Origin: Pedobacter segetis
GTDB taxonomy: Bacteria; Bacteroidota; Bacteroidia; Sphingobacteriales; Sphingobacteriaceae
DNA: 64,000 nt
NCBI RefSeq assembly: GCF_016623585.1
Contig: NZ_JAEHFY010000005.1
Span: 1 to 64,000, forward strand
Reading direction: 5' to 3'
A program made the translations under genes and the position numbers. Shown one piece after another: positions 1 to 64,000 of this stretch. The notes beneath the pieces were generated by a model that was not told the origin of the DNA, searched no databases, and was given only the letters and a program-made list of their open reading frames with translations. The first letter of the stretch is position 1. Each line of letters opens with the position of its first letter.

Positions 1-162
1 ATCCCTCCGGCCCGCTGCTTGGTATCTCTCTAAAGAACTTATCGCCCCGTAACCTCTCGGCCAGGGCTTTTTATATGGTCTGATTAGCTTTCGCTTCTCA
101 TTCTCTATCTTTTTAATTAGGCTTCAGAATCGCTCTGCTTGCCTTTACCCCCGTTGGGGCTG

Positions 163-193
163 CAAAGATGATAATCTTTTTTTATTACTCCAA
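163..193 (-). promoter_or_regulatory. Candidate minus-strand promoter near left edge
   Basis: Read on the minus strand this is TTG, exactly 20 bases, then CATCTTTG followed by C, close to the Bacteroidota consensus TTG-N19-20-TAnnTTTG. The same layout precedes rplM, rpsL and metH in this window. The transcript would run off the left edge. It would begin with a CCCC-aac-GGGG stem-loop and contain GTTCTTTAGA near position 35, which resembles an rRNA-leader boxA. What it drives is unknown; an rRNA operon is my guess. Confidence 0.45.
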
Positions 194-263
194 ATTTATT
201 TGGCTTTTATTTTTAATTATCTTTTGTTTTCAAAATAACCGCAATCCTTGCGTTTGCGGAGTG

Positions 264-294
264 CAAAGGTGTGGTTAATTTTTCTGTTATGCAA
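264..294 (-). promoter_or_regulatory. Candidate upstream tandem promoter, minus strand
   Basis: The minus strand reads TTG, 20 bases, CACCTTTG and C, the same layout as the metH promoter. It lies 101 bases upstream of the promoter at 163-193, so the two would form a tandem pair. Just downstream is an inverted repeat CCGCAA / TTGCGG (241-261) followed by TTATTTT, which could be a weak terminator or leader hairpin. Confidence 0.4.
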
Positions 295-299
295 TAGAA

Positions 300-1096
300 G
301 ATTTATTATATTTTTTGGTATTTGTATAAGCTGCTGATAATGTGGTTGAAAACTTTAAAAATTTTCTTTTAAAAGAACTGGTACTGATGCGTTTGTTGGT
401 TAACATTACTCGAAAAGCCCTAGGCTAACTATTTGTTAAAACTAAAAATTGAATCGCAATTGTTGGTAAAAATTAAAATAAAGGGTGGAATATTATAGTG
501 AGACAGATAATTTTCTTTCTCAAGTCGCCATTTTTAGATATCAGCATAGCTATTATTACTGAGTTTAACGGTTAAGGGTGGGCTTATTATGGCTTTGCTG
601 GTTTTATAGCGGTGGACGAAAAAACCAAGGGAAACAAAAGGGTCTGCTTAACGCTAATGATATAGTGTAGTTGTTTTGAGAAATGCCTTCGGTTTACCGA
701 TGTTTAATTAACATAGATTTTGCCAATTAACTTGTGTTAGAAAACTACTTTTCATAAATATAGTTTTTTGGCATTTAATGCTATTTCCATTATATCTTTT
801 TTTGTCTTATCCTTCGACTCAGACAACATTGGCATTTTTCATAATCAACTATTAAAAGCAGAACCGTTTTGTGATTAGGAAATCCTCTGATAGGCAAAGC
901 AACTTAACCGAAGTATAAAGCCTTAGAATCAGATCGAGGCGACAGCCCTATTTATTGTTGATAAATCATGAGTTTTAACTCTATTTCATATTGTTTTGTA
1001 TGAAATATATTAACCCTCGTGATGACAAGAGAAAAAGGATGCCGATTCTATCCCTAACCAAAATAAATAAGGATAATAAAAAACTAAATAAATAGT
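300..1096. other. Intergenic region without recognisable gene
   Basis: About 800 bases of AT-rich DNA. I see no convincing open reading frame, RNA gene or repeat. It separates the minus-strand promoters on the left from the BlaI operon on the right, so it may simply be the divergent spacer, or the remains of decayed genes. Confidence 0.5.
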
Positions 1097-1126
1097 TGTA
1101 AAACTAAAATATTAGTTTTACATTTG
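1097..1126 (+). promoter_or_regulatory. BlaI-type operator overlapping the blaI promoter
   Basis: A perfect 11-base inverted repeat, TGTAAAACTAA / TTAGTTTTACA with a 4-base spacer, lies at 1097-1122. A canonical promoter is superimposed: TTG at 1096-1098, a 20-base spacer, and TACATTTG at 1119-1126. The palindrome therefore covers the space from the -33 to the -7 element, where a dimeric BlaI/MecI repressor would block RNA polymerase. The start codon of the BlaI-family gene lies 23 bases downstream. Confidence 0.75.
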
Positions 1127-1148
1127 ATTATCATAAAAATTTAAAAAG

Positions 1149-1526
1149 ATGGATAAAGAGATAAAAGAACTAACCAAAGCAGAGGAGCAATTGATGCAAG
1201 TGCTTTGGGATTTAGAGAAAGCTTTTGTAAAAGAAGTAATTGATCAATTGCCCGAGCCAAAACCAGCATACAATACGGTATCTACATTTATCAGGATTTT
1301 GGAGACCAAAGGTTTTATTGATCACGTTGCTTTTGGCAAAAGCCATCAGTATTACCCAATTGTAAGCAAAGAAGAATATAAGAGTTTTGCCACAGAGAAG
1401 CTGATGAGTGGCTATTTTGAAAACTCGGTAGAAAGTATGTTCTCTTACTTTGTTAAAAAAGAGAAAATTGATTTGGCAGAAGCAGATGAAATTTTGAAAA
1501 TGATCGAGAAACTTAAAAACAAATAA
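1149..1526 (+). CDS. BlaI/MecI/CopY family transcriptional repressor
   Basis: The 125-residue protein is a full-length BlaI/MecI-type winged helix. The N-terminal part (LTKAEEQLMQVLWDLEKAFVKEVIDQL...YNTVSTFIRILETKGFI) is the DNA-binding domain and the C-terminal helices (about 85-125) would dimerise. Such repressors are inactivated by cleavage triggered by a partner M56 membrane peptidase, which is encoded 2 bases downstream. The palindrome over its own promoter points to autoregulation. The inducer is unknown: Bacteroidota carry many such pairs, and no beta-lactamase gene lies nearby, so resistance should not be assumed. Confidence 0.9.
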   Translation: MDKEIKELTKAEEQLMQVLWDLEKAFVKEVIDQLPEPKPAYNTVSTFIRILETKGFIDHVAFGKSHQYYPIVSKEEYKSFATEKLMSGYFENSVESMFSYFVKKEKIDLAEADEILKMIEKLKNK

Positions 1527-1528
1527 TT

Positions 1529-3463
1529 ATGAATTGGGCTAATTACTTGATACAGATCAACCTCTACTTGATATTGTTTTATGGCTTTTATTTGCTCTTA
1601 TTAAAGAATGAAACATTTTTTAACCTAAATAGAACTTATTTGGTTGGCTCTGCTTTTTTTGCAATCATTACTCCTTTGTTAAGGGCAAATTGGGTTAAAG
1701 TTTTGTTTATTACAGATAAAGTACAAACCAGTTGGGCAAATGTTAATGTAGTGGTGATGCAAGGTTTTGCAAGCCCAATAGCAAAAGATAATACTTGGGT
1801 TGTTGGTGATTATTTAACCCTTGCCTATTTAGCTATTGTTTTTTTTCTTATTGTGAGGTTGATAATTAGATTGGTTAAGTTAAGCAAACTGTTAAAATCT
1901 GAACATATTTTAGAAGCGTTCTCTTTCTTCAAAAAAATAAATATTAACCCTGCACTACCTCACCAAGCCCAAATTGAGAAACATGAATTAATCCATGCAA
2001 AGCAATTGCATTCTGCAGATGTTATTTTTTTCGAGCTTTTGAGCGTGTTCAATTGGTTTAATCCGATTTGTTATCTGTATAAAAAATCCATCAAACATAT
2101 CCATGAGTTTATAGCAGATGAGGCGGCCGTAAAAATGAGCGAAAGCAAAAGCGAATATGCCATGCTTCTGTTCAGTAAGAATTTTGGGTTAAACCCAAAA
2201 CAACTAACCAACAATTTTTTTAACCAATCATTATTAAAAAGGAGGATCAAAATGTTACAAAAACCTAAATCAAGAAAAACCGCCATTTTAAAATACGGAC
2301 TTTCTGTTCCGTTATTTTTATTGGCCATTATTTTATCATCGGCTAAAATTAGCGAGAACAAAACCATTGATAAAATTGCAACAACGGTAAAGCCAAAGCA
2401 AGATATTTCTGAAATTATTGCGCCGAAAGCAATGATAGATTTAGTATCTAAACCCACAAAAAATGAGTTAAAAATCAATAAAGAAGGAGATTTTATTGCT
2501 TTTAAAAAATATTTGGCACAAAACTTAAAATACCCAACAGAGGCAAAAGAGAGTAAATTGGCGGGTAAGGTAGCAGTAGAATTTAACGTTAAAAATGGTG
2601 GGAAAATAGATGGGGTGGTTGCAAAAACCATGAATGATAATTCCCTAGGACAAGAAAGTATGAAAGCTGTATATTCATACCCAGAGAAGCTAAATGTAGA
2701 AGCTGGCACTTATACTATTTTCATAAATTATGTTTTAGAAGGCAGTGATATTAAAGCCTTAGATAATACCAATGAATTAGGCATTATAAAAAATTATATA
2801 GGCGAATTGGTTGTTACTGCATTTGCAAAAGAAAAAAATACTCAGATTAATGAAGTAAAAGTTAGAGGCACAGCAAAAGAACAAGATGAAATTTACCAAA
2901 ATGTAGAGGTTTTACCAAGTTTCCCTGGGGGGCTTGTCGCTTTTGGAAAATTTTTGGGAGATAATTTGAAATATCCTCAAAAAGCAAGAGATGCCAAAAT
3001 AGAAGGAAGGGTTTATTGCCAATTTGTGGTAGAAAAAGACGGTAGCTTAAACGATATAAAAATAGCTAGGGGCATAGGAGGAGGCTGTGATGAAGAAGCA
3101 GTTAGAGTTTTGGCAATATCCCCAAAATGGAACCCTGGGGTGCAAAATGGAGAGAAAGTAAGAGTAAGTTATACTGTTCCAATTTTCTTTCAGATGAATC
3201 CTGGTTCATTAAATTCAGTTAAAAAGAATTTAACTCCTGAGCAAATTCAAAAAAACAGGGAAAGTATTGATGCTATATTAGATAGAAAAGTGTTAATGGT
3301 AATTGATGGCGTTGAGATTGATAGAAGTACAAAACCATTAAATGACCTAATAAAACCTGGAGATATAGAATCTATGAATGTGCTTAAAGGAGAAAGTGCC
3401 ATCAAAAAATATGGCGATAAAGGTATAAACGGAGTAATTGAAATTACAACAAAAAAGAAATGA
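1529..3463 (+). CDS. M56 (BlaR1-like) metallopeptidase with two TonB-like domains and a plug-like tail
   Basis: A 644-residue membrane protein. Hydrophobic helices lie at about 5-25, 36-52, 95-115 and 254-272. The zinc motif HELIH is at 152-156, with a likely third ligand E193 in HEFIADEAA. After the last helix come two TonB C-terminal-like domains (about 325-405 and 462-555, each with the 'LKYP.KA...I.G.V...F.V...G' pattern). The tail (about 590-644) resembles the SusC-type receptor plug, with VIDGVEI, IESMNVLKGESAIKKYG and GVIEITTKK. By family knowledge the peptidase relays an envelope signal to BlaI, encoded 2 bases upstream. The role of the TonB and plug-like parts is unknown; coupling to outer-membrane receptors is inference. 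Confidence 0.85.
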   Translation: MNWANYLIQINLYLILFYGFYLLLLKNETFFNLNRTYLVGSAFFAIITPLLRANWVKVLFITDKVQTSWANVNVVVMQGFASPIAKDNTWVVGDYLTLAYLAIVFFLIVRLIIRLVKLSKLLKSEHILEAFSFFKKININPALPHQAQIEKHELIHAKQLHSADVIFFELLSVFNWFNPICYLYKKSIKHIHEFIADEAAVKMSESKSEYAMLLFSKNFGLNPKQLTNNFFNQSLLKRRIKMLQKPKSRKTAILKYGLSVPLFLLAIILSSAKISENKTIDKIATTVKPKQDISEIIAPKAMIDLVSKPTKNELKINKEGDFIAFKKYLAQNLKYPTEAKESKLAGKVAVEFNVKNGGKIDGVVAKTMNDNSLGQESMKAVYSYPEKLNVEAGTYTIFINYVLEGSDIKALDNTNELGIIKNYIGELVVTAFAKEKNTQINEVKVRGTAKEQDEIYQNVEVLPSFPGGLVAFGKFLGDNLKYPQKARDAKIEGRVYCQFVVEKDGSLNDIKIARGIGGGCDEEAVRVLAISPKWNPGVQNGEKVRVSYTVPIFFQMNPGSLNSVKKNLTPEQIQKNRESIDAILDRKVLMVIDGVEIDRSTKPLNDLIKPGDIESMNVLKGESAIKKYGDKGINGVIEITTKKK

Positions 3464-3481
3464 TAAGTTAAAGTGTAAACT

Positions 3482-3512
3482 AAAAAGTTGGGTTTTAAGC
3501 CCGCCTTTTTTT
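3482..3512. terminator. Bidirectional intrinsic terminator
   Basis: The stem AAAGTTGGG / CCCGCCTTT (one mismatch, one wobble) has a 7-base loop. A-rich flank on the left and T-rich flank on the right let it work on both strands. It lies between two converging genes. Confidence 0.7.
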
Positions 3513-3520
3513 GTTTTAGT

Positions 3521-5224
3521 TTATTTTATTTGCGCACTTATTTGCCCAGGTTTACCAATTGTGTTATAATTTCCGTCTCCCTTTAAAACAGCAGCCATCA
3601 AAGAATTATCAAACAATAAATCCTTAGCTTTTTTAAGCTCTAGATCGTACTGGAAAGCTTGCTGCGCCTTGCCCTTTTCAAAGTAGTAACGTTGTACGAT
3701 CTCGCTTTCTAAAACACGTTTGATCTCTGGTTTAAACTCGGTTAAATCGTTCTTTTTACCGCCAGAAATCTTAGTTTTTAAACTCTCGTATTCGGTTTTA
3801 ATTTGTTCCCATTTTTTATCATTGATGGCATCATCTTTTAAGCTACCCAAGGTTTGTTCGGTTGGTGTTTCATAATTATAATCCTTCCCATCCAAATAAG
3901 AAACAAAGTTTTGGTATTCGGCATCGCTTAGCCTAAAATCTTTGGCGGGCGCAATAGATGGATGTGTTTTTACAAATGCGGTTGCGTAATCAAAAATGAA
4001 ATATTTGTTAACCAAAACCTGGGTAATTTCATGATATTTATAGGGGTCTACATATACATCTGGATAAATCCCGCTTCCGTTATATACAGAACGACCAATC
4101 TTGGTTTTATAAACAGTTAACAAAGAATCAGGGACTTTATCTACCGAGCCATCTTCATTTCTATGAGAATAATCTAAAGCTTGTATGCACCTGCCAGAAG
4201 GCGTATAATATTTTGCTACGGTAATTTTAACCAAACTGTTATATGGCAAATTAAAGGTTTGTTGTACCAGCCCTTTCCCAAAACTGCGTTGCCCAATAAT
4301 AACCGCCCTATCTAGATCTTGTAAAGAGCCTGCAACAATTTCAGACGCAGAAGCAGAACGACTGTTAACCAAAACAACCAAAGGGATTTTTGGATCCAAT
4401 GGATTGATATAAGTTTTATAGGAAATTGTCTTTTCGGGATTTTTGCCTTTTTGTACCACCACTTCCACATCACGATCAACAAAAAGATTTACAATTTTTA
4501 CCGCCTCTTGTAATATGCCGCCTCCGTTATAACGTAAATCTAATACTACGCCTTTTGGATTATTTTTGTTGATGTTGGTTAGCGCATCCCTTACTTCCTG
4601 ACCAGAATTTTCCAAGAATTTATCTAATTTGATATAGCCGATGTTGCCATCTATCATACCAAAATAACTCACATTAGGTTGATTGATCTCTGCCCTGTTC
4701 AAAACTTTCTCTATCGTTTTTCCATCCCTTAAAACCACTATTTTAAGCGGAGTTTCTTTTGGGCCTTTTAAGAGTTGGCTAATTTGTTCATTGCTTTTAT
4801 TCAGCACTTTTTCATTATCGATAGAGATTACCTCATCTCCTGCCCTTATATCTGCCTTTTGGGCAGGATAACCTTCAAATGGATCAGAAATAAAAATCCT
4901 TCCATTTCTATGGATTACACCCGCACCGATCCCTCCATATTGTGTGCTCACATATTTCATTTTATAATCCTCTATCTCAGATTCTGGGACAAATTCTGTG
5001 TAGGGATCTAAATTATCTAGCATGGCATCAATACCATTGCGCATCAACTTAGCCGAGCTTAATTCATCTACATAGTTGATATTTAACTCTTTATAAACAG
5101 ACGCAAAAATATCTAGGTTTTTGGATATTTGAAAAAGATCGTCTTTAAATGAAAATGTGAGTGCCGCAAAAGCGATTAAACCAATGCTCAGGCTTGCTCT
5201 AATATTATTTTTAAAAATCCCCAT
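3521..5224 (-). CDS. S41 family C-terminal processing peptidase
   Basis: A 567-residue CtpA/Prc-like protease. A hydrophobic N-terminal segment (about 8-25) exports or anchors it in the periplasm. A PDZ domain (about 90-170) contains the GIGAGV and GYPAQKADIRAGDEV motifs. The peptidase core has GVVLDLRYNGGG (about 225-236), the Ser motif SRSASASEIVAG (288-299) and the general-base lysine in GQRSFGKG (K317), so the Ser-Lys dyad is present. The C-terminal 170 residues are the charged helical extension common in Bacteroidota members. Such enzymes trim or degrade periplasmic proteins from their C-termini. The substrate is unknown. Confidence 0.9.
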   Translation of the reverse strand: MGIFKNNIRASLSIGLIAFAALTFSFKDDLFQISKNLDIFASVYKELNINYVDELSSAKLMRNGIDAMLDNLDPYTEFVPESEIEDYKMKYVSTQYGGIGAGVIHRNGRIFISDPFEGYPAQKADIRAGDEVISIDNEKVLNKSNEQISQLLKGPKETPLKIVVLRDGKTIEKVLNRAEINQPNVSYFGMIDGNIGYIKLDKFLENSGQEVRDALTNINKNNPKGVVLDLRYNGGGILQEAVKIVNLFVDRDVEVVVQKGKNPEKTISYKTYINPLDPKIPLVVLVNSRSASASEIVAGSLQDLDRAVIIGQRSFGKGLVQQTFNLPYNSLVKITVAKYYTPSGRCIQALDYSHRNEDGSVDKVPDSLLTVYKTKIGRSVYNGSGIYPDVYVDPYKYHEITQVLVNKYFIFDYATAFVKTHPSIAPAKDFRLSDAEYQNFVSYLDGKDYNYETPTEQTLGSLKDDAINDKKWEQIKTEYESLKTKISGGKKNDLTEFKPEIKRVLESEIVQRYYFEKGKAQQAFQYDLELKKAKDLLFDNSLMAAVLKGDGNYNTIGKPGQISAQIK

Positions 5225-5304
5225 AGCTATAAAATGTTTCTAAAATTACAAATTTGAACGGAGTTTTTTAATAAATGTTACCACATTTAAAATCTCTATA
5301 AACC

Positions 5305-5334
5305 AAAAAAGACGGGCATTATCGCCCATCTTAT
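5305..5334 (-). terminator. Intrinsic terminator of the PepSY-like lipoprotein gene
   Basis: On the minus strand the hairpin AAGATGGGC-gataat-GCCCGTCTT (one mismatch) is followed by a T run, about 30 bases past the stop codon of the 5365-6279 gene. Confidence 0.7.
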
Positions 5335-5364
5335 CTAACCGAGGTTTTATTGTGCTGCTTTAAA

Positions 5365-6279
5365 TTATCTTATTGATTTAGCACTGATCAATACTCCGTT
5401 ACTATCAAATAGTATGGCGTATTTGGTCAAATTTGCATCAACAATTACTAGATATGCTTTAACAGATCCATTTTGGGTTGATGAAAAAGCCTTCTTAAAT
5501 ACATAATTTGGATAGGCCGTGTTTAAATAAGAGAGGATGCTTACGGGCAGTTCGCTTTGTTGGATTTGTTTATCTGCCCCTACCCTGGTTGGGATAGCAT
5601 TTCTTGTAATAAAAGTGCCATCTAGTTTAAAGATATTTGCAAAAAAAGTAACATTCTTACTTATCAATATAATACTAAGGTCTTTTGTTAACCATGCTGC
5701 TTTTAAGGTGTCTGATGGATAGTTGGAACTCATATAAGCTTTGATGTTTTGGGTCAAATTTGCGATTGCCAAACTATCTCTTTGCTTTCCGTCCCTATCA
5801 TCAAAGCATCCCCCATCGTGATGATCTCTGTTAAACCTTAGATCTATCCCTTCACGTAATTCTAGAACTTTTAAGAAAGAGCCGTCTGCCCCAAATTTAA
5901 CCGCTACGGGTTTTCCGTTATAAATGATGCCAACTACATAGCTATCAATAGTTGCATTACCTAACAGATTTGTACTAAATGCTTTTATAAAAGCATAACC
6001 GGCATAATTAGCGTTTAAGTAATTGGTAATTGCCAAAGGTAAATCGGCCGCCTTAACAGCGGTTCTTCTATGGTCTCTTAAACAAGCCCCAACTGCATAA
6101 ACAGAGTCTTTAACAGCATTTAGGTTCCCAACTATACTTTCAGTGGCTGCAATGGCAACAGCCCCGTTCTGTGTTATAGCATTATCAGAATTAGTGGCAT
6201 CTTCTGCCTTTTTACATGCCGTAAAAGCCAAGGCTACAAATGCTAATAAAAGAAAGTTTTTTTTGATTTGTGTTTTCAT
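5365..6279 (-). CDS. Lipoprotein with three PepSY-like repeats
   Basis: A 304-residue protein starting with a lipoprotein signal (MKTQIKKNFLLLAFVALAFTAC, lipidation at C22). The mature part holds three similar segments, at about 82-145, 170-230 and 240-304. Each has the pattern 'LP..I..YLN..YP.Y...KAF.....Y.V.....Y...F...G.' typical of the PepSY-like family (PF11396 type). The middle copy is the most degenerate. These proteins act in the periplasm but their ligands are unknown. The gene follows the sigma/FecR/TonB-receptor unit on the same strand and may be read with it; a 78-base gap separates them. An embedded HDGGCFDDRDGK stretch is unusual. Confidence 0.7.
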   Translation of the reverse strand: MKTQIKKNFLLLAFVALAFTACKKAEDATNSDNAITQNGAVAIAATESIVGNLNAVKDSVYAVGACLRDHRRTAVKAADLPLAITNYLNANYAGYAFIKAFSTNLLGNATIDSYVVGIIYNGKPVAVKFGADGSFLKVLELREGIDLRFNRDHHDGGCFDDRDGKQRDSLAIANLTQNIKAYMSSNYPSDTLKAAWLTKDLSIILISKNVTFFANIFKLDGTFITRNAIPTRVGADKQIQQSELPVSILSYLNTAYPNYVFKKAFSSTQNGSVKAYLVIVDANLTKYAILFDSNGVLISAKSIR

Positions 6280-6357
6280 TTTAATGGGGTTTAAATTAAT
6301 ATTAAGCGTAACTGCTATTTAAACTTAAACCGCAAAAGGTGTTATGTACCCTAATTT

Positions 6358-8922
6358 TTATAAAGAAATACTTAAAAATAAAGTTGGCGTAAACGGAACC
6401 GTCTGATTATAAATATTTAAAGTATTGGTTTGTTCTGTTGGGATCCTCTGTAAATTATTTATTTTAAGGTTTTGGGTATTAAATAAATTTAAAATAGATA
6501 CTCCGGTTTCTAAGCAATATTTCTTTTTAGAAAACTTATAATTTAATGCCGTATCAAACCTGTTATAAGGCAAAAAGTTATCCTTCTTATTATCGCTTGG
6601 GTTTGTACTTGGAAAACCAGAACCAAAAACATAATTGGCAGAAAAGTAAAATGGCGATAAATTTACTATCCCGGCAAATTTTACCTCATGTCTTTGATCT
6701 TGTGGGGCCCTTTGATATTGATCGTTTATTGTGCCTCTTTTTGTTTTTATTGGATACCTTTCTGTGGTTTTACTTAAAGTATAGGCTATCCAAGCGGTGC
6801 TGCCCCTATAATTCTTTTTAATCAAGATGTCTAAACCAATGGCTTTCCCATCACCCACCAAATTTGCTGTACTGTTTTTTGTTCTGATGTATTTTGTAAG
6901 CCCAGATGTGGTTTTATAATAGCAATCACCATTTAGCCACCAATTGTTCTTTTGATAATTAGCACCTAAAACCCAATGTTGAGCATCATATACAGGCACT
7001 TTTCTATCATCGCAAACCGCCCAATTATAATTTAAGTTGCCTTGTTCATCAACGGTTTCGGTATAGGCTATAAATTGGTTGTAAATACCCCAAGCAGCAG
7101 AAAGTTTAAATTGATCATCAACCTGATATTGGGCTGCCAACCTTGGTTGAAGGTATGTTTTGTTTAAGCCTTCTGCATAATCTATCCTTAAGCCAGGGGT
7201 TATTTTGATCTTAGGGATAATAAAATAATTATTTTCTACAAAAGAATAAAACCTGTTAATGCCGTTTGCTTCGTTCAACTTTCGGCTATTTACAGAATCT
7301 TGGGTTAAAAGTGTGTTGTTGTTTATAAAACCTGCGCCAAACAAAAAGCTATAATTTTTAACCGTTGGTAATAAATGGGTAAATTTTATGCTCTGCTCTT
7401 TTATGTTGTTGTTAAACAACTCTGAAATGGTATTGTAATTTTGATCATTGTTTAGATAATCTATCAAAACATTATTGTTTCTATTGCTTTTTAAGCCAGA
7501 GGATGAAACAGTTATGGTAGATATTGATCCTTTGCCCCAAATTTTACCATAATTGGCCGTTGCACCGTATTGATTGTTTCTTTCCTTATCGCCTCCATCA
7601 ATCTTAAACCTGCCTTGGGTGGTATTAAATATCGATGAAAAATCATCAGAACCATTAAATAAACTGATATAATAGTTATCTCCTTTTAAAGATTTGCCAG
7701 AAAATTTTATGTTTAAATCATTAAAATTATAATCAGGTATTACATTATAATCGCTCACATTATTTTGCTTTCTTTTATTTGGAGAATTAAACCCTAGCTT
7801 ATACGGATCGTAAACGTTGTAATAAGTTTGCCTAGCGGCGATTACTAGAGCGGTGTTTTTAAAAAGAGGTGTGCTAGCAACGCCGTTTAAGGTAAGGTTA
7901 TCCAAACCGATTTTAAGATTAGGCCTGGTGGTATTTCCTTCTATCCCGACGATATCTACAACCCCACCAACCCTGTCTCCTTGGGCTACGCCGTAACCTC
8001 CTTTTTGTACGTTGAGGTCTTTGGCAATTAATGGGTTAACAGCGCCTATGTTATCGTTAAAGTTTCGCAATCCAAATATCGTAAAGCCATCAAAAGAGAT
8101 TTTAGTTTGTCCTTGGTAACTGCCCCATATCAATAAATCATTAGATTGATCGCCAGATGCCAAAATACCCGGTTGTAAACGCAAAATATTATAAACAGAG
8201 TTATCGCCGCCGCCCGGTAAATTTTCACTGATATTATGATTGATCCTTAGATTGCCCGCACTGTAAAAGGTATTACTTTCTGGGTTTTTATAAAAAGAAC
8301 TTAAAACTACTTCTGATAGTTGGATATTGCTTTTTTTAAGCTTTATGGCTAAATAATTTTTTGCATCAACTATTGTATCAAGCTTTAAATAGCCTAAATA
8401 AACAATTTGGATGCTAAATATACTATCTGTTTTAGAAGAGAAAGAGAAATTTCCCTTTTGATCGGAGATTAAAGACAACCCATTAATAACAATAGTGGAT
8501 AGGGGCAGGGTTTCATTGGTTTGGGCATCAGAAATATTGCCGCTCAGGATATAGTTTATAGGTCTATCAACTTTTAGGTCACTGATAACGAAAACGTTGT
8601 TTATCACTTCAACCTTTAGGGGCAAACCTTTTAAAAGGTATTTGAGCGCCTTTTCTGGCGTATTAAATTCTTTCTTTAAACTGATATTGAAGGTGCTCAG
8701 TTTATCATCATTAAAAGAAACATTAAAAGCATAAGAATCCCTAAGGTTTGTTAATACTTTGTTTAAACCAATATTATTTGCGTTTATGGTTACCTTCTGT
8801 TGAGAAAAAACATGTTGTTTGTTGATGAAGATAAAAAATACCGTAAAATAGATTAACCTAAATTTAAGGTGCCTTTTGTATAAGATATGCGCCAGAGGGT
8901 AATTTTTTATATTCAAGTCCAA
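6358..8922 (-). CDS. TonB-dependent outer-membrane receptor with STN domain
   Basis: An 854-residue receptor: a signal-like hydrophobic segment (about 22-38), an STN domain (about 45-120) that would signal to the FecR protein, a carboxypeptidase-regulatory-like domain (about 124-195), a plug (about 205-330) and a beta-barrel ending in Phe-rich strands (FTPTLFLSISL). It completes a FecA-type sigma/anti-sigma/receptor cascade with the two genes upstream. No ATG is available near the N-terminus. The frame opens with TTG at 8922, which would overlap fecR by 59 bases; a CTG at 8895 or another non-ATG codon nearer the signal peptide is also possible. The ligand is unknown. Confidence 0.85.
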   Translation of the reverse strand: MDLNIKNYPLAHILYKRHLKFRLIYFTVFFIFINKQHVFSQQKVTINANNIGLNKVLTNLRDSYAFNVSFNDDKLSTFNISLKKEFNTPEKALKYLLKGLPLKVEVINNVFVISDLKVDRPINYILSGNISDAQTNETLPLSTIVINGLSLISDQKGNFSFSSKTDSIFSIQIVYLGYLKLDTIVDAKNYLAIKLKKSNIQLSEVVLSSFYKNPESNTFYSAGNLRINHNISENLPGGGDNSVYNILRLQPGILASGDQSNDLLIWGSYQGQTKISFDGFTIFGLRNFNDNIGAVNPLIAKDLNVQKGGYGVAQGDRVGGVVDIVGIEGNTTRPNLKIGLDNLTLNGVASTPLFKNTALVIAARQTYYNVYDPYKLGFNSPNKRKQNNVSDYNVIPDYNFNDLNIKFSGKSLKGDNYYISLFNGSDDFSSIFNTTQGRFKIDGGDKERNNQYGATANYGKIWGKGSISTITVSSSGLKSNRNNNVLIDYLNNDQNYNTISELFNNNIKEQSIKFTHLLPTVKNYSFLFGAGFINNNTLLTQDSVNSRKLNEANGINRFYSFVENNYFIIPKIKITPGLRIDYAEGLNKTYLQPRLAAQYQVDDQFKLSAAWGIYNQFIAYTETVDEQGNLNYNWAVCDDRKVPVYDAQHWVLGANYQKNNWWLNGDCYYKTTSGLTKYIRTKNSTANLVGDGKAIGLDILIKKNYRGSTAWIAYTLSKTTERYPIKTKRGTINDQYQRAPQDQRHEVKFAGIVNLSPFYFSANYVFGSGFPSTNPSDNKKDNFLPYNRFDTALNYKFSKKKYCLETGVSILNLFNTQNLKINNLQRIPTEQTNTLNIYNQTVPFTPTLFLSISL

Positions 8923-9730
8923 AAGGTTTGCAAACTAGGTTTAATGCCAGTTCTATGTTTTTTTCTTTGTTAAAATCCCCGGTGTACAACTCTTTAGAGT
9001 TACTTAGGTCTTTTATAACAACCCCGTACCGTAATGAGATTTCCCTAAGAACTTTATCTATGGGTACTTGGGTAAATACAAATTTACCAAAGGCCCAAGC
9101 AGTTGCTAATTTAGCATTAACGGCTAAATTTAATTGAATATTACCAGTATTAGAAAACTTAACCATCTGGTTGGGAGTTATCAAAACTTTTTCATTTGTT
9201 TTTAAGGATACCACCTTAACTTTTCCAGTTAAACAAGTTACTTCATAATCATTATCCCTTGCAAAGATATTGAAACTTGTACCCACAACGGTGGTAGTGC
9301 CAATTGGAGATATTACCGTAAATTTTTTGCCTTTTTGTACTTTAAAAAACGCTTCACCTGTTAAATGTACTTCTCTGTTATAAGCCCACCAGATAGGGTT
9401 ATAAGCTATCTCAGATTTTGAGTTAAGATGTACCGTAGAACCATCGGGCAAAACGGCAATCTCTTGTTTACCAGGGGATGCCTTTACGGTTTTGCTATAA
9501 AATTTTGTGCCGAGAAAGCAGGCGGCAACCAATAAAACTATGCTCGCCGCTATCTGCCATTTTTTGGCAAAGATAGAAATTACATTTCCTGTTTTTTTTG
9601 CTGGCTTTTGAAGCATCAATTCCAATTCTGCCCAAACCTCTTGTTTGCTCTTTCTAGATTCCATTGGTTTAAGCTTTTTTATCAAGTCCAAAGGATCTTG
9701 GTTAAAATCCTTATCGTTTAAACTATCCAT
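8864..9730 (-). CDS. FecR family anti-sigma factor
   Basis: A 288-residue inner-membrane regulator: a cytoplasmic N-terminus (1-55), one transmembrane helix (about 57-76, WQIAASIVLLVAACFLGTKF), a periplasmic FecR domain (about 85-185, with LPDGSTVHLNSKSEIAY and GEAFFKV) and a C-terminal DUF4974/STN-like domain (about 210-285). It would hold the neighbouring ECF sigma factor inactive until the receptor signals. The ATG at 9730 overlaps the sigma gene by 8 bases, which indicates translational coupling. Confidence 0.92.
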   Translation of the reverse strand: MDSLNDKDFNQDPLDLIKKLKPMESRKSKQEVWAELELMLQKPAKKTGNVISIFAKKWQIAASIVLLVAACFLGTKFYSKTVKASPGKQEIAVLPDGSTVHLNSKSEIAYNPIWWAYNREVHLTGEAFFKVQKGKKFTVISPIGTTTVVGTSFNIFARDNDYEVTCLTGKVKVVSLKTNEKVLITPNQMVKFSNTGNIQLNLAVNAKLATAWAFGKFVFTQVPIDKVLREISLRYGVVIKDLSNSKELYTGDFNKEKNIELALNLVCKPFGLEYKKLPSGAYLIQKAP

Positions 9731-10211
9731 ATTTTAATGCCTTTCTTAAATAAGATAACGCATTAGACATTCTTTTTTCTACCGTCTTAATGCTTATATC
9801 TAGCCTTTCGGCAATTTCGGTGTATTTTAATTCTTCCATCCTGCTCATCATAAAAACAGTTCTTTGTTTTTCTGGTAACTGTACCAATGCTTGTTGATAG
9901 CTGTTTTGCAGTTGCTTGTAATCATAATGGTTATCTACCACAAGTTCGGTAAGCTCTAGCTGCATCCTGTTGTTGTATTTTGCCTCAACCTCAAATTTTC
10001 TGTATTTGCTCACCAACATATCCTTTGCAATTTTATATAGTAGGTACTTAGCGTTCTTTAGATCTAGCTGCATTTGTTTTTCCCAAACCCTAACAAATAC
10101 ATCCTGTGCTATATCGGTAGCTATATCAATATCTCCCACCCTATAGAATATATAATTCTTTATAGCATCAAAATAAGTATCGAACAAAAACTTGAAATCT
10201 TCTTTTTTCAA
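9723..10211 (-). CDS. ECF RNA polymerase sigma-70 factor
   Basis: A 162-residue ECF sigma factor. Region 2 (FLFDTYFDAIKNYIFYRVGDIDIATDIAQDVFVRVWEK) binds the core enzyme and the -10 element. Region 4 (LPEKQRTVFMMSRMEELKYTEIAERLDISIKTVEKRMSNAL) carries the helix-turn-helix for the -35 element. The only suitable start is TTG at 10211, because the domain begins a few residues later. It is the first gene of the sigma / FecR / receptor unit and probably controls it. Confidence 0.92.
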   Translation of the reverse strand: MKKEDFKFLFDTYFDAIKNYIFYRVGDIDIATDIAQDVFVRVWEKQMQLDLKNAKYLLYKIAKDMLVSKYRKFEVEAKYNNRMQLELTELVVDNHYDYKQLQNSYQQALVQLPEKQRTVFMMSRMEELKYTEIAERLDISIKTVEKRMSNALSYLRKALKYG

Positions 10212-10279
10212 TTAAATTAATATTACGCGTATAACAATATACCGATTTAGGAAACGATTACCCTAATTCTTTATAAACA

Positions 10280-10312
10280 AAAAAATCCCCATCTAAAAAG
10301 ATGAGGATTTTT
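10280..10312 (-). terminator. Terminator of the rplM-rpsI-rpsB-tsf operon
   Basis: On the minus strand a 12-bp stem (AAATCCTCATCT / AGATGGGGATTT, one G-T pair) with a TTTT loop is followed by a T run, 45 bases past the tsf stop codon. Confidence 0.85.
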
Positions 10313-10356
10313 ATACTGATCGCAAGATATCTTTATTCTTGCTTCCTTAATCTAAG

Positions 10357-11196
10357 TTATGCTCCCAAAACAACTCTTTTAAAAGCAGTAACGGTTAAAC
10401 CTTTAGAGGTTTCATCCAAGAATTTACGGATATCTTTGGAAGAATCTTTAACAAATTCTTGGTTCAATAGCGTTTGTTCTTTGTAGAATTTATTCAATTT
10501 ACCAGCAGCAATTTTCTCTACCATTTCTTCTGGTTTGCCCTCTGCTCTAATTTGCTCTTTGGCAATTTCCATTTCTTTTTCGATGATACGTGTATCAACA
10601 TCGGCTTTATCAACCCCAACTGGGCTCATCGCAGCAATTTGCATGGCAACATCTTTACCAGCTTCATCTAATCCGGCAACATTTTGGTTAAAACCCACCA
10701 AAACTGCTAAACGGTAATTTCCGTGGATATAAGCAATTACTTTATCGGCAGATATGGTTTCAAATTTAGAAACACCTATTTTCTCGCCGATCTTACCAGT
10801 TTGATCAATAATTAAGTCAGAAATTTTTGCGCCATCTAATTCTAAAGCAGTTAGTTCTTGGATAGAAGAAACGCCGCTTTCAACAGCTTTATCAGCAATA
10901 GCTTGTGCAAAGGCAACAAAATCAGCATTTTTAGCAACAAAGTCAGTTTCGCAGTTTACTTCAACAACGATACCTTTTTTACCATCAGCGGTAGTTTTAG
11001 CGATAACCACTCCTTCGTTAGAGTCTCTATCAGAACGTGAGGCCGCTACTTTAGCGCCTTTTTTACGTAAATAGTCAATTGCAGCTTCAAAATCGCCATT
11101 TGCTTCTGTTAAAGCTTTTTTGCAATCCATCATACCTGCGCCAGTTTGCTGACGAAGTTTATTTACATCTGCTGCAGAAATTTGTACTGTAGACAT
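10357..11196 (-). CDS. tsf: Elongation factor Ts
   Basis: The 279-residue protein matches EF-Ts throughout. The N-terminal UBA-like domain (ISAADVNKLRQQTGAGMMDCKKALTEANGDFEAAIDYLRKKG) is followed by the core with the Tu-contact signature (EVNCETDFVAKNADF). It exchanges GDP for GTP on EF-Tu. It is the last gene of the rplM-rpsI-rpsB-tsf operon, separated from rpsB by an unusual 125-base palindromic element and followed by a strong terminator. Confidence 0.98.
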   Translation of the reverse strand: MSTVQISAADVNKLRQQTGAGMMDCKKALTEANGDFEAAIDYLRKKGAKVAASRSDRDSNEGVVIAKTTADGKKGIVVEVNCETDFVAKNADFVAFAQAIADKAVESGVSSIQELTALELDGAKISDLIIDQTGKIGEKIGVSKFETISADKVIAYIHGNYRLAVLVGFNQNVAGLDEAGKDVAMQIAAMSPVGVDKADVDTRIIEKEMEIAKEQIRAEGKPEEMVEKIAAGKLNKFYKEQTLLNQEFVKDSSKDIRKFLDETSKGLTVTAFKRVVLGA

Positions 11197-11211
11197 TTTA
11201 TAAAAGTTTTA

Positions 11212-11336
11212 GCCCCCTCCAACTCCTCTGCCAGCTGGCAGAGGAGAGAACTGGGCGTGAATATTTTGTGTATTATTTTTTTAAGATAGCAGAGCCACCA
11301 TAATTCATCTCTGCCAGCTGGCAGAGAACGAGGGGC
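11212..11336. repeat. REP/MITE-like inverted element between rpsB and tsf
   Basis: The element fills almost the whole rpsB-tsf gap. It contains two copies of the perfect 18-base palindrome CTCTGCCAGCTGGCAGAG (11226-11243 and 11309-11326). Its ends are inverted: GCCCCCTC at 11212 and GAGGGGC at 11330-11336. The overall layout (end motif, palindrome, AT-rich middle, palindrome, inverted end motif) is that of a paired REP or MITE. In the operon transcript each palindrome would fold as a GC-rich hairpin. Confidence 0.8.
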
Positions 11337-11337
11337 A

Positions 11338-12216
11338 TTACTCTCCTTTTGCCTCTTCAGCGGCAACCTCTTTTGTAGTTTCTTTAGTAGCTACAGGCTC
11401 AGCAGCGTCAGCGCCTTTACGGGTTCTTTTGCCACTTTCTGAAGGTGCTTTTTCTGTTTTTGCTTCTGGCGCATCAACTTTTGCTTTTTCTGCAGCAGCT
11501 TCTTTATCGCTTTCGGCATCTTTTTCTTGCTTGCGTTCTTCTAAACCTTCTTTAATCGCATCAATGATGATACCTGTAATTAAAGAAATAGATTTTGTAG
11601 CATCATCATTAGATGGGATAGGGAAATCTATGCTAGAAGGATCTGAGTTAGTATCCACCATTGCAAAAGTAGGGATATTTAACTTTAAAGCCTCGGTTAC
11701 AGCGATATGCTCTTTCTTAACATCTATTAAAAACAAAGCAGCTGGTAAACGGTTTAGATCAGCAATACCTCCTAAAAGGGTTTCTAATTTAATACGCTCA
11801 CGCTGGATCATCAGTTTTTCTTTCTTAGAAAGCACATCGTAAGTACCGTCTTTAGTCATCTTATCGATGTTTGTCATCTTCTTGATAGACTTTCTTACGG
11901 TAGCAAAGTTGGTTAACATACCACCTAACCATCTTTCGGTTACGAAGGGCATATTTACAGATTTTGCATATTCTGCAACGATGTCTTTAGCTTGTTTCTT
12001 TGTAGAAACAAATAATACTTTACGGCCACTCTTAACAATTTGTTTGATAGCAGAAGCTGCTTCTTCAACTCTTGTTAAAGTTTTGTTTAAGTCTATTATG
12101 TGGATTCCGTTACGCTCCATAAAAATATATTGAGCCATTTTCGGATTCCATTTGCGGGTAAGGTGACCAAAGTGTACACCTGCATCCAATAAGTCCTGAT
12201 AAGTTGTTCTTGCCAT
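11338..12216 (-). CDS. rpsB: 30S ribosomal protein S2 with acidic/Lys-rich tail
   Basis: The 292-residue protein starts MARTTYQDLLDAGVHFGHLTRKWNPKM and keeps the S2 core to about residue 230 (FVSTKKQAKDIV, TERWLGGMLTNFATV, PSSIDFPIPSNDDA). The last roughly 60 residues are a low-complexity Lys/Glu/Ala tail, longer than in E. coli S2 (241 residues) but usual in this phylum. S2 is needed for 30S assembly. A strong GGAGG site precedes the ATG, which is unusual for this group. Confidence 0.97.
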   Translation of the reverse strand: MARTTYQDLLDAGVHFGHLTRKWNPKMAQYIFMERNGIHIIDLNKTLTRVEEAASAIKQIVKSGRKVLFVSTKKQAKDIVAEYAKSVNMPFVTERWLGGMLTNFATVRKSIKKMTNIDKMTKDGTYDVLSKKEKLMIQRERIKLETLLGGIADLNRLPAALFLIDVKKEHIAVTEALKLNIPTFAMVDTNSDPSSIDFPIPSNDDATKSISLITGIIIDAIKEGLEERKQEKDAESDKEAAAEKAKVDAPEAKTEKAPSESGKRTRKGADAAEPVATKETTKEVAAEEAKGE

Positions 12217-12230
12217 TGTCTTGTCCTCCG
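12217..12230 (-). promoter_or_regulatory. Strong Shine-Dalgarno of rpsB
   Basis: The minus strand reads CGGAGGACAAGACA directly before the ATG, a complete GGAGG with 8-base spacing. The identical 14 bases precede rpsG at 33787-33800. Most other starts here show no such site. Confidence 0.8.
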
Positions 12231-12234
12231 AATT

Positions 12235-12621
12235 TTAACGTTTACTGAATTGGAATTTCTTTCTTGCTTTAGCTCTACCTGGTTTCTTACGCTCAACCAT
12301 ACGGTTATCACGCGTCATTAAACCCTTGGCCCTAAGAGAAGGTTTCCTAATTGCGTCTAATTCAACAATAGCCTTAGCAATAGCTAAACGAACAGCCTCG
12401 GCTTGCCCTTTAACACCACCACCGGCAACATTTACTTTTACATCATACTGTCCCGTAACCTCGGCAACAATAAAGGCTTGGTTTACGATGTACTGTAATG
12501 GCAAAGTTGGGAAATATGTTGTATAATCTTTACCGTTTACGGTAATTGCGCCGTTGCCATCTTTTAAGTAGATACGGGCAACAGCAGTTTTTCTTCTTCC
12601 AGAAGTATTAGTAACTGACAT
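12235..12621 (-). CDS. rpsI: 30S ribosomal protein S9
   Basis: The 128-residue protein has the S9 signature (TSGRRKTAVARIYLKDGNGAITVNG, GGGVKGQAEAVRLAIAKAIVE) and the basic C-terminus ending in FQFSKR that reaches the ribosomal P site. AGGAG lies 7 bases before the start codon. It is 18 bases downstream of rplM, as in most bacteria. Confidence 0.98.
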   Translation of the reverse strand: MSVTNTSGRRKTAVARIYLKDGNGAITVNGKDYTTYFPTLPLQYIVNQAFIVAEVTGQYDVKVNVAGGGVKGQAEAVRLAIAKAIVELDAIRKPSLRAKGLMTRDNRMVERKKPGRAKARKKFQFSKR

Positions 12622-12639
12622 TTCTTTTCTCCTTTAAAT

Positions 12640-13083
12640 TTAAAATTTAATTTCTTTAGGGTTTTGTGCAACATGTGGATGCTCGTTACCTGCATAGATA
12701 TACAGGTTTTTGAAGATTGCTCTTCCCAACCTATTTTTAGGCAACATACCACGTACAGCCTTCTCGATGATACGAGTAGGATGCTTTGCCATCAACTCTT
12801 TTGGAGTTATGAAACGCTGACCACCTGGATAACCAGTATATCTAACATAAACCTTGTCAGACATTTTGTCTCCTGTCAATTTAACCTTGTCTGCATTGAT
12901 AACGATAACATTATCGCCGCAGTCTACGTGTGGGGTAAACGATGGCTTGTTTTTTCCTCTGATCACTTTTGCGATGTTAGAAGACAAGCGCCCCAAAATC
13001 TCTCCTTCAGCGTCAACAACAACCCATTGTTTGTCAACGGTTTTATTATTTGCAGAGACAGTTTTGTAACTTAACGTATTCAC
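12640..13083 (-). CDS. rplM: 50S ribosomal protein L13
   Basis: The 147-residue protein carries the L13 hallmarks (VDAEGEILGRLSSNIAKVIRGKNKPSFTPHVDCGDNVIVINADK, and KAVRGMLPKNRLGRAIFKNLYIYAGNEHPH). L13 is an early assembly protein of the 50S subunit. It is the first gene of the rplM-rpsI-rpsB-tsf operon, behind the promoter at 13136-13165 and a short leader with a stable hairpin. Confidence 0.98.
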   Translation of the reverse strand: MNTLSYKTVSANNKTVDKQWVVVDAEGEILGRLSSNIAKVIRGKNKPSFTPHVDCGDNVIVINADKVKLTGDKMSDKVYVRYTGYPGGQRFITPKELMAKHPTRIIEKAVRGMLPKNRLGRAIFKNLYIYAGNEHPHVAQNPKEIKF

Positions 13084-13117
13084 TTGCTTTAATTTAAAAT
13101 GATTAATTATATAAAAT

Positions 13118-13131
13118 CCCCATTTTTGGGG
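13118..13131 (-). promoter_or_regulatory. Leader hairpin of the rplM operon
   Basis: Right after the predicted transcription start the minus strand reads CCCC-AAAAAT-GGGG followed by ATTTTATAT, a short GC stem with a U-rich tail. It could be an attenuator or a binding site for autoregulation by L13; E. coli rplM is known to be autoregulated, but this leader is not one I recognise. Confidence 0.4.
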
Positions 13132-13135
13132 ACTG

Positions 13136-13165
13136 CAAAGATAGAACTATCAATTTATATATCAA
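13136..13165 (-). promoter_or_regulatory. rplM operon promoter
   Basis: The minus strand reads TTTG, 19 bases, TATCTTTG, a full match to the Bacteroidota -33/-7 consensus. It is 53 bases upstream of the rplM ATG. Confidence 0.8.
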
Positions 13166-13583
13166 AGGGTTGGGCCATTATTTTTGATAAGTGTTTTTTT
13201 GCTCTAAAAAAATGGTTTTTTTGTTTTAGCTGGAGCCCAACTTTTGAATTAATGGTTTAGGCGTTTCCTTTGCCACCTCCCAACAGGCTATCGCAAAGGT
13301 AGGGCGAAGAAAAGGGGCATCGCACAATACTTAGGCATAGTTGTTCTGAGACGGCTAACAAGAATATCGATAACCTATGTTTTAAGCCTACCTATAAATC
13401 ATCGCAAAGAAATATTTAAAATTTATTTGTGAGCCTGTTTATTCTTGAACCCAAAAATCGGTCTGGCATATTTAATTACAACTACATTAATTTTTAGAAA
13501 TAGCTTTAGCCTATCATTACTAGATTTGCCTTGCTAAGCCCCAAAAAAAAATAAAATTTCACGGCGTAAATTTAAACAGGCTA
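13166..13583. other. Intergenic region between lnt and the rplM promoter
   Basis: About 420 bases with no supportable gene. One minus-strand TACCTTTG at 13293-13300 could be a second upstream promoter element, with a weak TTG 23 bases further on. Nothing else stands out. Confidence 0.4.
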
Positions 13584-15278
13584 TTATTCTGCGGCAACGC
13601 TCTTATTTTTAAACCTCATTACAATCAAGAATAAAAACCCCAGGCAGCTAATTAACAAAAAAGGATAAACAACCCAATCTGGGTGTGCGGTGTAAAAAGT
13701 AATTTCAGAATTCAGGTTTATATCTTGTTTGATCACCGCATCATGCCACCAAACAGTTTGCTGTACTATATCGCCCCTTTCGTTAATAAATGCAGAAATA
13801 CCAGTATTTGCAGATCTGGCAACCCAACGCCTGTTCTCGATAGCCCTTAACCTGGCATAATCTAAATGTTGGTCTTTTCCAGATGTATTTCCCCACCAAC
13901 CATCGTTTGTGATCACTGCTATAAATTGTGCTCCTTTATATACAGATCCTGCTATCCAATCTCCCCAAATAGACTCGTAACAAACTGCTGGAACAACGCC
14001 AATTCCGCTTGAAGCGTAAAGATTACTTGGCTCTTTTTGTTGGCCATAACCACCTGTTGTGCCCCCAAATTTCTCGAATAATGGGTTAAGGATAGATAAA
14101 ACTTCTGGGAAAGGCATTTTCTCTACACCTGGGACCAGTTTAGATTTATGATAAAACTGTAATTTTGGAGAGTTTTCGATAGCAACCGCGGTATTAAAAC
14201 TATCATACCAAAGGTTGTTCTCTTTCACGTATCTTGCAGATAAGGTCTTTTGATCTTGATAGGTAAGATACGTTTCTGCGCCTGTAATTACTGTGGCGTT
14301 TTTAAAACTATCCAAAAAAACTTGTATGGTTTTAAAAGATTTTGTGTTCCTGAAATCTGTTTCATCTTTATAACCGGTAATTGCTGTTTCTGGCCAGATA
14401 AAAAACTCTGTATTTATTTGTGCCTTTTTTTTACTTAGTTTTATGAGTTTTGCCAGTTGCTCTGCTTCTGTATAGGTATGGTTTTTACCATAAGGGTCAA
14501 TATTGGGTTGTACCACCACTATATCTGATGGGTTTATTTCTTCTTGATAAGTGCTATAAACCAAAATAGATAAACCTATGGGCAATATAACCCAAACTGC
14601 CAAAGCAAAGGATAAACCTTTGATTGTTCGCATTGCACCTTGTGCCTTAAGCCTTTCGCCTTCTATTTGTTTTTTTCCTAAGTTTTCAGAATGTCGCCTT
14701 TTACCTTCTGCCTTTAATAAAACCCAAATCCTAAACAATAAAATATTAGAAACCAATATCCAAAAAGTACCACCGTAAACACCTGTATATTCATACCATT
14801 GTATCAATTGTGGGCTTGTAGCAAAACCGTTTCCTAAAGTCATCCAAGGGAATTTTAGGTCCCATGTTTGATGTAAGTATTCATAACTTACCCAAAAACC
14901 GATTAAGCTTATATCGGCAAGAAGCGGCGTGGCGTTTCTCGCAACTTTACGGTAAAGCCAGAAGCTAAAAGTCATTAATAATGCGCCTAAACCAAATGGT
15001 ATCAAGGATAATAAGCAGGCAATAAAAGTAGGCATTACTGCATTTAAGGAATTAAAGACCCAATAAATGGAAGCCGTGTTCCATATCAAAAATGCTAGAC
15101 CTGCAATTAAGAAAATTTTACGCCCTTTGTTTTTTAGATTAGATTCTTCAATTTCTTGCAGCGCAATCATCAAAGGGAAAAAAGCGATCAACAAAATTGG
15201 TGCGGTAAACGGGATGGGCGGCCAGGCCAACCAAAGTAAAAATGCGGTTAAAAGGGCTAACCAAATTTGTCGTTTCAT
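13584..15278 (-). CDS. lnt: Apolipoprotein N-acyltransferase
   Basis: The 564-residue inner-membrane enzyme adds the third acyl chain to lipoproteins. Multiple transmembrane helices span 5-240, and the periplasmic nitrilase-like domain holds the catalytic triad E297 (WPETAI), K380 (HKSKLVPGVEKMP) and C433 (PAVCYESIWGD). A final helix lies at about 540-557. Residues about 188-218 (KAEGKRRHSEN...ERLKAQGA) form an extra polar segment between two helices. Its DNA is made of repeated AAGGC-like words and looks like an in-frame repeat insertion. The stop overlaps nothing downstream; the ATG overlaps rsmI by 4 bases. Confidence 0.95.
   Translation of the reverse strand: MKRQIWLALLTAFLLWLAWPPIPFTAPILLIAFFPLMIALQEIEESNLKNKGRKIFLIAGLAFLIWNTASIYWVFNSLNAVMPTFIACLLSLIPFGLGALLMTFSFWLYRKVARNATPLLADISLIGFWVSYEYLHQTWDLKFPWMTLGNGFATSPQLIQWYEYTGVYGGTFWILVSNILLFRIWVLLKAEGKRRHSENLGKKQIEGERLKAQGAMRTIKGLSFALAVWVILPIGLSILVYSTYQEEINPSDIVVVQPNIDPYGKNHTYTEAEQLAKLIKLSKKKAQINTEFFIWPETAITGYKDETDFRNTKSFKTIQVFLDSFKNATVITGAETYLTYQDQKTLSARYVKENNLWYDSFNTAVAIENSPKLQFYHKSKLVPGVEKMPFPEVLSILNPLFEKFGGTTGGYGQQKEPSNLYASSGIGVVPAVCYESIWGDWIAGSVYKGAQFIAVITNDGWWGNTSGKDQHLDYARLRAIENRRWVARSANTGISAFINERGDIVQQTVWWHDAVIKQDINLNSEITFYTAHPDWVVYPFLLISCLGFLFLIVMRFKNKSVAAE
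14625..14715 (-). repeat. Word-repeat segment inside lnt
   Basis: On the coding strand this stretch repeats AAGGC words at irregular spacing (AAAGGCAGAAGGTAAAAGGC, then AGAAGGCGAAAGGCTTAAGG). It encodes the extra polar loop at residues about 188-218 of Lnt, which has no counterpart in the Lnt family as I know it. It keeps the reading frame. Confidence 0.6.
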
Positions 15279-15988
15279 CTTTTATAATATTTATCGTCTT
15301 TTTTTGGAGCGGTTTCTGTATTTCCGGCAATTACCAGTACAAATTCTCCTTTTAAGATATTCTCTTCAAAATGCGTTTTTAGTTCGCTTAAAGATCCCCG
15401 TACATTTTCTTCGAACATCTTGGTTAATTCCCTAGAAATGGAAGCTTGCCTTTCTGCGCCAAAAACCGTTATCAGTTCTTCTAAAGTTTTTAATAAACGA
15501 TGAGGAGATTCATAAAAAATCATGGTTCTATTCTCGTAAATCAATTCTTTTAATCGGGTTTGCCTACCTTTTTTTACGGGCAAAAATCCTTCAAAAGTAA
15601 AGCGATCATTAGGTAAGCCAGAGTTTACCAATGCGGGCACAAATGCGGTAGCGCCTGGCAAACATTCAATGGCTAGATCATGCTTTAAAACCTCACGAAC
15701 CAATAAAAAGCCCGGATCAGAAATTGCTGGGGTACCAGCGTCAGAAATCAGCGCAATATTTTGCCCGTCTTTCAAAAACTTAACAATTTCGGCAACTGCC
15801 TTATGCTCATTATGTTGGTGATGGGCAAAAACTTTTTTATCAATCTCGAAATGCTTGAGCATGGGTGCGGATGTTCTGGTATCTTCTGCCAAAATTAAAT
15901 CTACCTCTTTTAATATCCGCAAAGCCCTTAAAGTAATATCTTCTAAATTACCGATAGGAGTAGGAACTAGATAAAGTTTGCCGCTCAT
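15275..15988 (-). CDS. rsmI: 16S rRNA (cytidine-1402-2'-O)-methyltransferase
   Basis: The 237-residue protein has the RsmI/tetrapyrrole-methylase fold: LYLVPTPIGNLEDITLRAL at the N-terminus, ILAEDTRTSAPMLKHF, the SAM-binding ISDAGTPAISDPGFLLV, and ECLPGATAFVPALVNSGLPNDRFTFEGFLPVKKGR. It methylates C1402 in the 16S decoding site. It is shorter than E. coli RsmI (286 residues) because it lacks the C-terminal extension. It overlaps lnt by 4 bases (ATGA type), so the two are co-translated. Confidence 0.95.
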   Translation of the reverse strand: MSGKLYLVPTPIGNLEDITLRALRILKEVDLILAEDTRTSAPMLKHFEIDKKVFAHHQHNEHKAVAEIVKFLKDGQNIALISDAGTPAISDPGFLLVREVLKHDLAIECLPGATAFVPALVNSGLPNDRFTFEGFLPVKKGRQTRLKELIYENRTMIFYESPHRLLKTLEELITVFGAERQASISRELTKMFEENVRGSLSELKTHFEENILKGEFVLVIAGNTETAPKKDDKYYKR

Positions 15989-16052
15989 TAAATCAATTTA
16001 ATATTTTTTTAAATTCTGATTATTGCCATACGCTATTCTAAATACGCAATAC

Positions 16053-16060
16053 TATATTTG
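16053..16060 (+). promoter_or_regulatory. serS promoter -7 element
   Basis: TATATTTG followed by C fits the TAnnTTTG consensus and ends 16 bases before the serS ATG. The -33 partner is not clear (a TTG at 16023 is too far away). Confidence 0.5.
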
Positions 16061-16076
16061 CATAAAATTTAAAAAG

Positions 16077-17348
16077 ATGCTGCAAGTTAGTTATATCCGC
16101 GAAAATAAAGAGGAAGTTTTAGAACGTTTAAGCGTAAGAAATTTCAATCAGCCAGAATTGGTTGATGAAGTTATCTATTTAGATGATCAAAGAAAAAGCA
16201 CTCAATTGCAAGCAGATGAACTTTTGGCCAAAGGAAATGCTGCCGCAAAACAAATTGGAGAGTTGATGCGCAATGGCAAAAGAGACGAAGCGGAAGCTAT
16301 AAAAGCAGAAACATCAAAATCAAAAGAAGATATTAAACCATTGCAAGAGCAATTGGCAACCATAGAACATGAATTGCATCAAAAACTGGTGCAATTACCA
16401 AACTTGCCCCATAAAAGTGTGCCTAAGGGTAAAACCCCAGAAGAAAACGAAGTTGTTTTATCAAACGGAACAAAACCAGAATTACCTGCTAGCGCTTTGC
16501 CCCATTGGGAATTGGCGGCAAAATATAATTTGATAGATTTTGAATTGGGAGTTAAGATTACGGGAGCTGGTTTCCCTGTTTATAAAGGAAAAGGTGCAAA
16601 AATGCAAAGGGCGCTGATCAATTTCTTTTTGGCCGAGGCAGAGAAGGCGGGTTACGATGAAATGATGGTTCCATTAATGGTAAATGAAGCTTCTGGTTTT
16701 GGGACCGGGCAATTACCAGATAAAGAAGGGCAAATGTACCATGTTGGGTTAGATAATTTATATTTAATCCCGACGGCAGAGGTGCCAGTTACCAATTTAT
16801 ACCGCGATGTTATTTTAAAAGAAGAAGAATTACCCATAAAAAATTGTGGTTATACACCTTGTTTTAGGCGTGAAGCAGGTTCTTATGGCGCTCACGTTCG
16901 TGGTTTAAACCGTTTGCACCAATTTGACAAAGTAGAGATAGTACAAGTGGTGCATCCCGAGGAATCTTATGAGGTTTTAGAGCAGATGAGTTTGCATGTA
17001 CAAAGTTTATTGCAGAAACTAGGTTTGCAATACCGTGTGCTTAGGTTATGCGGTGGGGATATGGGCTTTACCTCTGCCCTAACTTATGATATGGAAGTTT
17101 ACAGTGCGGCACAAGAACGTTGGCTAGAGGTTTCATCGGTCTCTAACTTTGAGACTTTTCAAAGTAACCGGTTAAAATTACGTTATAAAGGCAAGGAAGG
17201 TAAAACACAATTGCCGCATACTTTAAACGGAAGTGCCTTGGCGTTGCCTCGTATCTTAGCTTCTATATTAGAGAATTATCAAACTGAAGACGGCATTAAA
17301 GTCCCAGAATGTTTGGTGGCCTATACCGGGTTTAATTTTATTGGATAG
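16077..17348 (+). CDS. serS: Seryl-tRNA synthetase
   Basis: The 423-residue class II synthetase starts MLQVSYIRENKEEVLERL. An N-terminal tRNA-binding coiled coil (about 25-100) is followed by the catalytic core: motif 2 in PCFRREAGSYGAHVRGLNRLHQFDKVE and motif 3 in HTLNGSALALPRILASILENYQ. The frame could open 18 codons earlier, but the ATG at 16077 matches the family start and lies just after a promoter element. It charges tRNA-Ser. Confidence 0.97.
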   Translation: MLQVSYIRENKEEVLERLSVRNFNQPELVDEVIYLDDQRKSTQLQADELLAKGNAAAKQIGELMRNGKRDEAEAIKAETSKSKEDIKPLQEQLATIEHELHQKLVQLPNLPHKSVPKGKTPEENEVVLSNGTKPELPASALPHWELAAKYNLIDFELGVKITGAGFPVYKGKGAKMQRALINFFLAEAEKAGYDEMMVPLMVNEASGFGTGQLPDKEGQMYHVGLDNLYLIPTAEVPVTNLYRDVILKEEELPIKNCGYTPCFRREAGSYGAHVRGLNRLHQFDKVEIVQVVHPEESYEVLEQMSLHVQSLLQKLGLQYRVLRLCGGDMGFTSALTYDMEVYSAAQERWLEVSSVSNFETFQSNRLKLRYKGKEGKTQLPHTLNGSALALPRILASILENYQTEDGIKVPECLVAYTGFNFIG

Positions 17349-17361
17349 TTTTTAAATAACG

Positions 17362-18189
17362 ATGGTAATAGTTATTCAATGTAAAGATAAGGTAGGCTTA
17401 GTTGCCGAAATATCTAAGGTATTGGCAAATTTTAAGCTCAACATTATTTCTATGAGGGAGTTTGTTGATACCTTGGGTAACGAATTTTTTGCAAGGTTAG
17501 AAGTTACCACTTTTGATGATGTAGATTCTCTTCAAAAAGCCCTAAAAGGCGTTTTACCAAATAACGCTTCTGTTAAGGTAAACCCTAATCCAAATAAAAA
17601 AGTTATTTTATTGGTTACAAAAGAGCACCATTGTTTAAGCGATATTTTGGTACGTAACCATTATCAAACCTTAGGTGCATCATTACAATGCGTAATTGGC
17701 AATCATCCCGATCTTAAAGATCTTTGTGATAGGTTTGATGTCCCTTTCCATTATGTTCCTCATCAAGATAAAACTAAAGAGCAGTTTGAAAACGAGTTAA
17801 AATCAATCATAGAAAACAATGAATTAGATTACCTGATCTTAGCTAAATTCATGCGGATCTTATCACCGGCATTCATTGGTTGTTTCCCTAATCAGATCAT
17901 CAATATCCATCATTCTTTTTTACCGGCTTTTATCGGCGCAAGCCCCTATAAACAAGCTTTTGAGCGTGGCGTAAAACTAATTGGTGCAACTGCGCATTTT
18001 GTAACCAACCAGCTTGATGAGGGCCCGATAATTACCCAGCAAACCATTACCGTAAACCATACGTTTGGCACAAAAGATATGGTAAAAGCGGGGAAAGAAA
18101 TAGAATCGGCTGTTTTAAGCAAAGCGATACAGGCCGTATTTGAAGATCGCGTTTTTGTTTTCGATAATAAAACAGTGGTGTTTGACTAA
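17362..18189 (+). CDS. purU: Formyltetrahydrofolate deformylase
   Basis: The 275-residue protein has an N-terminal ACT domain (about 1-75, IVIQCKDKVGLVAEISKVLANFKLNIISM) and a formyltransferase-like hydrolase domain. Catalytic signatures are INIHHSFLPAFIGASPY and GATAHFVTNQLDEGPIITQ. It hydrolyses 10-formyl-THF to formate and THF, balancing one-carbon pools. It lies 13 bases after serS and is probably co-transcribed with it. Confidence 0.95.
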   Translation: MVIVIQCKDKVGLVAEISKVLANFKLNIISMREFVDTLGNEFFARLEVTTFDDVDSLQKALKGVLPNNASVKVNPNPNKKVILLVTKEHHCLSDILVRNHYQTLGASLQCVIGNHPDLKDLCDRFDVPFHYVPHQDKTKEQFENELKSIIENNELDYLILAKFMRILSPAFIGCFPNQIINIHHSFLPAFIGASPYKQAFERGVKLIGATAHFVTNQLDEGPIITQQTITVNHTFGTKDMVKAGKEIESAVLSKAIQAVFEDRVFVFDNKTVVFD

Positions 18190-18222
18190 AAAGGGAGCTA
18201 TTTTTGGCAACTCCCTTTAAAA
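18189..18222. terminator. Bidirectional terminator after purU
   Basis: A perfect 8-bp stem AAAGGGAG / CTCCCTTT with a 13-base loop lies between two converging genes. Confidence 0.7.
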
Positions 18223-18227
18223 TCTCT

Positions 18228-19280
18228 TTATTGAAATTGGATGTATATTGGTTTCGGTGTCAATTTTAACAACTCTTCCGGAGTCATTAAATGGTTGGGT
18301 GCTTGGGCAATATCGTTGATGTAGAACAATTTGAACCCTACAAACTGCACTGGCTCACTATATAAATAATGACGATAGGTGCCTTTCTTTAACTCTGGGG
18401 GGCCAAACCCATCCATGTGCATTACCAGTTGTACCTCTTTGTGTAACTTAATATCTTTATAATTAGTTACCATTTTCTGCGTGAAACGATGCACTATCAA
18501 TATTTTGCATGGCAGGTTATTATCTTTCACTAATTTTACTAAAAAGTTAGAAGCATAGTTAATATCTGCAGCATCATAAACACCAATTTGAGAACCTGGT
18601 TTTTTACCAGATTTCATAGAGAACTCTGGATCGATCCCTAAGTGAACATTTGGCATTTTTAAATATTTTTCTAATCGTGGCAACTCATCTTTTAACTTGC
18701 TTAAAGCCACTTGTACATCTAAAAAAACGATAGCATTATGATTGTACATCTTGGCTATTTTTAATACAGAATCTATCTGGCTATCTGGCATTCTATTGAT
18801 GTAGAAACCATCTTTTCCGGGAGTGCCACTCGCTACGGTAGCGATGTAGTGCAAGGCAGGGATAGATTTTATTACCGTATCGGCTTTGTTCCATTTGGCT
18901 ACCTCTTCGTCCAATTTCCTCCACATCTCTTTAGGCTCATACCTTCCTAAAGGCCCCATTTTTTTTACGTAAAGGTTGCCATAGTAAGCAATGATCCTGT
19001 TAAAAGGTAAAATAGCACCATTTATTGGCAAAATATCATCCTTAACAGGCCACTTCCCGGTTGTATCCCCGTTTGCCAGGTATTTTTGAAGTCGAAAATA
19101 TTTGGCAGAATCTACCGGTTTATAAAGACTTTCCTTAACAATGGTTTGTTGTTCTTTCTTTGTGGTATCCGCTAGGGATGTTGTGTTGGCCGTTTTCCCG
19201 TCTGTACCAGAGCATGACGAAAAAATATAAGCTGCAAATATGAGCTGTGGCACTAAAAATATTTTTTTAGATAGATCCAT
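18228..19280 (-). CDS. Lipoprotein of unknown function, TIM-barrel-like
   Basis: A 350-residue protein with a lipoprotein signal (LIFAAYIFSSC, lipidation at about C23) and a Thr/Lys-rich linker (about 25-50). The body reads like an alternating beta/alpha barrel: ALHYIATVAS, AIVFLDVQVA, VHLGIDPEFSM, KILIVHRF, VQLVMHMDGFG, VGFKLFY. Acidic residues at strand ends (D in FLDVQ, DPE, HMDG) recall glycosidase or amidase barrels, but I cannot assign a substrate. It probably faces the periplasm or cell surface. Confidence 0.65.
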   Translation of the reverse strand: MDLSKKIFLVPQLIFAAYIFSSCSGTDGKTANTTSLADTTKKEQQTIVKESLYKPVDSAKYFRLQKYLANGDTTGKWPVKDDILPINGAILPFNRIIAYYGNLYVKKMGPLGRYEPKEMWRKLDEEVAKWNKADTVIKSIPALHYIATVASGTPGKDGFYINRMPDSQIDSVLKIAKMYNHNAIVFLDVQVALSKLKDELPRLEKYLKMPNVHLGIDPEFSMKSGKKPGSQIGVYDAADINYASNFLVKLVKDNNLPCKILIVHRFTQKMVTNYKDIKLHKEVQLVMHMDGFGPPELKKGTYRHYLYSEPVQFVGFKLFYINDIAQAPNHLMTPEELLKLTPKPIYIQFQ

Positions 19281-19342
19281 TCAATTAAATTTTCACAAAA
19301 TTAGAGTTAAGAAAAATGGTATGAACAAAAAGATTTCAACAA

Positions 19343-20233
19343 TTAGACAGTGCTAAATTTCCCAAAAACACCTAAGGGCAAATTAACGCCACTTCGGGCT
19401 TTCAGATACAATTCGCCAATGTTTAAATTCTGCACTTCTGGGTGGGCACCTTTGATTAAATTCTCTACTATGATAGAAGAAAACCCTAATGAATAGGTAT
19501 TTAGGATCAAAAAATGTTCTTGTGGGTCTAAAAGCTGCACAACATCACGCATCATCTCTTTGATCAAATCCTCTAGCTTCCATTTTTCTCCTTTTGGGCC
19601 ATGGCCATAAGCTGGCGGATCTAAAATAATGCCATTATAGGTTTTCCCGCGTTTTAGTTCTCTTTGTACAAATTTTAAAGCATCTTCTACCACCCACCTA
19701 ATATCCTTTAAATCAGAAATGTCTTGGTTCTCATTTGCCCAACTTACCACTTGTTTTATAGAATCTACGTGGGTAGTATCAGCTCCCGCCGCTTTAGCAA
19801 TTAAAGATGCGCCACCCGTGTAAGCAAAAAGATTTAGAACCTTTGGATTAGGGTTTTTGAAGGCTTTTATTTTGGAGGATATAAAATCCCAGTTTACAGC
19901 TTGTTCTGGAAAAATCCCAACGTGTTTAAACGATGTTAAGGCCAATCTAAATTTTATGGCAACATCATCGTTTTTATATTGGATATGCCAACGATCCGGA
20001 ATGTTGGGGTTTTTCTTAACCCATTCTCCACTTGTTGCAGATTTGCCCTTAAACTTTATGTGGTGCATTTTTTGCCATTCGCTTTCTGGCAAAAGTTTAT
20101 TCCAAACTGCCTGTGGCTCTGGTCTTACTAAGATCAATTCGCCAAAACGCTCTAGTTTTTCAAAACCCCCACAATCTATCAATTCGTAATCTTTCCAATT
20201 TTGCGGGCTTAAAGATTGTATGTTTGGCTGCAT
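19343..20233 (-). CDS. Class I SAM-dependent methyltransferase, RlmI/RlmK-like
   Basis: The 296-residue protein has SAM-binding motif I in VLNLFAYTGGASLIAKAAGA, the post-I acidic residue in THVDSIKQVVSWANEN, and the catalytic motif LDPPAYGHGPKGEKWKLE. This is the COG1092 pattern of 23S rRNA m5C/m7G methyltransferases, but the N-terminal PUA domain is absent. Its exact target base is unknown. It lies downstream of the MlaFE-like genes with a 181-base gap. Confidence 0.8.
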   Translation of the reverse strand: MQPNIQSLSPQNWKDYELIDCGGFEKLERFGELILVRPEPQAVWNKLLPESEWQKMHHIKFKGKSATSGEWVKKNPNIPDRWHIQYKNDDVAIKFRLALTSFKHVGIFPEQAVNWDFISSKIKAFKNPNPKVLNLFAYTGGASLIAKAAGADTTHVDSIKQVVSWANENQDISDLKDIRWVVEDALKFVQRELKRGKTYNGIILDPPAYGHGPKGEKWKLEDLIKEMMRDVVQLLDPQEHFLILNTYSLGFSSIIVENLIKGAHPEVQNLNIGELYLKARSGVNLPLGVFGKFSTV

Positions 20234-20414
20234 GCGTATTTAATGATAGAGTGAGTGAATTTTGAATGATTGAATGAAAAATTTTTGTTGAGGTTGAATG
20301 TATAGATTTGACTTTAAAACTTATGAATGTATTTCTTCAATAAAACAAATGCTACTTAACCAATGCCTAATGAACTTTCCTTGTTGTAATTGCGAATGTT
20401 AATGAACTAATAAT
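20234..20414. other. Spacer rich in GAATG words
   Basis: This 181-base gap repeats GAATG/AATGAA words at irregular spacing, in the same style as the hairpin elements elsewhere in the window. There is no clear inverted arrangement. No gene is visible. Confidence 0.35.
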
Positions 20415-21164
20415 CTACTTCTTCAACAAAGTTTCCATCAATTTTGTGGCAAAAACAAATTCGTTAAGCTCTTTATTATCGGTAGAAGTAATTTCATCTT
20501 TTGATCCTTCCCACCATTTTTCTCCTTGGTGCAAAAAAAGAATATGTTCGCCAATTCCCATTACAGAATTCATATCGTGTGTTACTATAACCGTTGTAAT
20601 TTCATATTCTTTTGTGATCTCTGCAACCAGCTCATCTATCATAATAGAGCTTTTTGGGTCTAGGCCCGAGTTAGGCTCGTCACAAAACAAATATTTTGGC
20701 CGCATCGCTATCGCCCTAGCTATACCGACCCTTTTCATCATCCCCCCAGATAGTTCTGCAGGGTATAGATGATTTTTACCAGCCAGGTTTACTCGTTCTA
20801 GAACAAAATTTACACGATCCAGTTTTTCTGCTTTGCTTTGATCGGTGAACATATCCAAAGGGAAGCGGATATTTTTTTCAACCGTCATAGAATCAAAAAG
20901 GGCAGAGCCCTGAAACAGCATCCCGATTTCTTTCCTGATATCGATCCTTTCTTCTGTATCCATAGAGGTAAAATCCCTGCCATCGTAAAAAACCTTCCCA
21001 GAATTAGGCTCATGCAAGCCTACCATGTTTTTCATTAACGTGGTTTTACCAGATCCAGAGCTCCCAATAATCAGGGAGGTTACGCCGGGCTTAAAATCTG
21101 CTGTTATCCCTTTTAATACTTCGTTATCCCCAAAGCTTTTAAATACATCTTTAACCTCAATCAT
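20415..21164 (-). CDS. MlaF-like ABC transporter ATPase
   Basis: A 249-residue ATPase with Walker A GSSGSGKTTLMKNMVG, the Q-loop region MLFQGSALFDSMTVEKN, signature AELSGGMMKRVGIARAIAMRP and Walker B YLFCDEPNSGLDP. The 'GLDPKSS' and 'SALFDSMTV' patterns are typical of the MlaF/lipid-asymmetry type. The ATG at 21164 overlaps the stop of the permease gene (ATGA), which fixes this start rather than one 16 codons upstream. It would power phospholipid movement across the envelope with MlaE. Confidence 0.9.
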   Translation of the reverse strand: MIEVKDVFKSFGDNEVLKGITADFKPGVTSLIIGSSGSGKTTLMKNMVGLHEPNSGKVFYDGRDFTSMDTEERIDIRKEIGMLFQGSALFDSMTVEKNIRFPLDMFTDQSKAEKLDRVNFVLERVNLAGKNHLYPAELSGGMMKRVGIARAIAMRPKYLFCDEPNSGLDPKSSIMIDELVAEITKEYEITTVIVTHDMNSVMGIGEHILFLHQGEKWWEGSKDEITSTDNKELNEFVFATKLMETLLKK

Positions 21165-21895
21165 AACAAGAGTTGTGCAATTACGTAATCTGAAATTAAT
21201 ATGGCAATGCAACTGATTACCACTGCCTTGGTACTAGAATTGCCCACCTCAATGGCACCGCCATCTGTATAATAGCCCTGATAGGCAGAAACAGTAGTGA
21301 TTATGAAAGCAAACACCAAGGCTTTTATCATGGCAACGGCCAAAGTAAACGGAATAAAATCTGTGGTTAAACCCTGTATAAATTCTTGGGAAGTTACGGC
21401 CCCAGAAGCAGAACCAGCTAAATATCCTCCCATTATACTCAGGGCAATGGCTACCACAACCAACATAGGTATCATTATGATCCCTCCCAATAATTTTGGT
21501 AAAATCAAATATCCCGGGGCGTTTATGCCCATGATCTCAAGGGCATCAATTTGCTCTGTAACCCTCATAGTACCAATTTGAGAGGCAATGCTACTGCCTA
21601 CCTTGCCCGCTAAAACTAAAGAGCATATTGTTGGGCTCAACTCTAAAATAGTAGAATCTCTTGTGATGCCGCCAATAATAGATTTGGGGATTAGATCACT
21701 AGTAAGCTGAAAAGCGGTTTGAACCGTAGTAACGGCCCCAATAAATACAGAAATAATGCTAATGATACCTAAAGAGCCCAGCCCAATGGAAACCATTTCC
21801 CTAAAGATCTCATTTTTATAGATACTAAACTTTTCGGGCTTTCTAAATACCGCTTGTATCAATAATATATATTTGCCGAAGTAGTGAAATACCAT
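21161..21895 (-). CDS. MlaE-like ABC transporter permease
   Basis: A 244-residue membrane protein of the MlaE/YrbE family. Its markers are GLGSLGIISIISVFIGAVTTVQTAFQL, RDSTILELSPTICSLVLAGKVGSSIASQIGTMRVTEQIDALEIMGI and GYYTDGGAIEVGNSSTKAVV. There are about five to six transmembrane helices. It pairs with the downstream ATPase through a 4-base overlap. The periplasmic MCE protein (MlaD) usually found with these two is not in the adjoining genes. Confidence 0.9.
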   Translation of the reverse strand: MVFHYFGKYILLIQAVFRKPEKFSIYKNEIFREMVSIGLGSLGIISIISVFIGAVTTVQTAFQLTSDLIPKSIIGGITRDSTILELSPTICSLVLAGKVGSSIASQIGTMRVTEQIDALEIMGINAPGYLILPKLLGGIIMIPMLVVVAIALSIMGGYLAGSASGAVTSQEFIQGLTTDFIPFTLAVAMIKALVFAFIITTVSAYQGYYTDGGAIEVGNSSTKAVVISCIAILISDYVIAQLLL

Positions 21896-21976
21896 ATAGA
21901 ATTTTTTGTAAAAATAACGTTTTTTATCAATTGCAATTATTAAACCTAAATTGAAAGGATTTTTTAATTTAACAAC

Positions 21977-22678
21977 ATGAATATATTAATTACAGGGGCA
22001 ACAAAAGGGATAGGTAAGGCCATTGCATTAAATATGGCGGCAGAGGGTCATAATTTAGCAATATGCGCAAGGGACCCACATGAGCTTGAAAAGTTTAAAA
22101 CAGAATTACACAAGGCCCATCCGCATATAAAAGTGTTTATAAAAGCGATCGATTGTGCCATAAAAAATGAGGTTTTGGCCTTCGCCGATGAAGCCTTGCT
22201 ACACTTAAAAAAAATTGATGCCCTAATAAATTCGGTAGGTGTTTTTAAACCCAGCTTTATTTTGGATGAAGACGAAAGCAATTTAGACCTCCACATGAAA
22301 ACCAATGTTTATGCCCCTTACTATTTATATAAAAAATTGGCTCCTTTAATGAAAGAGAGGGGTTTTGGTTACATTTTTAACATTTGCTCTGTTGCCAGTA
22401 TAGAAACAATTGCAAATGCAGGATCTTATTGTGTAACAAAAGCGGCCATGCTAAGTCTTAATAACATAATGAGAGCAGAAATGATGGAACATGATGTTAA
22501 GGTAACCGCAATTTTACCTGGATCTACCTTAACCAATTCATGGCAAGGCACTTCCATATCTAAAGATGAGTTTATACAACCAGAAGACGTTGCACATACC
22601 ATCTCTCAAATTATAAAAATGAGTAAGGGTGCCAACGTGGACCAAGTGGTAATAAAACCCATTCACGGACAGGTTTAG
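21977..22678 (+). CDS. Short-chain dehydrogenase/reductase
   Basis: The 233-residue classical SDR has the nucleotide motif TGATKGIG (6-13), NSVG in place of the usual NNAG, the catalytic Ser in FNICSVAS and the YCVTK active site. It closely resembles ketoacyl-ACP reductase-type enzymes; the substrate is unknown. It opens an operon with PspC, LiaF-like and RDD genes, with a 21-base gap to the next. Confidence 0.88.
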   Translation: MNILITGATKGIGKAIALNMAAEGHNLAICARDPHELEKFKTELHKAHPHIKVFIKAIDCAIKNEVLAFADEALLHLKKIDALINSVGVFKPSFILDEDESNLDLHMKTNVYAPYYLYKKLAPLMKERGFGYIFNICSVASIETIANAGSYCVTKAAMLSLNNIMRAEMMEHDVKVTAILPGSTLTNSWQGTSISKDEFIQPEDVAHTISQIIKMSKGANVDQVVIKPIHGQV

Positions 22679-22699
22679 GCAATTTTAAAGAAACATAAA

Positions 22700-23233
22700 A
22701 TGGAAAAGAAATTAAAAAGAGACACCACCGATAATATGGTTGCCGGCGTTGCCGCAGGATTGGCAAAATACTTTGAGCTAGATGTAACATGGGTAAGGAT
22801 AGCTTTTGCCCTTGCTGCTTTTTTTGGCGGAGGCGGTATTTGGGTCTATCTCATACTTTGGATAGCCGTACCCGAAGATAAAATCTCTCCTTTTAGCTAT
22901 ACTGATTATAGGGTTAACCCCGATGAGCCTTTTAAAGAAAATTTCGGTTCTACGTTTAAGCCAAAAAGAAACCAAAACATGGGCTTATTGGTAGGCTTGC
23001 TGTTAATAGGCTTTGGTTTTTATTTCTTAATGAACGAGTTTGATCTTCTCCCTTATTGGTTTAAGATAAGCAAACTTTGGCCATTGGTTTTTGTGGTAAT
23101 TGGTTTAAGCATTTTATTTAAAAACACCCATAGAAGCCCTATTGATGGGCCAGATTTGGGAAGCGGTGCTGCAGATCAAGAAACAAAAACAGATAAATCA
23201 GACACAGACCCAGAAAACAATACAAATTTATAA
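22700..23233 (+). CDS. PspC domain membrane protein
   Basis: In this 177-residue protein a PspC domain fills the first 65 residues (KLKRDTTDNMVAGVAAGLAKYFELDVTWVRIAFALAAFFGGGGIWVYLILWIAVPED), with one long or two short helices. Two more helices follow at about 95-112 and 123-140, similar to LiaF N-terminal modules, then a charged Asp/Thr-rich tail. PspC proteins sense envelope stress. It is 2 bases from the next gene. Confidence 0.88.
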   Translation: MEKKLKRDTTDNMVAGVAAGLAKYFELDVTWVRIAFALAAFFGGGGIWVYLILWIAVPEDKISPFSYTDYRVNPDEPFKENFGSTFKPKRNQNMGLLVGLLLIGFGFYFLMNEFDLLPYWFKISKLWPLVFVVIGLSILFKNTHRSPIDGPDLGSGAADQETKTDKSDTDPENNTNL

Positions 23234-23235
23234 TT

Positions 23236-24195
23236 ATGAAAGCGGATAAAATATTTTGGGGAATTATCTTCGTGTTTGTTGGAGGCATATTCCTGTTAGA
23301 GAATTTTAATGTTATTGATTTTAGTTGGGGCCATATTTGGCGCTTTTGGCCTTTACTGTTAATCATCAGCGGAGTAAACATCATCTTTGCGAGGTCAAGC
23401 TCAAAGATAAGCGTAATTGCAATGGTGGTAATAACGGTTGCCGCCCTTGCTTTTATATGTTATGAAGGTTTAAATGACGGGGGAAAAAACCGTAACCATA
23501 TTGGCTGGGTTTTTTCTGATCGCGATGGTAATGATTGGGACGATAGCCATGATCCAGGGCGTACCGATAACGTTTCTAATTACTCAGAAGATTTTGATGC
23601 GAAGATAAAAAACGCAACCTTAAACATTTACGGAGGGGCAAGTGCCTTCCAAATAGAAAACGGTAACGATAGATTGTTTGAATCTAGGGTTAAAGAATCT
23701 ATAACAAGATATTTTCTTAAAAGGACCGATACGGATTCTACCGCGGTTTTAGAATTTAGATCAAAAAAGAATGACGGCTCCTTTAATTTTAAAGATGATG
23801 AATATGGAAAAGTTAAGATGAAGATCAATACCCAACCATTATGGGATGTTAACCTAAAAATGGGCGCTGGCAAAGCCGATTTTGATTTTTCGCAAAACAA
23901 AGTCCACAATATTTCTTTAAAGGGGGGCGCTGCAGAGTTTGATGTTAAATTAGGCAATTTATACAATGATGTAAATTTATCGGCAGAAACAGGCTTGGCA
24001 GATGTGAATATACAAATACCCACAACGGCAGGATGTAAAATATTGGTTTCTAGTGGTTTATCTTCTAAAACTTTTAAAGGTTTTATAAAAATGGATGATG
24101 GCAGCTATGAATCGCCCAATTTTAAAACTGCGGCTCAGAAAATCCATATAACCTTAAAAGGCGGTTTAAGCAATTTTGAGGTTAACAGATATTAA
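23236..24195 (+). CDS. LiaF-like membrane protein with beta-repeat C-terminal domain
   Basis: The 319-residue protein has an N-terminal LiaF/DUF5668-type transmembrane module (about 1-75: IFWGIIFVFVGGIFLLENFNVI...FWPLLLIISGVNIIF, then a third helix). An Asp/Asn-rich linker leads to a C-terminal beta-solenoid-like domain (about 125-319) with repeated 'G.A.FDV..G.L..V.L....G..DV' segments. By analogy it senses or dampens cell-envelope stress. It is tightly packed between PspC and RDD genes. Confidence 0.8.
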   Translation: MKADKIFWGIIFVFVGGIFLLENFNVIDFSWGHIWRFWPLLLIISGVNIIFARSSSKISVIAMVVITVAALAFICYEGLNDGGKNRNHIGWVFSDRDGNDWDDSHDPGRTDNVSNYSEDFDAKIKNATLNIYGGASAFQIENGNDRLFESRVKESITRYFLKRTDTDSTAVLEFRSKKNDGSFNFKDDEYGKVKMKINTQPLWDVNLKMGAGKADFDFSQNKVHNISLKGGAAEFDVKLGNLYNDVNLSAETGLADVNIQIPTTAGCKILVSSGLSSKTFKGFIKMDDGSYESPNFKTAAQKIHITLKGGLSNFEVNRY

Positions 24196-24807
24196 ATGGA
24201 CGACCAAAAAATTTACACACTTGTAATAAACGGTAAACCACAAGGGCCATTTTCATTAGCAGAATTAAAAGAGAACCAAATTTCGCCCAATTCTTTTGTG
24301 CGAAAACCAGGAATGGATGATTATAAAGAAGCCCATGAATTCCCAGAGCTAAGGGCCTTGTTGGGTTTCGCAGAACAGCATACCGCACCACAATATTTTG
24401 CGGGCTTTGATTTAAGGATGCTGGCAAACGCAATAGATTGGTTTATCATTTTTGGCATGCTTGCTTTTTTAGAGTTGATGATTGCTTTATATTTCAACAA
24501 TAGGGCAACATCATTGATTACCATAATTGGGGGCTTTATACTTTTGCCAATCCTTAAGTTCTTTTATCATATCTATATGGAGCATGATCAACAAGCAACC
24601 TTCGGAAAAAAAATGATGAATATTAAAGTAACTGATCTAAAGGGACTAAAACCCACATTTTCAGAAGTTTTTGTGAGAAATATTGCCAAATCCATAAGCA
24701 CTATTTTGTTCTTTTTTGGATATTTTTATCTTTTTTTAAACAAACAGCAACAAACCTTACATGATAAAATGGCTGATACTTTAGTGATCAAGGATAGGTT
24801 AATTTAA
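24196..24807 (+). CDS. GYF_2 and RDD domain membrane protein
   Basis: The 203-residue protein has an N-terminal GYF_2-type domain (about 5-50, YTLVINGKPQGPFSLAELKENQISPNSFVRKPGM) and an RDD domain (about 68-195) with three hydrophobic helices and the RDD signature in FDLRMLANAIDWFII, TFGKKMMNIKVTD and LHDKMADTLVI. Its ATG follows the upstream stop directly (TAAATGG). Function is unknown; RDD proteins are proposed transporters or membrane organisers. Confidence 0.85.
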   Translation: MDDQKIYTLVINGKPQGPFSLAELKENQISPNSFVRKPGMDDYKEAHEFPELRALLGFAEQHTAPQYFAGFDLRMLANAIDWFIIFGMLAFLELMIALYFNNRATSLITIIGGFILLPILKFFYHIYMEHDQQATFGKKMMNIKVTDLKGLKPTFSEVFVRNIAKSISTILFFFGYFYLFLNKQQQTLHDKMADTLVIKDRLI

Positions 24808-24810
24808 CGT

Positions 24811-26355
24811 TCAATTATTATTCATTAATTCTAGTAAAACCCCATTTGTCCATCCAAACCCATCTTGCAGTGGGTACTCGCCACCGCCTGCTCCAAGTTT
24901 TAGATCTACAACATTATATTTTTCCATTAGCTTTCCGGTTTGTTTAAACACCCTTTTGTTTAAGTAGATCCACCTTTTTGCAATTGTATCACCCAAAACA
25001 TTCAATTTGTAATTTCTTAAACCTTTAATAGCTATGTATTGCAATGGTGCCCAACCGTTTGGTGAGTCCCATTGTTGGTTGGTGTTTTTAAGTGTTGTAA
25101 CCAAACCGCCGGGTTTTAAAAATTTTTGCTGTATCATAAAAGCAACCTTATTTGCCTGATACAGATCGGCTATCTTAAAAAATAAAGGAAACACACCCGC
25201 TAAACTAAGAGAGCCTGTTTGTTCTTTTAATTTGTAATCATAATCCAGAAACCATCCGTTTTTGTCATTCCAACAGTACCTTATGATGGCATTTTTCCTT
25301 TCATCGGCGTAAGCCCGATAAATATTCGCATTTTTCACATCGTTCTGCAAAGAAAAAGACCTTGCGATGGTTTGCTCCATAAAATAAAGTAAACAGTTAA
25401 GATCCACGGGAACAATGTTTGTTGTTTCTATAGTTTTTAAATTTTCGCCGTCAGCAAACCATCTAGAACTAAAATCCCAACCAGACTCTGCCGCCGCCCT
25501 TACGTTTCTGTAAAATTCTTCATTGGGCATAGAACTAAGCTTTGCCGCCGCTATATCTTCATCATAAGATTCTTCCCTTGGCTGGTCGCTTTCATCCCAA
25601 TAACGGTTTAGAAAAGTATCTTTTCCTAATTTTACCAAATTATGCGCAGCCTCCATTTGATCTAGCTCGTTTTTCCCATGCATCCAAAATTGATATTCTT
25701 TGATGAGCTGAGGTTGATATTTGATATAAATTTCATCACCCTTTGCTTGTGCAAGCAGATCGATCATCAAGCTAAAAAATGGGGGTTGTGACCTTGTTAA
25801 ATAATAAGTCCTGTTTCCGTTCGGGACAAAACCAAATCTATCTATTAAATAAGCAAAATTATCTATCATATCTTGGATAGTTTCAATCTTCCTGCTTTGC
25901 TTAAGCCCCAGCATCGTAAAATACGAATCCCAATAATATACTTCTCTAAACCTACCGCCCGGTACAATGTATGGGTGCGGTAGTGGAATTAAACTGCCCA
26001 TTTGTGAAACATCAGCTTTACGCTGCAAAACGGTCCATAAAGTATCTATGTGCTTTCTAATATTCTCATTTTGAGTAACAAATTTTTTATGATTGGCACT
26101 AGGCAACTCAAAATACTCATTGGCAAAAGCCTTTAGATTAAAATCCTTATCGGTGCTTTGCTTCTTATAGGCTCTCAAAATTTCCTCTGGTTTTAATTTG
26201 GAAACCGCATCCACAAAGGTCTTATTATCAGGGAATACTCTTTGCGTTTGGATGGTCTCAAAAAGTTTTCCATATTGCTCCCTTGGCGTTTTAAGTGATT
26301 TTTGTGTTATGCAGGAAGAAATAAAAAGTATTACAAAAAGCAAGAAATTTTTCAT
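24811..26355 (-). CDS. Trehalase, glycoside hydrolase family 37
   Basis: The 514-residue protein has a lipoprotein signal (MKNFLLFVILFISSC). Both family signatures are present: PGGRFREVYYWDSYFTMLGL and QWDSPNGWAPLQY. The C-terminal GGGEYPLQDGFGWTNGV is also typical. It cleaves trehalose to two glucose molecules, probably in the periplasm. The gene stands alone on the minus strand, 3 bases from the converging RDD gene. Confidence 0.93.
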   Translation of the reverse strand: MKNFLLFVILFISSCITQKSLKTPREQYGKLFETIQTQRVFPDNKTFVDAVSKLKPEEILRAYKKQSTDKDFNLKAFANEYFELPSANHKKFVTQNENIRKHIDTLWTVLQRKADVSQMGSLIPLPHPYIVPGGRFREVYYWDSYFTMLGLKQSRKIETIQDMIDNFAYLIDRFGFVPNGNRTYYLTRSQPPFFSLMIDLLAQAKGDEIYIKYQPQLIKEYQFWMHGKNELDQMEAAHNLVKLGKDTFLNRYWDESDQPREESYDEDIAAAKLSSMPNEEFYRNVRAAAESGWDFSSRWFADGENLKTIETTNIVPVDLNCLLYFMEQTIARSFSLQNDVKNANIYRAYADERKNAIIRYCWNDKNGWFLDYDYKLKEQTGSLSLAGVFPLFFKIADLYQANKVAFMIQQKFLKPGGLVTTLKNTNQQWDSPNGWAPLQYIAIKGLRNYKLNVLGDTIAKRWIYLNKRVFKQTGKLMEKYNVVDLKLGAGGGEYPLQDGFGWTNGVLLELMNNN

Positions 26356-26500
26356 CGTGTTTATTGGTAAAATAAAAGTGTAGCCATGTTAATATAGCAA
26401 ATACAGCCAATAATTAAAATGATGATTTTATTTTTGCATCAATAGAATACTTTTAACTATGGCCAAACCATTCAATAAAAACTATTTCATATAAAACCCG

Positions 26501-26508
26501 TATTTTTG
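26501..26508 (+). promoter_or_regulatory. ispG promoter -7 element
   Basis: TATTTTTG matches TAnnTTTG and ends 16 bases before the ispG ATG, the same distance as in serS. No clear -33 TTG lies at the right distance. A second TATTTTTG is at 26429-26436. Confidence 0.45.
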
Positions 26509-26524
26509 TACAAATTTATTTTTG

Positions 26525-28519
26525 ATGGATACTGAAGCAAAAGTAGCTTTAAAAGGAATATACTGTAATTCTATTACCCAATACTCTCGTTTTTTAACGC
26601 AAGAAGTAAACATAGGGGGGGTAAAAATGGGAGGGAAGCAGCCTATCCGTATTCAATCTATGACTACGGCTTACACAATGGATACTGAGGCATCCATTGA
26701 GCAAAGCATCAGGATGATTGATGCCGGTTGTGAATATGTGAGGATTACCGCCCCATCCATAAAAGAAGCGCAAAATTTAACCGAAATAAAAAAAGGCCTA
26801 TTGGCGAGAGGCTACCATACACCTTTGGTTGCCGATATACATTTTACGCCTAACGCCGCAGAACTCGCGGCAAAAATTGTTGAAAAAGTAAGGATAAATC
26901 CCGGTAATTATGCCGATAAAAAGAAGTTTGAAGAACTAAATTATACGCCAGAGGCTTACGAAAAAGAATTAGCTAGGATAAAAAAGAAATTTGCACCACT
27001 GGTAGAAATCTGTAAAGAACAGGGTACCGCGATGAGAATCGGGACTAACCATGGTTCCTTATCAGACAGGATCATGAGTTGGTATGGCGATACTCCGAAA
27101 GGGATGGTAGAATCTGCCATGGAGTTCATTCGTATCTGCCACGGCATGGATTATCACAACTTAGTAATCTCCATGAAATCTAGCAATGCGCAAGTTATGG
27201 TGCAAGCTTATCGGTTGTTGGTAAAAACCATGGTTGCAGAGGGAATGAATTATCCTTTACACTTAGGAGTAACAGAAGCAGGAGATGGAGAAGACGGGAG
27301 GATAAAATCTGCAGTTGGCATTGGCACTTTGTTAGAAGATGGTTTGGGCGATACCATCAGAGTTTCTTTAACAGAAGAGCCAGAATATGAAATCCCTGTG
27401 GCAAAAGCACTGGCTCTCCGTTACGAAAACCGTACCCAAGTAAATCAAGAAAATTTAGAAAACCCAGATTTTGACCTGCCAACGGGCTATTCGCCTTTTG
27501 AATATAACAAAAGAGAATCTGCAGAGCTAAACACCTTCATAGGTGGCCACCAAGTGCCTCGGGTGGTTTTAGACCTATCCGATCAAAACCTTAAAGATGT
27601 TAGTATTCTGGCTGCAGCAGGATATAATTATTCCCCTATTTTGGATAAATATAATATGGGCGATCAATCTATTGATTTTGCCTATCTAGGGGATAAATTG
27701 CCTTCCTTTAATTTCCCGGGTAATTTGAAGCAACTTTATGACTATCCCGTTTGGAAAAACCTAAAAATCAAAACAAATTGCCATCCTTTATTTACGCTTA
27801 AAGAGTACATCGGCGAAAGCCAAAAAGACCTTGCGCTTAATTTGGTAAAAGTAAAATATGCAGATTTAGAGGCTGATGATTTTGGCAAAATACCTTTTGA
27901 TAAAACTTTGGTTTTTGTTTTAGAAACCGATGCCGAGTATGGCATGATGGATCAGCGGGCCTTCTTTTTTAAGTTGATGAATTTAGGGATAGATACGCCC
28001 GTAATTATCAAAAGAACTTATGGTTTTAGCGATACCGAAACGATGGATCAAATAGAATTAAAAACCCAATTATATGCCGCAACCGATCTGGGTGCTTTGT
28101 TATTGGATGGTTTTGGAGATGGCGTTTGGTTAGATGCACCACAGGTTTCTACCAAGTTTAGGGTCTCTACTTCTTTTGGGATATTACAAGCTACAAGATC
28201 TAGGATCTCTAAAACAGAATATATAAGTTGCCCAAGCTGCGGACGCACTTTATTTGATCTACAAGAAACCACGCAGATGATACGTAGCAGAACAGATCAC
28301 TTAAAAGGTGTTAAGATCGGGATCATGGGCTGTATCGTAAACGGCCCAGGAGAAATGGCCGATGCGGATTACGGTTACGTAGGAACTGGCCCAGGAAAAA
28401 TAACCCTTTACCGGGGCAAAGAAGTGGTTAAGAAAAATGTAAGCTCTGATAATGCCCTAGATGATTTGATCGGGATTATGAAAGAGGACGGCATTTGGTT
28501 AGAAAAGGAGATTTTATAA
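26525..28519 (+). CDS. ispG: 4-hydroxy-3-methylbut-2-enyl diphosphate synthase, long form
   Basis: The 664-residue enzyme of the MEP isoprenoid pathway makes HMBPP from MEcPP. The N-terminal TIM barrel (about 20-300, IRIQSMTTAYTMDTEASIEQ, RITAPSIKEAQNL) is followed by a large insert domain and the C-terminal 4Fe-4S domain with cluster cysteines in SCPSCGR and MGCIVNGPGEM. The long, insert-containing form is typical of Bacteroidota, Chlamydiae and plants; E. coli IspG has 372 residues. ATG at 26525 is chosen over a TTG one codon earlier. Confidence 0.96.
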   Translation: MDTEAKVALKGIYCNSITQYSRFLTQEVNIGGVKMGGKQPIRIQSMTTAYTMDTEASIEQSIRMIDAGCEYVRITAPSIKEAQNLTEIKKGLLARGYHTPLVADIHFTPNAAELAAKIVEKVRINPGNYADKKKFEELNYTPEAYEKELARIKKKFAPLVEICKEQGTAMRIGTNHGSLSDRIMSWYGDTPKGMVESAMEFIRICHGMDYHNLVISMKSSNAQVMVQAYRLLVKTMVAEGMNYPLHLGVTEAGDGEDGRIKSAVGIGTLLEDGLGDTIRVSLTEEPEYEIPVAKALALRYENRTQVNQENLENPDFDLPTGYSPFEYNKRESAELNTFIGGHQVPRVVLDLSDQNLKDVSILAAAGYNYSPILDKYNMGDQSIDFAYLGDKLPSFNFPGNLKQLYDYPVWKNLKIKTNCHPLFTLKEYIGESQKDLALNLVKVKYADLEADDFGKIPFDKTLVFVLETDAEYGMMDQRAFFFKLMNLGIDTPVIIKRTYGFSDTETMDQIELKTQLYAATDLGALLLDGFGDGVWLDAPQVSTKFRVSTSFGILQATRSRISKTEYISCPSCGRTLFDLQETTQMIRSRTDHLKGVKIGIMGCIVNGPGEMADADYGYVGTGPGKITLYRGKEVVKKNVSSDNALDDLIGIMKEDGIWLEKEIL

Positions 28520-28535
28520 TATTTAACCAGAAATA

Positions 28536-29363
28536 TTAGTAAGCGGCTTTAACAAAATCGGCGCAAGCCAAAACAACTTTTTCCAAATCTTTTGGCAAAA
28601 CTTCTTTTTTATAAGGATGAGAAGCCCCAAAAACATGGTTGGCCCCTTCCACAACCATCAATTTAGAAGTTTGAGGTTGGTCTTGATGAAATTTTTCGGC
28701 TACCTTTACTTTAACCGCAGCATCATTTTCTCCTTGAACGATGAGCCAGGGTTTACGGATAATTTTGGCCGCATTATTTAGATCAAATTCTTTTTTATGA
28801 TTTAGAACATCATCTAAAAGAGAAATATCTAAAGGCATTAACTCTTTGGTACGGCCGTTTAAAATATAGTGTATTCCTGCTTTGCGCCATTCCGGCTCAT
28901 CTTCGTCATTCCATAAATCCCTAAAATTACCAATAGCAGCCCAAGTAAGCAGTTTTTTAACCCGATTGTCTTTTGCGGCCTGCAAGATACTGATCGCCCC
29001 GCCCCTACTGTGCCCCAATAAAACAATCTGTAGATGAGGGAATTTCTTTGCCGCAAAATCAATTACCTTGTCTAGATCATACAGTTCTTTAGATGGGGTG
29101 TTTTTAGAGAATAATTCTAAATCTTTAATGTCAGATAGGTCATCGGGTTTAACGCCACTATGGGAAAAGTTAAATTTTAGAAAAAAAATACTTTTATCCG
29201 CAAAATAGCTGGCTGTTAAATTGTGGGTGCCCCAATCTTTGAAACCCTTAAATCCATGAACAAAAATAACCAGATAATCTGGATAAGAATTGGAATAAGT
29301 AATATCCCCGATAATGGGAAGATCATCAGCTCCTTTAATTTCAAATGTTTCTTTTTCAAACAT
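28536..29363 (-). CDS. Alpha/beta hydrolase
   Basis: The 275-residue protein has a hydrolase fold: oxyanion strand VIFVHGFKGFKDWG, nucleophile elbow LLGHSRGGA (Ser), a late-strand acid in VQGENDAAV (Asp) and the catalytic His in VEGANHVFGASHP. It resembles dienelactone-hydrolase/acyl-peptidase-like serine hydrolases. The substrate is unknown. I start at the ATG at 29363; the frame stays open for 26 more codons, but those are not family-like. It converges on ispG with 16 bases between. Confidence 0.8.
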   Translation of the reverse strand: MFEKETFEIKGADDLPIIGDITYSNSYPDYLVIFVHGFKGFKDWGTHNLTASYFADKSIFFLKFNFSHSGVKPDDLSDIKDLELFSKNTPSKELYDLDKVIDFAAKKFPHLQIVLLGHSRGGAISILQAAKDNRVKKLLTWAAIGNFRDLWNDEDEPEWRKAGIHYILNGRTKELMPLDISLLDDVLNHKKEFDLNNAAKIIRKPWLIVQGENDAAVKVKVAEKFHQDQPQTSKLMVVEGANHVFGASHPYKKEVLPKDLEKVVLACADFVKAAY

Positions 29364-29481
29364 GGTTTTCAAAATGATCTTCAAATTAGCTAAATATTCT
29401 TGTATTTTGAAATTTGGGCCATTAACCAGGGTTAAAAGCAAATCTTAAACCCCCATCTATAATATCTCTTTTGAGCAATAA

Positions 29482-30528
29482 TCATATCCCCAAGATATCA
29501 CAATATCTTTTAATGGCATTCAGTTCCTCTTGGGCAATAAACAAATGAAAATCTTCCTTTTTATTAGCTACCTGCGCATTTTCTAATGATTGGTAATATT
29601 TAATCCTGTTTTCAAAATCTCCTTTGATATTTGCGATTACATAACCGTTTTTTAGCAAGATTAGATTCATAATAAGTCTTGACGTTCTTCCGTTACCATC
29701 CAAAAATGGATGTATGGTAACCAACCTTTCACTTAATTCTGCCGCTAAAACCACGGGGTGTAAATGGTTCTTATTTGCCTCATACCAAAAAAACAGATCC
29801 TCCATTTGTTTTTTTACGATAAAAGGCTGAGGTGGCAAATGTTTGCTTCCACTGATCATCACTTGCACATCCCTGTATTTGCCGGCATATTTTGGTTCTA
29901 TACCCTTCAATATAAGTGAATGGAGCAACAACAAATCCTTTTCAGAAAAATCAGAATCTTTATCAATCAGCTCTTTTAAATAAATAATAGCTTCCTTATG
30001 GTTAATGGCCTCTAAATGCTCTCGCATACTTTTCCCAGAAATGGTAATACCTTCGTTAACCACTAAATCTGTTTCTTTTAATGTAAGCGTATTGCCTTCT
30101 ATACGGTTGCTCTCAAATGTATATTCTAATTCTAATGCTTCGGTTATTTTATAACTATCTAAATTTCTATATTGATTTAGCTTTTGCTTTAAAACATCAA
30201 TCTCTTCTAAAATTTTAGTAAGGTCATCAATAGATTTTAATTCACTCTTCTTATAATATCTTACCTTATCTTCTGCAACAGATAAAACTTCTAAAGCAAA
30301 ATTACCGTAACCAATTTGATCTACAACTTGCCCACTTAACCAATCTATTAATAAGTCATGAGCATCTATTTCTAAAAGATGGGCAAGTTTGATTACTTGT
30401 TCCCTAGTTGGTGTTCTAGTACCAGACTCGAATTTGCTTATCAATGAAGAGTCAATGTTTAAAGAATGAGCTACATCTTTAAGTTTAAGCTTTTTATTTA
30501 TCCTTGCAGATTTAATTTTATTCTCCAT
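29482..30528 (-). CDS. HTH-Fic fusion protein (XRE domain plus AMPylase)
   Basis: The 348-residue protein has an N-terminal XRE helix-turn-helix (about 3-60, KLKLKDVAHSLNIDSSLISKFESGTRTP), a linker helix, and a Fic domain (about 120-345). The Fic core HPFLDGNGRTSR (273-284) has all key residues. An upstream inhibitory helix carries S140-NRI-E144-G145, the (S/T)xxxE(G/N) motif of class II Fic enzymes, so it should be auto-inhibited. Fic enzymes transfer AMP from ATP to proteins. The attached DNA-binding domain and the operator-like repeats over its own promoter suggest an autoregulator. The target is unknown. Confidence 0.9.
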   Translation of the reverse strand: MENKIKSARINKKLKLKDVAHSLNIDSSLISKFESGTRTPTREQVIKLAHLLEIDAHDLLIDWLSGQVVDQIGYGNFALEVLSVAEDKVRYYKKSELKSIDDLTKILEEIDVLKQKLNQYRNLDSYKITEALELEYTFESNRIEGNTLTLKETDLVVNEGITISGKSMREHLEAINHKEAIIYLKELIDKDSDFSEKDLLLLHSLILKGIEPKYAGKYRDVQVMISGSKHLPPQPFIVKKQMEDLFFWYEANKNHLHPVVLAAELSERLVTIHPFLDGNGRTSRLIMNLILLKNGYVIANIKGDFENRIKYYQSLENAQVANKKEDFHLFIAQEELNAIKRYCDILGI

Positions 30529-30531
30529 TAT

Positions 30532-30581
30532 ATGACAAAAAAATTCATGACAAATTTAGTCATTTATTTTCGATTATCAAA
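30532..30581 (-). promoter_or_regulatory. Promoter and operator repeats of the HTH-Fic gene
   Basis: On the minus strand TTTG, 19 bases and TAAATTTG (plus 30551-30558) form a full promoter. On the plus strand the 8-mer ATGACAAA occurs at 30532-30539 and 30547-30554, exactly 15 bases apart, and an inverted GTCAT lies at 30559-30563, making ATGAC-N7-GTCAT over the -7 element. This fits binding of the encoded XRE domain. Confidence 0.6.
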
Positions 30582-30600
30582 TTTAGAAAGTTATTTTAAA

Positions 30601-30640
30601 TAAAAAGCCCTTTCCTATATTAATAGAAAAGGGCTTTTTT
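30601..30640. terminator. Terminator of the str operon
   Basis: A strong hairpin (AAAAAGCCCTTT / AAAAGGGCTTTTTT) lies 18 bases past the rpsJ stop codon. It has A and T runs on both sides and could work in both directions. Confidence 0.85.
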
Positions 30641-30657
30641 AAGATTATGAAAATCTA

Positions 30658-30963
30658 TCAGACTTTGATCTCAACTTCAACACCTGAAGGTAATTCCAAT
30701 TTCATCAAAGCATCAACGGTTTTAGCCGATGCGCTATAAATATCTAACAACCTTTTGTAAGAACAAAGTTGAAATTGCTCTCTTGCTTTTTTGTTAACGT
30801 GTGGAGAACGTAAAACGGTGTAGATCTTCTTCTCTGTTGGAAGAGGGATCGGACCACTAACTACTGCACCAGTAGGTTTAACAGTCTTTACGATTTTCTC
30901 GGCAGATTTATCTACCAAATTGTAATCGTAAGATTTTAATTTAATTCTGATTCTTTGGCTCAT
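30658..30963 (-). CDS. rpsJ: 30S ribosomal protein S10
   Basis: The 101-residue protein has the S10 signature ([50 protein letters not shown]). It is the last gene of rpsL-rpsG-fusA-rpsJ. In many Bacteroidota rpsJ continues into rplC and the S10 operon; here a strong terminator and an unrelated Fic gene follow. Confidence 0.98.
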
Positions 30964-31025
30964 TTTATTTGTTTTATGTTTCCTCGTTAGAGCTATTTAT
31001 AACGAGAAACGGGTTTGTTTTTATT

Positions 31026-31106
31026 GAAAGTTTTAAGTATTAGGCTGTAAGTTATAAGTACACCAAGTTTTCACTTATAACTTCAAACTTACAACCTATA
31101 ACTTTC
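31026..31106. repeat. Word-repeat hairpin between fusA and rpsJ
   Basis: The arms are imperfect inverted copies built from GTAAGTTATAAGT-like words. The left arm (31026-31060) reads GAAAGTTTTAAG...GTAAGTTATAAGT. The reverse complement of the right arm (31070-31106) reads GAAAGTTATAGG...GTAAGTTTGAAGTTATAAGT. The fusA stop codon (31106-31108) touches its end. It would fold as a long hairpin in the operon mRNA. Confidence 0.75.
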
Positions 31107-33211
31107 TATGCGTTTGCTTTTGCTCCTTTAACCTTGGCAATCACTTCTTCCTGTACTCCTTTTGGAGCTGGTTCATAGTGATCAAATTCCATTGTAGAGG
31201 TTGCTCTACCAGAAGTAATGGTGCGTAACTGGGTTACATATCCAAACATTTCTGAAAGCGGTACCAAAGCTTTGATTACTTGAGCTCCCGCTCTTGTATC
31301 CATACCTTGCAACTGCCCTCTTCTTCTGTTTAAATCTCCCATAACATCACCCATGTTTTCTTCTGGAGTTAAAACTTCGATCTTCATGATCGGCTCCATT
31401 AAAACAGGACGACATTTTGGCAACGCTTCTCTAAAAGCCATTCTAGCAGCTAATTCAAAAGATAAGGCATCAGAATCGACCGCATGGAAAGAGCCATCAA
31501 TTAATCTTACCTTCATCCCAGTTACAGGGTAACCAGCTAAAACACCATTTGGTAAAGAATTTTCGAAACCTTTTTGTACAGAAGGTATAAATTCTCTAGG
31601 GATTGAACCACCAGAAATTTCGTTAATAAACTCTAAACCTAATTTACCCTCTTCAGATGGCGATATCACCACCTGTATATCAGCAAATTTACCACGACCA
31701 CCAGATTGCTTCTTATAAACCTCACGGTGTTGCGCTTCTCCGGTAATAGCTTCTTTATAAGCAACTTGTGGCGCACCTTGGTTAACCTCAACTTTAAATT
31801 CACGTTTTAAGCGATCCATTAAAATATCTAAGTGAAGCTCGCCCATACCTTGGATAATAGTTTGGCCAGAATCCTCATCTGTGTGAACACGGAAGGTTGG
31901 ATCTTCTTCAGCTAATTTATTTAAGGCCATACCCAGTTTATCAACATCAGCTTGAGTTTTTGGCTCAATAGCTAAACCGATTACCGGATCTGGAAAGTTC
32001 ATAGACTCTAAAACAACTGGGTTTTTCTCTTCGCAAAGCGTATCGCCGGTCTTAATATCCTTAAAACCAACAACGGCTGCAATATCCCCTGCTCCTACGT
32101 TAGGAATTGGGTTTTGCTTGTTGGCATGCATTTGGAAGATACGGGAAATACGTTCTTTGTTCTCAGAACGGGCATTGTAGATATAAGAACCAGCCTCTAG
32201 GTTTCCAGAGTAAACCCTAATGAAACATAAACGGCCTACAAAAGGATCTGTAGCGATTTTAAAAGCTAAAGCTGCAAAAGGTTCTTTTTCGCTAGGCTTG
32301 CAAAGTACTTCTTCTCCCGTTTTAGGGTTTGTTCCTTTAACGCCTTCTTGATCCATTGGAGATGGCAATAATTCCATCACATAATCCAACATTGTTTGAA
32401 CCCCTTTATTTTTGAAAGACGAACCACAAACCATAGGAACGATAGAAGCATCAATAACTGCTTTACGTAAAGCATCTAAGATCTCGCGTTCTGTTATAGA
32501 TTCTGGATCGTCAAAGAATTTCTCCATCAAAGTTTCATCATAATCGGCAACTGCTTCCAACAACTTCTCTCTCCATTCTTTTGCCTCTTCAACTAAATCT
32601 TCAGGAATTGGGACTTCAGTAAAAGTCATCCCTTTATCTTCTTCGTTCCAGATGATACCTCTCCAATTGATCAAATCTACTACTCCTTTGAATTGATCTT
32701 CTGAACCGATTGGTATTTGTAAAGGTACCGCGTTAGAACCTAACATATCCTTAACCTGTTTAACAACCTTTAAAAAATCTGCACCGGCTCTGTCCATTTT
32801 ATTAACAAAACCAATACGAGAAACATTATAATTGTTTGCCAAACGCCAGTTAGTTTCTGATTGAGGCTCAACACCATCAACCGCAGAGAATAGAAAAACC
32901 AAACCGTCCAATACCCTTAAAGATCTGTTTACCTCAACGGTAAAATCTACGTGTCCTGGGGTATCTATAATATTGATGTGATAATTGTCTCCTCTGTATT
33001 TCCAGTTTACAGTGGTTGCGGCAGAAGTAATGGTAATACCACGCTCCTGCTCTTGTGCCATCCAGTCCATTGTTGCAGCACCATCATGTACCTCACCAAT
33101 TTTATGGCTCACACCTGCATAATAAAGAATACGTTCGGTAGTTGTTGTTTTACCCGCATCAATGTGGGCAGCAATTCCAATGTTTCTTGTGTATTTTAAA
33201 TCTCTTGACAT
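31106..33211 (-). CDS. fusA: Elongation factor G
   Basis: The 701-residue protein has the G-domain motifs G1 [16 protein letters not shown]3 DTPGHVDF and G4 [10 protein letters not shown], and EF-G domains II to V ([18 protein letters not shown], then [30 protein letters not shown]). It drives translocation on the ribosome. It lies in the str operon between rpsG and rpsJ, and word-repeat hairpins fill both flanking gaps. Confidence 0.98.
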
Positions 33212-33230
33212 CTTGTTTTTTTTTGGTTTT

Positions 33231-33320
33231 ACCGATTTAAAGATTACACCGATTCAAGTTATTTACAAAAATCGGTGTTTTAAATCTGTGCAATCCTATA
33301 ATCTGTGTAATCCCTAATCT
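33231..33320. repeat. Word-repeat hairpin between rpsG and fusA
   Basis: The element is built from GATTACACAGATT-like words. The left arm (33231-33254) holds GATTACACCGATT. The reverse complement of the right arm (33270-33314) contains GATTACACAGATT, GATTGCACAGATT and CACCGATT. The arms face each other, so the transcript could fold. The sequence class differs from 31026-31106 but the style is the same. Confidence 0.7.
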
Positions 33321-33786
33321 AGAATCTAAAGTGAGAGAATGCTTTGTTAGCTTCTGCCATCTTGTGGGTATCTTCTTTCTTTTTAACCGCGGCACCTTCG
33401 CCTTTTGCAGCAGAGATGATCTCACCGGCTAATTTCTCAGTCATGGTTTTTTCACCACGTTTTCTACTGTAACCAATTAACCATTTCATTCCCAACGCAA
33501 TTTTGCGCTCTGGCCTTACTTCCATAGGTACTTGAAAGTTAGCGCCGCCAACACGCCTAGATTTTACTTCTACAGCTGGGCTAATGTTAACTAATGCTTT
33601 TTTCCATTGCTCTAAACCGTTTTCACTAGTTTTGGTCTCCACAATCTCAATAGCTCCGTAAAAGATGTCATAAGCGATAGATTTCTTACCGTCAAACATC
33701 ATATTATTTACAAACCTGGTAACCATAACGTCGTTAAACTTCGGGTCGGGCAGGATGATTCTCTTTTTTGGTTTCGATTTTCTCAT
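33319..33786 (-). CDS. rpsG: 30S ribosomal protein S7
   Basis: The 155-residue protein has the S7 pattern ([43 protein letters not shown], and [17 protein letters not shown]...[12 protein letters not shown]). It nucleates the 30S head. Preceded by a strong GGAGG site identical to that of rpsB, it lies 19 bases after rpsL. Confidence 0.98.
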
Positions 33787-33800
33787 TGTCTTGTCCTCCG
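33787..33800 (-). promoter_or_regulatory. Strong Shine-Dalgarno of rpsG
   Basis: CGGAGGACAAGACA directly before the ATG, identical to the 14 bases in front of rpsB at 12217-12230. Confidence 0.8.
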
Positions 33801-33805
33801 TTTAA

Positions 33806-34219
33806 TTATTTCTTTTTACCTTTTGTTGGTGCGGCCGCAGCTTGTCCTGGTTTAGGTTTCTTAGTACCATATTTAGAACGACGTTGATTCCTGCCTGCAA
33901 CTCCTGCTGTATCTAATGCACCACGAACGATGTGATAACGCACTCCGGGTAGATCTTTTACCCTGCCACCACGTACCAAAACAATAGAGTGTTCTTGTAA
34001 ATTGTGCCCTTCTCCAGGGATGTAAGCGTTAATCTCTTTTCCGTTTGTTAAACGTACACGGGCAACTTTACGCATTGCAGAGTTTGGTTTTTTAGGGGTA
34101 GTAGTATATACACGCGTACATACACCTCTTCGCTGTGGACAGTTGTCCAACGCTGGGGATTTACTCTTATCCTCCAGAGCTACTCTACCTTTCCTAACTA
34201 ATTGTTGAATGGTTGGCAT
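33806..34219 (-). CDS. rpsL: 30S ribosomal protein S12
   Basis: The 137-residue protein has the S12 core ([79 protein letters not shown]). K in TPKKPNS and in GRVKDLPG are the positions where streptomycin resistance arises in other species; both are wild type here. A Lys/Ala-rich tail extends the C-terminus. First gene of the str operon. Confidence 0.98.
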
Positions 34220-34297
34220 TAAGCTTTTTTAAATATTTAATTGTTAAATTGTTAAGTCTTTTACTATGAAGTTTAATCCACCTAAGCAAAAGGACTG

Positions 34298-34328
34298 CAA
34301 AAGTAAGATTTTATTTTTTGATTTTCAA
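34298..34328 (-). promoter_or_regulatory. str operon promoter
   Basis: The minus strand reads TTG, exactly 20 bases, TACTTTTG and C, a full match to the consensus. The leader to the rpsL ATG is about 75 bases. Confidence 0.8.
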
Positions 34329-34404
34329 TAGGTTGAAGGATTTTTTTTAGTGGTTAATCATGTATGTTTTTAGTGCTTCGGATGAATAATCCTAAAATTC
34401 TTTT

Positions 34405-35643
34405 TCAGGTAGTTCCCATATCAAAAACCTCGTTCATAATTATACCGGTTGCGCCAACATTTTCTTTAATATAATTCCCAGCAATTCTCCCGGCTTTTTT
34501 TCTAAAACCGTCATCAAAAGTAAGTTGGTTAAAAATTTTGTTTAATTCATCCTGATTATTAATGGCAAACCCCCCTTCTAAAGCAACTAAATCAATTGCT
34601 TCTTTAAATTTTTGGTGTTTAGGCCCAAAAACAACTGGCAATGCGTAGGCCGCTGCTTCTAAAGTATTGTGAATGCCATTGCCAAACCCGCCTCCTATGT
34701 AAGCGGCATCAGCGTAAGCATATAATGAAGAAAGCATTCCTATATTATCGATGATTAAAACCCTGCGTTTTTCAACTCCAGGTGTGCTTTCAATTTCAGA
34801 ATACCCCATCGCTTTTTCTGCGCATAACTTTTTCAGGTTTTTAATATTGGTTTCAGAAATTTCATGAGGGGCAAAAATAAATTTCCAGCCTTTCGGCGAT
34901 GTTGAAATGAAATTAGAAAGCAGTTTCTCGTCTTCTAACCAAGTACTCCCGCAGATAAATAGTTTATTATCTCCTTTAAATTTATCAATTAATGGAAAGA
35001 CTTTTCTGTTTTGTGCCAAATCTGTAACGCTATCAAACCTGGTATCGCCACTTATGGTAAAATTATTTAACCCGATACTTTTTAATAACCCTGCCGAAGT
35101 TTGGTTTTGCACAAAAAAATGGGTAACACATTCTAAAATTTTACGATAAAATCCGCCGTAAGGCTTAAAAAAAAGTTGTTCTTTTCTAAAAATTGATGAA
35201 GTAACGTAAAGGGGGATTTCTTGCTTTTTAAGTTCTAAAAAAAAATGATTCCAGTATTCATATTTATTAAAGAACGCCATTTCGGGATTAAAAATTTTGA
35301 TAAAATCCTTGGCGTTTTTTGAAGTATCCAAAGGCAAATAAAGAATATGATCTCCCAGAAGCGAGTTTTTTCTAACTTCATACCCAGATGGAGAAAAAAA
35401 AGTAATCACTATTTTTTTATCTATAAATCTTTTTCTAAGGGCTTGTAAAAGTGGTTTCCCTTGTTCAAATTCTCCCAATGATGCAAAATGGAACCATATA
35501 TTTTTTTTCGATGAGTCTGGCTTAAATCTTAGCCTCCAGTTCTTTCTCCCCTCGATCCATAAGTTTGCCTTTTTGTTAAAAAAAGAAACCACCCATATCA
35601 AAAAGTAATAAAATTTAATCCCAATGTTATAAATTATAGGCAT
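34405..35643 (-). CDS. waaA: 3-deoxy-D-manno-octulosonic acid transferase
   Basis: The 412-residue GT30 glycosyltransferase has an N-terminal membrane anchor (about 5-22), the catalytic-base region FHFASLGEFEQGKPL with its Glu, and the C-terminal donor-binding part (CGSTWLEDEKLL, YIGGGFGNGIHNTLEAAAYALPVVFGPKHQKFKEA). It adds Kdo to lipid A, which shows that the organism makes lipopolysaccharide. It is divergent from ugd with 63 bases between. Confidence 0.93.
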   Translation of the reverse strand: MPIIYNIGIKFYYFLIWVVSFFNKKANLWIEGRKNWRLRFKPDSSKKNIWFHFASLGEFEQGKPLLQALRKRFIDKKIVITFFSPSGYEVRKNSLLGDHILYLPLDTSKNAKDFIKIFNPEMAFFNKYEYWNHFFLELKKQEIPLYVTSSIFRKEQLFFKPYGGFYRKILECVTHFFVQNQTSAGLLKSIGLNNFTISGDTRFDSVTDLAQNRKVFPLIDKFKGDNKLFICGSTWLEDEKLLSNFISTSPKGWKFIFAPHEISETNIKNLKKLCAEKAMGYSEIESTPGVEKRRVLIIDNIGMLSSLYAYADAAYIGGGFGNGIHNTLEAAAYALPVVFGPKHQKFKEAIDLVALEGGFAINNQDELNKIFNQLTFDDGFRKKAGRIAGNYIKENVGATGIIMNEVFDMGTT

Positions 35644-35706
35644 TTATCTATCGATTTATTAACTTCGTCAAGTTTAAAGAAATTTAAGAAAATACAGTAA
35701 TTAAAT

Positions 35707-37029
35707 ATGAAGATAGCAGTTATCGGAACAGGGTACGTTGGTTTAGTAACAGGAACTTGTTTGGCAGAAACCGGAAACAATATCACCTGTGTTGATATAG
35801 TGCAAGAAAAGATAGAAAAAATGCGTAGCGGTATCTTGCCCATTTATGAGCCAGGTTTAGACATTCTTTTTCACAGAAACATAGAACAAGGCCGCATAAA
35901 GTTTACCACCGATCTTGCCGAAGCTATAAAAGACGCCGTTATCATATTTTTGGCGTTACCTACGCCCCCCGGGGGCGATGGGAAAGCAGATTTGAGCTAT
36001 GTTTTGGGTGCGGCAAAAGATATTGCAAATTTGATTACCGATTATAAAGTAATCGTAACAAAATCTACCGTACCGGTTGGTACGGCAGATAAAGTAAGGG
36101 CAGCTTTTGAAGAAAACACCTTGGTAGAAGTTGATGTAGTATCTAACCCAGAATTTTTGCGTGAAGGAGTTGCAGTTGATGATTTTATGAAACCAGATAG
36201 GGTTGTGGTTGGCACAAGGAGTGAAAGGGCAAAAAAATTAATGGAAGAACTTTATGCGCCTTATGTAAGATCTGGAAACCCGGTTATATTTATGGACGAG
36301 CGTTCTTCTGAACTTACAAAATATGCCGCAAACTCATTTTTGGCCACAAAAATCACTTTTATGAACGAGGTTGCCAACCTTTGCGAACTGGTGGGTGCCG
36401 ATGTTGATATGGTGCGTAAAGGTGTTGGTGCCGATGACCGAATCGGAAAAAGATTTTTGTTCCCGGGCATTGGTTATGGCGGTAGCTGTTTCCCCAAAGA
36501 TGTTCAAGCATTGGCACTTTCATCCAAAGAATACGAATATGATTTCAAGATTTTGGATGCTGTGATGGAAGTTAACCAATCGCAAAAACTGAAGATCGTG
36601 GAAAAGATGTTGAAATATTACAACAACGATATAAAAGGGAAGAAATTTGCGCTTTGGGGCTTGGCATTTAAACCAGAAACAGATGACATCCGCGAAGCCC
36701 CTGCCTTGTATATTATTGATGAATTGATAAAAGCAGGAGCAGAAATTGTTGCCTATGACCCAGAGGGGATGGAAAACGTAAAGAAATTGAAAGGAGATGT
36801 TTTGGCTTTCGCCGATAATGCCTACCATGCCTTAGAAGGTGCCGATGCCCTGATCATTGCTACAGAATGGCAGGCTTTTAGAAATCCCGACTTTAAACAA
36901 ATGGGAGAGAAATTAAAAAATAAGGTAATATTTGATGGCAGAAACCTTTATGATCTTCATAAAATGATCGATCTTGGATATTATTACAATAGTATTGGCA
37001 GGGCTACGGTAAGCCAAGAAGAAGCATAA
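35707..37029 (+). CDS. ugd: UDP-glucose 6-dehydrogenase
   Basis: The 440-residue enzyme has an N-terminal NAD motif GTGYVG, the catalytic Cys261 in [10 protein letters not shown], and a C-terminal domain ([20 protein letters not shown]). It oxidises UDP-glucose to UDP-glucuronate with two NAD+. The next gene uses that product to make UDP-xylose, so the two form a pathway. First of five plus-strand genes. Confidence 0.96.
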
Positions 37030-37039
37030 AGCAGATAAA

Positions 37040-38032
37040 ATGAGCGTTAAAAAAAGAGTATTGATCACTGGTGCAGCTGGCTTTTTAGGTTCGCACTTAT
37101 GCGATCGTTTTATAAAAGAAGGTTATTATGTAATTGCCATGGACAACCTGATCACAGGCGATTTGGCCAATATCGAGCACCTTTTTAAATTACCAGATTT
37201 TGAGTTCTCGCACCATGATGTATCCAAATTTGTGCATGTACCGGGAGAATTGGATTATATTTTACATTTCGCATCACCTGCAAGCCCTATCGATTATCTA
37301 AAAATCCCGATCCAAACCTTAAAAGTTGGCTCTCTGGGAATACACAATCTTTTGGGTTTGGCCCGAGTGAAAAACGCAAGGCTAATTATTGCTTCAACTT
37401 CTGAAGTTTACGGCGACCCAGCAGTTAATCCGCAACCAGAAGAATATTGGGGAAACGTAAACCCGGTTGGGCCACGAGGTGTTTATGATGAGGCAAAGCG
37501 TTTCCAAGAGGCAATAACAATGGCTTACCATACATTTCATGGGGTAGAGACACGTATCGTAAGGATATTCAATACTTACGGCCCAAGAATGCGCTTAAAT
37601 GATGGTAGGGTTTTGCCTGCTTTTATCGGTCAGGCGTTGCGGGGCGAGGACCTTACCGTTTTTGGGGACGGCACACAAACCCGTTCTTTCTGTTATGTTG
37701 ATGATTTGGTTGAAGGGATTTACAGACTACTTTTATCCGATTATGCACAACCAGTCAACATCGGCAATCCCGATGAGATCACGATCGGTCAGTTTGCCGA
37801 AGAGATCATCAAACTAACGGGGACAAACCAAAAAGTAATTTATAAACCGCTTCCACAAGACGATCCTAAACAACGCCGCCCAGATATTACCAAGGCTAAA
37901 GCGATCTTGAATTGGGAACCCAAAGTTAACAGGGCCGATGGATTAAAAATTACTTACGAATATTTTAAAACCTTATCAAAAGAACAATTAGATAAAATTG
38001 ATCATAAAGACTTTACAAATTACAACAAATAA
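37040..38032 (+). CDS. UDP-glucuronate decarboxylase (UDP-xylose synthase)
   Basis: The 330-residue extended SDR has the NAD motif [10 protein letters not shown], the family-specific [19 protein letters not shown], and the active site STSEVYGDP with YDEAK (Tyr/Lys). The E/Y/R pattern around [18 protein letters not shown] matches UXS rather than GalE or RfbB. It converts UDP-glucuronate to UDP-xylose. It lies 10 bases after ugd and 2 bases before galE. Confidence 0.92.
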
Positions 38033-38034
38033 AC

Positions 38035-39063
38035 ATGGGAAATAAAATTTTAGTTACAGGTGGCACCGGGTTTATAGGTTCGCATACTGTTGTTGAGCTT
38101 TATAATGCTGGTTACACGCCTGTAATTGTTGACGACCTTTCTAACTCATCAATAAAGATACTAGACCAGATCGAAAAAATCATTGGCAATAAGCCAGAGT
38201 TCCACCAGTTTGATCTGTGTGATGAGGCCAAAACGGCAGATTTCATTAATTCAAATCCAGATATTAAGGGAATCATCCATTTTGCGGCTTTTAAGGCCGT
38301 TGGCGAATCGGTACAGAAACCGTTAGAATATTATAGAAACAACTTTTTTTCTTTGATAAACCTATTAACTTCTTATAAAGGAAAAAATATCAATTTCGTT
38401 TTTTCTAGTAGCTGCACAGTTTACGGCCAGCCCGATGTTTTACCGGTTACAGAAGAGGCTCCAGTAAAAAAAGCAGAATCTCCTTATGGCAACACCAAAC
38501 AAATTGCTGAAGAAATACTAGCCGAAACCGCCGCTGTAAGCAAGAATTACAATATTGTTGCGCTAAGATATTTTAACCCGGTTGGTGCGCATAAAAGTGC
38601 TTTGATTGGCGAATTACCTATCGGGATACCGCAAAACCTGATTCCCTTTGTTACACAAACAGCCATTGGCAAGAGAGAAAAAATTACAGTTTTTGGTGAT
38701 GATTACAACACCCCAGACGGAAGCTGCGTTAGAGATTACATACATGTAGTTGATCTGGCAAAAGCCCACGTTGCGGCCATTAAACGTATGGAAGAAGGTA
38801 AATCTTCTGATAATTATGAAGTTTTTAACATCGGTACCGGAAAAGGGACTACCGTTTTAGAGATCATCAACGCCTTTGAAAAATCAACCGGCGAGAAACT
38901 GAATTATACCATTGGCCCACGCCGGGCAGGAGACATTGAAAAAGTTTATGGAGATGTAACCAAATCTGCAGAAGCATTAGGTTGGAGAGCCGAGTTAAAT
39001 GTAGATGATATGATGAAATCTGCATGGGAATGGGAAAAATATATTAATGAAAATCCTTTTTAA
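38035..39063 (+). CDS. galE: UDP-glucose 4-epimerase
   Basis: The 342-residue extended SDR has GGTGFIGSHTVVELYNAGY, HFAAFKAVGESVQKPLEYY, SSSCTVYGQP, the active-site YGNTK (Tyr/Lys), and YFNPVGAH with GQ-type substrate residues typical of GalE. It interconverts UDP-glucose and UDP-galactose, or the N-acetyl forms. It follows the UXS gene by 2 bases. A word-repeat hairpin separates it from rfbB. Confidence 0.94.
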   Translation: MGNKILVTGGTGFIGSHTVVELYNAGYTPVIVDDLSNSSIKILDQIEKIIGNKPEFHQFDLCDEAKTADFINSNPDIKGIIHFAAFKAVGESVQKPLEYYRNNFFSLINLLTSYKGKNINFVFSSSCTVYGQPDVLPVTEEAPVKKAESPYGNTKQIAEEILAETAAVSKNYNIVALRYFNPVGAHKSALIGELPIGIPQNLIPFVTQTAIGKREKITVFGDDYNTPDGSCVRDYIHVVDLAKAHVAAIKRMEEGKSSDNYEVFNIGTGKGTTVLEIINAFEKSTGEKLNYTIGPRRAGDIEKVYGDVTKSAEALGWRAELNVDDMMKSAWEWEKYINENPF

Positions 39064-39064
39064 A

Positions 39065-39154
39065 TTTAGATGTGAGTATTGAGATGTGAGTTTCCTCTAG
39101 AATGGAAAACTTGCAAATCATCTCATATCTCATATCTCACTACTCATATCTAAA
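39065..39154. repeat. Word-repeat hairpin (GAGATATGAG class) between galE and rfbB
   Basis: The left arm (39065-39090) reads TTTAGATGTGAGTATTGAGA plus TGTGAG. The reverse complement of the right arm (39129-39154) reads TTTAGATATGAGTAGTGAGA plus TATGAG, so about 23 of 26 positions match. The loop holds further ATGAG words. Close relatives of this element sit at both ends of metH. Confidence 0.8.
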
Positions 39155-39156
39155 AA

Positions 39157-40212
39157 ATGAAAAAAATACTCATTACCGGTGGGGCCGGGTTTATAGGTTC
39201 ACACGTTGTTAGGCGTTTTGTGAACACGTATCCAAATTATAAAATCGTTAATCTGGATAAGCTGACATACGCAGGGAATCTAGAAAATTTGCTCGATATT
39301 GAAAAAGCGGCCAATTACAAGTTTGTGAAAGGTGATATTGTTGATGCCGCCTTTATTCAAGATTTATTTAATAAAGAAAATTTTGATGCGGTTATCCATT
39401 TAGCCGCCGAATCTCATGTTGATCGTTCTATCTCGAATCCGATAGAATTTGTGATGACCAACGTTGTAGGTACTGTGAACTTGTTAAGCGCTGCCAAAAA
39501 AAGTTGGAAAGGCGATTATGAAAAAAAACGTTTCTATCATGTCTCTACAGATGAAGTTTATGGCACTTTGGGCGAAGGAACAGAAATGTTTACCGAAGAA
39601 ACTTCTTACGACCCACATTCCCCATATTCTGCCTCAAAAGCAAGTTCAGATCATTTTGTAAGGGCTTATTTTGATACTTATGGGATGGATTGTGTAATAT
39701 CCAATTGTTCTAATAATTACGGTCCGTTCCATTTCCCAGAGAAATTGATCCCACTTTCTATCCACAATATCAAACAAAATAAGGCCATCCCAATTTACGG
39801 AAAAGGCGAAAATATTAGGGATTGGCTTTGGGTAGAAGACCATGCAAGGGCAATTGATGTTATTTTCCATAAAGCAAAATCTGGCGAAACCTATAATATT
39901 GGTGGGCATAACGAGTGGACCAACATCGATTTGATCAGAACTTTGTGTAAAGTGATGGATAGAAAGTTAGGTAGAGAAGAAGGAACATCAGAAAAGTTGA
40001 TCACTTATGTTACCGATAGAGCTGGCCATGATTTACGTTACGCCATTGATGCCACTAAATTGAAGAACGAATTAGGCTGGGAGCCAAGCTTACAATTTGA
40101 AGAAGGTTTAGAAAAAACGGTTGATTGGTATTTGGCAAACGAAAAATGGCTGAATAACGTTACATCTGGTAACTATCAAAGTTATTACGAAGATCAATAC
40201 CAAAACAGATAA
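39157..40212 (+). CDS. rfbB: dTDP-glucose 4,6-dehydratase
   Basis: The 351-residue extended SDR has the NAD motif GGAGFIGSHVVRRF, the family motifs LAAESHVDRSI, STDEVYGTLG (Asp/Glu), YSASKASSDH (Tyr/Lys) and NCSNNYGPFHFPEKLIPL. It makes the 4-keto-6-deoxy intermediate used for rhamnose and other deoxysugars. The companion rfbA, rfbC and rfbD genes are not here. Its ATG lies 2 bases after a hairpin element. Confidence 0.95.
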   Translation: MKKILITGGAGFIGSHVVRRFVNTYPNYKIVNLDKLTYAGNLENLLDIEKAANYKFVKGDIVDAAFIQDLFNKENFDAVIHLAAESHVDRSISNPIEFVMTNVVGTVNLLSAAKKSWKGDYEKKRFYHVSTDEVYGTLGEGTEMFTEETSYDPHSPYSASKASSDHFVRAYFDTYGMDCVISNCSNNYGPFHFPEKLIPLSIHNIKQNKAIPIYGKGENIRDWLWVEDHARAIDVIFHKAKSGETYNIGGHNEWTNIDLIRTLCKVMDRKLGREEGTSEKLITYVTDRAGHDLRYAIDATKLKNELGWEPSLQFEEGLEKTVDWYLANEKWLNNVTSGNYQSYYEDQYQNR

Positions 40213-40950
40213 ATGTTAGGTCTTTTTAAAAAGAAGAATAAAACACCAAGATTTGATTTTAGTAACATAGGGGTTGATATGCACTCGCATATCTTGCCCG
40301 GCATTGATGATGGTGCGCCAACCCTAAGGGAATCCATCATGATGATCAAACGGTTTCAAGAACTCGGTTTTAAAAAACTGATTGCAACGCCACATATCAT
40401 GGCAGATTATTATCGCAATACCCCAGAAACCATTAATAAAGCGTTAGATGAACTGCTGGAAGGATTGGTAAAACAAAATATCGATATACAAATTGAAGCC
40501 GCTGCCGAATATTATTTAGATGAAACCTTTGAAAACAAAATCAATAAAGGAAACCTAATGGCCATGGGCGGGAATTATGTTTTGTTCGAGCTTTCTTACA
40601 TCAACTATCCAAATAACATCAAAGAGATTATACAAAGATTAAATGATAAAGGCTTAAAGCCGATTTTAGCACACCCCGAGCGTTACCCTTATTTAGGCTC
40701 GATAGAAAACTATTACAAGATTAAGGATTATGGATGTTATTTTCAGCTGAACACCATTTCTTTGAGCGGATATTACGGGAAACAAGTGCAGAAAACAGCT
40801 GAAGAGTTGGTAGATAATTTGATGGTGGATTTTATAGGGTCTGATATGCACCACTTAAAACACGCAGATGCCTTAAAACAAAGTCTTTTTACTCCCCATT
40901 TAAAAACCCTTTTTGAAGAAACTGCCTTGCAGAATATAATGTTGAAGTGA
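40213..40950 (+). CDS. CpsB/YwqE-type tyrosine-protein phosphatase (PHP fold)
   Basis: The 245-residue PHP-family enzyme has metal-binding motifs DMHSHILPGIDDG, ATPHIMADYY, LAHPERYPYL and GSDMHH. Its relatives remove phosphate from Tyr-rich tails of polysaccharide co-polymerase kinases and so control capsule export. No such kinase is encoded nearby. The ATG follows the rfbB stop directly (TAAATG). Confidence 0.9.
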   Translation: MLGLFKKKNKTPRFDFSNIGVDMHSHILPGIDDGAPTLRESIMMIKRFQELGFKKLIATPHIMADYYRNTPETINKALDELLEGLVKQNIDIQIEAAAEYYLDETFENKINKGNLMAMGGNYVLFELSYINYPNNIKEIIQRLNDKGLKPILAHPERYPYLGSIENYYKIKDYGCYFQLNTISLSGYYGKQVQKTAEELVDNLMVDFIGSDMHHLKHADALKQSLFTPHLKTLFEETALQNIMLK

Positions 40951-41099
40951 TTTAAAATTAGAAACTCTCTATGAAGAATTTTTGAGCTTTTTCTAAAACA
41001 GCTTAAGCTTACTATGAAAACCAATAAAAGAATTATTAATAAAAACAATAAAATGATTTCTGCAGCTCCTAATCACATAATATATAGGCTTAGGTATAA

Positions 41100-42056
41100 T
41101 TAAAAAATCGCTTTTGCTATATTATAAGTTTGCTCTGGTTTGCCCATGGTATAAAAATGTAAAACCGGGACACCAAAATCTATCAATTCTTTACATTGCT
41201 GGACCATAAATTCTGTACCTACTTTTTTAACATCTTTGCTATTTTTACATTCTTGTACTGCTTCGCTCAAATCTTCTGGCAAATCTATATGGAAAATTTT
41301 AGGCAGTGCAACCAATTGCCCCAATGCGCTTATGGGTTTTAGACCTGGAATAATAGGAACGTTAATGTCGTTTTCTCTACATTTCTTCACAAAATCAAAA
41401 TATTTTTGGTTATCAAAAAACATTTGGGTTACAATAAACTCGGCTCCGGCATCCACTTTTTGTTTTAAAAATTTAAAATCGGTTTTTAGGTTTGGTGCTT
41501 CAAAATGCTTCTCTGGGTAACCTGCAACACCAATACAGAAATCGCTATTGCAATCTGAGGTTACATCTTCATGTAAAAATTTACCCGCATTATGATCTTT
41601 AATGTGTTTTATCAAATCGGTTGCGTAGCAATGCCCGCCTTTGGTTGGTATAAAAGACGGGTCGGTTTTGCGGGCATCGCCCCTAAGGGCTAAAACATTA
41701 TCTATACCTAAAAACTGAAGATCGATCAAGGCATTTTCGGTCTCCTCTTTGGTAAAACCCCCACAAATTAAATGAGGAACTGCATCTACCCCATATTTAT
41801 TGATGATGGCGGCGCAGATAGCGATCGTACCCGGTCTTTTTCTGTACGATACCTTTTCTAAGAGCCCGTTTTCCTTTTCTTTGTAGATATAATCTTCCCT
41901 TAAAGAAGTAACATCTATAAACGGTGGTTTAAACTCCATTAAAGGATCTATGGCATCATAGATCCATTGGATGCTTTGCCCTTTGATGGGCGGTAAAAGT
42001 TCAAAAGAAAAAAGCGTTTTGCCTTTTGCGTTTTTTATGTGATCTGTGATTTTCAT
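41100..42056 (-). CDS. metF: Methylenetetrahydrofolate reductase
   Basis: The 318-residue TIM-barrel flavoenzyme has FELLPPIKG with its catalytic Glu, VTSLREDY, the FAD-contact LALRGDARKTDP, and FIVTQMFFDNQKYFDFVKKCR. It reduces methylene-THF to methyl-THF, the methyl donor of MetH. It lies downstream of metH on the same strand and probably shares the SAM-controlled transcript. Confidence 0.96.
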   Translation of the reverse strand: MKITDHIKNAKGKTLFSFELLPPIKGQSIQWIYDAIDPLMEFKPPFIDVTSLREDYIYKEKENGLLEKVSYRKRPGTIAICAAIINKYGVDAVPHLICGGFTKEETENALIDLQFLGIDNVLALRGDARKTDPSFIPTKGGHCYATDLIKHIKDHNAGKFLHEDVTSDCNSDFCIGVAGYPEKHFEAPNLKTDFKFLKQKVDAGAEFIVTQMFFDNQKYFDFVKKCRENDINVPIIPGLKPISALGQLVALPKIFHIDLPEDLSEAVQECKNSKDVKKVGTEFMVQQCKELIDFGVPVLHFYTMGKPEQTYNIAKAIF

Positions 42057-42071
42057 TTTATTCGGTCTTGG

Positions 42072-42144
42072 GTAGTGAGTATTGCGTATTGAGATTATCG
42101 CTTTAAAGAGCTCTCAATACTCACGTCTCAATTCTCATATCTAT
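42072..42144. repeat. Word-repeat hairpin (GAGATATGAG class) between metH and metF
   Basis: The left arm (42072-42094) reads GTAGTGAGTATTGCGTATTG plus AGA. The reverse complement of the right arm (42111-42144) holds ATAGATATGAGAATTGAGAC followed by GTGAGTATTGAGAG. It shares words with 39065-39154 and 46066-46156. Confidence 0.7.
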
Positions 42145-42145
42145 T

Positions 42146-45100
42146 TTAATAACCTAAATTCGGGCTCAACCATCTTTCTGCCGTTTCTAGATCCATGCCT
42201 TTTCTAATTGCGTAATCTTGTACTTGGTCTTTATCTATTTTTCCAAGCCCAAAATATCTGGCTTCTGGGTTAGCGAAATAAAAACCGCTTACTGCTGCCG
42301 TTGGATACATGGCAAAACTTTCGGTTATTTTTAACCCGATTTTAGTTTCTGCATCTAGCAACTGCCAAAGGGTTGCTTTTTCTGTATGATCTGGGCAGGC
42401 CGGGTAACCGGGTGCGGGCCTTATGCCTTGATATTTTTCTTTGATCAAAGATTCTTTATCCAATTCTTCATCTTGTGCATATCCCCAAAAATCTTTGCGC
42501 ACCAATTCATGCAATTTCTCTGCGAAAGCTTCTGCCAATCTATCTGCCAAGGCCTTGGTCATAATGCTGTTGTAATCATCATGGTCTTTCATAAATTCGG
42601 CAACCAACTCATCGCAACCATGCCCTGTTGTTACTGCAAAACCACCAAAATAATCTTGTATCCCGGTTTCTTTTGGGGCTATAAAATCTGATAAAGCGTA
42701 ATAAGGTTCGCCTTTGGCTTTTTCTGCCTGCTGGCGGAGGGTGTGTATGGCTACCTTGTGTTGTTGATTAGTTTGTGATCGGTTTTCGGTAATCGGTTGA
42801 TTTGCATTTTCGGCTTTGCATTGTTGATTAGTTTGTGATCGGTTTTCGGTAATCGGTTGATTTGCGACCGTATTTACCGATGACTGATCGCCGACATACA
42901 ACTGATTACCATTTACCGATAACTCAATATCATCACCAACAGCATTTGCTGGCCAAAAACCGAAAACTGCTTTTGCCGTTAAAAGTTTTTCATCAACAAT
43001 TCTTTTAAGTAAAGCTTGGGCATCGTCAAAAAGTTTCTTTGCTTCTATGCCTACAAATTTATCGTCAAATATTTTTGGGTAAGAGCCTCTTAACTCCCAA
43101 GTATGGAAAAAAGGGGTCCAATCTATATAAGGCACCAGTTCTTCTAAAGGATAATTTTCGATAACTTTAGTGCCGGTAAATTTTGGTGCCTTAGGAACAT
43201 AATTATCCAAATCAATTTTATACCTGTTATTTCTAGCATCATTGATGCTCAAGAACGATTTTACAACTTTCTTTTTATTGTAATTATCCCTGGTAGTATG
43301 GTAATCGTCTTTTAGTGTTTTAATGTAATCTTCCTTGGTTTCTTTTGCCAACAAATTGCTACAAACGCCCACGCTTCTTGATGCGTCTAAAACATGGACA
43401 ACTGCACCTTTATAATGAGGGTCGACTTTTACGGCGGTATGTATTCTTGAAGTTGTTGCACCGCCAATTAGCAAGGGAATATCAAAACCCTCACGATCCA
43501 TTTCTTTGGCAAAATGCACCATTTCATCTAATGAGGGGGTAATCAATCCGCTTAAACCAATAATATCGACCTCGTGTTTCTTGGCCTCCTCAATTATCTT
43601 ATTTGCTGGCACCATTACGCCCAAATCAATAACTTCAAAATTGTTACAGGCTAAAACAACGCCAACAATATTCTTCCCAATATCATGGACATCGCCTTTA
43701 ACAGTAGCCATTAAAACTTTACCCGCACTACTACTTGCCCCAGAAACTTTGCCCGCTTCTATGTATGGCATTAAAATAGCTACGGCTTTTTTCATTACCC
43801 TTGCCGATTTTACTACTTGTGGCAAAAACATTTTTCCGGCACCAAACAAATCGCCAACTATGTTCATACCGTCCATTAATGGCCCTTCTATCACTTCAAT
43901 TGGGAAAGGATATTGTAAACGGGCTTCTTCTACATCAATATCTATGTAATCTACTATACCTTTGATCAAGGCGTGGGCAAGGCGGCTTTGAACAGATTCT
44001 TTCCGCCATGCTTCATCTTTTACAATAACTTTACCTTTGTTTTTTACCGTTTCTGCATAATCAACCAAAATCTCTGTCGCATCTGGGCGGCGATTTAAAA
44101 GCACATCCTCTACCTTTTCTAAAAGCTCTTTCGGTATTTCCTCATAAACTTCTAACATCCCGGCGTTTACAATTCCCATATCTAACCCGGCTTTTATGGC
44201 GTGGTATAAAAACGCAGAGTGCATGGCCTCACGAACGGTATTGTTTCCTCTAAAAGAGAAAGAGATATTGGAAACACCGCCACTCACTTTTGCATACGGA
44301 AGGTTTTCTTTGATCCACCTAGTGGCATTGATAAAATCTACCGCATAATTGTTATGCTCTTCTAATCCCGTGGCAACGGTTAAAATATTGGGATCAAAGA
44401 TGATATCCTGTGGCGGAAAATTAACTTCATTTACCAAAATATCGTAAGAACGTTTACAAATCTCTTTTCTGCGTTCTAAATTATCGGCTTGGCCATTTTC
44501 ATCAAAAGCCATCACAACCGTAGCCGCACCATATTGTTTGATCTTATGTGCGTATTCTTTAAACTTTTCTTCTCCTTCTTTTAACGATATTGAGTTTACG
44601 ATACCTTTTCCTTGTAAACATTTTAACCCTGCTTCGATCACGCTCCATTTAGAAGAATCTACCATTATCGGTAGTTTAGAAATATCAGGTTCTGATGCGA
44701 TGAGGTTCAAGAACTTGGTCATGGCGGCCTCAGAATCTAACATTCCTTCATCCATATTTACATCTATGATCTGTGCGCCGCCTTCTACCTGTTGCCTTGC
44801 GATGGATAGTGCCGTATCGAAATCGCCAGATAAAATAAGCTTAGAGAATTTTGGAGAGCCGGTTACGTTTGTGCGCTCGCCAACGTTTACAAACATGGTA
44901 TCTGGCTTTATGGTAACGGCTTCTAAGCCAGAAAGACGCATATAAGGTTCTCTTTCTGGGATTTTCCTTGGCGGATATTTCTTGGCTTTTTCTGCCATTG
45001 CCCTAATATGGTCTGGCGTGGTTCCACAACATCCACCAATTACGTTTACAAAACCCGATGACATAAAATCATCTACCAAAGTTGCGGTCTCTGAAGCTGT

Positions 45101-46057
45101 TTCGTCATATTCACCAAATTCGTTTGGTAGGCCTGCGTTTGGATAAGCGGTAACAAACATATCTGCTTTTTCAGAAAGTTCTTCAATATGCGGGCGCATA
45201 TCTTTTGCGCCCAAAGCACAGTTTAAACCAATTGAAAGCAAATTACCATGGCGCATAGAATTTAAAAATGCTTCTACGGTTTGCCCGGATAGTGTCCTTC
45301 CGGATGCGTCTGTAATGGTACCAGAGATCATGATATCGAGCCTAAGCCTTACACTACGTCCCTTTTTAGGGGAGTGGGATGCCTGTCCTGTTTCAATTTC
45401 TTTTGAATAAACCGATCTAGATATATTTTTTGGGAGTTCTTGGGCTTTTTCTAATTTCTCGTTAAGCTCTTTTTCATATCGTTTGATAGCGAAAATGGCA
45501 GCTTTTGCATTTAAGGTATCAAAAATTGTTTCTACTAAAAGTAGATCTGCACCGCCATCAACCAAACCTCTTACTTGCTCATAATATGCCTCTTCTAATT
45601 CTTCGTAAGAAATTGCCCTAAAACCAGGGTCGTTTACATCTGGCGACATAGAAAGCGTACGATTGGTTGGGCCAACCGCTCCGGCTACAAAACGTGGTTT
45701 CTCTGGGTTTTTTTTGGTGTATTCTGTGGCTATTTCTTTGGCTATTCTTGCGCCTTCAAAACTTAGTTCGTAAGATAGGTCTTCCATGCCATAATCGGCC
45801 ATTGAGATACGTTGTGTACTAAAAGTATTGGTCTCTATAATATCTGCGCCGGCATCTAAATATGCTGCATGAACAGCTTTGATCACATCGGGGCGAGTAA
45901 TATTTAATAAATCATTATTCCCCTTAACATCTAACGGATGGTCTTTAAATCTTTCTCCACGGAAATCCTCTTCAGTTAGTTTATATTGCTGAATCATGGT
46001 GCCCATCGCACCATCTATAATGAGTATTCTTTTTTCTAATTCTTTTCTGATATCCAT
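42146..46057 (-). CDS. metH: Cobalamin-dependent methionine synthase
   Basis: The 1303-residue multidomain enzyme has a homocysteine domain (about 1-350, zinc cysteines in [10 protein letters not shown]), a methyl-THF domain (about 375-640), a cap and B12 domain (about 670-910, cobalt-ligand H791 in DVHDIGKN) and the SAM-binding reactivation domain (about 930-1303, [11 protein letters not shown]). It makes methionine from homocysteine. The start is ATG 46057 ([19 protein letters not shown]). The frame is open 24 codons further, but that stretch is only a hairpin element. Two extra segments are inserted in frame, at residues about 208-240 and 1050-1100. Both look like repeat DNA. Confidence 0.96.
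42757..42915. repeat. In-frame repeat insertion in metH with 60-base period
   Basis: A perfect 45-base direct repeat occurs at 42761-42805 and 42821-42865, period 60 (20 codons). It is made of TCGGTAATCGGTTG-like words. Related inverted words (ATTTACCGAT, ACTGATTACC) follow to 42915, giving the style of the intergenic hairpins. It encodes [13 protein letters not shown] twice, in the reactivation domain before the native [13 protein letters not shown]. Confidence 0.85.
45343..45430. repeat. Second in-frame insertion in metH
   Basis: Encodes about 32 residues ([20 protein letters not shown]...RLRLD) between [12 protein letters not shown] and [14 protein letters not shown]. Other MetH proteins have only a short loop there. 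The coding strand contains a hairpin-like CACTCCCCT-aaa-AGGG...AGTG. The frame is kept. Confidence 0.6.
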
Positions 46058-46065
46058 TGTTTTGT

Positions 46066-46156
46066 TAGATATGAGAATTGAGATGCGAGATATGAGATGA
46101 ACTGAAAGCGGGATAAAGCTTATTCTCAAATCTCAAATCTATTATCTCAAATCTAA
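46066..46156. repeat. Word-repeat hairpin (GAGATATGAG class) in the metH leader
   Basis: The left arm (46066-46099) reads TAGATATGAGAATTGAGATG followed by CGAGATATGAGAT. The reverse complement of the right arm (46121-46156) reads TTAGATTTGAGATAATAGAT followed by TTGAGATTTGAGAATA. It lies between the SAM riboswitch and the metH start codon. Confidence 0.75.
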
Positions 46157-46231
46157 TAAAGCTTATTTAGAAAAGTCGGGTTGGGGTATTTTTGGACTTT
46201 AACTTATCTTTTCCACCCTTTTTTAGGATGA

Positions 46232-46305
46232 ATAGAATTTAGCACCTTGTTTGCACAGGTTGCTAAGACTTCGTTGGGTCTAATCCCTCCGTCTTTCTCT
46301 ATAAG
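46232..46305 (-). ncRNA. SAM-I riboswitch (S-box leader) of metH-metF
   Basis: On the minus strand the SAM-I core is clear, in order: CTTATAGAG, GACGGAGGGATTAGACCC, GAAGTCTTAGCAACC, AAGGTGCTAAATTC. P1 closes by ATAGA (46303-46299) with TCTAT (46236-46232). The conserved GAGGGA, GCAACC and GGTGCTAA elements are all present. The promoter at 46312-46342 would start transcription right at its 5' end. SAM binding should reduce methionine-synthesis genes. The expression platform downstream is not obvious: GGGTGG and CCCCAACCC (46220-46186) can pair, with a poor T run. Confidence 0.93.
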
Positions 46306-46311
46306 CAGGTG

Positions 46312-46342
46312 CAAAGGTGCAACATTGTTTGGTTAAAAGCAA
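46312..46342 (-). promoter_or_regulatory. metH promoter
   Basis: The minus strand reads TTG, exactly 20 bases, CACCTTTG and C. The first base of the -7 box differs from TAnnTTTG, but spacing and the start position at the riboswitch fit. Confidence 0.65.
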
Positions 46343-46384
46343 ATATGGATTGCTTGTACGAAAAAATTTTGGCCGAACCTAAAA

Positions 46385-46816
46385 TCAAGTAATCTTAATG
46401 TTCGCTTTTAACTTTAAAAGTTCTTTTATAAATGTATCATTATCATCGGGGCTGATGTAAACCTCATCGTATTTATTGTATCTGATAACCAAACCTTTTC
46501 TGGCCGTAGCCGGTTTGTAGCCTATCCACTTTGTAGTGTTTTTTTGGATTTCTTTAATATCTTCAATTAGGATAACTCCTTTTAAGGGGCCGCAAAAATA
46601 TCTTAACTCTTTGGTGCTTAACGTGTACCTGGTTTTAAAAAATATCCAAATTAAAAGAAGGGAGATAGCAAGATCGATCAAGAATACGATCCCAGATTCT
46701 TTTGTTGGGCCATTCAAGTAAATGTCTGAAACAGTCAATATCATCATTAAAGAAATTACGCCTACAATTATCGCTATAAATAGAGGGTCTTTTCTGCTCT
46801 TAAATGTTTGCACCAT
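46385..46816 (-). CDS. Small membrane protein with bacterial PH-like domain
   Basis: The 143-residue protein has two transmembrane helices (about 13-31 and 42-60) and then a PH-like beta domain (about 62-140, TRYTLSTKELRYFCGPLKGVILIEDIKEIQKN...KGLVIRYNKYDEVYISPDD), as in the bPH_4 family. Function is unknown. It lies 6 bases downstream of xth on the same strand, so the two are probably co-transcribed. Confidence 0.75.
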   Translation of the reverse strand: MVQTFKSRKDPLFIAIIVGVISLMMILTVSDIYLNGPTKESGIVFLIDLAISLLLIWIFFKTRYTLSTKELRYFCGPLKGVILIEDIKEIQKNTTKWIGYKPATARKGLVIRYNKYDEVYISPDDNDTFIKELLKLKANIKIT

Positions 46817-46822
46817 TTTGTT

Positions 46823-47590
46823 TTAAAAACTTAACTCTAACAAAATAGGGCAATGATCAGAATGTTTGGCTTCTGGTAAAATAGCCGCTCTTTTTAAATG
46901 CTCTTCCATTTCTATGCTTGCCATGTGATAATCAATTCGCCAGCCTAGGTTTTTGCTCCTAGCTCCGGCTCGGTAGCTCCACCAAGTATAATTATGTGGT
47001 TCTGGATTAAAATGGCGGAAGGTATCTATAAACCCTAAATGAATAAAGCTATCCATCCAAGCTCTTTCTTCTGGTAAAAACCCCGATGAATTTGCGTTTG
47101 ATTTTGGGTTGTGGATGTCTATCGCTTTATGGCAAATGTTGTAATCGCCAGAGATGATCAATTTTGGAAAAACGGCTTTTAAGCGAGAAATATAATCGGC
47201 AATTTCATCTAAAAACTTGTATTTAAAACCCTGACGAATATCGCCGCTGCTACCTGATGGGAAATAAGCGCTGATGATAGAAAAATCGTCGAAATCTGCC
47301 CTGATCATTCTTCCCTCTTGATCGTATTCTTCAATTCCACAACCGTATTCTACGTGGTTGGGTTCTATTTTAGAAAAGATCGCCGTACCGCTATAACCCT
47401 TTTTCTCTGCCGGGAACCAATAATGTTTGTAGCCCAGTTGCTCTAAAATAACAATATCGACGATCTGATCTGGTGTTGCCTTGATTTCTTGCAGGCAAAC
47501 TATATCTGCATCTGTTGCTTGCAGCCAAGCAAAAAAATCTTTGTTTATTGCTGCTCTTATTCCGTTTACGTTGTAGGATATGATTTTCAT
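46823..47590 (-). CDS. xth: Exodeoxyribonuclease III / AP endonuclease
   Basis: The 255-residue endonuclease/exonuclease/phosphatase-fold enzyme has ISYNVNGIRAA with its Asn, VCLQEIKA (metal Glu), ISGDYNICHKAIDI (Asp, Asn), NYTWWSYRAGARSKNLGWRIDY and the catalytic pair in KHSDHCPI. It cuts DNA at abasic sites in base-excision repair. Confidence 0.95.
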   Translation of the reverse strand: MKIISYNVNGIRAAINKDFFAWLQATDADIVCLQEIKATPDQIVDIVILEQLGYKHYWFPAEKKGYSGTAIFSKIEPNHVEYGCGIEEYDQEGRMIRADFDDFSIISAYFPSGSSGDIRQGFKYKFLDEIADYISRLKAVFPKLIISGDYNICHKAIDIHNPKSNANSSGFLPEERAWMDSFIHLGFIDTFRHFNPEPHNYTWWSYRAGARSKNLGWRIDYHMASIEMEEHLKRAAILPEAKHSDHCPILLELSF

Positions 47591-47632
47591 TTTTTCAGTT
47601 GGGTTAGTTGAAATAGTTGATTGGTGGTTTTG

Positions 47633-47745
47633 GAAATTTGTGCAGAAATGGCATTACTTGCAGAACCATTGTTGTACCGCACTAAACCAAATAATTAACG
47701 AAAAACCTGAGTTGAACCACCATTAGCCATTTTTGTGCAAATTTG
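47633..47745. repeat. Imperfect inverted repeat upstream of xth
   Basis: GAAATTTGTGCAGAAATGGC at 47633 faces the complement of TTAGCCATTTTTGTGCAAAT at 47723, with about 70 bases between. The spacer holds no gene. Confidence 0.5.
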
Positions 47746-47763
47746 CTGTTATAAGGCGTTTTT

Positions 47764-48048
47764 TTATGCAGGTATTGGGTTTACTTTTAGTTGTCCGCCA
47801 ACAGCTTTCAATACTTTCATAATAGTTGAAAATTGTGGTTTGGCCCCGTCTGATAGTGCTTTGTATAAGCTCGGCCTGCTCATTCCGGTTTCTTGCGCTA
47901 TTTTGGTCATACCTATTGCTTTAGCGATGTGTCCAATTGCAGTCACAACCTCGGCATCATTTCCTTCTTCCAAAACCGCATTTAAGTATTCGGCGATCAT
48001 TTCGTTGCTGTCTAAATAATCTGCTATGTCAAATTTTGATGTTTCCAT
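47764..48048 (-). CDS. HigA-like antitoxin, XRE family
   Basis: The 94-residue protein matches the 'addiction module antidote' family next to HigB/RelE-type toxins (HI1420 type). Its N-terminus is FDIADYLDSNEMIAEYLNAVLEEGND and its helix-turn-helix is GMTKIAQETGMSRPSLYKALSDGAKPQFSTIMKVLKAVG. It neutralises the partner toxin and represses the operon. Its ATG lies 1 base after the toxin stop codon, so toxin comes first, as usual for this type. Confidence 0.88.
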   Translation of the reverse strand: METSKFDIADYLDSNEMIAEYLNAVLEEGNDAEVVTAIGHIAKAIGMTKIAQETGMSRPSLYKALSDGAKPQFSTIMKVLKAVGGQLKVNPIPA

Positions 48049-48049
48049 T

Positions 48050-48355
48050 TTATTTTTTTAGGTTATCCAAAATTACTTTCGCTTTTTCGATGTCTTTTTG
48101 TTGAGTGGATTTGTCTCCGCCAATTAGTAGAATAATAATTTTTCCATCAATTTCTTTGAAATAAATCCTATAGCCTTTTGCGTAATTGATTCTCAATTCA
48201 CTAATCCCGTTTCCAACTGGCTTGCAATCTCCAAAATGTTCTTCATTTTCTAGTTTCTGTAGCCTGAGCAAAATTTTTGCCTTAGCTCTCAAGTCATTCA
48301 GCTTTTTAAACCACTTGTCAAATTCTGTTAACTTTTCAATAAAGTATATTTACAT
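48050..48355 (-). pseudogene. RelE/ParE-type toxin with stop at codon 2
   Basis: Homology to the HI1419/HigB-type toxin is clear: EFDKWFKKLNDLRAKAKILLRLQKLE, then FGDCKPVGNGISELRINYAKGYRIYF and IILLIGGDKSTQQKDIEKAK. Translation from the obvious ATG (48355-48353) stops at once, because codon 2 is TAA (48352-48350). The remaining frame encodes the whole family domain with no ATG. Rescue would need ATT (48340), ATA (48349) or TTG (48292), and the last loses the conserved EFDKW. It may be a recently inactivated toxin, a start-codon oddity or a sequencing error. Confidence 0.65.
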
Positions 48356-48376
48356 AAAATTGTATTCGTTAGGATA

Positions 48377-48408
48377 CAAAAATATAATTAATAGTCTGTT
48401 GTTGCAAA
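48377..48408 (-). promoter_or_regulatory. Toxin-antitoxin operon promoter
   Basis: The minus strand reads TTTG, 20 bases, TATTTTTG, a perfect consensus match. It ends about 21 bases before the broken toxin start, so the operon should still be transcribed. Confidence 0.75.
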
Positions 48409-48563
48409 TCCGTTTTTGAGGATTTTGTGGAGTTAAAATGCTTTACAACGTTTTGCAAGTTTAAGCTGTGCTCGAGTTATAGTGCTGATTTTCGACTTAG
48501 CATAAACATAATTATTTGCATAAAAGGAAGTGAAAGCACTTCGCCTTGGCATTGATTAAGCTG

Positions 48564-48998
48564 TTATAGCCATTTTTTTTTCATTCCGACATGATTTTCC
48601 ATTTCCGAGGTTTTTTCAAATCCGAGGTTTCGATAAAATTTTATAGCTTTAATATTTATCTTAAAAACTTGTAAATAAATCAGTTTTTTTTCGGACGTAG
48701 CTCGTTCAATAATTTCTTTCATAATCGTCTTTCCTATCCCTAGATTCTGAAATTCGTTATCTATGAGTAAATTCTCTATATAGATTTCGTCAAATGTTTC
48801 TTTCAAAACCAAATATCCTACTTCTCTTAGATCATGAATAATTATTTTAGTTTTAGATGCCATGAAATTTGTTTCATGTATTTTCCTTTGTGTTTTTTTA
48901 TTCCAAGTCCATATTCTTTCTACATACATTTTAATCGAATTGGTTTTAATTCGGTATGTTAATTCTAAATCTTTATTTATTGCATCTCTTAAGTTCAA
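48564..48998 (-). CDS. GNAT family N-acetyltransferase
   Basis: The roughly 144-residue protein has the GNAT core: LRDAINKDLELTYRIKTNSIKMYVERIWTW at the N-terminus, EIYIENLLIDNEFQNLGIGKTIMKEII (acetyl-CoA loop Q/RxxGxG/A as QNLGIGK), and KLIYLQVFKINIKAIKFYRNLGFEKT. The domain begins near residue 1 of a TTG start at 48998. The open frame continues upstream to 49184 with MFPKLRKGQALRYTPF..., but that stretch is repeat DNA. Substrate unknown. Confidence 0.75.
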   Translation of the reverse strand: MNLRDAINKDLELTYRIKTNSIKMYVERIWTWNKKTQRKIHETNFMASKTKIIIHDLREVGYLVLKETFDEIYIENLLIDNEFQNLGIGKTIMKEIIERATSEKKLIYLQVFKINIKAIKFYRNLGFEKTSEMENHVGMKKKWL

Positions 48999-49090
48999 AT
49001 GTATGTTCGGTTTTCTAAAATTGGCTATAACATTAGGCTTGTGATGATGGTTGGTTTTTGATTTATCATTATTCGCGTTTTTTTTTGTGT

Positions 49091-49189
49091 TAAGGATTGG
49101 AGCGGCACCCCGGATTGGCCGCCTTTTTTTGCGGACAAACGGAGTATAGCGTAAAGCCTGACCCTTGCGAAGCTTGGGGAACACCCTGA
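49091..49189. repeat. REP-like intergenic repeat
   Basis: A GC-rich segment between the GNAT and cyclophilin genes. It has GCGGC...GGCCGC and CCGCCTTTTTTTGCGG hairpin potential and a terminal GGTGTTCCCCAAGCTTCGC stretch on the minus strand. Composition differs sharply from its AT-rich surroundings, and its style matches dispersed repeats of this group. It may also terminate the cyclophilin transcript. Confidence 0.5.
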
Positions 49190-49191
49190 TT

Positions 49192-49881
49192 TTATTCTTT
49201 TAAAGACCTCAATAGTTTTCTCAATTCTTTTTTCTCTACCAAACTAACGTTCATTTTGATATCTGTTAGCGGCCTGTCGTTCCCATCTACTTTTACGGTA
49301 CAAATATTATCGACCATGATCATCCCCTTTACCACTTCGCCAAAAACGGTATAATTTTGATCGAGATGTGGGGCGCCGCCGATGGTTTTATAAACCTCTC
49401 TTTGTTCTTTAGGGATTTTTCTGCCGCCCAACCTGTTTTTTTCTACGGAATCTAACTCTTCATCTGTAAAGACCTTCCCTTGTACAATATAAAATTGGGA
49501 AGCGCTAGATGCTTTTTCGGGATTATTATCTCTTGCGGCAGCCAAAGCGCCCTTTTTATGAAACAGATCGGGGTTAAATTCTGCCGGGATGGTATAGCCC
49601 AGATCGCCATCACCTAATTGTTGGCCGGGTTTTGCGGTTTTAGAAGTAGGATCGCCGCCTTGTATCATAAATTGTGGTATCACCCTATGAAAAAGGGTTC
49701 CGTTAAGTGTACCGTCTTTAATTATTTTTATAAAATTATCACGGTGTTTTGGTGTTTGGTTATATAATTTGATATAAACCGTACCGTAATTGGTGCTTAT
49801 TTTTACGTAAGTGTTTTTTGGTTTTGATGCAAATACGGTTGTAAAAAACAAACAAAAAAGTGGCAATAGAAATTTTTTCAT
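49192..49881 (-). CDS. Peptidyl-prolyl cis-trans isomerase, cyclophilin type
   Basis: The 229-residue protein has a signal peptide (MKKFLLPLFCLFFTTVFA) and a cyclophilin domain: TNYGTVYIKLYNQTPKHRDNFIKI, GTLFHRVIPQFMIQGGDPTSKTAKPG (active-site Phe/Arg/Gln), AAARDNNPEKASSASQFYIV and YTVFGEVVKGM. It acts as a periplasmic folding catalyst. It lies 2 bases from the next upstream gene. Confidence 0.93.
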   Translation of the reverse strand: MKKFLLPLFCLFFTTVFASKPKNTYVKISTNYGTVYIKLYNQTPKHRDNFIKIIKDGTLNGTLFHRVIPQFMIQGGDPTSKTAKPGQQLGDGDLGYTIPAEFNPDLFHKKGALAAARDNNPEKASSASQFYIVQGKVFTDEELDSVEKNRLGGRKIPKEQREVYKTIGGAPHLDQNYTVFGEVVKGMIMVDNICTVKVDGNDRPLTDIKMNVSLVEKKELRKLLRSLKE

Positions 49882-49883
49882 GT

Positions 49884-50228
49884 TTAAGAGAATATATCTT
49901 CAAAATAATTGACGATCAATGTTTTCATCAGCATTTCTTGTTCTAAAATATTGTATGCCGGTATGGCTTTCAATTTTTTCCAATGTGGCCAACCATCTTG
50001 ATCGGTGCCTTCTAATTCATAAAAGCCCAGATCTGAAAACAGCCTGCAATTGGCAATGTGCATCAATTCTTCTTTCTCCCTTTTGCTGAATTTTTTTGGC
50101 CCTTGCCCCAGTTCTTGTACGCCAATCAAAAACAAGATCACTTTTATATCGGGTTTTTCATTATCAAACTTATTTGCTAATTGATCTTGTAATTTTAAAA
50201 ACTTTTGGTTTACTTCTGCTGGTTTCAT
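49884..50228 (-). CDS. Conserved hypothetical protein
   Basis: The 114-residue protein is predicted soluble and mostly helical: MKPAEVNQKFLKLQDQLANKFDNEKPDIKVILFLIGVQELGQGPKKFSKREKEELMHIANCRLFSDLGFYEL. I do not recognise a function; the look is of a conserved Bacteroidota family. The ATG at 50228 lies 6 bases after a TATATTTG promoter element, so the mRNA is probably leaderless. It is 2 bases upstream of the cyclophilin gene, in one operon. Confidence 0.7.
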   Translation of the reverse strand: MKPAEVNQKFLKLQDQLANKFDNEKPDIKVILFLIGVQELGQGPKKFSKREKEELMHIANCRLFSDLGFYELEGTDQDGWPHWKKLKAIPAYNILEQEMLMKTLIVNYFEDIFS

Positions 50229-50234
50229 GTTTTG

Positions 50235-50242
50235 CAAATATA
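50235..50242 (-). promoter_or_regulatory. -7 element of the 50228 gene
   Basis: TATATTTG on the minus strand ends 6 bases before the ATG. A TTG lies only 14 bases upstream, so the -33 element is weak. Confidence 0.5.
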
Positions 50243-50329
50243 TCGGATTTTTAAAACAAGCATCATTATTTTATGTTAAAGCAAGTTGTATGGAAATAAA
50301 ATTGTTACCTTAATATGTTTGCGGTTTTA

Positions 50330-50337
50330 TACCTTTG
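50330..50337 (+). promoter_or_regulatory. -7 element of the 50342 gene
   Basis: TACCTTTG ends 4 bases before the ATG at 50342. The nearest upstream TTG is about 25 bases away. Confidence 0.45.
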
Positions 50338-50341
50338 TGAT

Positions 50342-50671
50342 ATGCTTAGGAGAAAAAGCTTAAATACCTTATTAGCACTATCACTGATGTTTTCTATGAT
50401 CAGTGCGGCGGTTCCTTTGCATAATATTTTTCATCATCATTATTTTATACCTGCCGATACTTGCGGAAACAGCTGCCACAAACATTTAAAGAATTACACC
50501 AAGCCTTGCTGCACTACTTCTGATGCTGTTTTTTTAGGAGAATTACCCACAGAGCCGGCGCATATTACCGTAAATCAAAAAGTTACGGTATTAACCTACC
50601 TATTAAAAGACGATAATTATTTTCAGTTTTTTCATCTTACCAAAAACAAGGCTCCGCCTGTAACTGCTTAA
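50342..50671 (+). CDS. Small exported His/Cys-containing protein
   Basis: The 109-residue protein starts MLRRKSLNTLLALSLMFSMISAAVPLHNIF, a signal peptide or anchor. The mature part begins with HHHYFIPADTCGNSCHKHLKNYTKPCCTT, clustering His and Cys as in metal-binding proteins, then a short polar region. It lies 68 bases upstream of a TonB receptor on the same strand. I infer a role in metal handling with that receptor; no family name is known to me. Confidence 0.65.
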   Translation: MLRRKSLNTLLALSLMFSMISAAVPLHNIFHHHYFIPADTCGNSCHKHLKNYTKPCCTTSDAVFLGELPTEPAHITVNQKVTVLTYLLKDDNYFQFFHLTKNKAPPVTA

Positions 50672-50739
50672 TTTTCTAGAATTCTATTATTAATTAAGCG
50701 GTTAATTACCGCATTATTCTTTTATTTCAAAAAATTAAG

Positions 50740-53055
50740 ATGAAACGTATTCTTTATAGTTTGATATGTCTTTTTATAGGCTTTTCAAACGTTTATTCAG
50801 CAGATATTACTTTTTCTGGGAAAGTGATCGATGCACAAAACAAACAACCTTTGCCCGGCGCAACTATTACCATACAAGAATTAAAAGTAAGTTCTTTAAC
50901 CAACGTTGATGGTAAATTCAGTTTTAACAGGATCCCAGATAAAGGAAAATTCTTGGTCCAGGTTTCTTATCTAGGTTATAAATACCAAAACAAAACCATT
51001 GATTTTGCAACTACTCAAAACATTACGTTTGAGTTGCAACCCAGTTTAATTGAAGCCAATGAAGTGGTGGTAACCGGTACGGTTACGGGTGCAGATAGCA
51101 AGAAAAACAGCACTTCTGTAGGGGTTTTGTCTAAAGATGAAATGCTAGACAGGCCTTCTACAAATTTAATAGATGCGGTTTCTAAAATTGCCGGGGTTAA
51201 TCAAATTACCACTGGGCAAGCTATTTCAAAGCCTGTTATTAGGGGGCTTTCTTACAACAGGATAGTTACCATTAATGATGGCGTAAAGCAAGAAGGCCAA
51301 CAATGGGGAGACGAACACGGGATCGAGATCGATCAATACAGTGCAGATAGGGTAGAGGTTTTACGCGGAGCTGCAAGTTTACTTTACGGGGCTGATGCCC
51401 TTGGAGGTGTTATCAATATTTTAGAACCACTAACTGTGCCTGAAGGTACCGTTAAAGGAGAAGTGCTGAGTAATTATTCTTCAAACGGCGGGTTGAGCGC
51501 AAATTCTGCGATGTTAACAGGTAATTCTGATGGCTTTGTATGGCGGGCCCGGGGAACTTATAAAAATGCCTATTCTTTTAAAACCCCCGAATATTATTAT
51601 CCAAACTCTGGTTTTAACGAGCGCTCTTACGAAGGGATGTTCGGTTTAAATAAGGCTTGGGGTTACAGCCATGTAAATGTTTCTTATTTTAATAACAAAA
51701 TAGGTTTTTATGATCCCCAAGTAGATGCAAATGGTAATTTTTTGAATGATAATGGAGATGTGATTACCTCTGCCGAAACCAAAAGCAGAACCTTGCAATA
51801 CCCAAACCAAGATATATCGCATTTTAAAGTTGCTTCTAACAGTAATTTTCTGTTTGATAAAGGCAACCTCAAATTAGATTTGGGTTTCCAAAACAATGTA
51901 AGGAAAGAGTTGGCAAGCGCCAACCCATCTTTGTTTTTTGATCTAAACACCTACACGCTTGACGCAAAATATTATTTTGAACAAAAAAACGCATGGCAAC
52001 CTGTGCTTGGTTTGAGTACGGATTATGCGCATAGCCAAAATAAAGGAAAAGAGTTTTTAGTACCCGATTATAATTATTTTGGAGTTGGTGCCTTTTATTA
52101 TGTTAAAAAAGATTGGGAAAACTCAAGTTTTAATGCGGGCTTACGTTATGATTATAGAAATAACCAAGGAAAAGATCTATTTTTAAATGGGGAACAAAAA
52201 TTTACCGCTTTTAATACCAATTATTCTAATTTAAGCGGTGCCGTGGGTTTTACGCATCAGTTTAACGATAAATTTAATTTTAAAACTAATTTGAGTACAG
52301 GTTTTAGAGCACCCAACCCAGCCGAGCAGGGTTCTAACGGCATACATGAAGGCACTTTTAGGTATGAGGTTGGGACCAATGATTTAAAGGCCGAAAAAAG
52401 CTATCAGGCTGATGTATCTTTTGGTTATACCACAGAAAATTTTGATATAAACCTAAGTTTTTACAACAATTACATGGCGGATTATATCTTTTTGGCACAA
52501 AAAAACGGAGAGACCATAGATGTTACTGATGATAACGGACAAACGCAAACTTTCCCGCTATTTAGGTACCAACAAGATAATGCAGATTTATATGGTACAG
52601 ATGCCAGCTTGATTTTTCACCCTACAAGTTTTTTCCATTTCGAGAATACATTTAGTTATGTACACGCAGAAAATTTAGCTCAAAACAGGCCTTTGCCATT
52701 TATACCTGCAGCAAGTTTAAGAAACGAGATAAGGCTAGAGCCTAAAATAAAAAGTTTAAAAAGCAGCTATTTCTCTGTTGGTTTAGATAATTATTTTGCC
52801 CAAAACAGGATTGATAATTTTGAGACCACAACCGGAGGCTATTCTTTATTAAGAGCGGGCATTGGTACCGCATTTAACATAGGCAAGCAGGTGGTTAGGC
52901 TAAATGTTTCTGGAAACAACTTATTAAACAAAAAGTATTATGATCATTTGAGCAGGTTTAAACCGGGCAGGTTAGATGAAACAAATCCAACTTTTGGGAT
53001 TTATAACCCTGGCAGAAACGTAACCTTTGGCGTTTATTTGCCGCTTAGTTTGTGA
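50740..53055 (+). CDS. TonB-dependent receptor, putative metal type
   Basis: The 771-residue receptor has a signal peptide (to about residue 20), a carboxypeptidase-regulatory-like domain (about 24-108), a plug (about 110-230, NSTSVGVLSKDEMLDRPSTNLIDAVSKIAGV, GASLLYGADALGGVINI) and a barrel to the terminal Phe/Leu strand (NVTFGVYLPLSL). The plug contains GVKQEGQQWGDEHGIEID, a pattern I associate with zinc/copper-type receptors. It lacks the STN domain, so no FecR signalling is expected. Cargo is inferred, not shown. Confidence 0.85.
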   Translation: MKRILYSLICLFIGFSNVYSADITFSGKVIDAQNKQPLPGATITIQELKVSSLTNVDGKFSFNRIPDKGKFLVQVSYLGYKYQNKTIDFATTQNITFELQPSLIEANEVVVTGTVTGADSKKNSTSVGVLSKDEMLDRPSTNLIDAVSKIAGVNQITTGQAISKPVIRGLSYNRIVTINDGVKQEGQQWGDEHGIEIDQYSADRVEVLRGAASLLYGADALGGVINILEPLTVPEGTVKGEVLSNYSSNGGLSANSAMLTGNSDGFVWRARGTYKNAYSFKTPEYYYPNSGFNERSYEGMFGLNKAWGYSHVNVSYFNNKIGFYDPQVDANGNFLNDNGDVITSAETKSRTLQYPNQDISHFKVASNSNFLFDKGNLKLDLGFQNNVRKELASANPSLFFDLNTYTLDAKYYFEQKNAWQPVLGLSTDYAHSQNKGKEFLVPDYNYFGVGAFYYVKKDWENSSFNAGLRYDYRNNQGKDLFLNGEQKFTAFNTNYSNLSGAVGFTHQFNDKFNFKTNLSTGFRAPNPAEQGSNGIHEGTFRYEVGTNDLKAEKSYQADVSFGYTTENFDINLSFYNNYMADYIFLAQKNGETIDVTDDNGQTQTFPLFRYQQDNADLYGTDASLIFHPTSFFHFENTFSYVHAENLAQNRPLPFIPAASLRNEIRLEPKIKSLKSSYFSVGLDNYFAQNRIDNFETTTGGYSLLRAGIGTAFNIGKQVVRLNVSGNNLLNKKYYDHLSRFKPGRLDETNPTFGIYNPGRNVTFGVYLPLSL

Positions 53056-53065
53056 TAGCTCTTGT

Positions 53066-53110
53066 TAATTTGGTGGTTATTTTTTGAAGAAATAACCGCC
53101 AAATTTTTAT
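53066..53110. terminator. Bidirectional terminator after the TonB receptor
   Basis: A long stem AATTTGGTGGTTATTT / AAATAACCGCCAAATT with one wobble pair is followed by a T run, between two converging genes. Confidence 0.8.
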
Positions 53111-53120
53111 TAAGTATAAT

Positions 53121-53531
53121 TTAGGTTTTAAATTTTAAAAGAAAATCTGAACTATTAAGGATTGGTATATTTCTGAAAGGATGTAAAATTAACAAATCCT
53201 TATCGCCAGTAAGCAGGCAAGCAGCATTTGCTGCAACTGCTAGCTCTAAAAATTTATTGTCTTTTGGGTCTCTGCAAACAGTTATTCTTTCTGTTGGCAA
53301 AAATAGTTTTGAATTCTTTTTAATCTTGTCGATTAAAACAGCTCGTTCATTATCTAAGAGGTATTTATCGAATTTCTTTCTGTATAAAACTTCTTCTAAT
53401 TCTTCAATAGTACTAGAAGAAATTGCAATCTTTCCTAAATTGAGTACCTGATCAAATGCTTTTGCATTTACATTGTTTTTAATTAAAGCAGAACTAATCA
53501 ATGAATTTGTATCAATTACAAAGAAATTCAT
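53121..53531 (-). CDS. PIN domain toxin
   Basis: The 136-residue protein has PIN-fold acidic residues: D7 in VIDTNSLISSAL, E in STIEELEEVL, D in CRDPKDNKFLELAVAA and D in LLTGDKDLLIL. It belongs to the 'putative toxin-antitoxin component, PIN family' (COG1569). Such proteins are Mg-dependent RNases. Its ATG follows the antitoxin stop directly. Confidence 0.85.
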   Translation of the reverse strand: MNFFVIDTNSLISSALIKNNVNAKAFDQVLNLGKIAISSSTIEELEEVLYRKKFDKYLLDNERAVLIDKIKKNSKLFLPTERITVCRDPKDNKFLELAVAANAACLLTGDKDLLILHPFRNIPILNSSDFLLKFKT

Positions 53532-53759
53532 TTAATCTTCTTCTAAAATTTCATTTAAAATATCATCCGTAAGGCCGCGTTGTTCCATCGTATTTCTCAA
53601 TTTTTCCAAATATTCTTCAAACGCCTTATTATCATCTCCAATTAATTCTTTACTCAATTTTATATCAAACAAAAGTAAAACTCGGTTTTTAAGTTCTTGA
53701 CTAGCATTTCTCCACTTTTCGGCAATTGAATCTTCTACTTCTAAAACTATCTTTTCCAT
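53532..53759 (-). CDS. Putative antitoxin of the PIN toxin
   Basis: The 75-residue acidic protein (MEKIVLEVEDSIAEKWRNASQELKNRVLLLFDIKLSKELIG...) starts with a short beta strand as in ribbon-helix-helix-like antitoxins and ends in a charged helix (LTDDILNEILEED). It is assigned by position and size, directly upstream of and abutting the PIN gene. A TAAATTTG element (plus 53779-53786) may be its promoter. Confidence 0.75.
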   Translation of the reverse strand: MEKIVLEVEDSIAEKWRNASQELKNRVLLLFDIKLSKELIGDDNKAFEEYLEKLRNTMEQRGLTDDILNEILEED

Positions 53760-53881
53760 GTGAATAATTTTTAATAATCAAATTTAATCAAAATAAGATT
53801 AAAATATTTCTGATTTATTTAAGATCTAGGTATAGCTCAATAACATAAAAATTTTAAGCAAAAATCTGTAATGTTTAATTT

Positions 53882-53907
53882 GCTTTTGTATCTATACTTA
53901 CAAAAGC
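53882..53907. promoter_or_regulatory. Palindrome upstream of ECF sigma gene
   Basis: A perfect 9-base inverted repeat GCTTTTGTA / TACAAAAGC with an 8-base spacer ends 10 bases before the ATG of the sigma gene. It could be an operator or an mRNA hairpin near the ribosome site. Confidence 0.45.
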
Positions 53908-53917
53908 TAATTGTTAA

Positions 53918-54403
53918 ATGCCAGATTCTAATTTTAAAGAAATCTATCAAACCTATTCCCCACAAATTTATAGGGTTTGTTTAGGTTATGTGAATGATGC
54001 AGAACAGGCAAAAGACCTAATGCAAGAAACATTTATCTCTGTTTGGAAAAACCTTACCTCATTTCGGCATCAATCAAAAATAAGTACCTGGATCTTTAGG
54101 ATCGCAACCAACAACTGTTTACGGCACCTAGAAAAATCAAAAAGGATCATTACTACAGAGTTGCCCTTTCAAATCGAAGAGGAAGTAGAGATTGATCAGG
54201 ATGATAAAGTAAAGTTTTTATACCAATGTGTTTCTGAATTAGAAGAAACCGACAGGTTGATCATTTCTTTGGTTTTAGAAGATTTGCAGCATTCAGAAAT
54301 AGCAAACATCATCGGCTTAAGCGTTGGTAATATAAGGGTAAGGGTGCATCGTATCAAAGAAAAATTAACAGCTAAATTTAAAAAACATGGACAATTTCAA
54401 TGA
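53918..54403 (+). CDS. ECF RNA polymerase sigma-70 factor
   Basis: In this 161-residue protein region 2 is FKEIYQTYSPQIYRVCLGYVNDAEQAKDLMQETFISVWKNLTSF and region 4 is LEETDRLIISLVLEDLQHSEIANIIGLSVGNIRVRVHRIKEKL. No FecR or zinc anti-sigma follows; instead a membrane protein overlaps it by 17 bases and is probably its regulator. Confidence 0.9.
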   Translation: MPDSNFKEIYQTYSPQIYRVCLGYVNDAEQAKDLMQETFISVWKNLTSFRHQSKISTWIFRIATNNCLRHLEKSKRIITTELPFQIEEEVEIDQDDKVKFLYQCVSELEETDRLIISLVLEDLQHSEIANIIGLSVGNIRVRVHRIKEKLTAKFKKHGQFQ

Positions 54404-54968
54404 TTTAAAGGCAATTTGGCTCAATGTAAAAACAGATGGACTGCCCAGCTCAGCACAAATGATCGCCATCATCAAAACCTATAAGAACAAGACCTTAAAA
54501 AAATTAGTTTGGATAATTATAGCTGCCTTGGCAATGATTTTGTTAATGCTTTTTACAGGTTATGTTTATAATTTTAAATTTCTTAGCTCAAAAATAGGCG
54601 AAGGCTTTATCGTGTTTTCAGGCTTGATCTTGATCGCTACCAACCTAAATTCTCTCAACAGGTTTTATAGATTAAAGGTGTGCAGCAATAAAGAATATAT
54701 CTCGTTTTTAGAACAAACAAGGTTAAGGCAACTATTTTATTTTAAATATACACAGCTTGCCGGTCTGTTTTTTTGCTTTGTGGGCCTTATCCTTTATCTG
54801 TACGAATTGGTTTATCAAAATACATTTTCAATGATAATTTCATACCTGCTTTTAGTTGTTTATTTCTCTTTTATTTTATTTTATTTGAGACCAAGAAACT
54901 ACAAAAAAGGAGCAGCCAAACTAAAACAAGAAATAGAAAACGCAAGAAGGGTTGCCCAACAGTTTTAG
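54387..54968 (+). CDS. Membrane protein coupled to ECF sigma factor
   Basis: The 193-residue protein has a short soluble N-terminus (MDNFNDLKAIWLNVKTDGLPSS), four transmembrane helices (about 38-58, 66-84, 113-132 and 138-158) and a basic C-terminus. It overlaps the sigma gene by 17 bases. The N-terminal FNDLKAIW..AKTD-like motif recurs in proteins next to such sigma factors, so it may act as an anti-sigma, but this is inference. The usual zinc-binding anti-sigma motif is absent. Confidence 0.7.
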   Translation: MDNFNDLKAIWLNVKTDGLPSSAQMIAIIKTYKNKTLKKLVWIIIAALAMILLMLFTGYVYNFKFLSSKIGEGFIVFSGLILIATNLNSLNRFYRLKVCSNKEYISFLEQTRLRQLFYFKYTQLAGLFFCFVGLILYLYELVYQNTFSMIISYLLLVVYFSFILFYLRPRNYKKGAAKLKQEIENARRVAQQF

Positions 54969-54979
54969 AACTTAACAGT

Positions 54980-55168
54980 ATGAAAGCATCAAAACATTAT
55001 AGCGGTTTACTATCAACCGGATTGTTTCTCATCAGCTTTAGCTTAATAATAAAACAGTTTTTACATCTTTCTGATGCACTAAACGGAATATTGATGGGTA
55101 TTGGATTAAGTATAGAACTATACGCTGTATTTATGCTCTTTAAACTAAAGAACAAAAAGGCTCAATAA
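54980..55168 (+). CDS. Small two-helix membrane protein
   Basis: The 62-residue protein MKASKHYSGLLSTGLFLISF...LKNKKAQ has two hydrophobic segments (about 9-26 and 34-54) with a basic C-terminus. It lies 11 bases after the sigma-linked membrane protein, so it is likely the third gene of that operon. The frame is open further upstream, but that part overlaps the neighbour and is not used. Function unknown. Confidence 0.6.
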   Translation: MKASKHYSGLLSTGLFLISFSLIIKQFLHLSDALNGILMGIGLSIELYAVFMLFKLKNKKAQ

Positions 55169-55170
55169 AT

Positions 55171-55485
55171 CTATTTTCCAAACATATTAGCCAAACCACC
55201 CATGCCGCCAAGCATTTGTTGGGTAACAGCCGCCATTTCAGATTGTGAAACGTTTTCTGCTTGGGCCAATACTTTATTGATTGCTATTACCAAAACTTCT
55301 TCTAAAGCTTCTTTCCCGTTTTCACTGATAAAATCATCATCGATCTCTACCGAAGTAATCTTTTTTGATGCCGTTGCGGTTATTTTAATTGCTCCGTTCT
55401 CAACCTCAGCACTTAAACTGATGTTTTCTAAACGCTTTTTTACCTCTTCTGCTTTTTGTTGCGCCTCAAATATTTTATCGAACAT
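55171..55485 (-). CDS. YbaB/EbfC family nucleoid-associated protein
   Basis: The 104-residue protein fits the YbaB family: MFDKIFEAQQKAEEVKKRLENISLSAEVENGAIKITATASKKITSVEIDDDFI and a Met/Gly-rich C-terminus (QQMLGGMGGLANMFGK). It binds DNA as a dimer. A TATATTTG element at 55514-55521 (minus strand) may be its -7 box. It converges on the small membrane protein gene with 2 bases between. Confidence 0.92.
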   Translation of the reverse strand: MFDKIFEAQQKAEEVKKRLENISLSAEVENGAIKITATASKKITSVEIDDDFISENGKEALEEVLVIAINKVLAQAENVSQSEMAAVTQQMLGGMGGLANMFGK

Positions 55486-55611
55486 AGTATGGTTTTTATC
55501 ATTAAAATAAACACAAATATACGACCACCAATATCAAAAAAACGGGATAATCTAAAAAAGAAATTAAGTAATTGGCACAACACTTGCCAAACCCTTATTA
55601 AATTAATGATT

Positions 55612-56127
55612 ATGAAAAAGATTACACTTAAGGGGATAATGGCAGCAGCTGCTCTTACCCTGATAACAATTGCAAGTTCTTATGCACAAACCAACGATGT
55701 TGAACACCCTACCAGATTAGGGGTTGCCCTTGGCATTGGTGTACCAACAAAATCTGGCGGAGCCGATATTATCTTAGCCCCAGATTTGCGCCTACAACAT
55801 GATTTAAGCAATAGAACATCTTTAACCTTAACCACAGGTTACTATGGCCCAATTGGCGGGGGAACAGAATTTGGAGACGGTTTAATACCATTGAAAGCAG
55901 GTGCTAAGTTCTTTTTTGGCGATACTTATTATTTTCAACCAGAAGTAGGTGTTGGTTTCTCTACCACAAAAAATGGTGGAAATCCTTTTATTTATGCGCC
56001 CAGCTTAGGTTACGCCAATAACAAGTGGGATATTTCTTTAAGGTATGAAGGTTTTGAATACAACCCAGGCAGCAACGGAATGGTTGCGGTAAGGTTGGCT
56101 TACGCTTTTAAAAGGCCAAAAAAATAA
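55612..56127 (+). CDS. Outer-membrane beta-barrel protein
   Basis: The 171-residue protein has a signal peptide (MKKITLKGIMAAAALTLITIASSYAQ). The rest alternates short amphipathic strands (TRLGVALGIGVPT, RTSLTLTTGYYGPI, YYFQPEVGVGFST, MVAVRLAYAFKRPKK) as in eight-stranded barrels. Function unknown. The ATG at 55612 fits the signal peptide; the frame is open upstream without meaning. Confidence 0.7.
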   Translation: MKKITLKGIMAAAALTLITIASSYAQTNDVEHPTRLGVALGIGVPTKSGGADIILAPDLRLQHDLSNRTSLTLTTGYYGPIGGGTEFGDGLIPLKAGAKFFFGDTYYFQPEVGVGFSTTKNGGNPFIYAPSLGYANNKWDISLRYEGFEYNPGSNGMVAVRLAYAFKRPKK

Positions 56128-56149
56128 TCGCATTTTTAAATGTAACAAA

Positions 56150-56182
56150 GAAAAGGTCGGCAAAATCGCCGATCTTTTTTTG
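56150..56182 (+). terminator. Intrinsic terminator after the barrel gene
   Basis: The stem AGGTCGGC / GCCGATCT with one G-T pair and a short loop is followed by a run of seven T, 23 bases past the stop codon. Confidence 0.8.
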
Positions 56183-56249
56183 TTTCTAAACTTAACATCA
56201 CCTTAACATTCTGTTTAAGCCAATCATCCATCTTTGTAAAAAAATAAAG

Positions 56250-56354
56250 ATGATGGAAATCTTTTATTGCGGAATTATAGCTTTAACTATTTTGGCTATC
56301 ATTGCTTTTTATTTTAGCCCTTTCGATTTAAAAATTGAAGAAGAAGAGGATTAA
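56250..56354 (+). CDS. 34-residue single-helix membrane peptide
   Basis: A short frame ATG ATG GAA... encodes MMEIFYCGIIALTILAIIAF then YFSPFDLKIEEEED. It is one hydrophobic helix (about 5-23) followed by a highly acidic tail, a composition not expected by chance. An element CATCTTTG lies at 56229-56236. No family is known to me. Confidence 0.5.
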   Translation: MMEIFYCGIIALTILAIIAFYFSPFDLKIEEEED

Positions 56355-56428
56355 AATCATCTCCTTAAAAAAACCACAACCTTATCAATTATCGGTTGTG
56401 AAACCCCTACCCTTTATAATTTCTAAAA

Positions 56429-57265
56429 ATGACTAAAAGAGAACTAGATATCGTAATTATATCTGATGTGCATTTGGGCACTTATGGTTGCCATGCCAAA
56501 GAACTTTTAAAATATCTTAAGAGCATCAAACCTAAAATGCTAATCCTTAATGGCGATATTATTGATATTTGGCAATTTAGCAAATCGTATTTCCCAGAAG
56601 AACACACCAAAATTATCCGCAAAATCTTAAAATTTGTTACAGAAGGTGTTCCCGTATATTACCTTACCGGCAACCATGATGAAATGTTGAGAAAATTTAC
56701 CGATTTTAAAATGGGCGGTTTCCAGTTATTAAATAAATTGGTACTTAATTTAGATGGCAGCAAAGCTTGGGTTTTCCATGGTGATGTTTTTGACGTAACC
56801 ATGCAGCATTCTAAATGGTTGGCAAAATTAGGCGCAGTAGGTTACGATACATTGATACACATTAATAGTTTTACCAATTGGGTATTGACCAAAATGGGCA
56901 AAAAGAAGTATTCGTTTTCTCAAAAGATAAAAGCCAGCGTAAAAGAAGCCGTGAAGTTTATTAACCAATTTGAGCAGACAGCGGCAGAATTAGCCATTGA
57001 AAAACAATATAGTTTTGTAATTTGTGGGCATATACACCATCCAGAAATAAGAGAAATAAAAACCGAGAAGGGCAGCGTTACCTATTTGAATTCTGGAGAT
57101 TGGGTAGAAAGCTTAACCGCCTTAGAATATAAAGAAAAAGCATGGGGCATTTATAAATACGATGCCGATCTAATTGAGGATGATGGTTTGGATGATAACG
57201 AAGACTTAAAGAACAGCTTGAACGTTAATGAACTTTTAAAGAGATTTAAACAAGAGGTGGCGTAA
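56429..57265 (+). CDS. LpxH-like UDP-2,3-diacylglucosamine diphosphatase
   Basis: The 278-residue calcineurin-like phosphoesterase has all metal motifs: ISDVHLG, LNGDIIDIW, LTGNHDE, VFHGDVFD and ICGHIHHPE. It resembles the COG2908 branch (LpxH and relatives), which removes UMP in lipid A synthesis. An acidic C-terminal tail is added. Bacteroidota often have two such paralogues, so the exact substrate is not certain. It precedes a glycosyltransferase by 9 bases. Confidence 0.8.
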   Translation: MTKRELDIVIISDVHLGTYGCHAKELLKYLKSIKPKMLILNGDIIDIWQFSKSYFPEEHTKIIRKILKFVTEGVPVYYLTGNHDEMLRKFTDFKMGGFQLLNKLVLNLDGSKAWVFHGDVFDVTMQHSKWLAKLGAVGYDTLIHINSFTNWVLTKMGKKKYSFSQKIKASVKEAVKFINQFEQTAAELAIEKQYSFVICGHIHHPEIREIKTEKGSVTYLNSGDWVESLTALEYKEKAWGIYKYDADLIEDDGLDDNEDLKNSLNVNELLKRFKQEVA

Positions 57266-57274
57266 TAAATACCA

Positions 57275-58276
57275 ATGAAAATACTTTTTGCCATACAGGG
57301 AACCGGGAACGGGCATATTAGCAGAGCAAGAGAGATCGTACCGTTGCTTCAAGCACATGGCGATGTAGATCTTTTGGTAAGTGGCTCGCAGGCCGATGTT
57401 TCCCTAACGCAACCTTTAAAATACAGGTTTCATGGTTTTAGCTATGTTTTTGGTAAAAAAGGCGGGATAGATTATTGGAAAACCTTTAAAGCAATGGATA
57501 TGAGGCAACTTTATAAAGATATGCGCTCTATCCCGTTGCAAGATTACGATCTGATCATCAACGATTTTGAACCCATTACCGCTTGGGCTTGCCGTTTAAA
57601 AAAAGTGAAAAGCGTTTCTTTAAGCCACCAAGCATCTTTTTTATCTCCAAAAACACCCCGCCCGGCAAAAAGAGAAAAATATGCCGAGCTGATATTAAAA
57701 TACTACGCCCCCACTACAAACCACATCGGTTTTCATTTTAAACCTTATGATAGTTTTATTTATTCCCCGGTTATCCGTAGCGAGATAAGAGACCTAAACC
57801 CACAAAACAAAGGTTATTATACCGTTTATTTACCCGCGGTTGATGATAAACTATTATTACAGTATTTGCATGCCATACCCAACGTAACATGGCAGATTTT
57901 TAGCAAACACCAAAAAACACCTTATACGTTTAAAAATGTTTTGGTTAAACCGATAGAAAATGAAAGTTTTAATAAAAGCTTAGAAAACTGTGCGGGCTTA
58001 CTTACCGGAGGTGGTTTTGAAGGCCCTTCAGAGGCCTTGTACCTCGGTAAAAAAGTTTTGATGATCCCCATGAAAAATCAGTTTGAGCAAGAATGCAATG
58101 CAGAGGCAGCCAGGTTGTTGGGCGTTTCTGTTGTAAAAAAAATAGATTTAAACTTTGTAAACATTTTAAAAGATTGGATAAATAGCGATCAGAAGATAGC
58201 AATTGATTTCCCTAACCAAACCCAATTGATAGTAAACGATCTGATAGAAAAATTTGGCAAGGTTAAAAATCAATAG
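57275..58276 (+). CDS. GT-B glycosyltransferase, MurG-like superfamily
   Basis: The 333-residue protein has the N-terminal IQGTGNGHISRAREIVPLL, the acceptor-domain signature, and a C-terminal donor site GLLTGGGFEGPSEALYLGKKVLMIPMKNQFEQECNA, the UDP-sugar pattern shared with MurG. It probably glycosylates a lipid or cell-wall precursor. It is co-transcribed with the LpxH-like gene, which hints at envelope lipids, but the acceptor is unknown. Confidence 0.82.
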   Translation: MKILFAIQGTGNGHISRAREIVPLLQAHGDVDLLVSGSQADVSLTQPLKYRFHGFSYVFGKKGGIDYWKTFKAMDMRQLYKDMRSIPLQDYDLIINDFEPITAWACRLKKVKSVSLSHQASFLSPKTPRPAKREKYAELILKYYAPTTNHIGFHFKPYDSFIYSPVIRSEIRDLNPQNKGYYTVYLPAVDDKLLLQYLHAIPNVTWQIFSKHQKTPYTFKNVLVKPIENESFNKSLENCAGLLTGGGFEGPSEALYLGKKVLMIPMKNQFEQECNAEAARLLGVSVVKKIDLNFVNILKDWINSDQKIAIDFPNQTQLIVNDLIEKFGKVKNQ

Positions 58277-58325
58277 TCCAATTTAATAGATTATCGTTAT
58301 AATTGTTGGTCTGCAAAACTTAGGC

Positions 58326-59306
58326 ATGATCCAACAATTTAAAAATTTAAGTTTCTTTAACATCTTTATTTTATTTGCCTTATTGTTTGTATTAAGGTTG
58401 GGCATTTTTTGGCACCTGCCGGCCAATATAAATTCTGGTTTCAATATTTTCTTCAGCAGAATTCTTGTCCCTTTAGATTTTGATAAATTACTATCCCCCG
58501 CATTAAACATTTCTCTTGCGGCACTCGTTGTTTTAGGGCAGGCCTTAATTTTCAATAGGGTTATCAACAATTACAATATCCTAAACAAGGCCTCATTTTT
58601 ACCTGCGCTGTTATTTGTGGTTTGTTCTAGCGTTTTTGAACCTTTCCTTATCCTTTCGCCCCCTTTGCTATCTAATTTTTTGGTATTGTTTATCTTTACC
58701 AAGGTTTTGAGAGAACACAAATCTGTAGATTCTGTGGCCGCTATGTTTGATCTTGGCTTGGCAGTTGCCATTGGTACTGTTTTATATTTCCCGATCGTAC
58801 TTTTTGTACTTGTCTTATTTACGGCCCTAATTCTTTTTAAACCTTTCAATTGGCGAGAGTGGGCAAGCGTATTAGTGGGCTATATAACCATCGTGTTTTT
58901 TTTAGGCATTTATTATTATTACAACAATAGGCTTTTAGATTTTTATGAGATATGGAGGCCCTTATCAACAAAAATCCCCTTCTATATAAAAATCAACATA
59001 GCAGATTATATGGTGCTATTTCCAATTATCATCTGCTTAACGCTTGGTTTTATATCCCTCAGGGCCAACTTTTTTAAAAGCTTTGTTTTGGTTCGCAAAT
59101 CTTTTCAGCTTTTGGCACTTGTTTTTTTGGTATCGATACTTTCCTTTTACCTTAAATCAGACTACAGGATCAATCATTTCCTTTTATGCGTGGTTCCCAT
59201 ATCCGTTACGCTATCCTATTACTTCATTAACGCCAAAAAGAAATGGGTATATGAATCTTTGTTTATCATGATGCTCATTTTTATCGTTTATTTCCAGTTT
59301 GTTTAA
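58326..59306 (+). CDS. DUF6427 family integral membrane protein
   Basis: The 326-residue protein has about ten hydrophobic helices, beginning FNIFILFALLFVLRLGIFWHLP and ending LSYYFINAKKKWVYESLFIMMLIFIVYFQFV. It matches the DUF6427 pattern of Bacteroidota. Function unknown. It has its own start after a 49-base gap. Confidence 0.75.
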   Translation: MIQQFKNLSFFNIFILFALLFVLRLGIFWHLPANINSGFNIFFSRILVPLDFDKLLSPALNISLAALVVLGQALIFNRVINNYNILNKASFLPALLFVVCSSVFEPFLILSPPLLSNFLVLFIFTKVLREHKSVDSVAAMFDLGLAVAIGTVLYFPIVLFVLVLFTALILFKPFNWREWASVLVGYITIVFFLGIYYYYNNRLLDFYEIWRPLSTKIPFYIKINIADYMVLFPIIICLTLGFISLRANFFKSFVLVRKSFQLLALVFLVSILSFYLKSDYRINHFLLCVVPISVTLSYYFINAKKKWVYESLFIMMLIFIVYFQFV

Positions 59307-59349
59307 CTTTTTTTAACAGAAATACAACCGTTTAACTGCTAAATTTTGA

Positions 59350-59357
59350 TAGTTTTG
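59350..59357 (+). promoter_or_regulatory. purQ promoter -7 element
   Basis: TAGTTTTG matches TAnnTTTG, 43 bases before the purQ ATG. The -33 part is unclear. Confidence 0.4.
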
Positions 59358-59400
59358 TAGCCATTCTTTATCAATATCACAAAATTAAATATCATTAAAA

Positions 59401-60093
59401 ATGAAAATTGGAGTAGTTGTTTTTCCGGGTTCTAATTGTGATCAAGATCTTATCTACGTTTTCGATAAAATAATGGGGCAAGAGGTTGTTCAGCTTTGGC
59501 ACAAAGACCATGATTTGCAAGGGGTTGATTTTGTTGCCCTACCAGGAGGCTTTTCTTTTGGAGATTACTTACGCTCTGGCGCAATTGCTCGCTTTTCTCC
59601 AATTATGCAAGAAGTTATCTCTTTTGCAAATAAAGGCGGTTACGTAATGGGCATTTGTAACGGTTTTCAAATTTTAACAGAAGCGGGTTTGCTGCCAGGT
59701 GGCTTATTACACAATGCAAACAGAAAATTTATCTGTAAAAATATACATATTAAAGCCGCAACCAACAACAGTTTGGTAACCTCTAAAATAGATTTGGATA
59801 AAGCACTTAAAATTCCGTTAGCGCATGGCGAAGGTAATTTTTACGCCAGTGCAGATGAAATGAAAAAATTAAACGACAAAGATCAAGTACTGTTTAGATA
59901 TTGTGACAAGGCCGGAAATATTACCACCGAAGCCAATCCTAACGGATCTTTAGAAAATATTGCTGGTGTTTGCAATGCCAACAGAAATGTTTTTGGTATG
60001 ATGCCGCACCCAGAAAGAGCTGCAGACGCAATTTTAGGCAACCAAGACGGCCTAGCTTTATTTGAATCTATCTTATCAACCATTAACGCTTAA
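59401..60093 (+). CDS. purQ: Phosphoribosylformylglycinamidine synthase subunit PurQ
   Basis: The 230-residue class I glutamine amidotransferase has FPGSNCDQD, ALPGGFSFGDYLRSGA, the nucleophile Cys in GICNGFQILTEAG, and the HPERAADA His/Glu pair. It supplies ammonia for the fourth step of purine synthesis. It abuts coaX: stop and start are adjacent (TAAATGG). Confidence 0.96.
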   Translation: MKIGVVVFPGSNCDQDLIYVFDKIMGQEVVQLWHKDHDLQGVDFVALPGGFSFGDYLRSGAIARFSPIMQEVISFANKGGYVMGICNGFQILTEAGLLPGGLLHNANRKFICKNIHIKAATNNSLVTSKIDLDKALKIPLAHGEGNFYASADEMKKLNDKDQVLFRYCDKAGNITTEANPNGSLENIAGVCNANRNVFGMMPHPERAADAILGNQDGLALFESILSTINA

Positions 60094-60843
60094 ATGGCCA
60101 ATTTGGTAATTGATGTTGGTAACAGCGCTAATAAGATAGCCGTTTTTGATAATGATGTGATCATCCATCAAGTTACCTCTCTGTTGCCTTTACAAAAAGA
60201 TATAGAAAATTTAAAAGCTTTATTTCCCATTAAAAGCCTCATTATTTCTTCTGTTAAAAACGATAGTGATTTGATCGATGAAGACCTTACCACAGACTTT
60301 AACTACATCAAATTTAATAATGGCACAAAAATACCGATCAATAATCAGTACAAAAGCCCCAAAAGTTTAGGTTTGGATAGGTTAGCGGCAGTGATTGGTG
60401 CAAAAAGTATTTACCCCAACCAAAATGTTTTAACAATTGATGCCGGCACCTGTATCACTTATGATTTTATAGACGAAAAGGCAAATTATTACGGAGGGAG
60501 TATCTCACCGGGCATAAACATGAGGTTAAAAGCAATGAATCATTTTACGGCCAAACTGCCCCTAGTACATTTTGAGCCAACCTTTGATAAAGAATTTGGC
60601 GATGATAGCAATTCTTCTATGCTATCGGGGGTAATAAACGGCTTGCTTTATGAAGTAGAAGGTTTTATTAAAAATCACTTAAAAAAATACCCCACGTTAA
60701 AAATTATACTTTGCGGGGGCGATGCAACGTTTTTTGATACAAGATTTAAAAACAGCATCTTTGCACACTTAATTTTACACGAGCCTTTTTTGGTTCTAAA
60801 AGGTTTAAACACGGTTGTTAAATATCAGCATGATCATAATTAA
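60094..60843 (+). CDS. coaX: Type III pantothenate kinase
   Basis: The 249-residue CoaX has the phosphate loop IDVGNSANKIAVF, GLDRLAAVIGA, the acidic TIDAGTCITYDFID and GGSISPGINMRLKAMNHFTAKLP. It phosphorylates pantothenate, the first step to CoA, and is unrelated to CoaA. It overlaps the next gene by 14 bases. Confidence 0.94.
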   Translation: MANLVIDVGNSANKIAVFDNDVIIHQVTSLLPLQKDIENLKALFPIKSLIISSVKNDSDLIDEDLTTDFNYIKFNNGTKIPINNQYKSPKSLGLDRLAAVIGAKSIYPNQNVLTIDAGTCITYDFIDEKANYYGGSISPGINMRLKAMNHFTAKLPLVHFEPTFDKEFGDDSNSSMLSGVINGLLYEVEGFIKNHLKKYPTLKIILCGGDATFFDTRFKNSIFAHLILHEPFLVLKGLNTVVKYQHDHN

Positions 60844-62116
60844 AAAATATACGCTCGCATTATCGTTTATAATGGCTTTAGCTGGCGGTGCAATGGCACA
60901 ATCCACTACCAGTTCTCCATATTCTAAATACGGCATAGGAAATTTGAAAGGGAGCTATCTTCCTCAAAACAAGGCAATGGGAAACTTAGCGTATGGCATA
61001 AGTAGTTTTGGCGGTTATCAAAACATAAATATATCTAACCCCGCATCTTACTCTAAGATAAGGCTTACCGTGTTTGATGTTGGTGCCAACGCCGATTTCC
61101 AAAATTTAAACAAGGGGAATGCTTCAGAAAAAAACTTTAACTCTTCTCTAAACCATCTCATATTTGGAGTACCGGTTACAAAAAAATCGGCTCTAAGCTT
61201 TGGCATTTTACCTTATAGCAACCTGGGATATGAATTTATAAACAAAACCACCGTAGATACTTTTGCGGTTAATCAAATTTATAGAGGAGAAGGCGGCTTA
61301 ACAAAAGCTTACCTAGGCTATGGCTTTGATATTGGCAAACACCTAAGCTTAGGCGTTAACATGAGCTACCTTTTTGGTAATCTAAAACAAACAAGGGCGG
61401 CAGAATATACCAACTATGTAGGTTTTTTAAACTCCAAAACAGAAGAGAACAATGCGGTTGGCGGTCTCGATTTTGATTTTGGCGCACAGTACATAACCGT
61501 ATTAGGTAAAAAAACCAGGTTAACCATTGGCTATACCGGTGGAGTAAAAACCCAACTCAAAACAAAATTTACCCAATTAACAAGCAGGTATAATTTAAAC
61601 TCGGGTTCAGAAACACGGGTAGATAGTACCAATTTTAAAAATGAAGTTGGCGGAAAAATTACCCTGCCCGCCAACCATAACTTTGGTTTTAGTATAGAAA
61701 AGTATAATAAATGGTTAATTGGTGCCGATTTTAGAACTGCGCAATGGTCTCAATTTACCAAAAATGGTTCTGGCCAAGGGCTAAACAACACTTATGGTTT
61801 CTCTGTTGGCGGGCAGATCACACCTGATATCAATGCGGTAACCAATTACTTAAAATTGATAGATTATAGGTTTGGCATCAATTACGACAAAACGTATGTT
61901 AACATCAACAACACAAATATTGATGTAAAGTCTTTAAATTTTGGGTTTGGGTTTCCGCTAGTCTCCTCTAGGTCTGCTTTCTACAAAATAAATTTCACAA
62001 CAGAGATCGGTAAAAGGGGCACATTGAACAACAATCTTGTTAAAGAGAATTTTTATAACTTTTCTATCGGGTTTACCATTAACGATAAGTGGTTCCAGAA
62101 ATATAAATACGATTGA
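60830..62116 (+). CDS. Putative outer-membrane barrel protein
   Basis: The 428-residue protein has a signal peptide (MIIIKKYTLALSFIMALAGGAMAQ). The mature part is rich in Gly/Asn/Tyr with alternating strands (SPYSKYGIGNLKGSYLPQNKAMGNLAYGISS, LSFGILPYSNLGYEF, LSLGVNMSYLFGN, RLTIGYTGGVKTQLKTKF), as in FadL-like barrels of Bacteroidota. It lies between coaX and lptC. A role in envelope transport next to the LPS export gene is inference. Confidence 0.75.
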   Translation: MIIIKKYTLALSFIMALAGGAMAQSTTSSPYSKYGIGNLKGSYLPQNKAMGNLAYGISSFGGYQNINISNPASYSKIRLTVFDVGANADFQNLNKGNASEKNFNSSLNHLIFGVPVTKKSALSFGILPYSNLGYEFINKTTVDTFAVNQIYRGEGGLTKAYLGYGFDIGKHLSLGVNMSYLFGNLKQTRAAEYTNYVGFLNSKTEENNAVGGLDFDFGAQYITVLGKKTRLTIGYTGGVKTQLKTKFTQLTSRYNLNSGSETRVDSTNFKNEVGGKITLPANHNFGFSIEKYNKWLIGADFRTAQWSQFTKNGSGQGLNNTYGFSVGGQITPDINAVTNYLKLIDYRFGINYDKTYVNINNTNIDVKSLNFGFGFPLVSSRSAFYKINFTTEIGKRGTLNNNLVKENFYNFSIGFTINDKWFQKYKYD

Positions 62117-62124
62117 TCCATTTG

Positions 62125-62700
62125 ATGAAACCTTCTCTAAAACTTTTGCCAATTTCGCTTCTGCTGATGATTTTTGCAGCCTGTGAGAATGATTTAAGCA
62201 AAGTTAAGGAAATAGAACTCAAACAAAATAAAGGCGATGTAGAGGTAACAAAGGGGGCGCAGATCATCTATAGCGATTCTGCTTACGTAAAAGCAAAATT
62301 GAATACCCCCATTCTTTATCACTATAAAACCGCCGCACCTTATTATGAGATGCCTAAGGGTATCGAGGTGCTTTTTTTCGATAAAAACCTTAAGCAAACC
62401 ACAAAAGTTACCTCTAATTATGCCATACAGAGAGAAAACCAAAAGATTATAGAACTTAAAAAACACGTGGTGGCAACCAACGCAGAAGGTAGTACTTTTG
62501 AGTCTGAAGAATTAATTTGGGACGAGAACACAAAAAAGTTTTATTCTAACTTACCGGTAACCATCACACTAAACAAAGGTTTGCCAACAGAAAAAGTAAT
62601 TCATGGGCCTGCTTTTTGGGCAAATGAAGATTTTAGTTATTATGAAATTACCAAAGGCGCCGGGGTTTTCAATTTTAAAGGCGATGCCATTAATCAATAG
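62125..62700 (+). CDS. lptC: LPS export protein LptC
   Basis: The 191-residue protein has a lipoprotein signal (LLPISLLLMIFAAC) and an LptC/LptA-like beta-jellyroll (KGDVEVTKGAQIIYSDSAYVKAKL, SNYAIQRENQKIIELKKHVVATNAEGSTFESEELIWDENTKKFYS). It passes LPS from LptBFG to LptA. ATG at 62125 gives a standard signal; an earlier TTG overlaps the previous gene. Confidence 0.9.
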   Translation: MKPSLKLLPISLLLMIFAACENDLSKVKEIELKQNKGDVEVTKGAQIIYSDSAYVKAKLNTPILYHYKTAAPYYEMPKGIEVLFFDKNLKQTTKVTSNYAIQRENQKIIELKKHVVATNAEGSTFESEELIWDENTKKFYSNLPVTITLNKGLPTEKVIHGPAFWANEDFSYYEITKGAGVFNFKGDAINQ

Positions 62701-62703
62701 CGA

Positions 62704-64000
62704 CTAATATTTTTCTAAATTTTCTTTTAGATCGCTAATATTTTTTATCCCGAGTTTTTCTACCTGCTTTCTCCTCATCATAATTGCATAGGTATTATTA
62801 AAACCGATAGGTTTTAACCATTTAATGCGATAGTTTTTGTTAAACTCTTGTTGTACGTAATCATAAACTTTTTCTTTATCGCCCATTATACCAGCAAAAA
62901 GCTTCGGCTTTTGAGGGAGTATTACCAATAAACCCGTACCCGTATATTCTGGATAAAAATCAATCTGTTTGTTGGTTAGCGCATCAAAGCAAATTTTAGT
63001 GCCACCTAAACCCGTTTTGGTTTCAACCTGCAAATCAGAATTACCCTCAATTAGCATTTTATACATTTGTGCCAAAATATACTGCTCACCAAATATTTTA
63101 GAGCCAATTTTAATTGTTGCCCCATTTCCGTTTCTTGGAGATTTGTATAATCCTTTCTCTATCAAAAATTCTTTGGCAACTTGTTCGGGCAATTGGTGCA
63201 AATAATCAACTTTATAATTCAAACTAGTCATGGTGCTATCATCAATTTTATTTGATAGAAGATTTAAGATCCTTTCTAAAGTTGGATTTTTATCCAACAC
63301 GTCTTGGTTAACTATTGGTGCGGCAAAATAAGGTGGAAAAATATTTTTATCGTCTTTTAAAGTAATTAAATCAAAAGCTTTTAACCGTCCATCGGTACTG
63401 TAACCACTAATTACATCCAGTTTCTTATCATAAGCAGCCTTGTACATTACCGCATCGCTAATCACAACCGTTCTTATTTTTAGACCATAAATTTTGCGCA
63501 AACCTATATCACCATCCTGCCTGCCCATAAATTCTGGGGTAAAACCCGCTAGCATTTTACCATCAAACGCAAGCGGTAAAAAATAAAAAGAAGAGCATAA
63601 AACAAAAAGAACGGGCAATAAAATTAAATGTGTTTTTAACTTTTTAAACCCGATACGTTGAACCTTAGATAATAAAAAATCGAAAGAAATAGCCAATAAT
63701 GCCGCTGGTATTGCACCGGCCAAGATCATATTGGTGTTATTTAAGGCAATGCCGCCAAAAATAAACTCGCCTAAACCGCCTGCAGCAATATAAGCCGCCA
63801 ATGTAGCCACACCTACATTTATTACGGTAGCGGTTCTTATTCCCGCCATGATCACAGGGAAAGCCAAAGGAAGTTCTACCTGCTTTAAAACTTGCCACTT
63901 ATTCATCCCCATTGCTTTGGCTGCCTCCAAAACCTCTGGCTCTATGTTTTTAATACCCGTATAAGTATTTCTGATGATTGGGAGCAAAGCATATAAAAAT
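62704..64000 (-). CDS. ABC permease fused to circularly permuted substrate-binding domain (partial)
   Basis: The gene runs off the right edge, so the N-terminal part is missing; the visible frame continues to 64000 with FLYALLPIIRNTYTG. The permease part has the EAA-like loop (EAAKAMGMNKWQVLKQVELPLAFPVIMAGIRTATVINVG) and helices of the OpuB/EgtU type. The binding domain follows in unusual order. First comes the usual second half (AGFTPEFMGRQDGDIGL, ISGYSTDGRLKAFDLI, FPPYFAAPIV). Then comes the usual first half (TIKIGSKIFGEQYILAQMY, DFYPEYTGTGLL, GFNNTYAIMM, ISDLKENLEKY). Likely cargo: betaine/choline or ergothioneine-like compounds; not proven. Confidence 0.88.
   Translation of the reverse strand, partial: FLYALLPIIRNTYTGIKNIEPEVLEAAKAMGMNKWQVLKQVELPLAFPVIMAGIRTATVINVGVATLAAYIAAGGLGEFIFGGIALNNTNMILAGAIPAALLAISFDFLLSKVQRIGFKKLKTHLILLPVLFVLCSSFYFLPLAFDGKMLAGFTPEFMGRQDGDIGLRKIYGLKIRTVVISDAVMYKAAYDKKLDVISGYSTDGRLKAFDLITLKDDKNIFPPYFAAPIVNQDVLDKNPTLERILNLLSNKIDDSTMTSLNYKVDYLHQLPEQVAKEFLIEKGLYKSPRNGNGATIKIGSKIFGEQYILAQMYKMLIEGNSDLQVETKTGLGGTKICFDALTNKQIDFYPEYTGTGLLVILPQKPKLFAGIMGDKEKVYDYVQQEFNKNYRIKWLKPIGFNNTYAIMMRRKQVEKLGIKNISDLKENLEKY

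Follow-up and report, generated by a model that had tools for sequence, protein, structure and literature searches.

EgtU, of the EgtUBC system of S. pneumoniae, is the closest described relative of the protein studied here; it is a permease with a C-terminal binding domain of cluster F-III, served by an ATPase from a partner gene. A. fulgidus ProX, OpuBC and OpuCC have the same cluster F-III pocket and are separate binding proteins, and the ATPase of OpuA carries CBS domains. According to the EgtU study, EgtU was described in cells without ergothioneine synthesis, and its binding domain, EgtUC, contacts the betaine head of ergothioneine through Y341, Y419, Y443, N339, K242, T296 and R379 (PMC9732360). 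The same study places lobe D1 at residues 233-331 and 445-506 and lobe D2 at 341-432, and assigns a four-tyrosine cage to AfProX and a tryptophan cage to OpuA and OpuAC (PMC9732360).

Circular permutation among glycine-betaine-binding proteins is reported in an earlier paper whose entries include 2b4l (OpuAC) and 1sw1 (A. fulgidus ProX) (PMC2395249), and the swapped-order topology is already known in OpuAC/OpuA. TpMglB-2 is another binding protein that is circularly permuted in nature, and its authors raise a link to membrane tethering; unlike the protein described below, it is a lipoprotein with a type I sugar-binding fold and belongs to a different family (PMC4990184). Our search of titles and the first lines of abstracts returned no description of the form reported here, a weak negative given that subscription papers lay mostly outside the search.

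A permease with a circularly permuted binding domain

The window, by which we mean the whole 64,000-nucleotide stretch of Pedobacter segetis contig NZ_JAEHFY010000005.1 (assembly GCF_016623585.1) that was analysed, ends inside a permease gene on the minus strand. The open reading frame occupies 62704-64000 in the window and runs on to contig position 64272 (62704-64272, 522 aa), where its ATG start lies beyond the window edge, so that the first 91 residues are missing from the window; the copy of this frame in the extracted locus is L003:6705-8273, minus strand, 522 aa. The chain opens with a BPD_transp_1 membrane domain (PF00528, residues 41-204, E 1.2e-24), of which the part within the window covers 63661-64000, and its last predicted membrane helix (residues 209-236, 63565-63648) ends a few residues from lobe D2. 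The C-half of the binding domain comes first (63142-63564), its residues 237-377 corresponding by phmmer to EgtUC chain positions 136-276 and including E247, R251, Y291 and Y315. A new linker of residues 378-387 (63112-63141), delimited as the gap between the two phmmer half-matches, connects what was the C-terminus with what was the N-terminus, and the N-half ends the chain (62722-63111; residues 388-517, equivalent by phmmer to EgtUC chain 9-134), bearing K392, F394, Y443, T446, F491, N493 and Y495. We refer to this arrangement as TMD-C-N.

Three kinds of comparison agree on the swap. The whole protein belongs significantly to Pfam family PF04069 (E 3.4e-57), in two pieces whose profile positions are not collinear: 115-256 match at 63160-63555 (E 1.4e-28), and 1-113 match at 62713-63120 (E 2.9e-27), downstream in the gene. 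Against solved structures, phmmer ranked S. pneumoniae EgtUC highest and aligned both of its halves in reverse order. In a permutation-aware BLAST, the domain as found had a match of at least 220 residues to none of 39 standard-order relatives (0/39), whereas with its halves restored to standard order it gave one such match to 39/39, outscoring the as-found domain against all 39; for a relative from Niallia, pieces of 118 and 91 bits became one match of 198 bits at 40% identity after reordering. The sequence-only reading had placed this protein in the OpuC/EgtU family, with the half containing R.DG, YSTDGR and FPPY first and the half containing KIGSK, YPEYTGTG and NTYA last, and the family placement, the order and the full-length matches after reordering all bear it out. 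The new termini that it proposed are also in place, since the protein ends in ISDLKENLEKY and KMLAGFTPEF follows the last membrane helix. The binding domain is thus confirmed as circularly permuted, its C-half standing before its N-half relative to EgtU and OpuBC. A. fulgidus ProX, OpuBC and OpuCC likewise differ from it in having the standard half order, as judged by phmmer alignment ranges. Pfam output consists of two adjacent half-matches, which makes the rearrangement invisible to automated annotation.

Distribution and origin of the permuted form

In the survey of homologues that had been called for, all 80 named loci match the Pedobacter segetis protein collinearly, from residue 1-3 to residue 518-521, and in all 80 the membrane domain is followed by the C-half and then the N-half; they are mostly from Mucilaginibacter and Pedobacter, with two from Parafilimonas and some from Bacteroidetes bins. 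The linker is 15 residues long in one of them and between 7 and 11 in the other 79. The TMD-C-N arrangement was found in 107 proteins in total, 105 of them distinct after two identical proteins were merged, and duplicate loci (L001, L002, L022-L031) were excluded from trees and residue counts. The permuted form was present in 17 of 61 genomes of a sample of the family itself, in 15 of 296 of a phylum sample, in 14 of 296 of a class sample, and in 5 of 58 genomes from a distant family, other genera of which have standard-order fusions; the family, phylum and class samples overlap, and whole-genome sampling covered Bacteroidota, other phyla being represented without it.

Two other fused arrangements were recovered. 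TMD-N-C, the order of EgtU, occurs in nine proteins (five from Bacillota, two from Fusobacteriota, one from a cyanobacterium and one from Qipengyuania) and in none of the order-checked Bacteroidota fusions, the G365 frame and two G366 frames lying outside that check; one of the two fused G366 frames, L171, has no half-match. N-C-TMD, in which an unpermuted binding domain stands ahead of the membrane domain, occurs in 23 proteins of Bacteroidota (L040-L061, L172), where the binding domain follows a signal-like start. These fusions resemble the permuted proteins in having the same three parts and the same cage. An alignment-based scan of the viral_contigs set confirmed no phage-borne permuted copy. 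The best plasmid match among those listed (60 of 1138 records, taken in even steps) is a standard-order Niallia protein, most of the others carrying no order check. One genome of the family sample (G020, locus L004) combines a permuted fusion with a binding protein of standard order that is encoded separately, in a frame of 290 aa.

When the membrane domain and the two halves are combined in one tree, the permuted proteins (18 rows) fall into a single group with bootstrap 95 and SH-aLRT 91, recovered in 96% of 200 bootstrap trees; a quick tree, drawn from 38 permuted rows, supports the group at 94. The careful tree used 45 of 73 rows, 11 of the 80 named loci entered the trees, the very long branch of L166 was kept out of the concatenated trees, and the midpoint root served drawing only. 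Within the concatenated tree the permuted group sits with TMD-N-C and separate-subunit systems, and the N-C-TMD fusions form a separate clade (100/100), so that descent from these fusions of the same phylum is not favoured. The tree thus supports the permuted proteins as one clade and the permuted form as probably of single origin; the evidence that cuts against one origin is a tree built on the membrane domain by itself, which does not settle the point and needs two changes. We therefore propose that a binding domain of the EgtU/OpuF/ProX type (cluster F-III) was permuted, probably once, in a Bacteroidota lineage. The simplest route would be a tandem duplication of the binding domain, after which the first copy lost its N-half and the second its C-half; intermediates with duplicated halves did not occur among the annotated loci.

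Predicted fold and membrane tether

The AlphaFold2 model of the binding domain (pLDDT 83.1, pTM 0.83) is a single two-lobed domain, and the lobes, hinge and aromatic cage appear to be rebuilt from the same parts, so that a ligand should still be able to close the cleft. Among PDB entries, the model aligns end to end with B. subtilis OpuAC (2b4m; model 14-293 with chain 12-272, Z 19.8, 244 residues, rmsd 3.4, 14% identity), while the other binding proteins listed reach Z 9.4 at most. EgtUC itself (7txk) is matched over one half only, at Z 9.4 and 43% identity (model 12-151 with residues 364-503), and Foldseek TM-scores by query length are 0.55-0.61 for OpuAC and 0.41-0.43 for EgtUC. An end-to-end match to OpuAC, set beside a match to only half of EgtUC, the nearer protein by sequence, leads us to conclude that an EgtU-type sequence here has the predicted chain topology of OpuA/OpuAC. 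Two different binding domains, one of the two outcomes named beforehand as refuting the permutation, are rejected by this one fold, collinear with OpuAC over model residues 14-293.

The prediction extends to the whole chain. The full-length structure alignment took in 48 of the 80 named loci, and the model is of a homologue from Pedobacter psychrophilus (L070), whose residue numbers equal those of the Pedobacter segetis protein minus one (pLDDT 78.8, pTM 0.65, weak around residues 162-180). Its best match is 7ahh, OpuA with a docked binding domain, over both domains (Z 20.2, 369 residues, rmsd 5.5), and its membrane domain matches those of OpuA and MetNI. Both the binding domain and the fused chain are therefore like OpuA of L. 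lactis and OpuAC of B. subtilis in predicted topology, although identity in the structural alignments is only 14-19%.

By the EgtUC lobe limits, the permutation break falls at about EgtUC residue 364, inside D2, which moves the entry point of the membrane tether from D1, as in EgtU, to D2, in line with the altered tethering that had been anticipated from the order of the motifs. In the L070 model the first strand (239-243) begins within four residues of the end of the last membrane helix (208-235), which makes the tether into D2 short; the helix would thus lead through a few residues into D2, as in OpuA. Two copies of the permuted chain and two copies of the ATPase encoded upstream would be expected to form the working importer. 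As the pore should be a symmetric dimer, placing D2 or D1 over its own subunit would be equivalent, and the permutation may have been nearly neutral.

These relatives amount to a natural experiment on the tethering needs of a binding domain fused to an ABC importer, with the tether in D1 (EgtU), the binding domain ahead of the membrane domain (N-C-TMD) or the tether in D2 (permuted). Three tether arrangements make the required pairing of lobes with pore subunits directly testable, and they show how such binding domains can be re-tethered.

A conserved pocket

Pocket residues were mapped through the phmmer alignment to EgtUC. E247, R251, Y291, Y315, K392, T446, N493 and Y495 are present in all 105 distinct permuted proteins, and the cage and carboxylate positions of EgtUC (N339, Y341, Y419, Y443, K242, T296 and R379) are each kept in 105/105, as are E375 and T275. 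The cage positions so mapped are Tyr and Asn, the permuted protein sharing the four-tyrosine cage of AfProX, and it differs from OpuA and OpuAC in having tyrosines where these have tryptophans.

The permuted proteins do not keep the ergothioneine determinants G244, F293 and Y337 of EgtUC. The first position is F in 100 of the 105 (F394 in the Pedobacter segetis protein) and Q in the other five, the second is Y in all 105 (Y443), and the third is F in all 105 (F491). The same residues stand at these three sites in 23/23 N-C-TMD fusions. In the EgtU paper, F/Y/F at these sites is the glycine-betaine pattern of AfProX and not the ergothioneine one (PMC9732360).

An ergothioneine gene row

In 74 of the 80 named loci, the ATPase, the permuted permease, egtB and egtD follow one another on one strand, with gene starts taken from the longest ORF. 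Of the 77 loci in which egtB shares the strand of the permease, 73 have a gap of -4 to +8 bp between the two genes, and the ATPase adjoins the permuted gene in 74 of 80, lies farther off in three and was not found in three. Sixty-four loci extend 3.5 kb or more upstream and 2.5 kb or more downstream, and 63 of them contain both egtB and egtD; the sole exception is L070, the nearest named relative, with neither gene in its flanks. Of the genes given to NCBIfam, four of four EgtB genes from four loci exceed the TIGR03440 cut-off and three of four EgtD genes exceed that of the histidine methyltransferase model TIGR03438, the gene of L103 falling just below. Among distant families, L064, L068 and L069 have egtB and egtD beside the permuted gene, L063 and L168 showed egtD only, and the fetched flanks of the divergent loci L062, L065, L066, L067, L169 and L170 hold neither; in the genomes of L169 and L170, egtD lies about 6 kb away. 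The permuted importer is thus usually encoded in an ergothioneine operon, an association new here and one that separates it from EgtU.

The association also holds at genome level. In the family sample, egtD occurs in 17/17 permuted genomes and 13/44 others (Fisher p 2e-7, shared ancestry ignored), lying within about 3 kb of the permuted gene in 12 of the 17 and on another contig in five (G000, G020, G040, G050, G055). It was found in 12/12 permuted genomes outside this family, and in the phylum sample in 15/15 permuted genomes against 77/281 others (p 1e-8, shared ancestry ignored; matches below 1e-45, ten weak matches with E above 1e-45 not being counted). The genomes of N-C-TMD fusions have egtD in 22 of 23, and the short flanks of three of these 23 loci contain an egtB-like gene. 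In the Pedobacter segetis genome (G000), egtB and egtD sit as a pair on contig C8 (L174, C8:5957-6874), at a distance from the transporter, and the row common elsewhere is thus broken up in this genome.

The ATPase directly upstream of the Pedobacter segetis permease (319 aa) overlaps the permease start. Its closest NCBIfam model is the proV subfamily, with a score under that model's cut-off, and at E up to 0.001 PF00005 is its sole Pfam domain, with no CBS domain match; by Pfam it therefore shows the ABC domain only, unlike OpuA. Seventy of the 80 named loci (for example L103:1654-3039 and L077:1661-3046) have a pyridine-nucleotide-disulfide oxidoreductase upstream of the permease and on its strand; in 67 of the 70 the distance to the permease is 800-1200 bp, a spacing that leaves room for the ATPase in between. 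Its closest NCBIfam models, below cut-off, include the FAD-containing oxidoreductase PRK06370, and we regard it as a candidate ergothioneine disulfide reductase. Three Lactobacillales plasmid loci of the EgtU type carry a distant relative of this oxidoreductase (26-27% identity).

Interpretation and alternative explanations

The best explanation of these results, to which we give a probability of roughly 0.6, is an ABC importer with a permuted cluster F-III binding domain tethered via D2, most likely serving ergothioneine or a related histidine betaine. The substrate would most likely be ergothioneine or another histidine betaine such as hercynine, in cells that also carry the synthesis genes. 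The importer would work like EgtU, and both join a permease to a cluster F-III domain with 44-45% identity in the C-half and common cage and carboxylate residues. It is nevertheless not filed as EgtU, on account of its half order and the three ergothioneine determinants that it lacks, nor as OpuA, despite the predicted OpuA topology, because the cage and the ATPase differ. A fuller account, in which an EgtU relative independently re-created the OpuA topology and became the uptake arm of the ergothioneine system in producers, encoded in a row of FAD oxidoreductase, ATPase, permuted permease, egtB and egtD with the oxidoreductase as candidate ergothioneine disulfide reductase, is more tentative and falls just short of an even chance. 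Either way, an importer is linked to ergothioneine in Bacteroidota, with uptake and synthesis apparently encoded together.

Its pocket residues make glycine betaine the main rival substrate. The same permuted importer would then take up glycine betaine or another small quaternary amine for osmoprotection, and the ergothioneine genes would share a stress unit with it and not a substrate. The AfProX-type pocket, with Y443 and F491 in 105/105 and F394 in 100/105 (PMC9732360), speaks for this, and the off-contig egtD of 5/17 family genomes cuts against ergothioneine, as do the flanks of L070 and of the six divergent loci that hold neither egtB nor egtD; we nonetheless consider it rather unlikely, as egtB and egtD share the gene row in 74/80 named loci and egtD is present in 15/15 permuted genomes of the phylum sample. 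Moreover, the EgtU study reports a contribution to ergothioneine uptake, at lower affinity, by H. pylori relatives that do not belong to the SpEgtU subcluster (PMC9732360), so the three pocket residues are compatible with ergothioneine.

It is less probable still that the permutation is not independent of OpuAC, its topology having been inherited from a lineage that links EgtU-type and OpuAC-type domains. The structural match to OpuAC end to end, and to OpuA including the membrane domain, would fit such inheritance, but identity to OpuAC is only 14-18%, compared with 44-45% between the C-half and EgtUC and 40% between the reordered domain and the standard-order Niallia relative; in addition, OpuAC is absent among the 37 sequences that phmmer lists, where OpuA appears for its membrane domain only. 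An assembly artefact, or a broken gene in which the order serves no function, deserves hardly any credence: shortened frames do occur, in L096 (465 aa, one of the 80 named loci, cut at the start of the membrane domain) and in G013 of the family sample (472 aa, cut at the same place), but the gene studied here offers nothing in its favour, all 80 named loci are collinear and the cage residues are constant in 105/105 distinct proteins. A rearrangement artefact, the other outcome named beforehand as refuting, is accordingly rejected, and the permuted importer stands as our preferred reading.

Other genes around the transporter

On the plus strand, Pfam assigns an LptC-related protein at 62113-62700 and a type III pantothenate kinase at 60094-60843, and no functional link of either to the transporter is apparent. 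Outside the window, at L003:15004-15637, a Gp49-like gene overlaps a helix-turn-helix gene (Pfam), which suggests a toxin-antitoxin pair of the HigB/HigA type.
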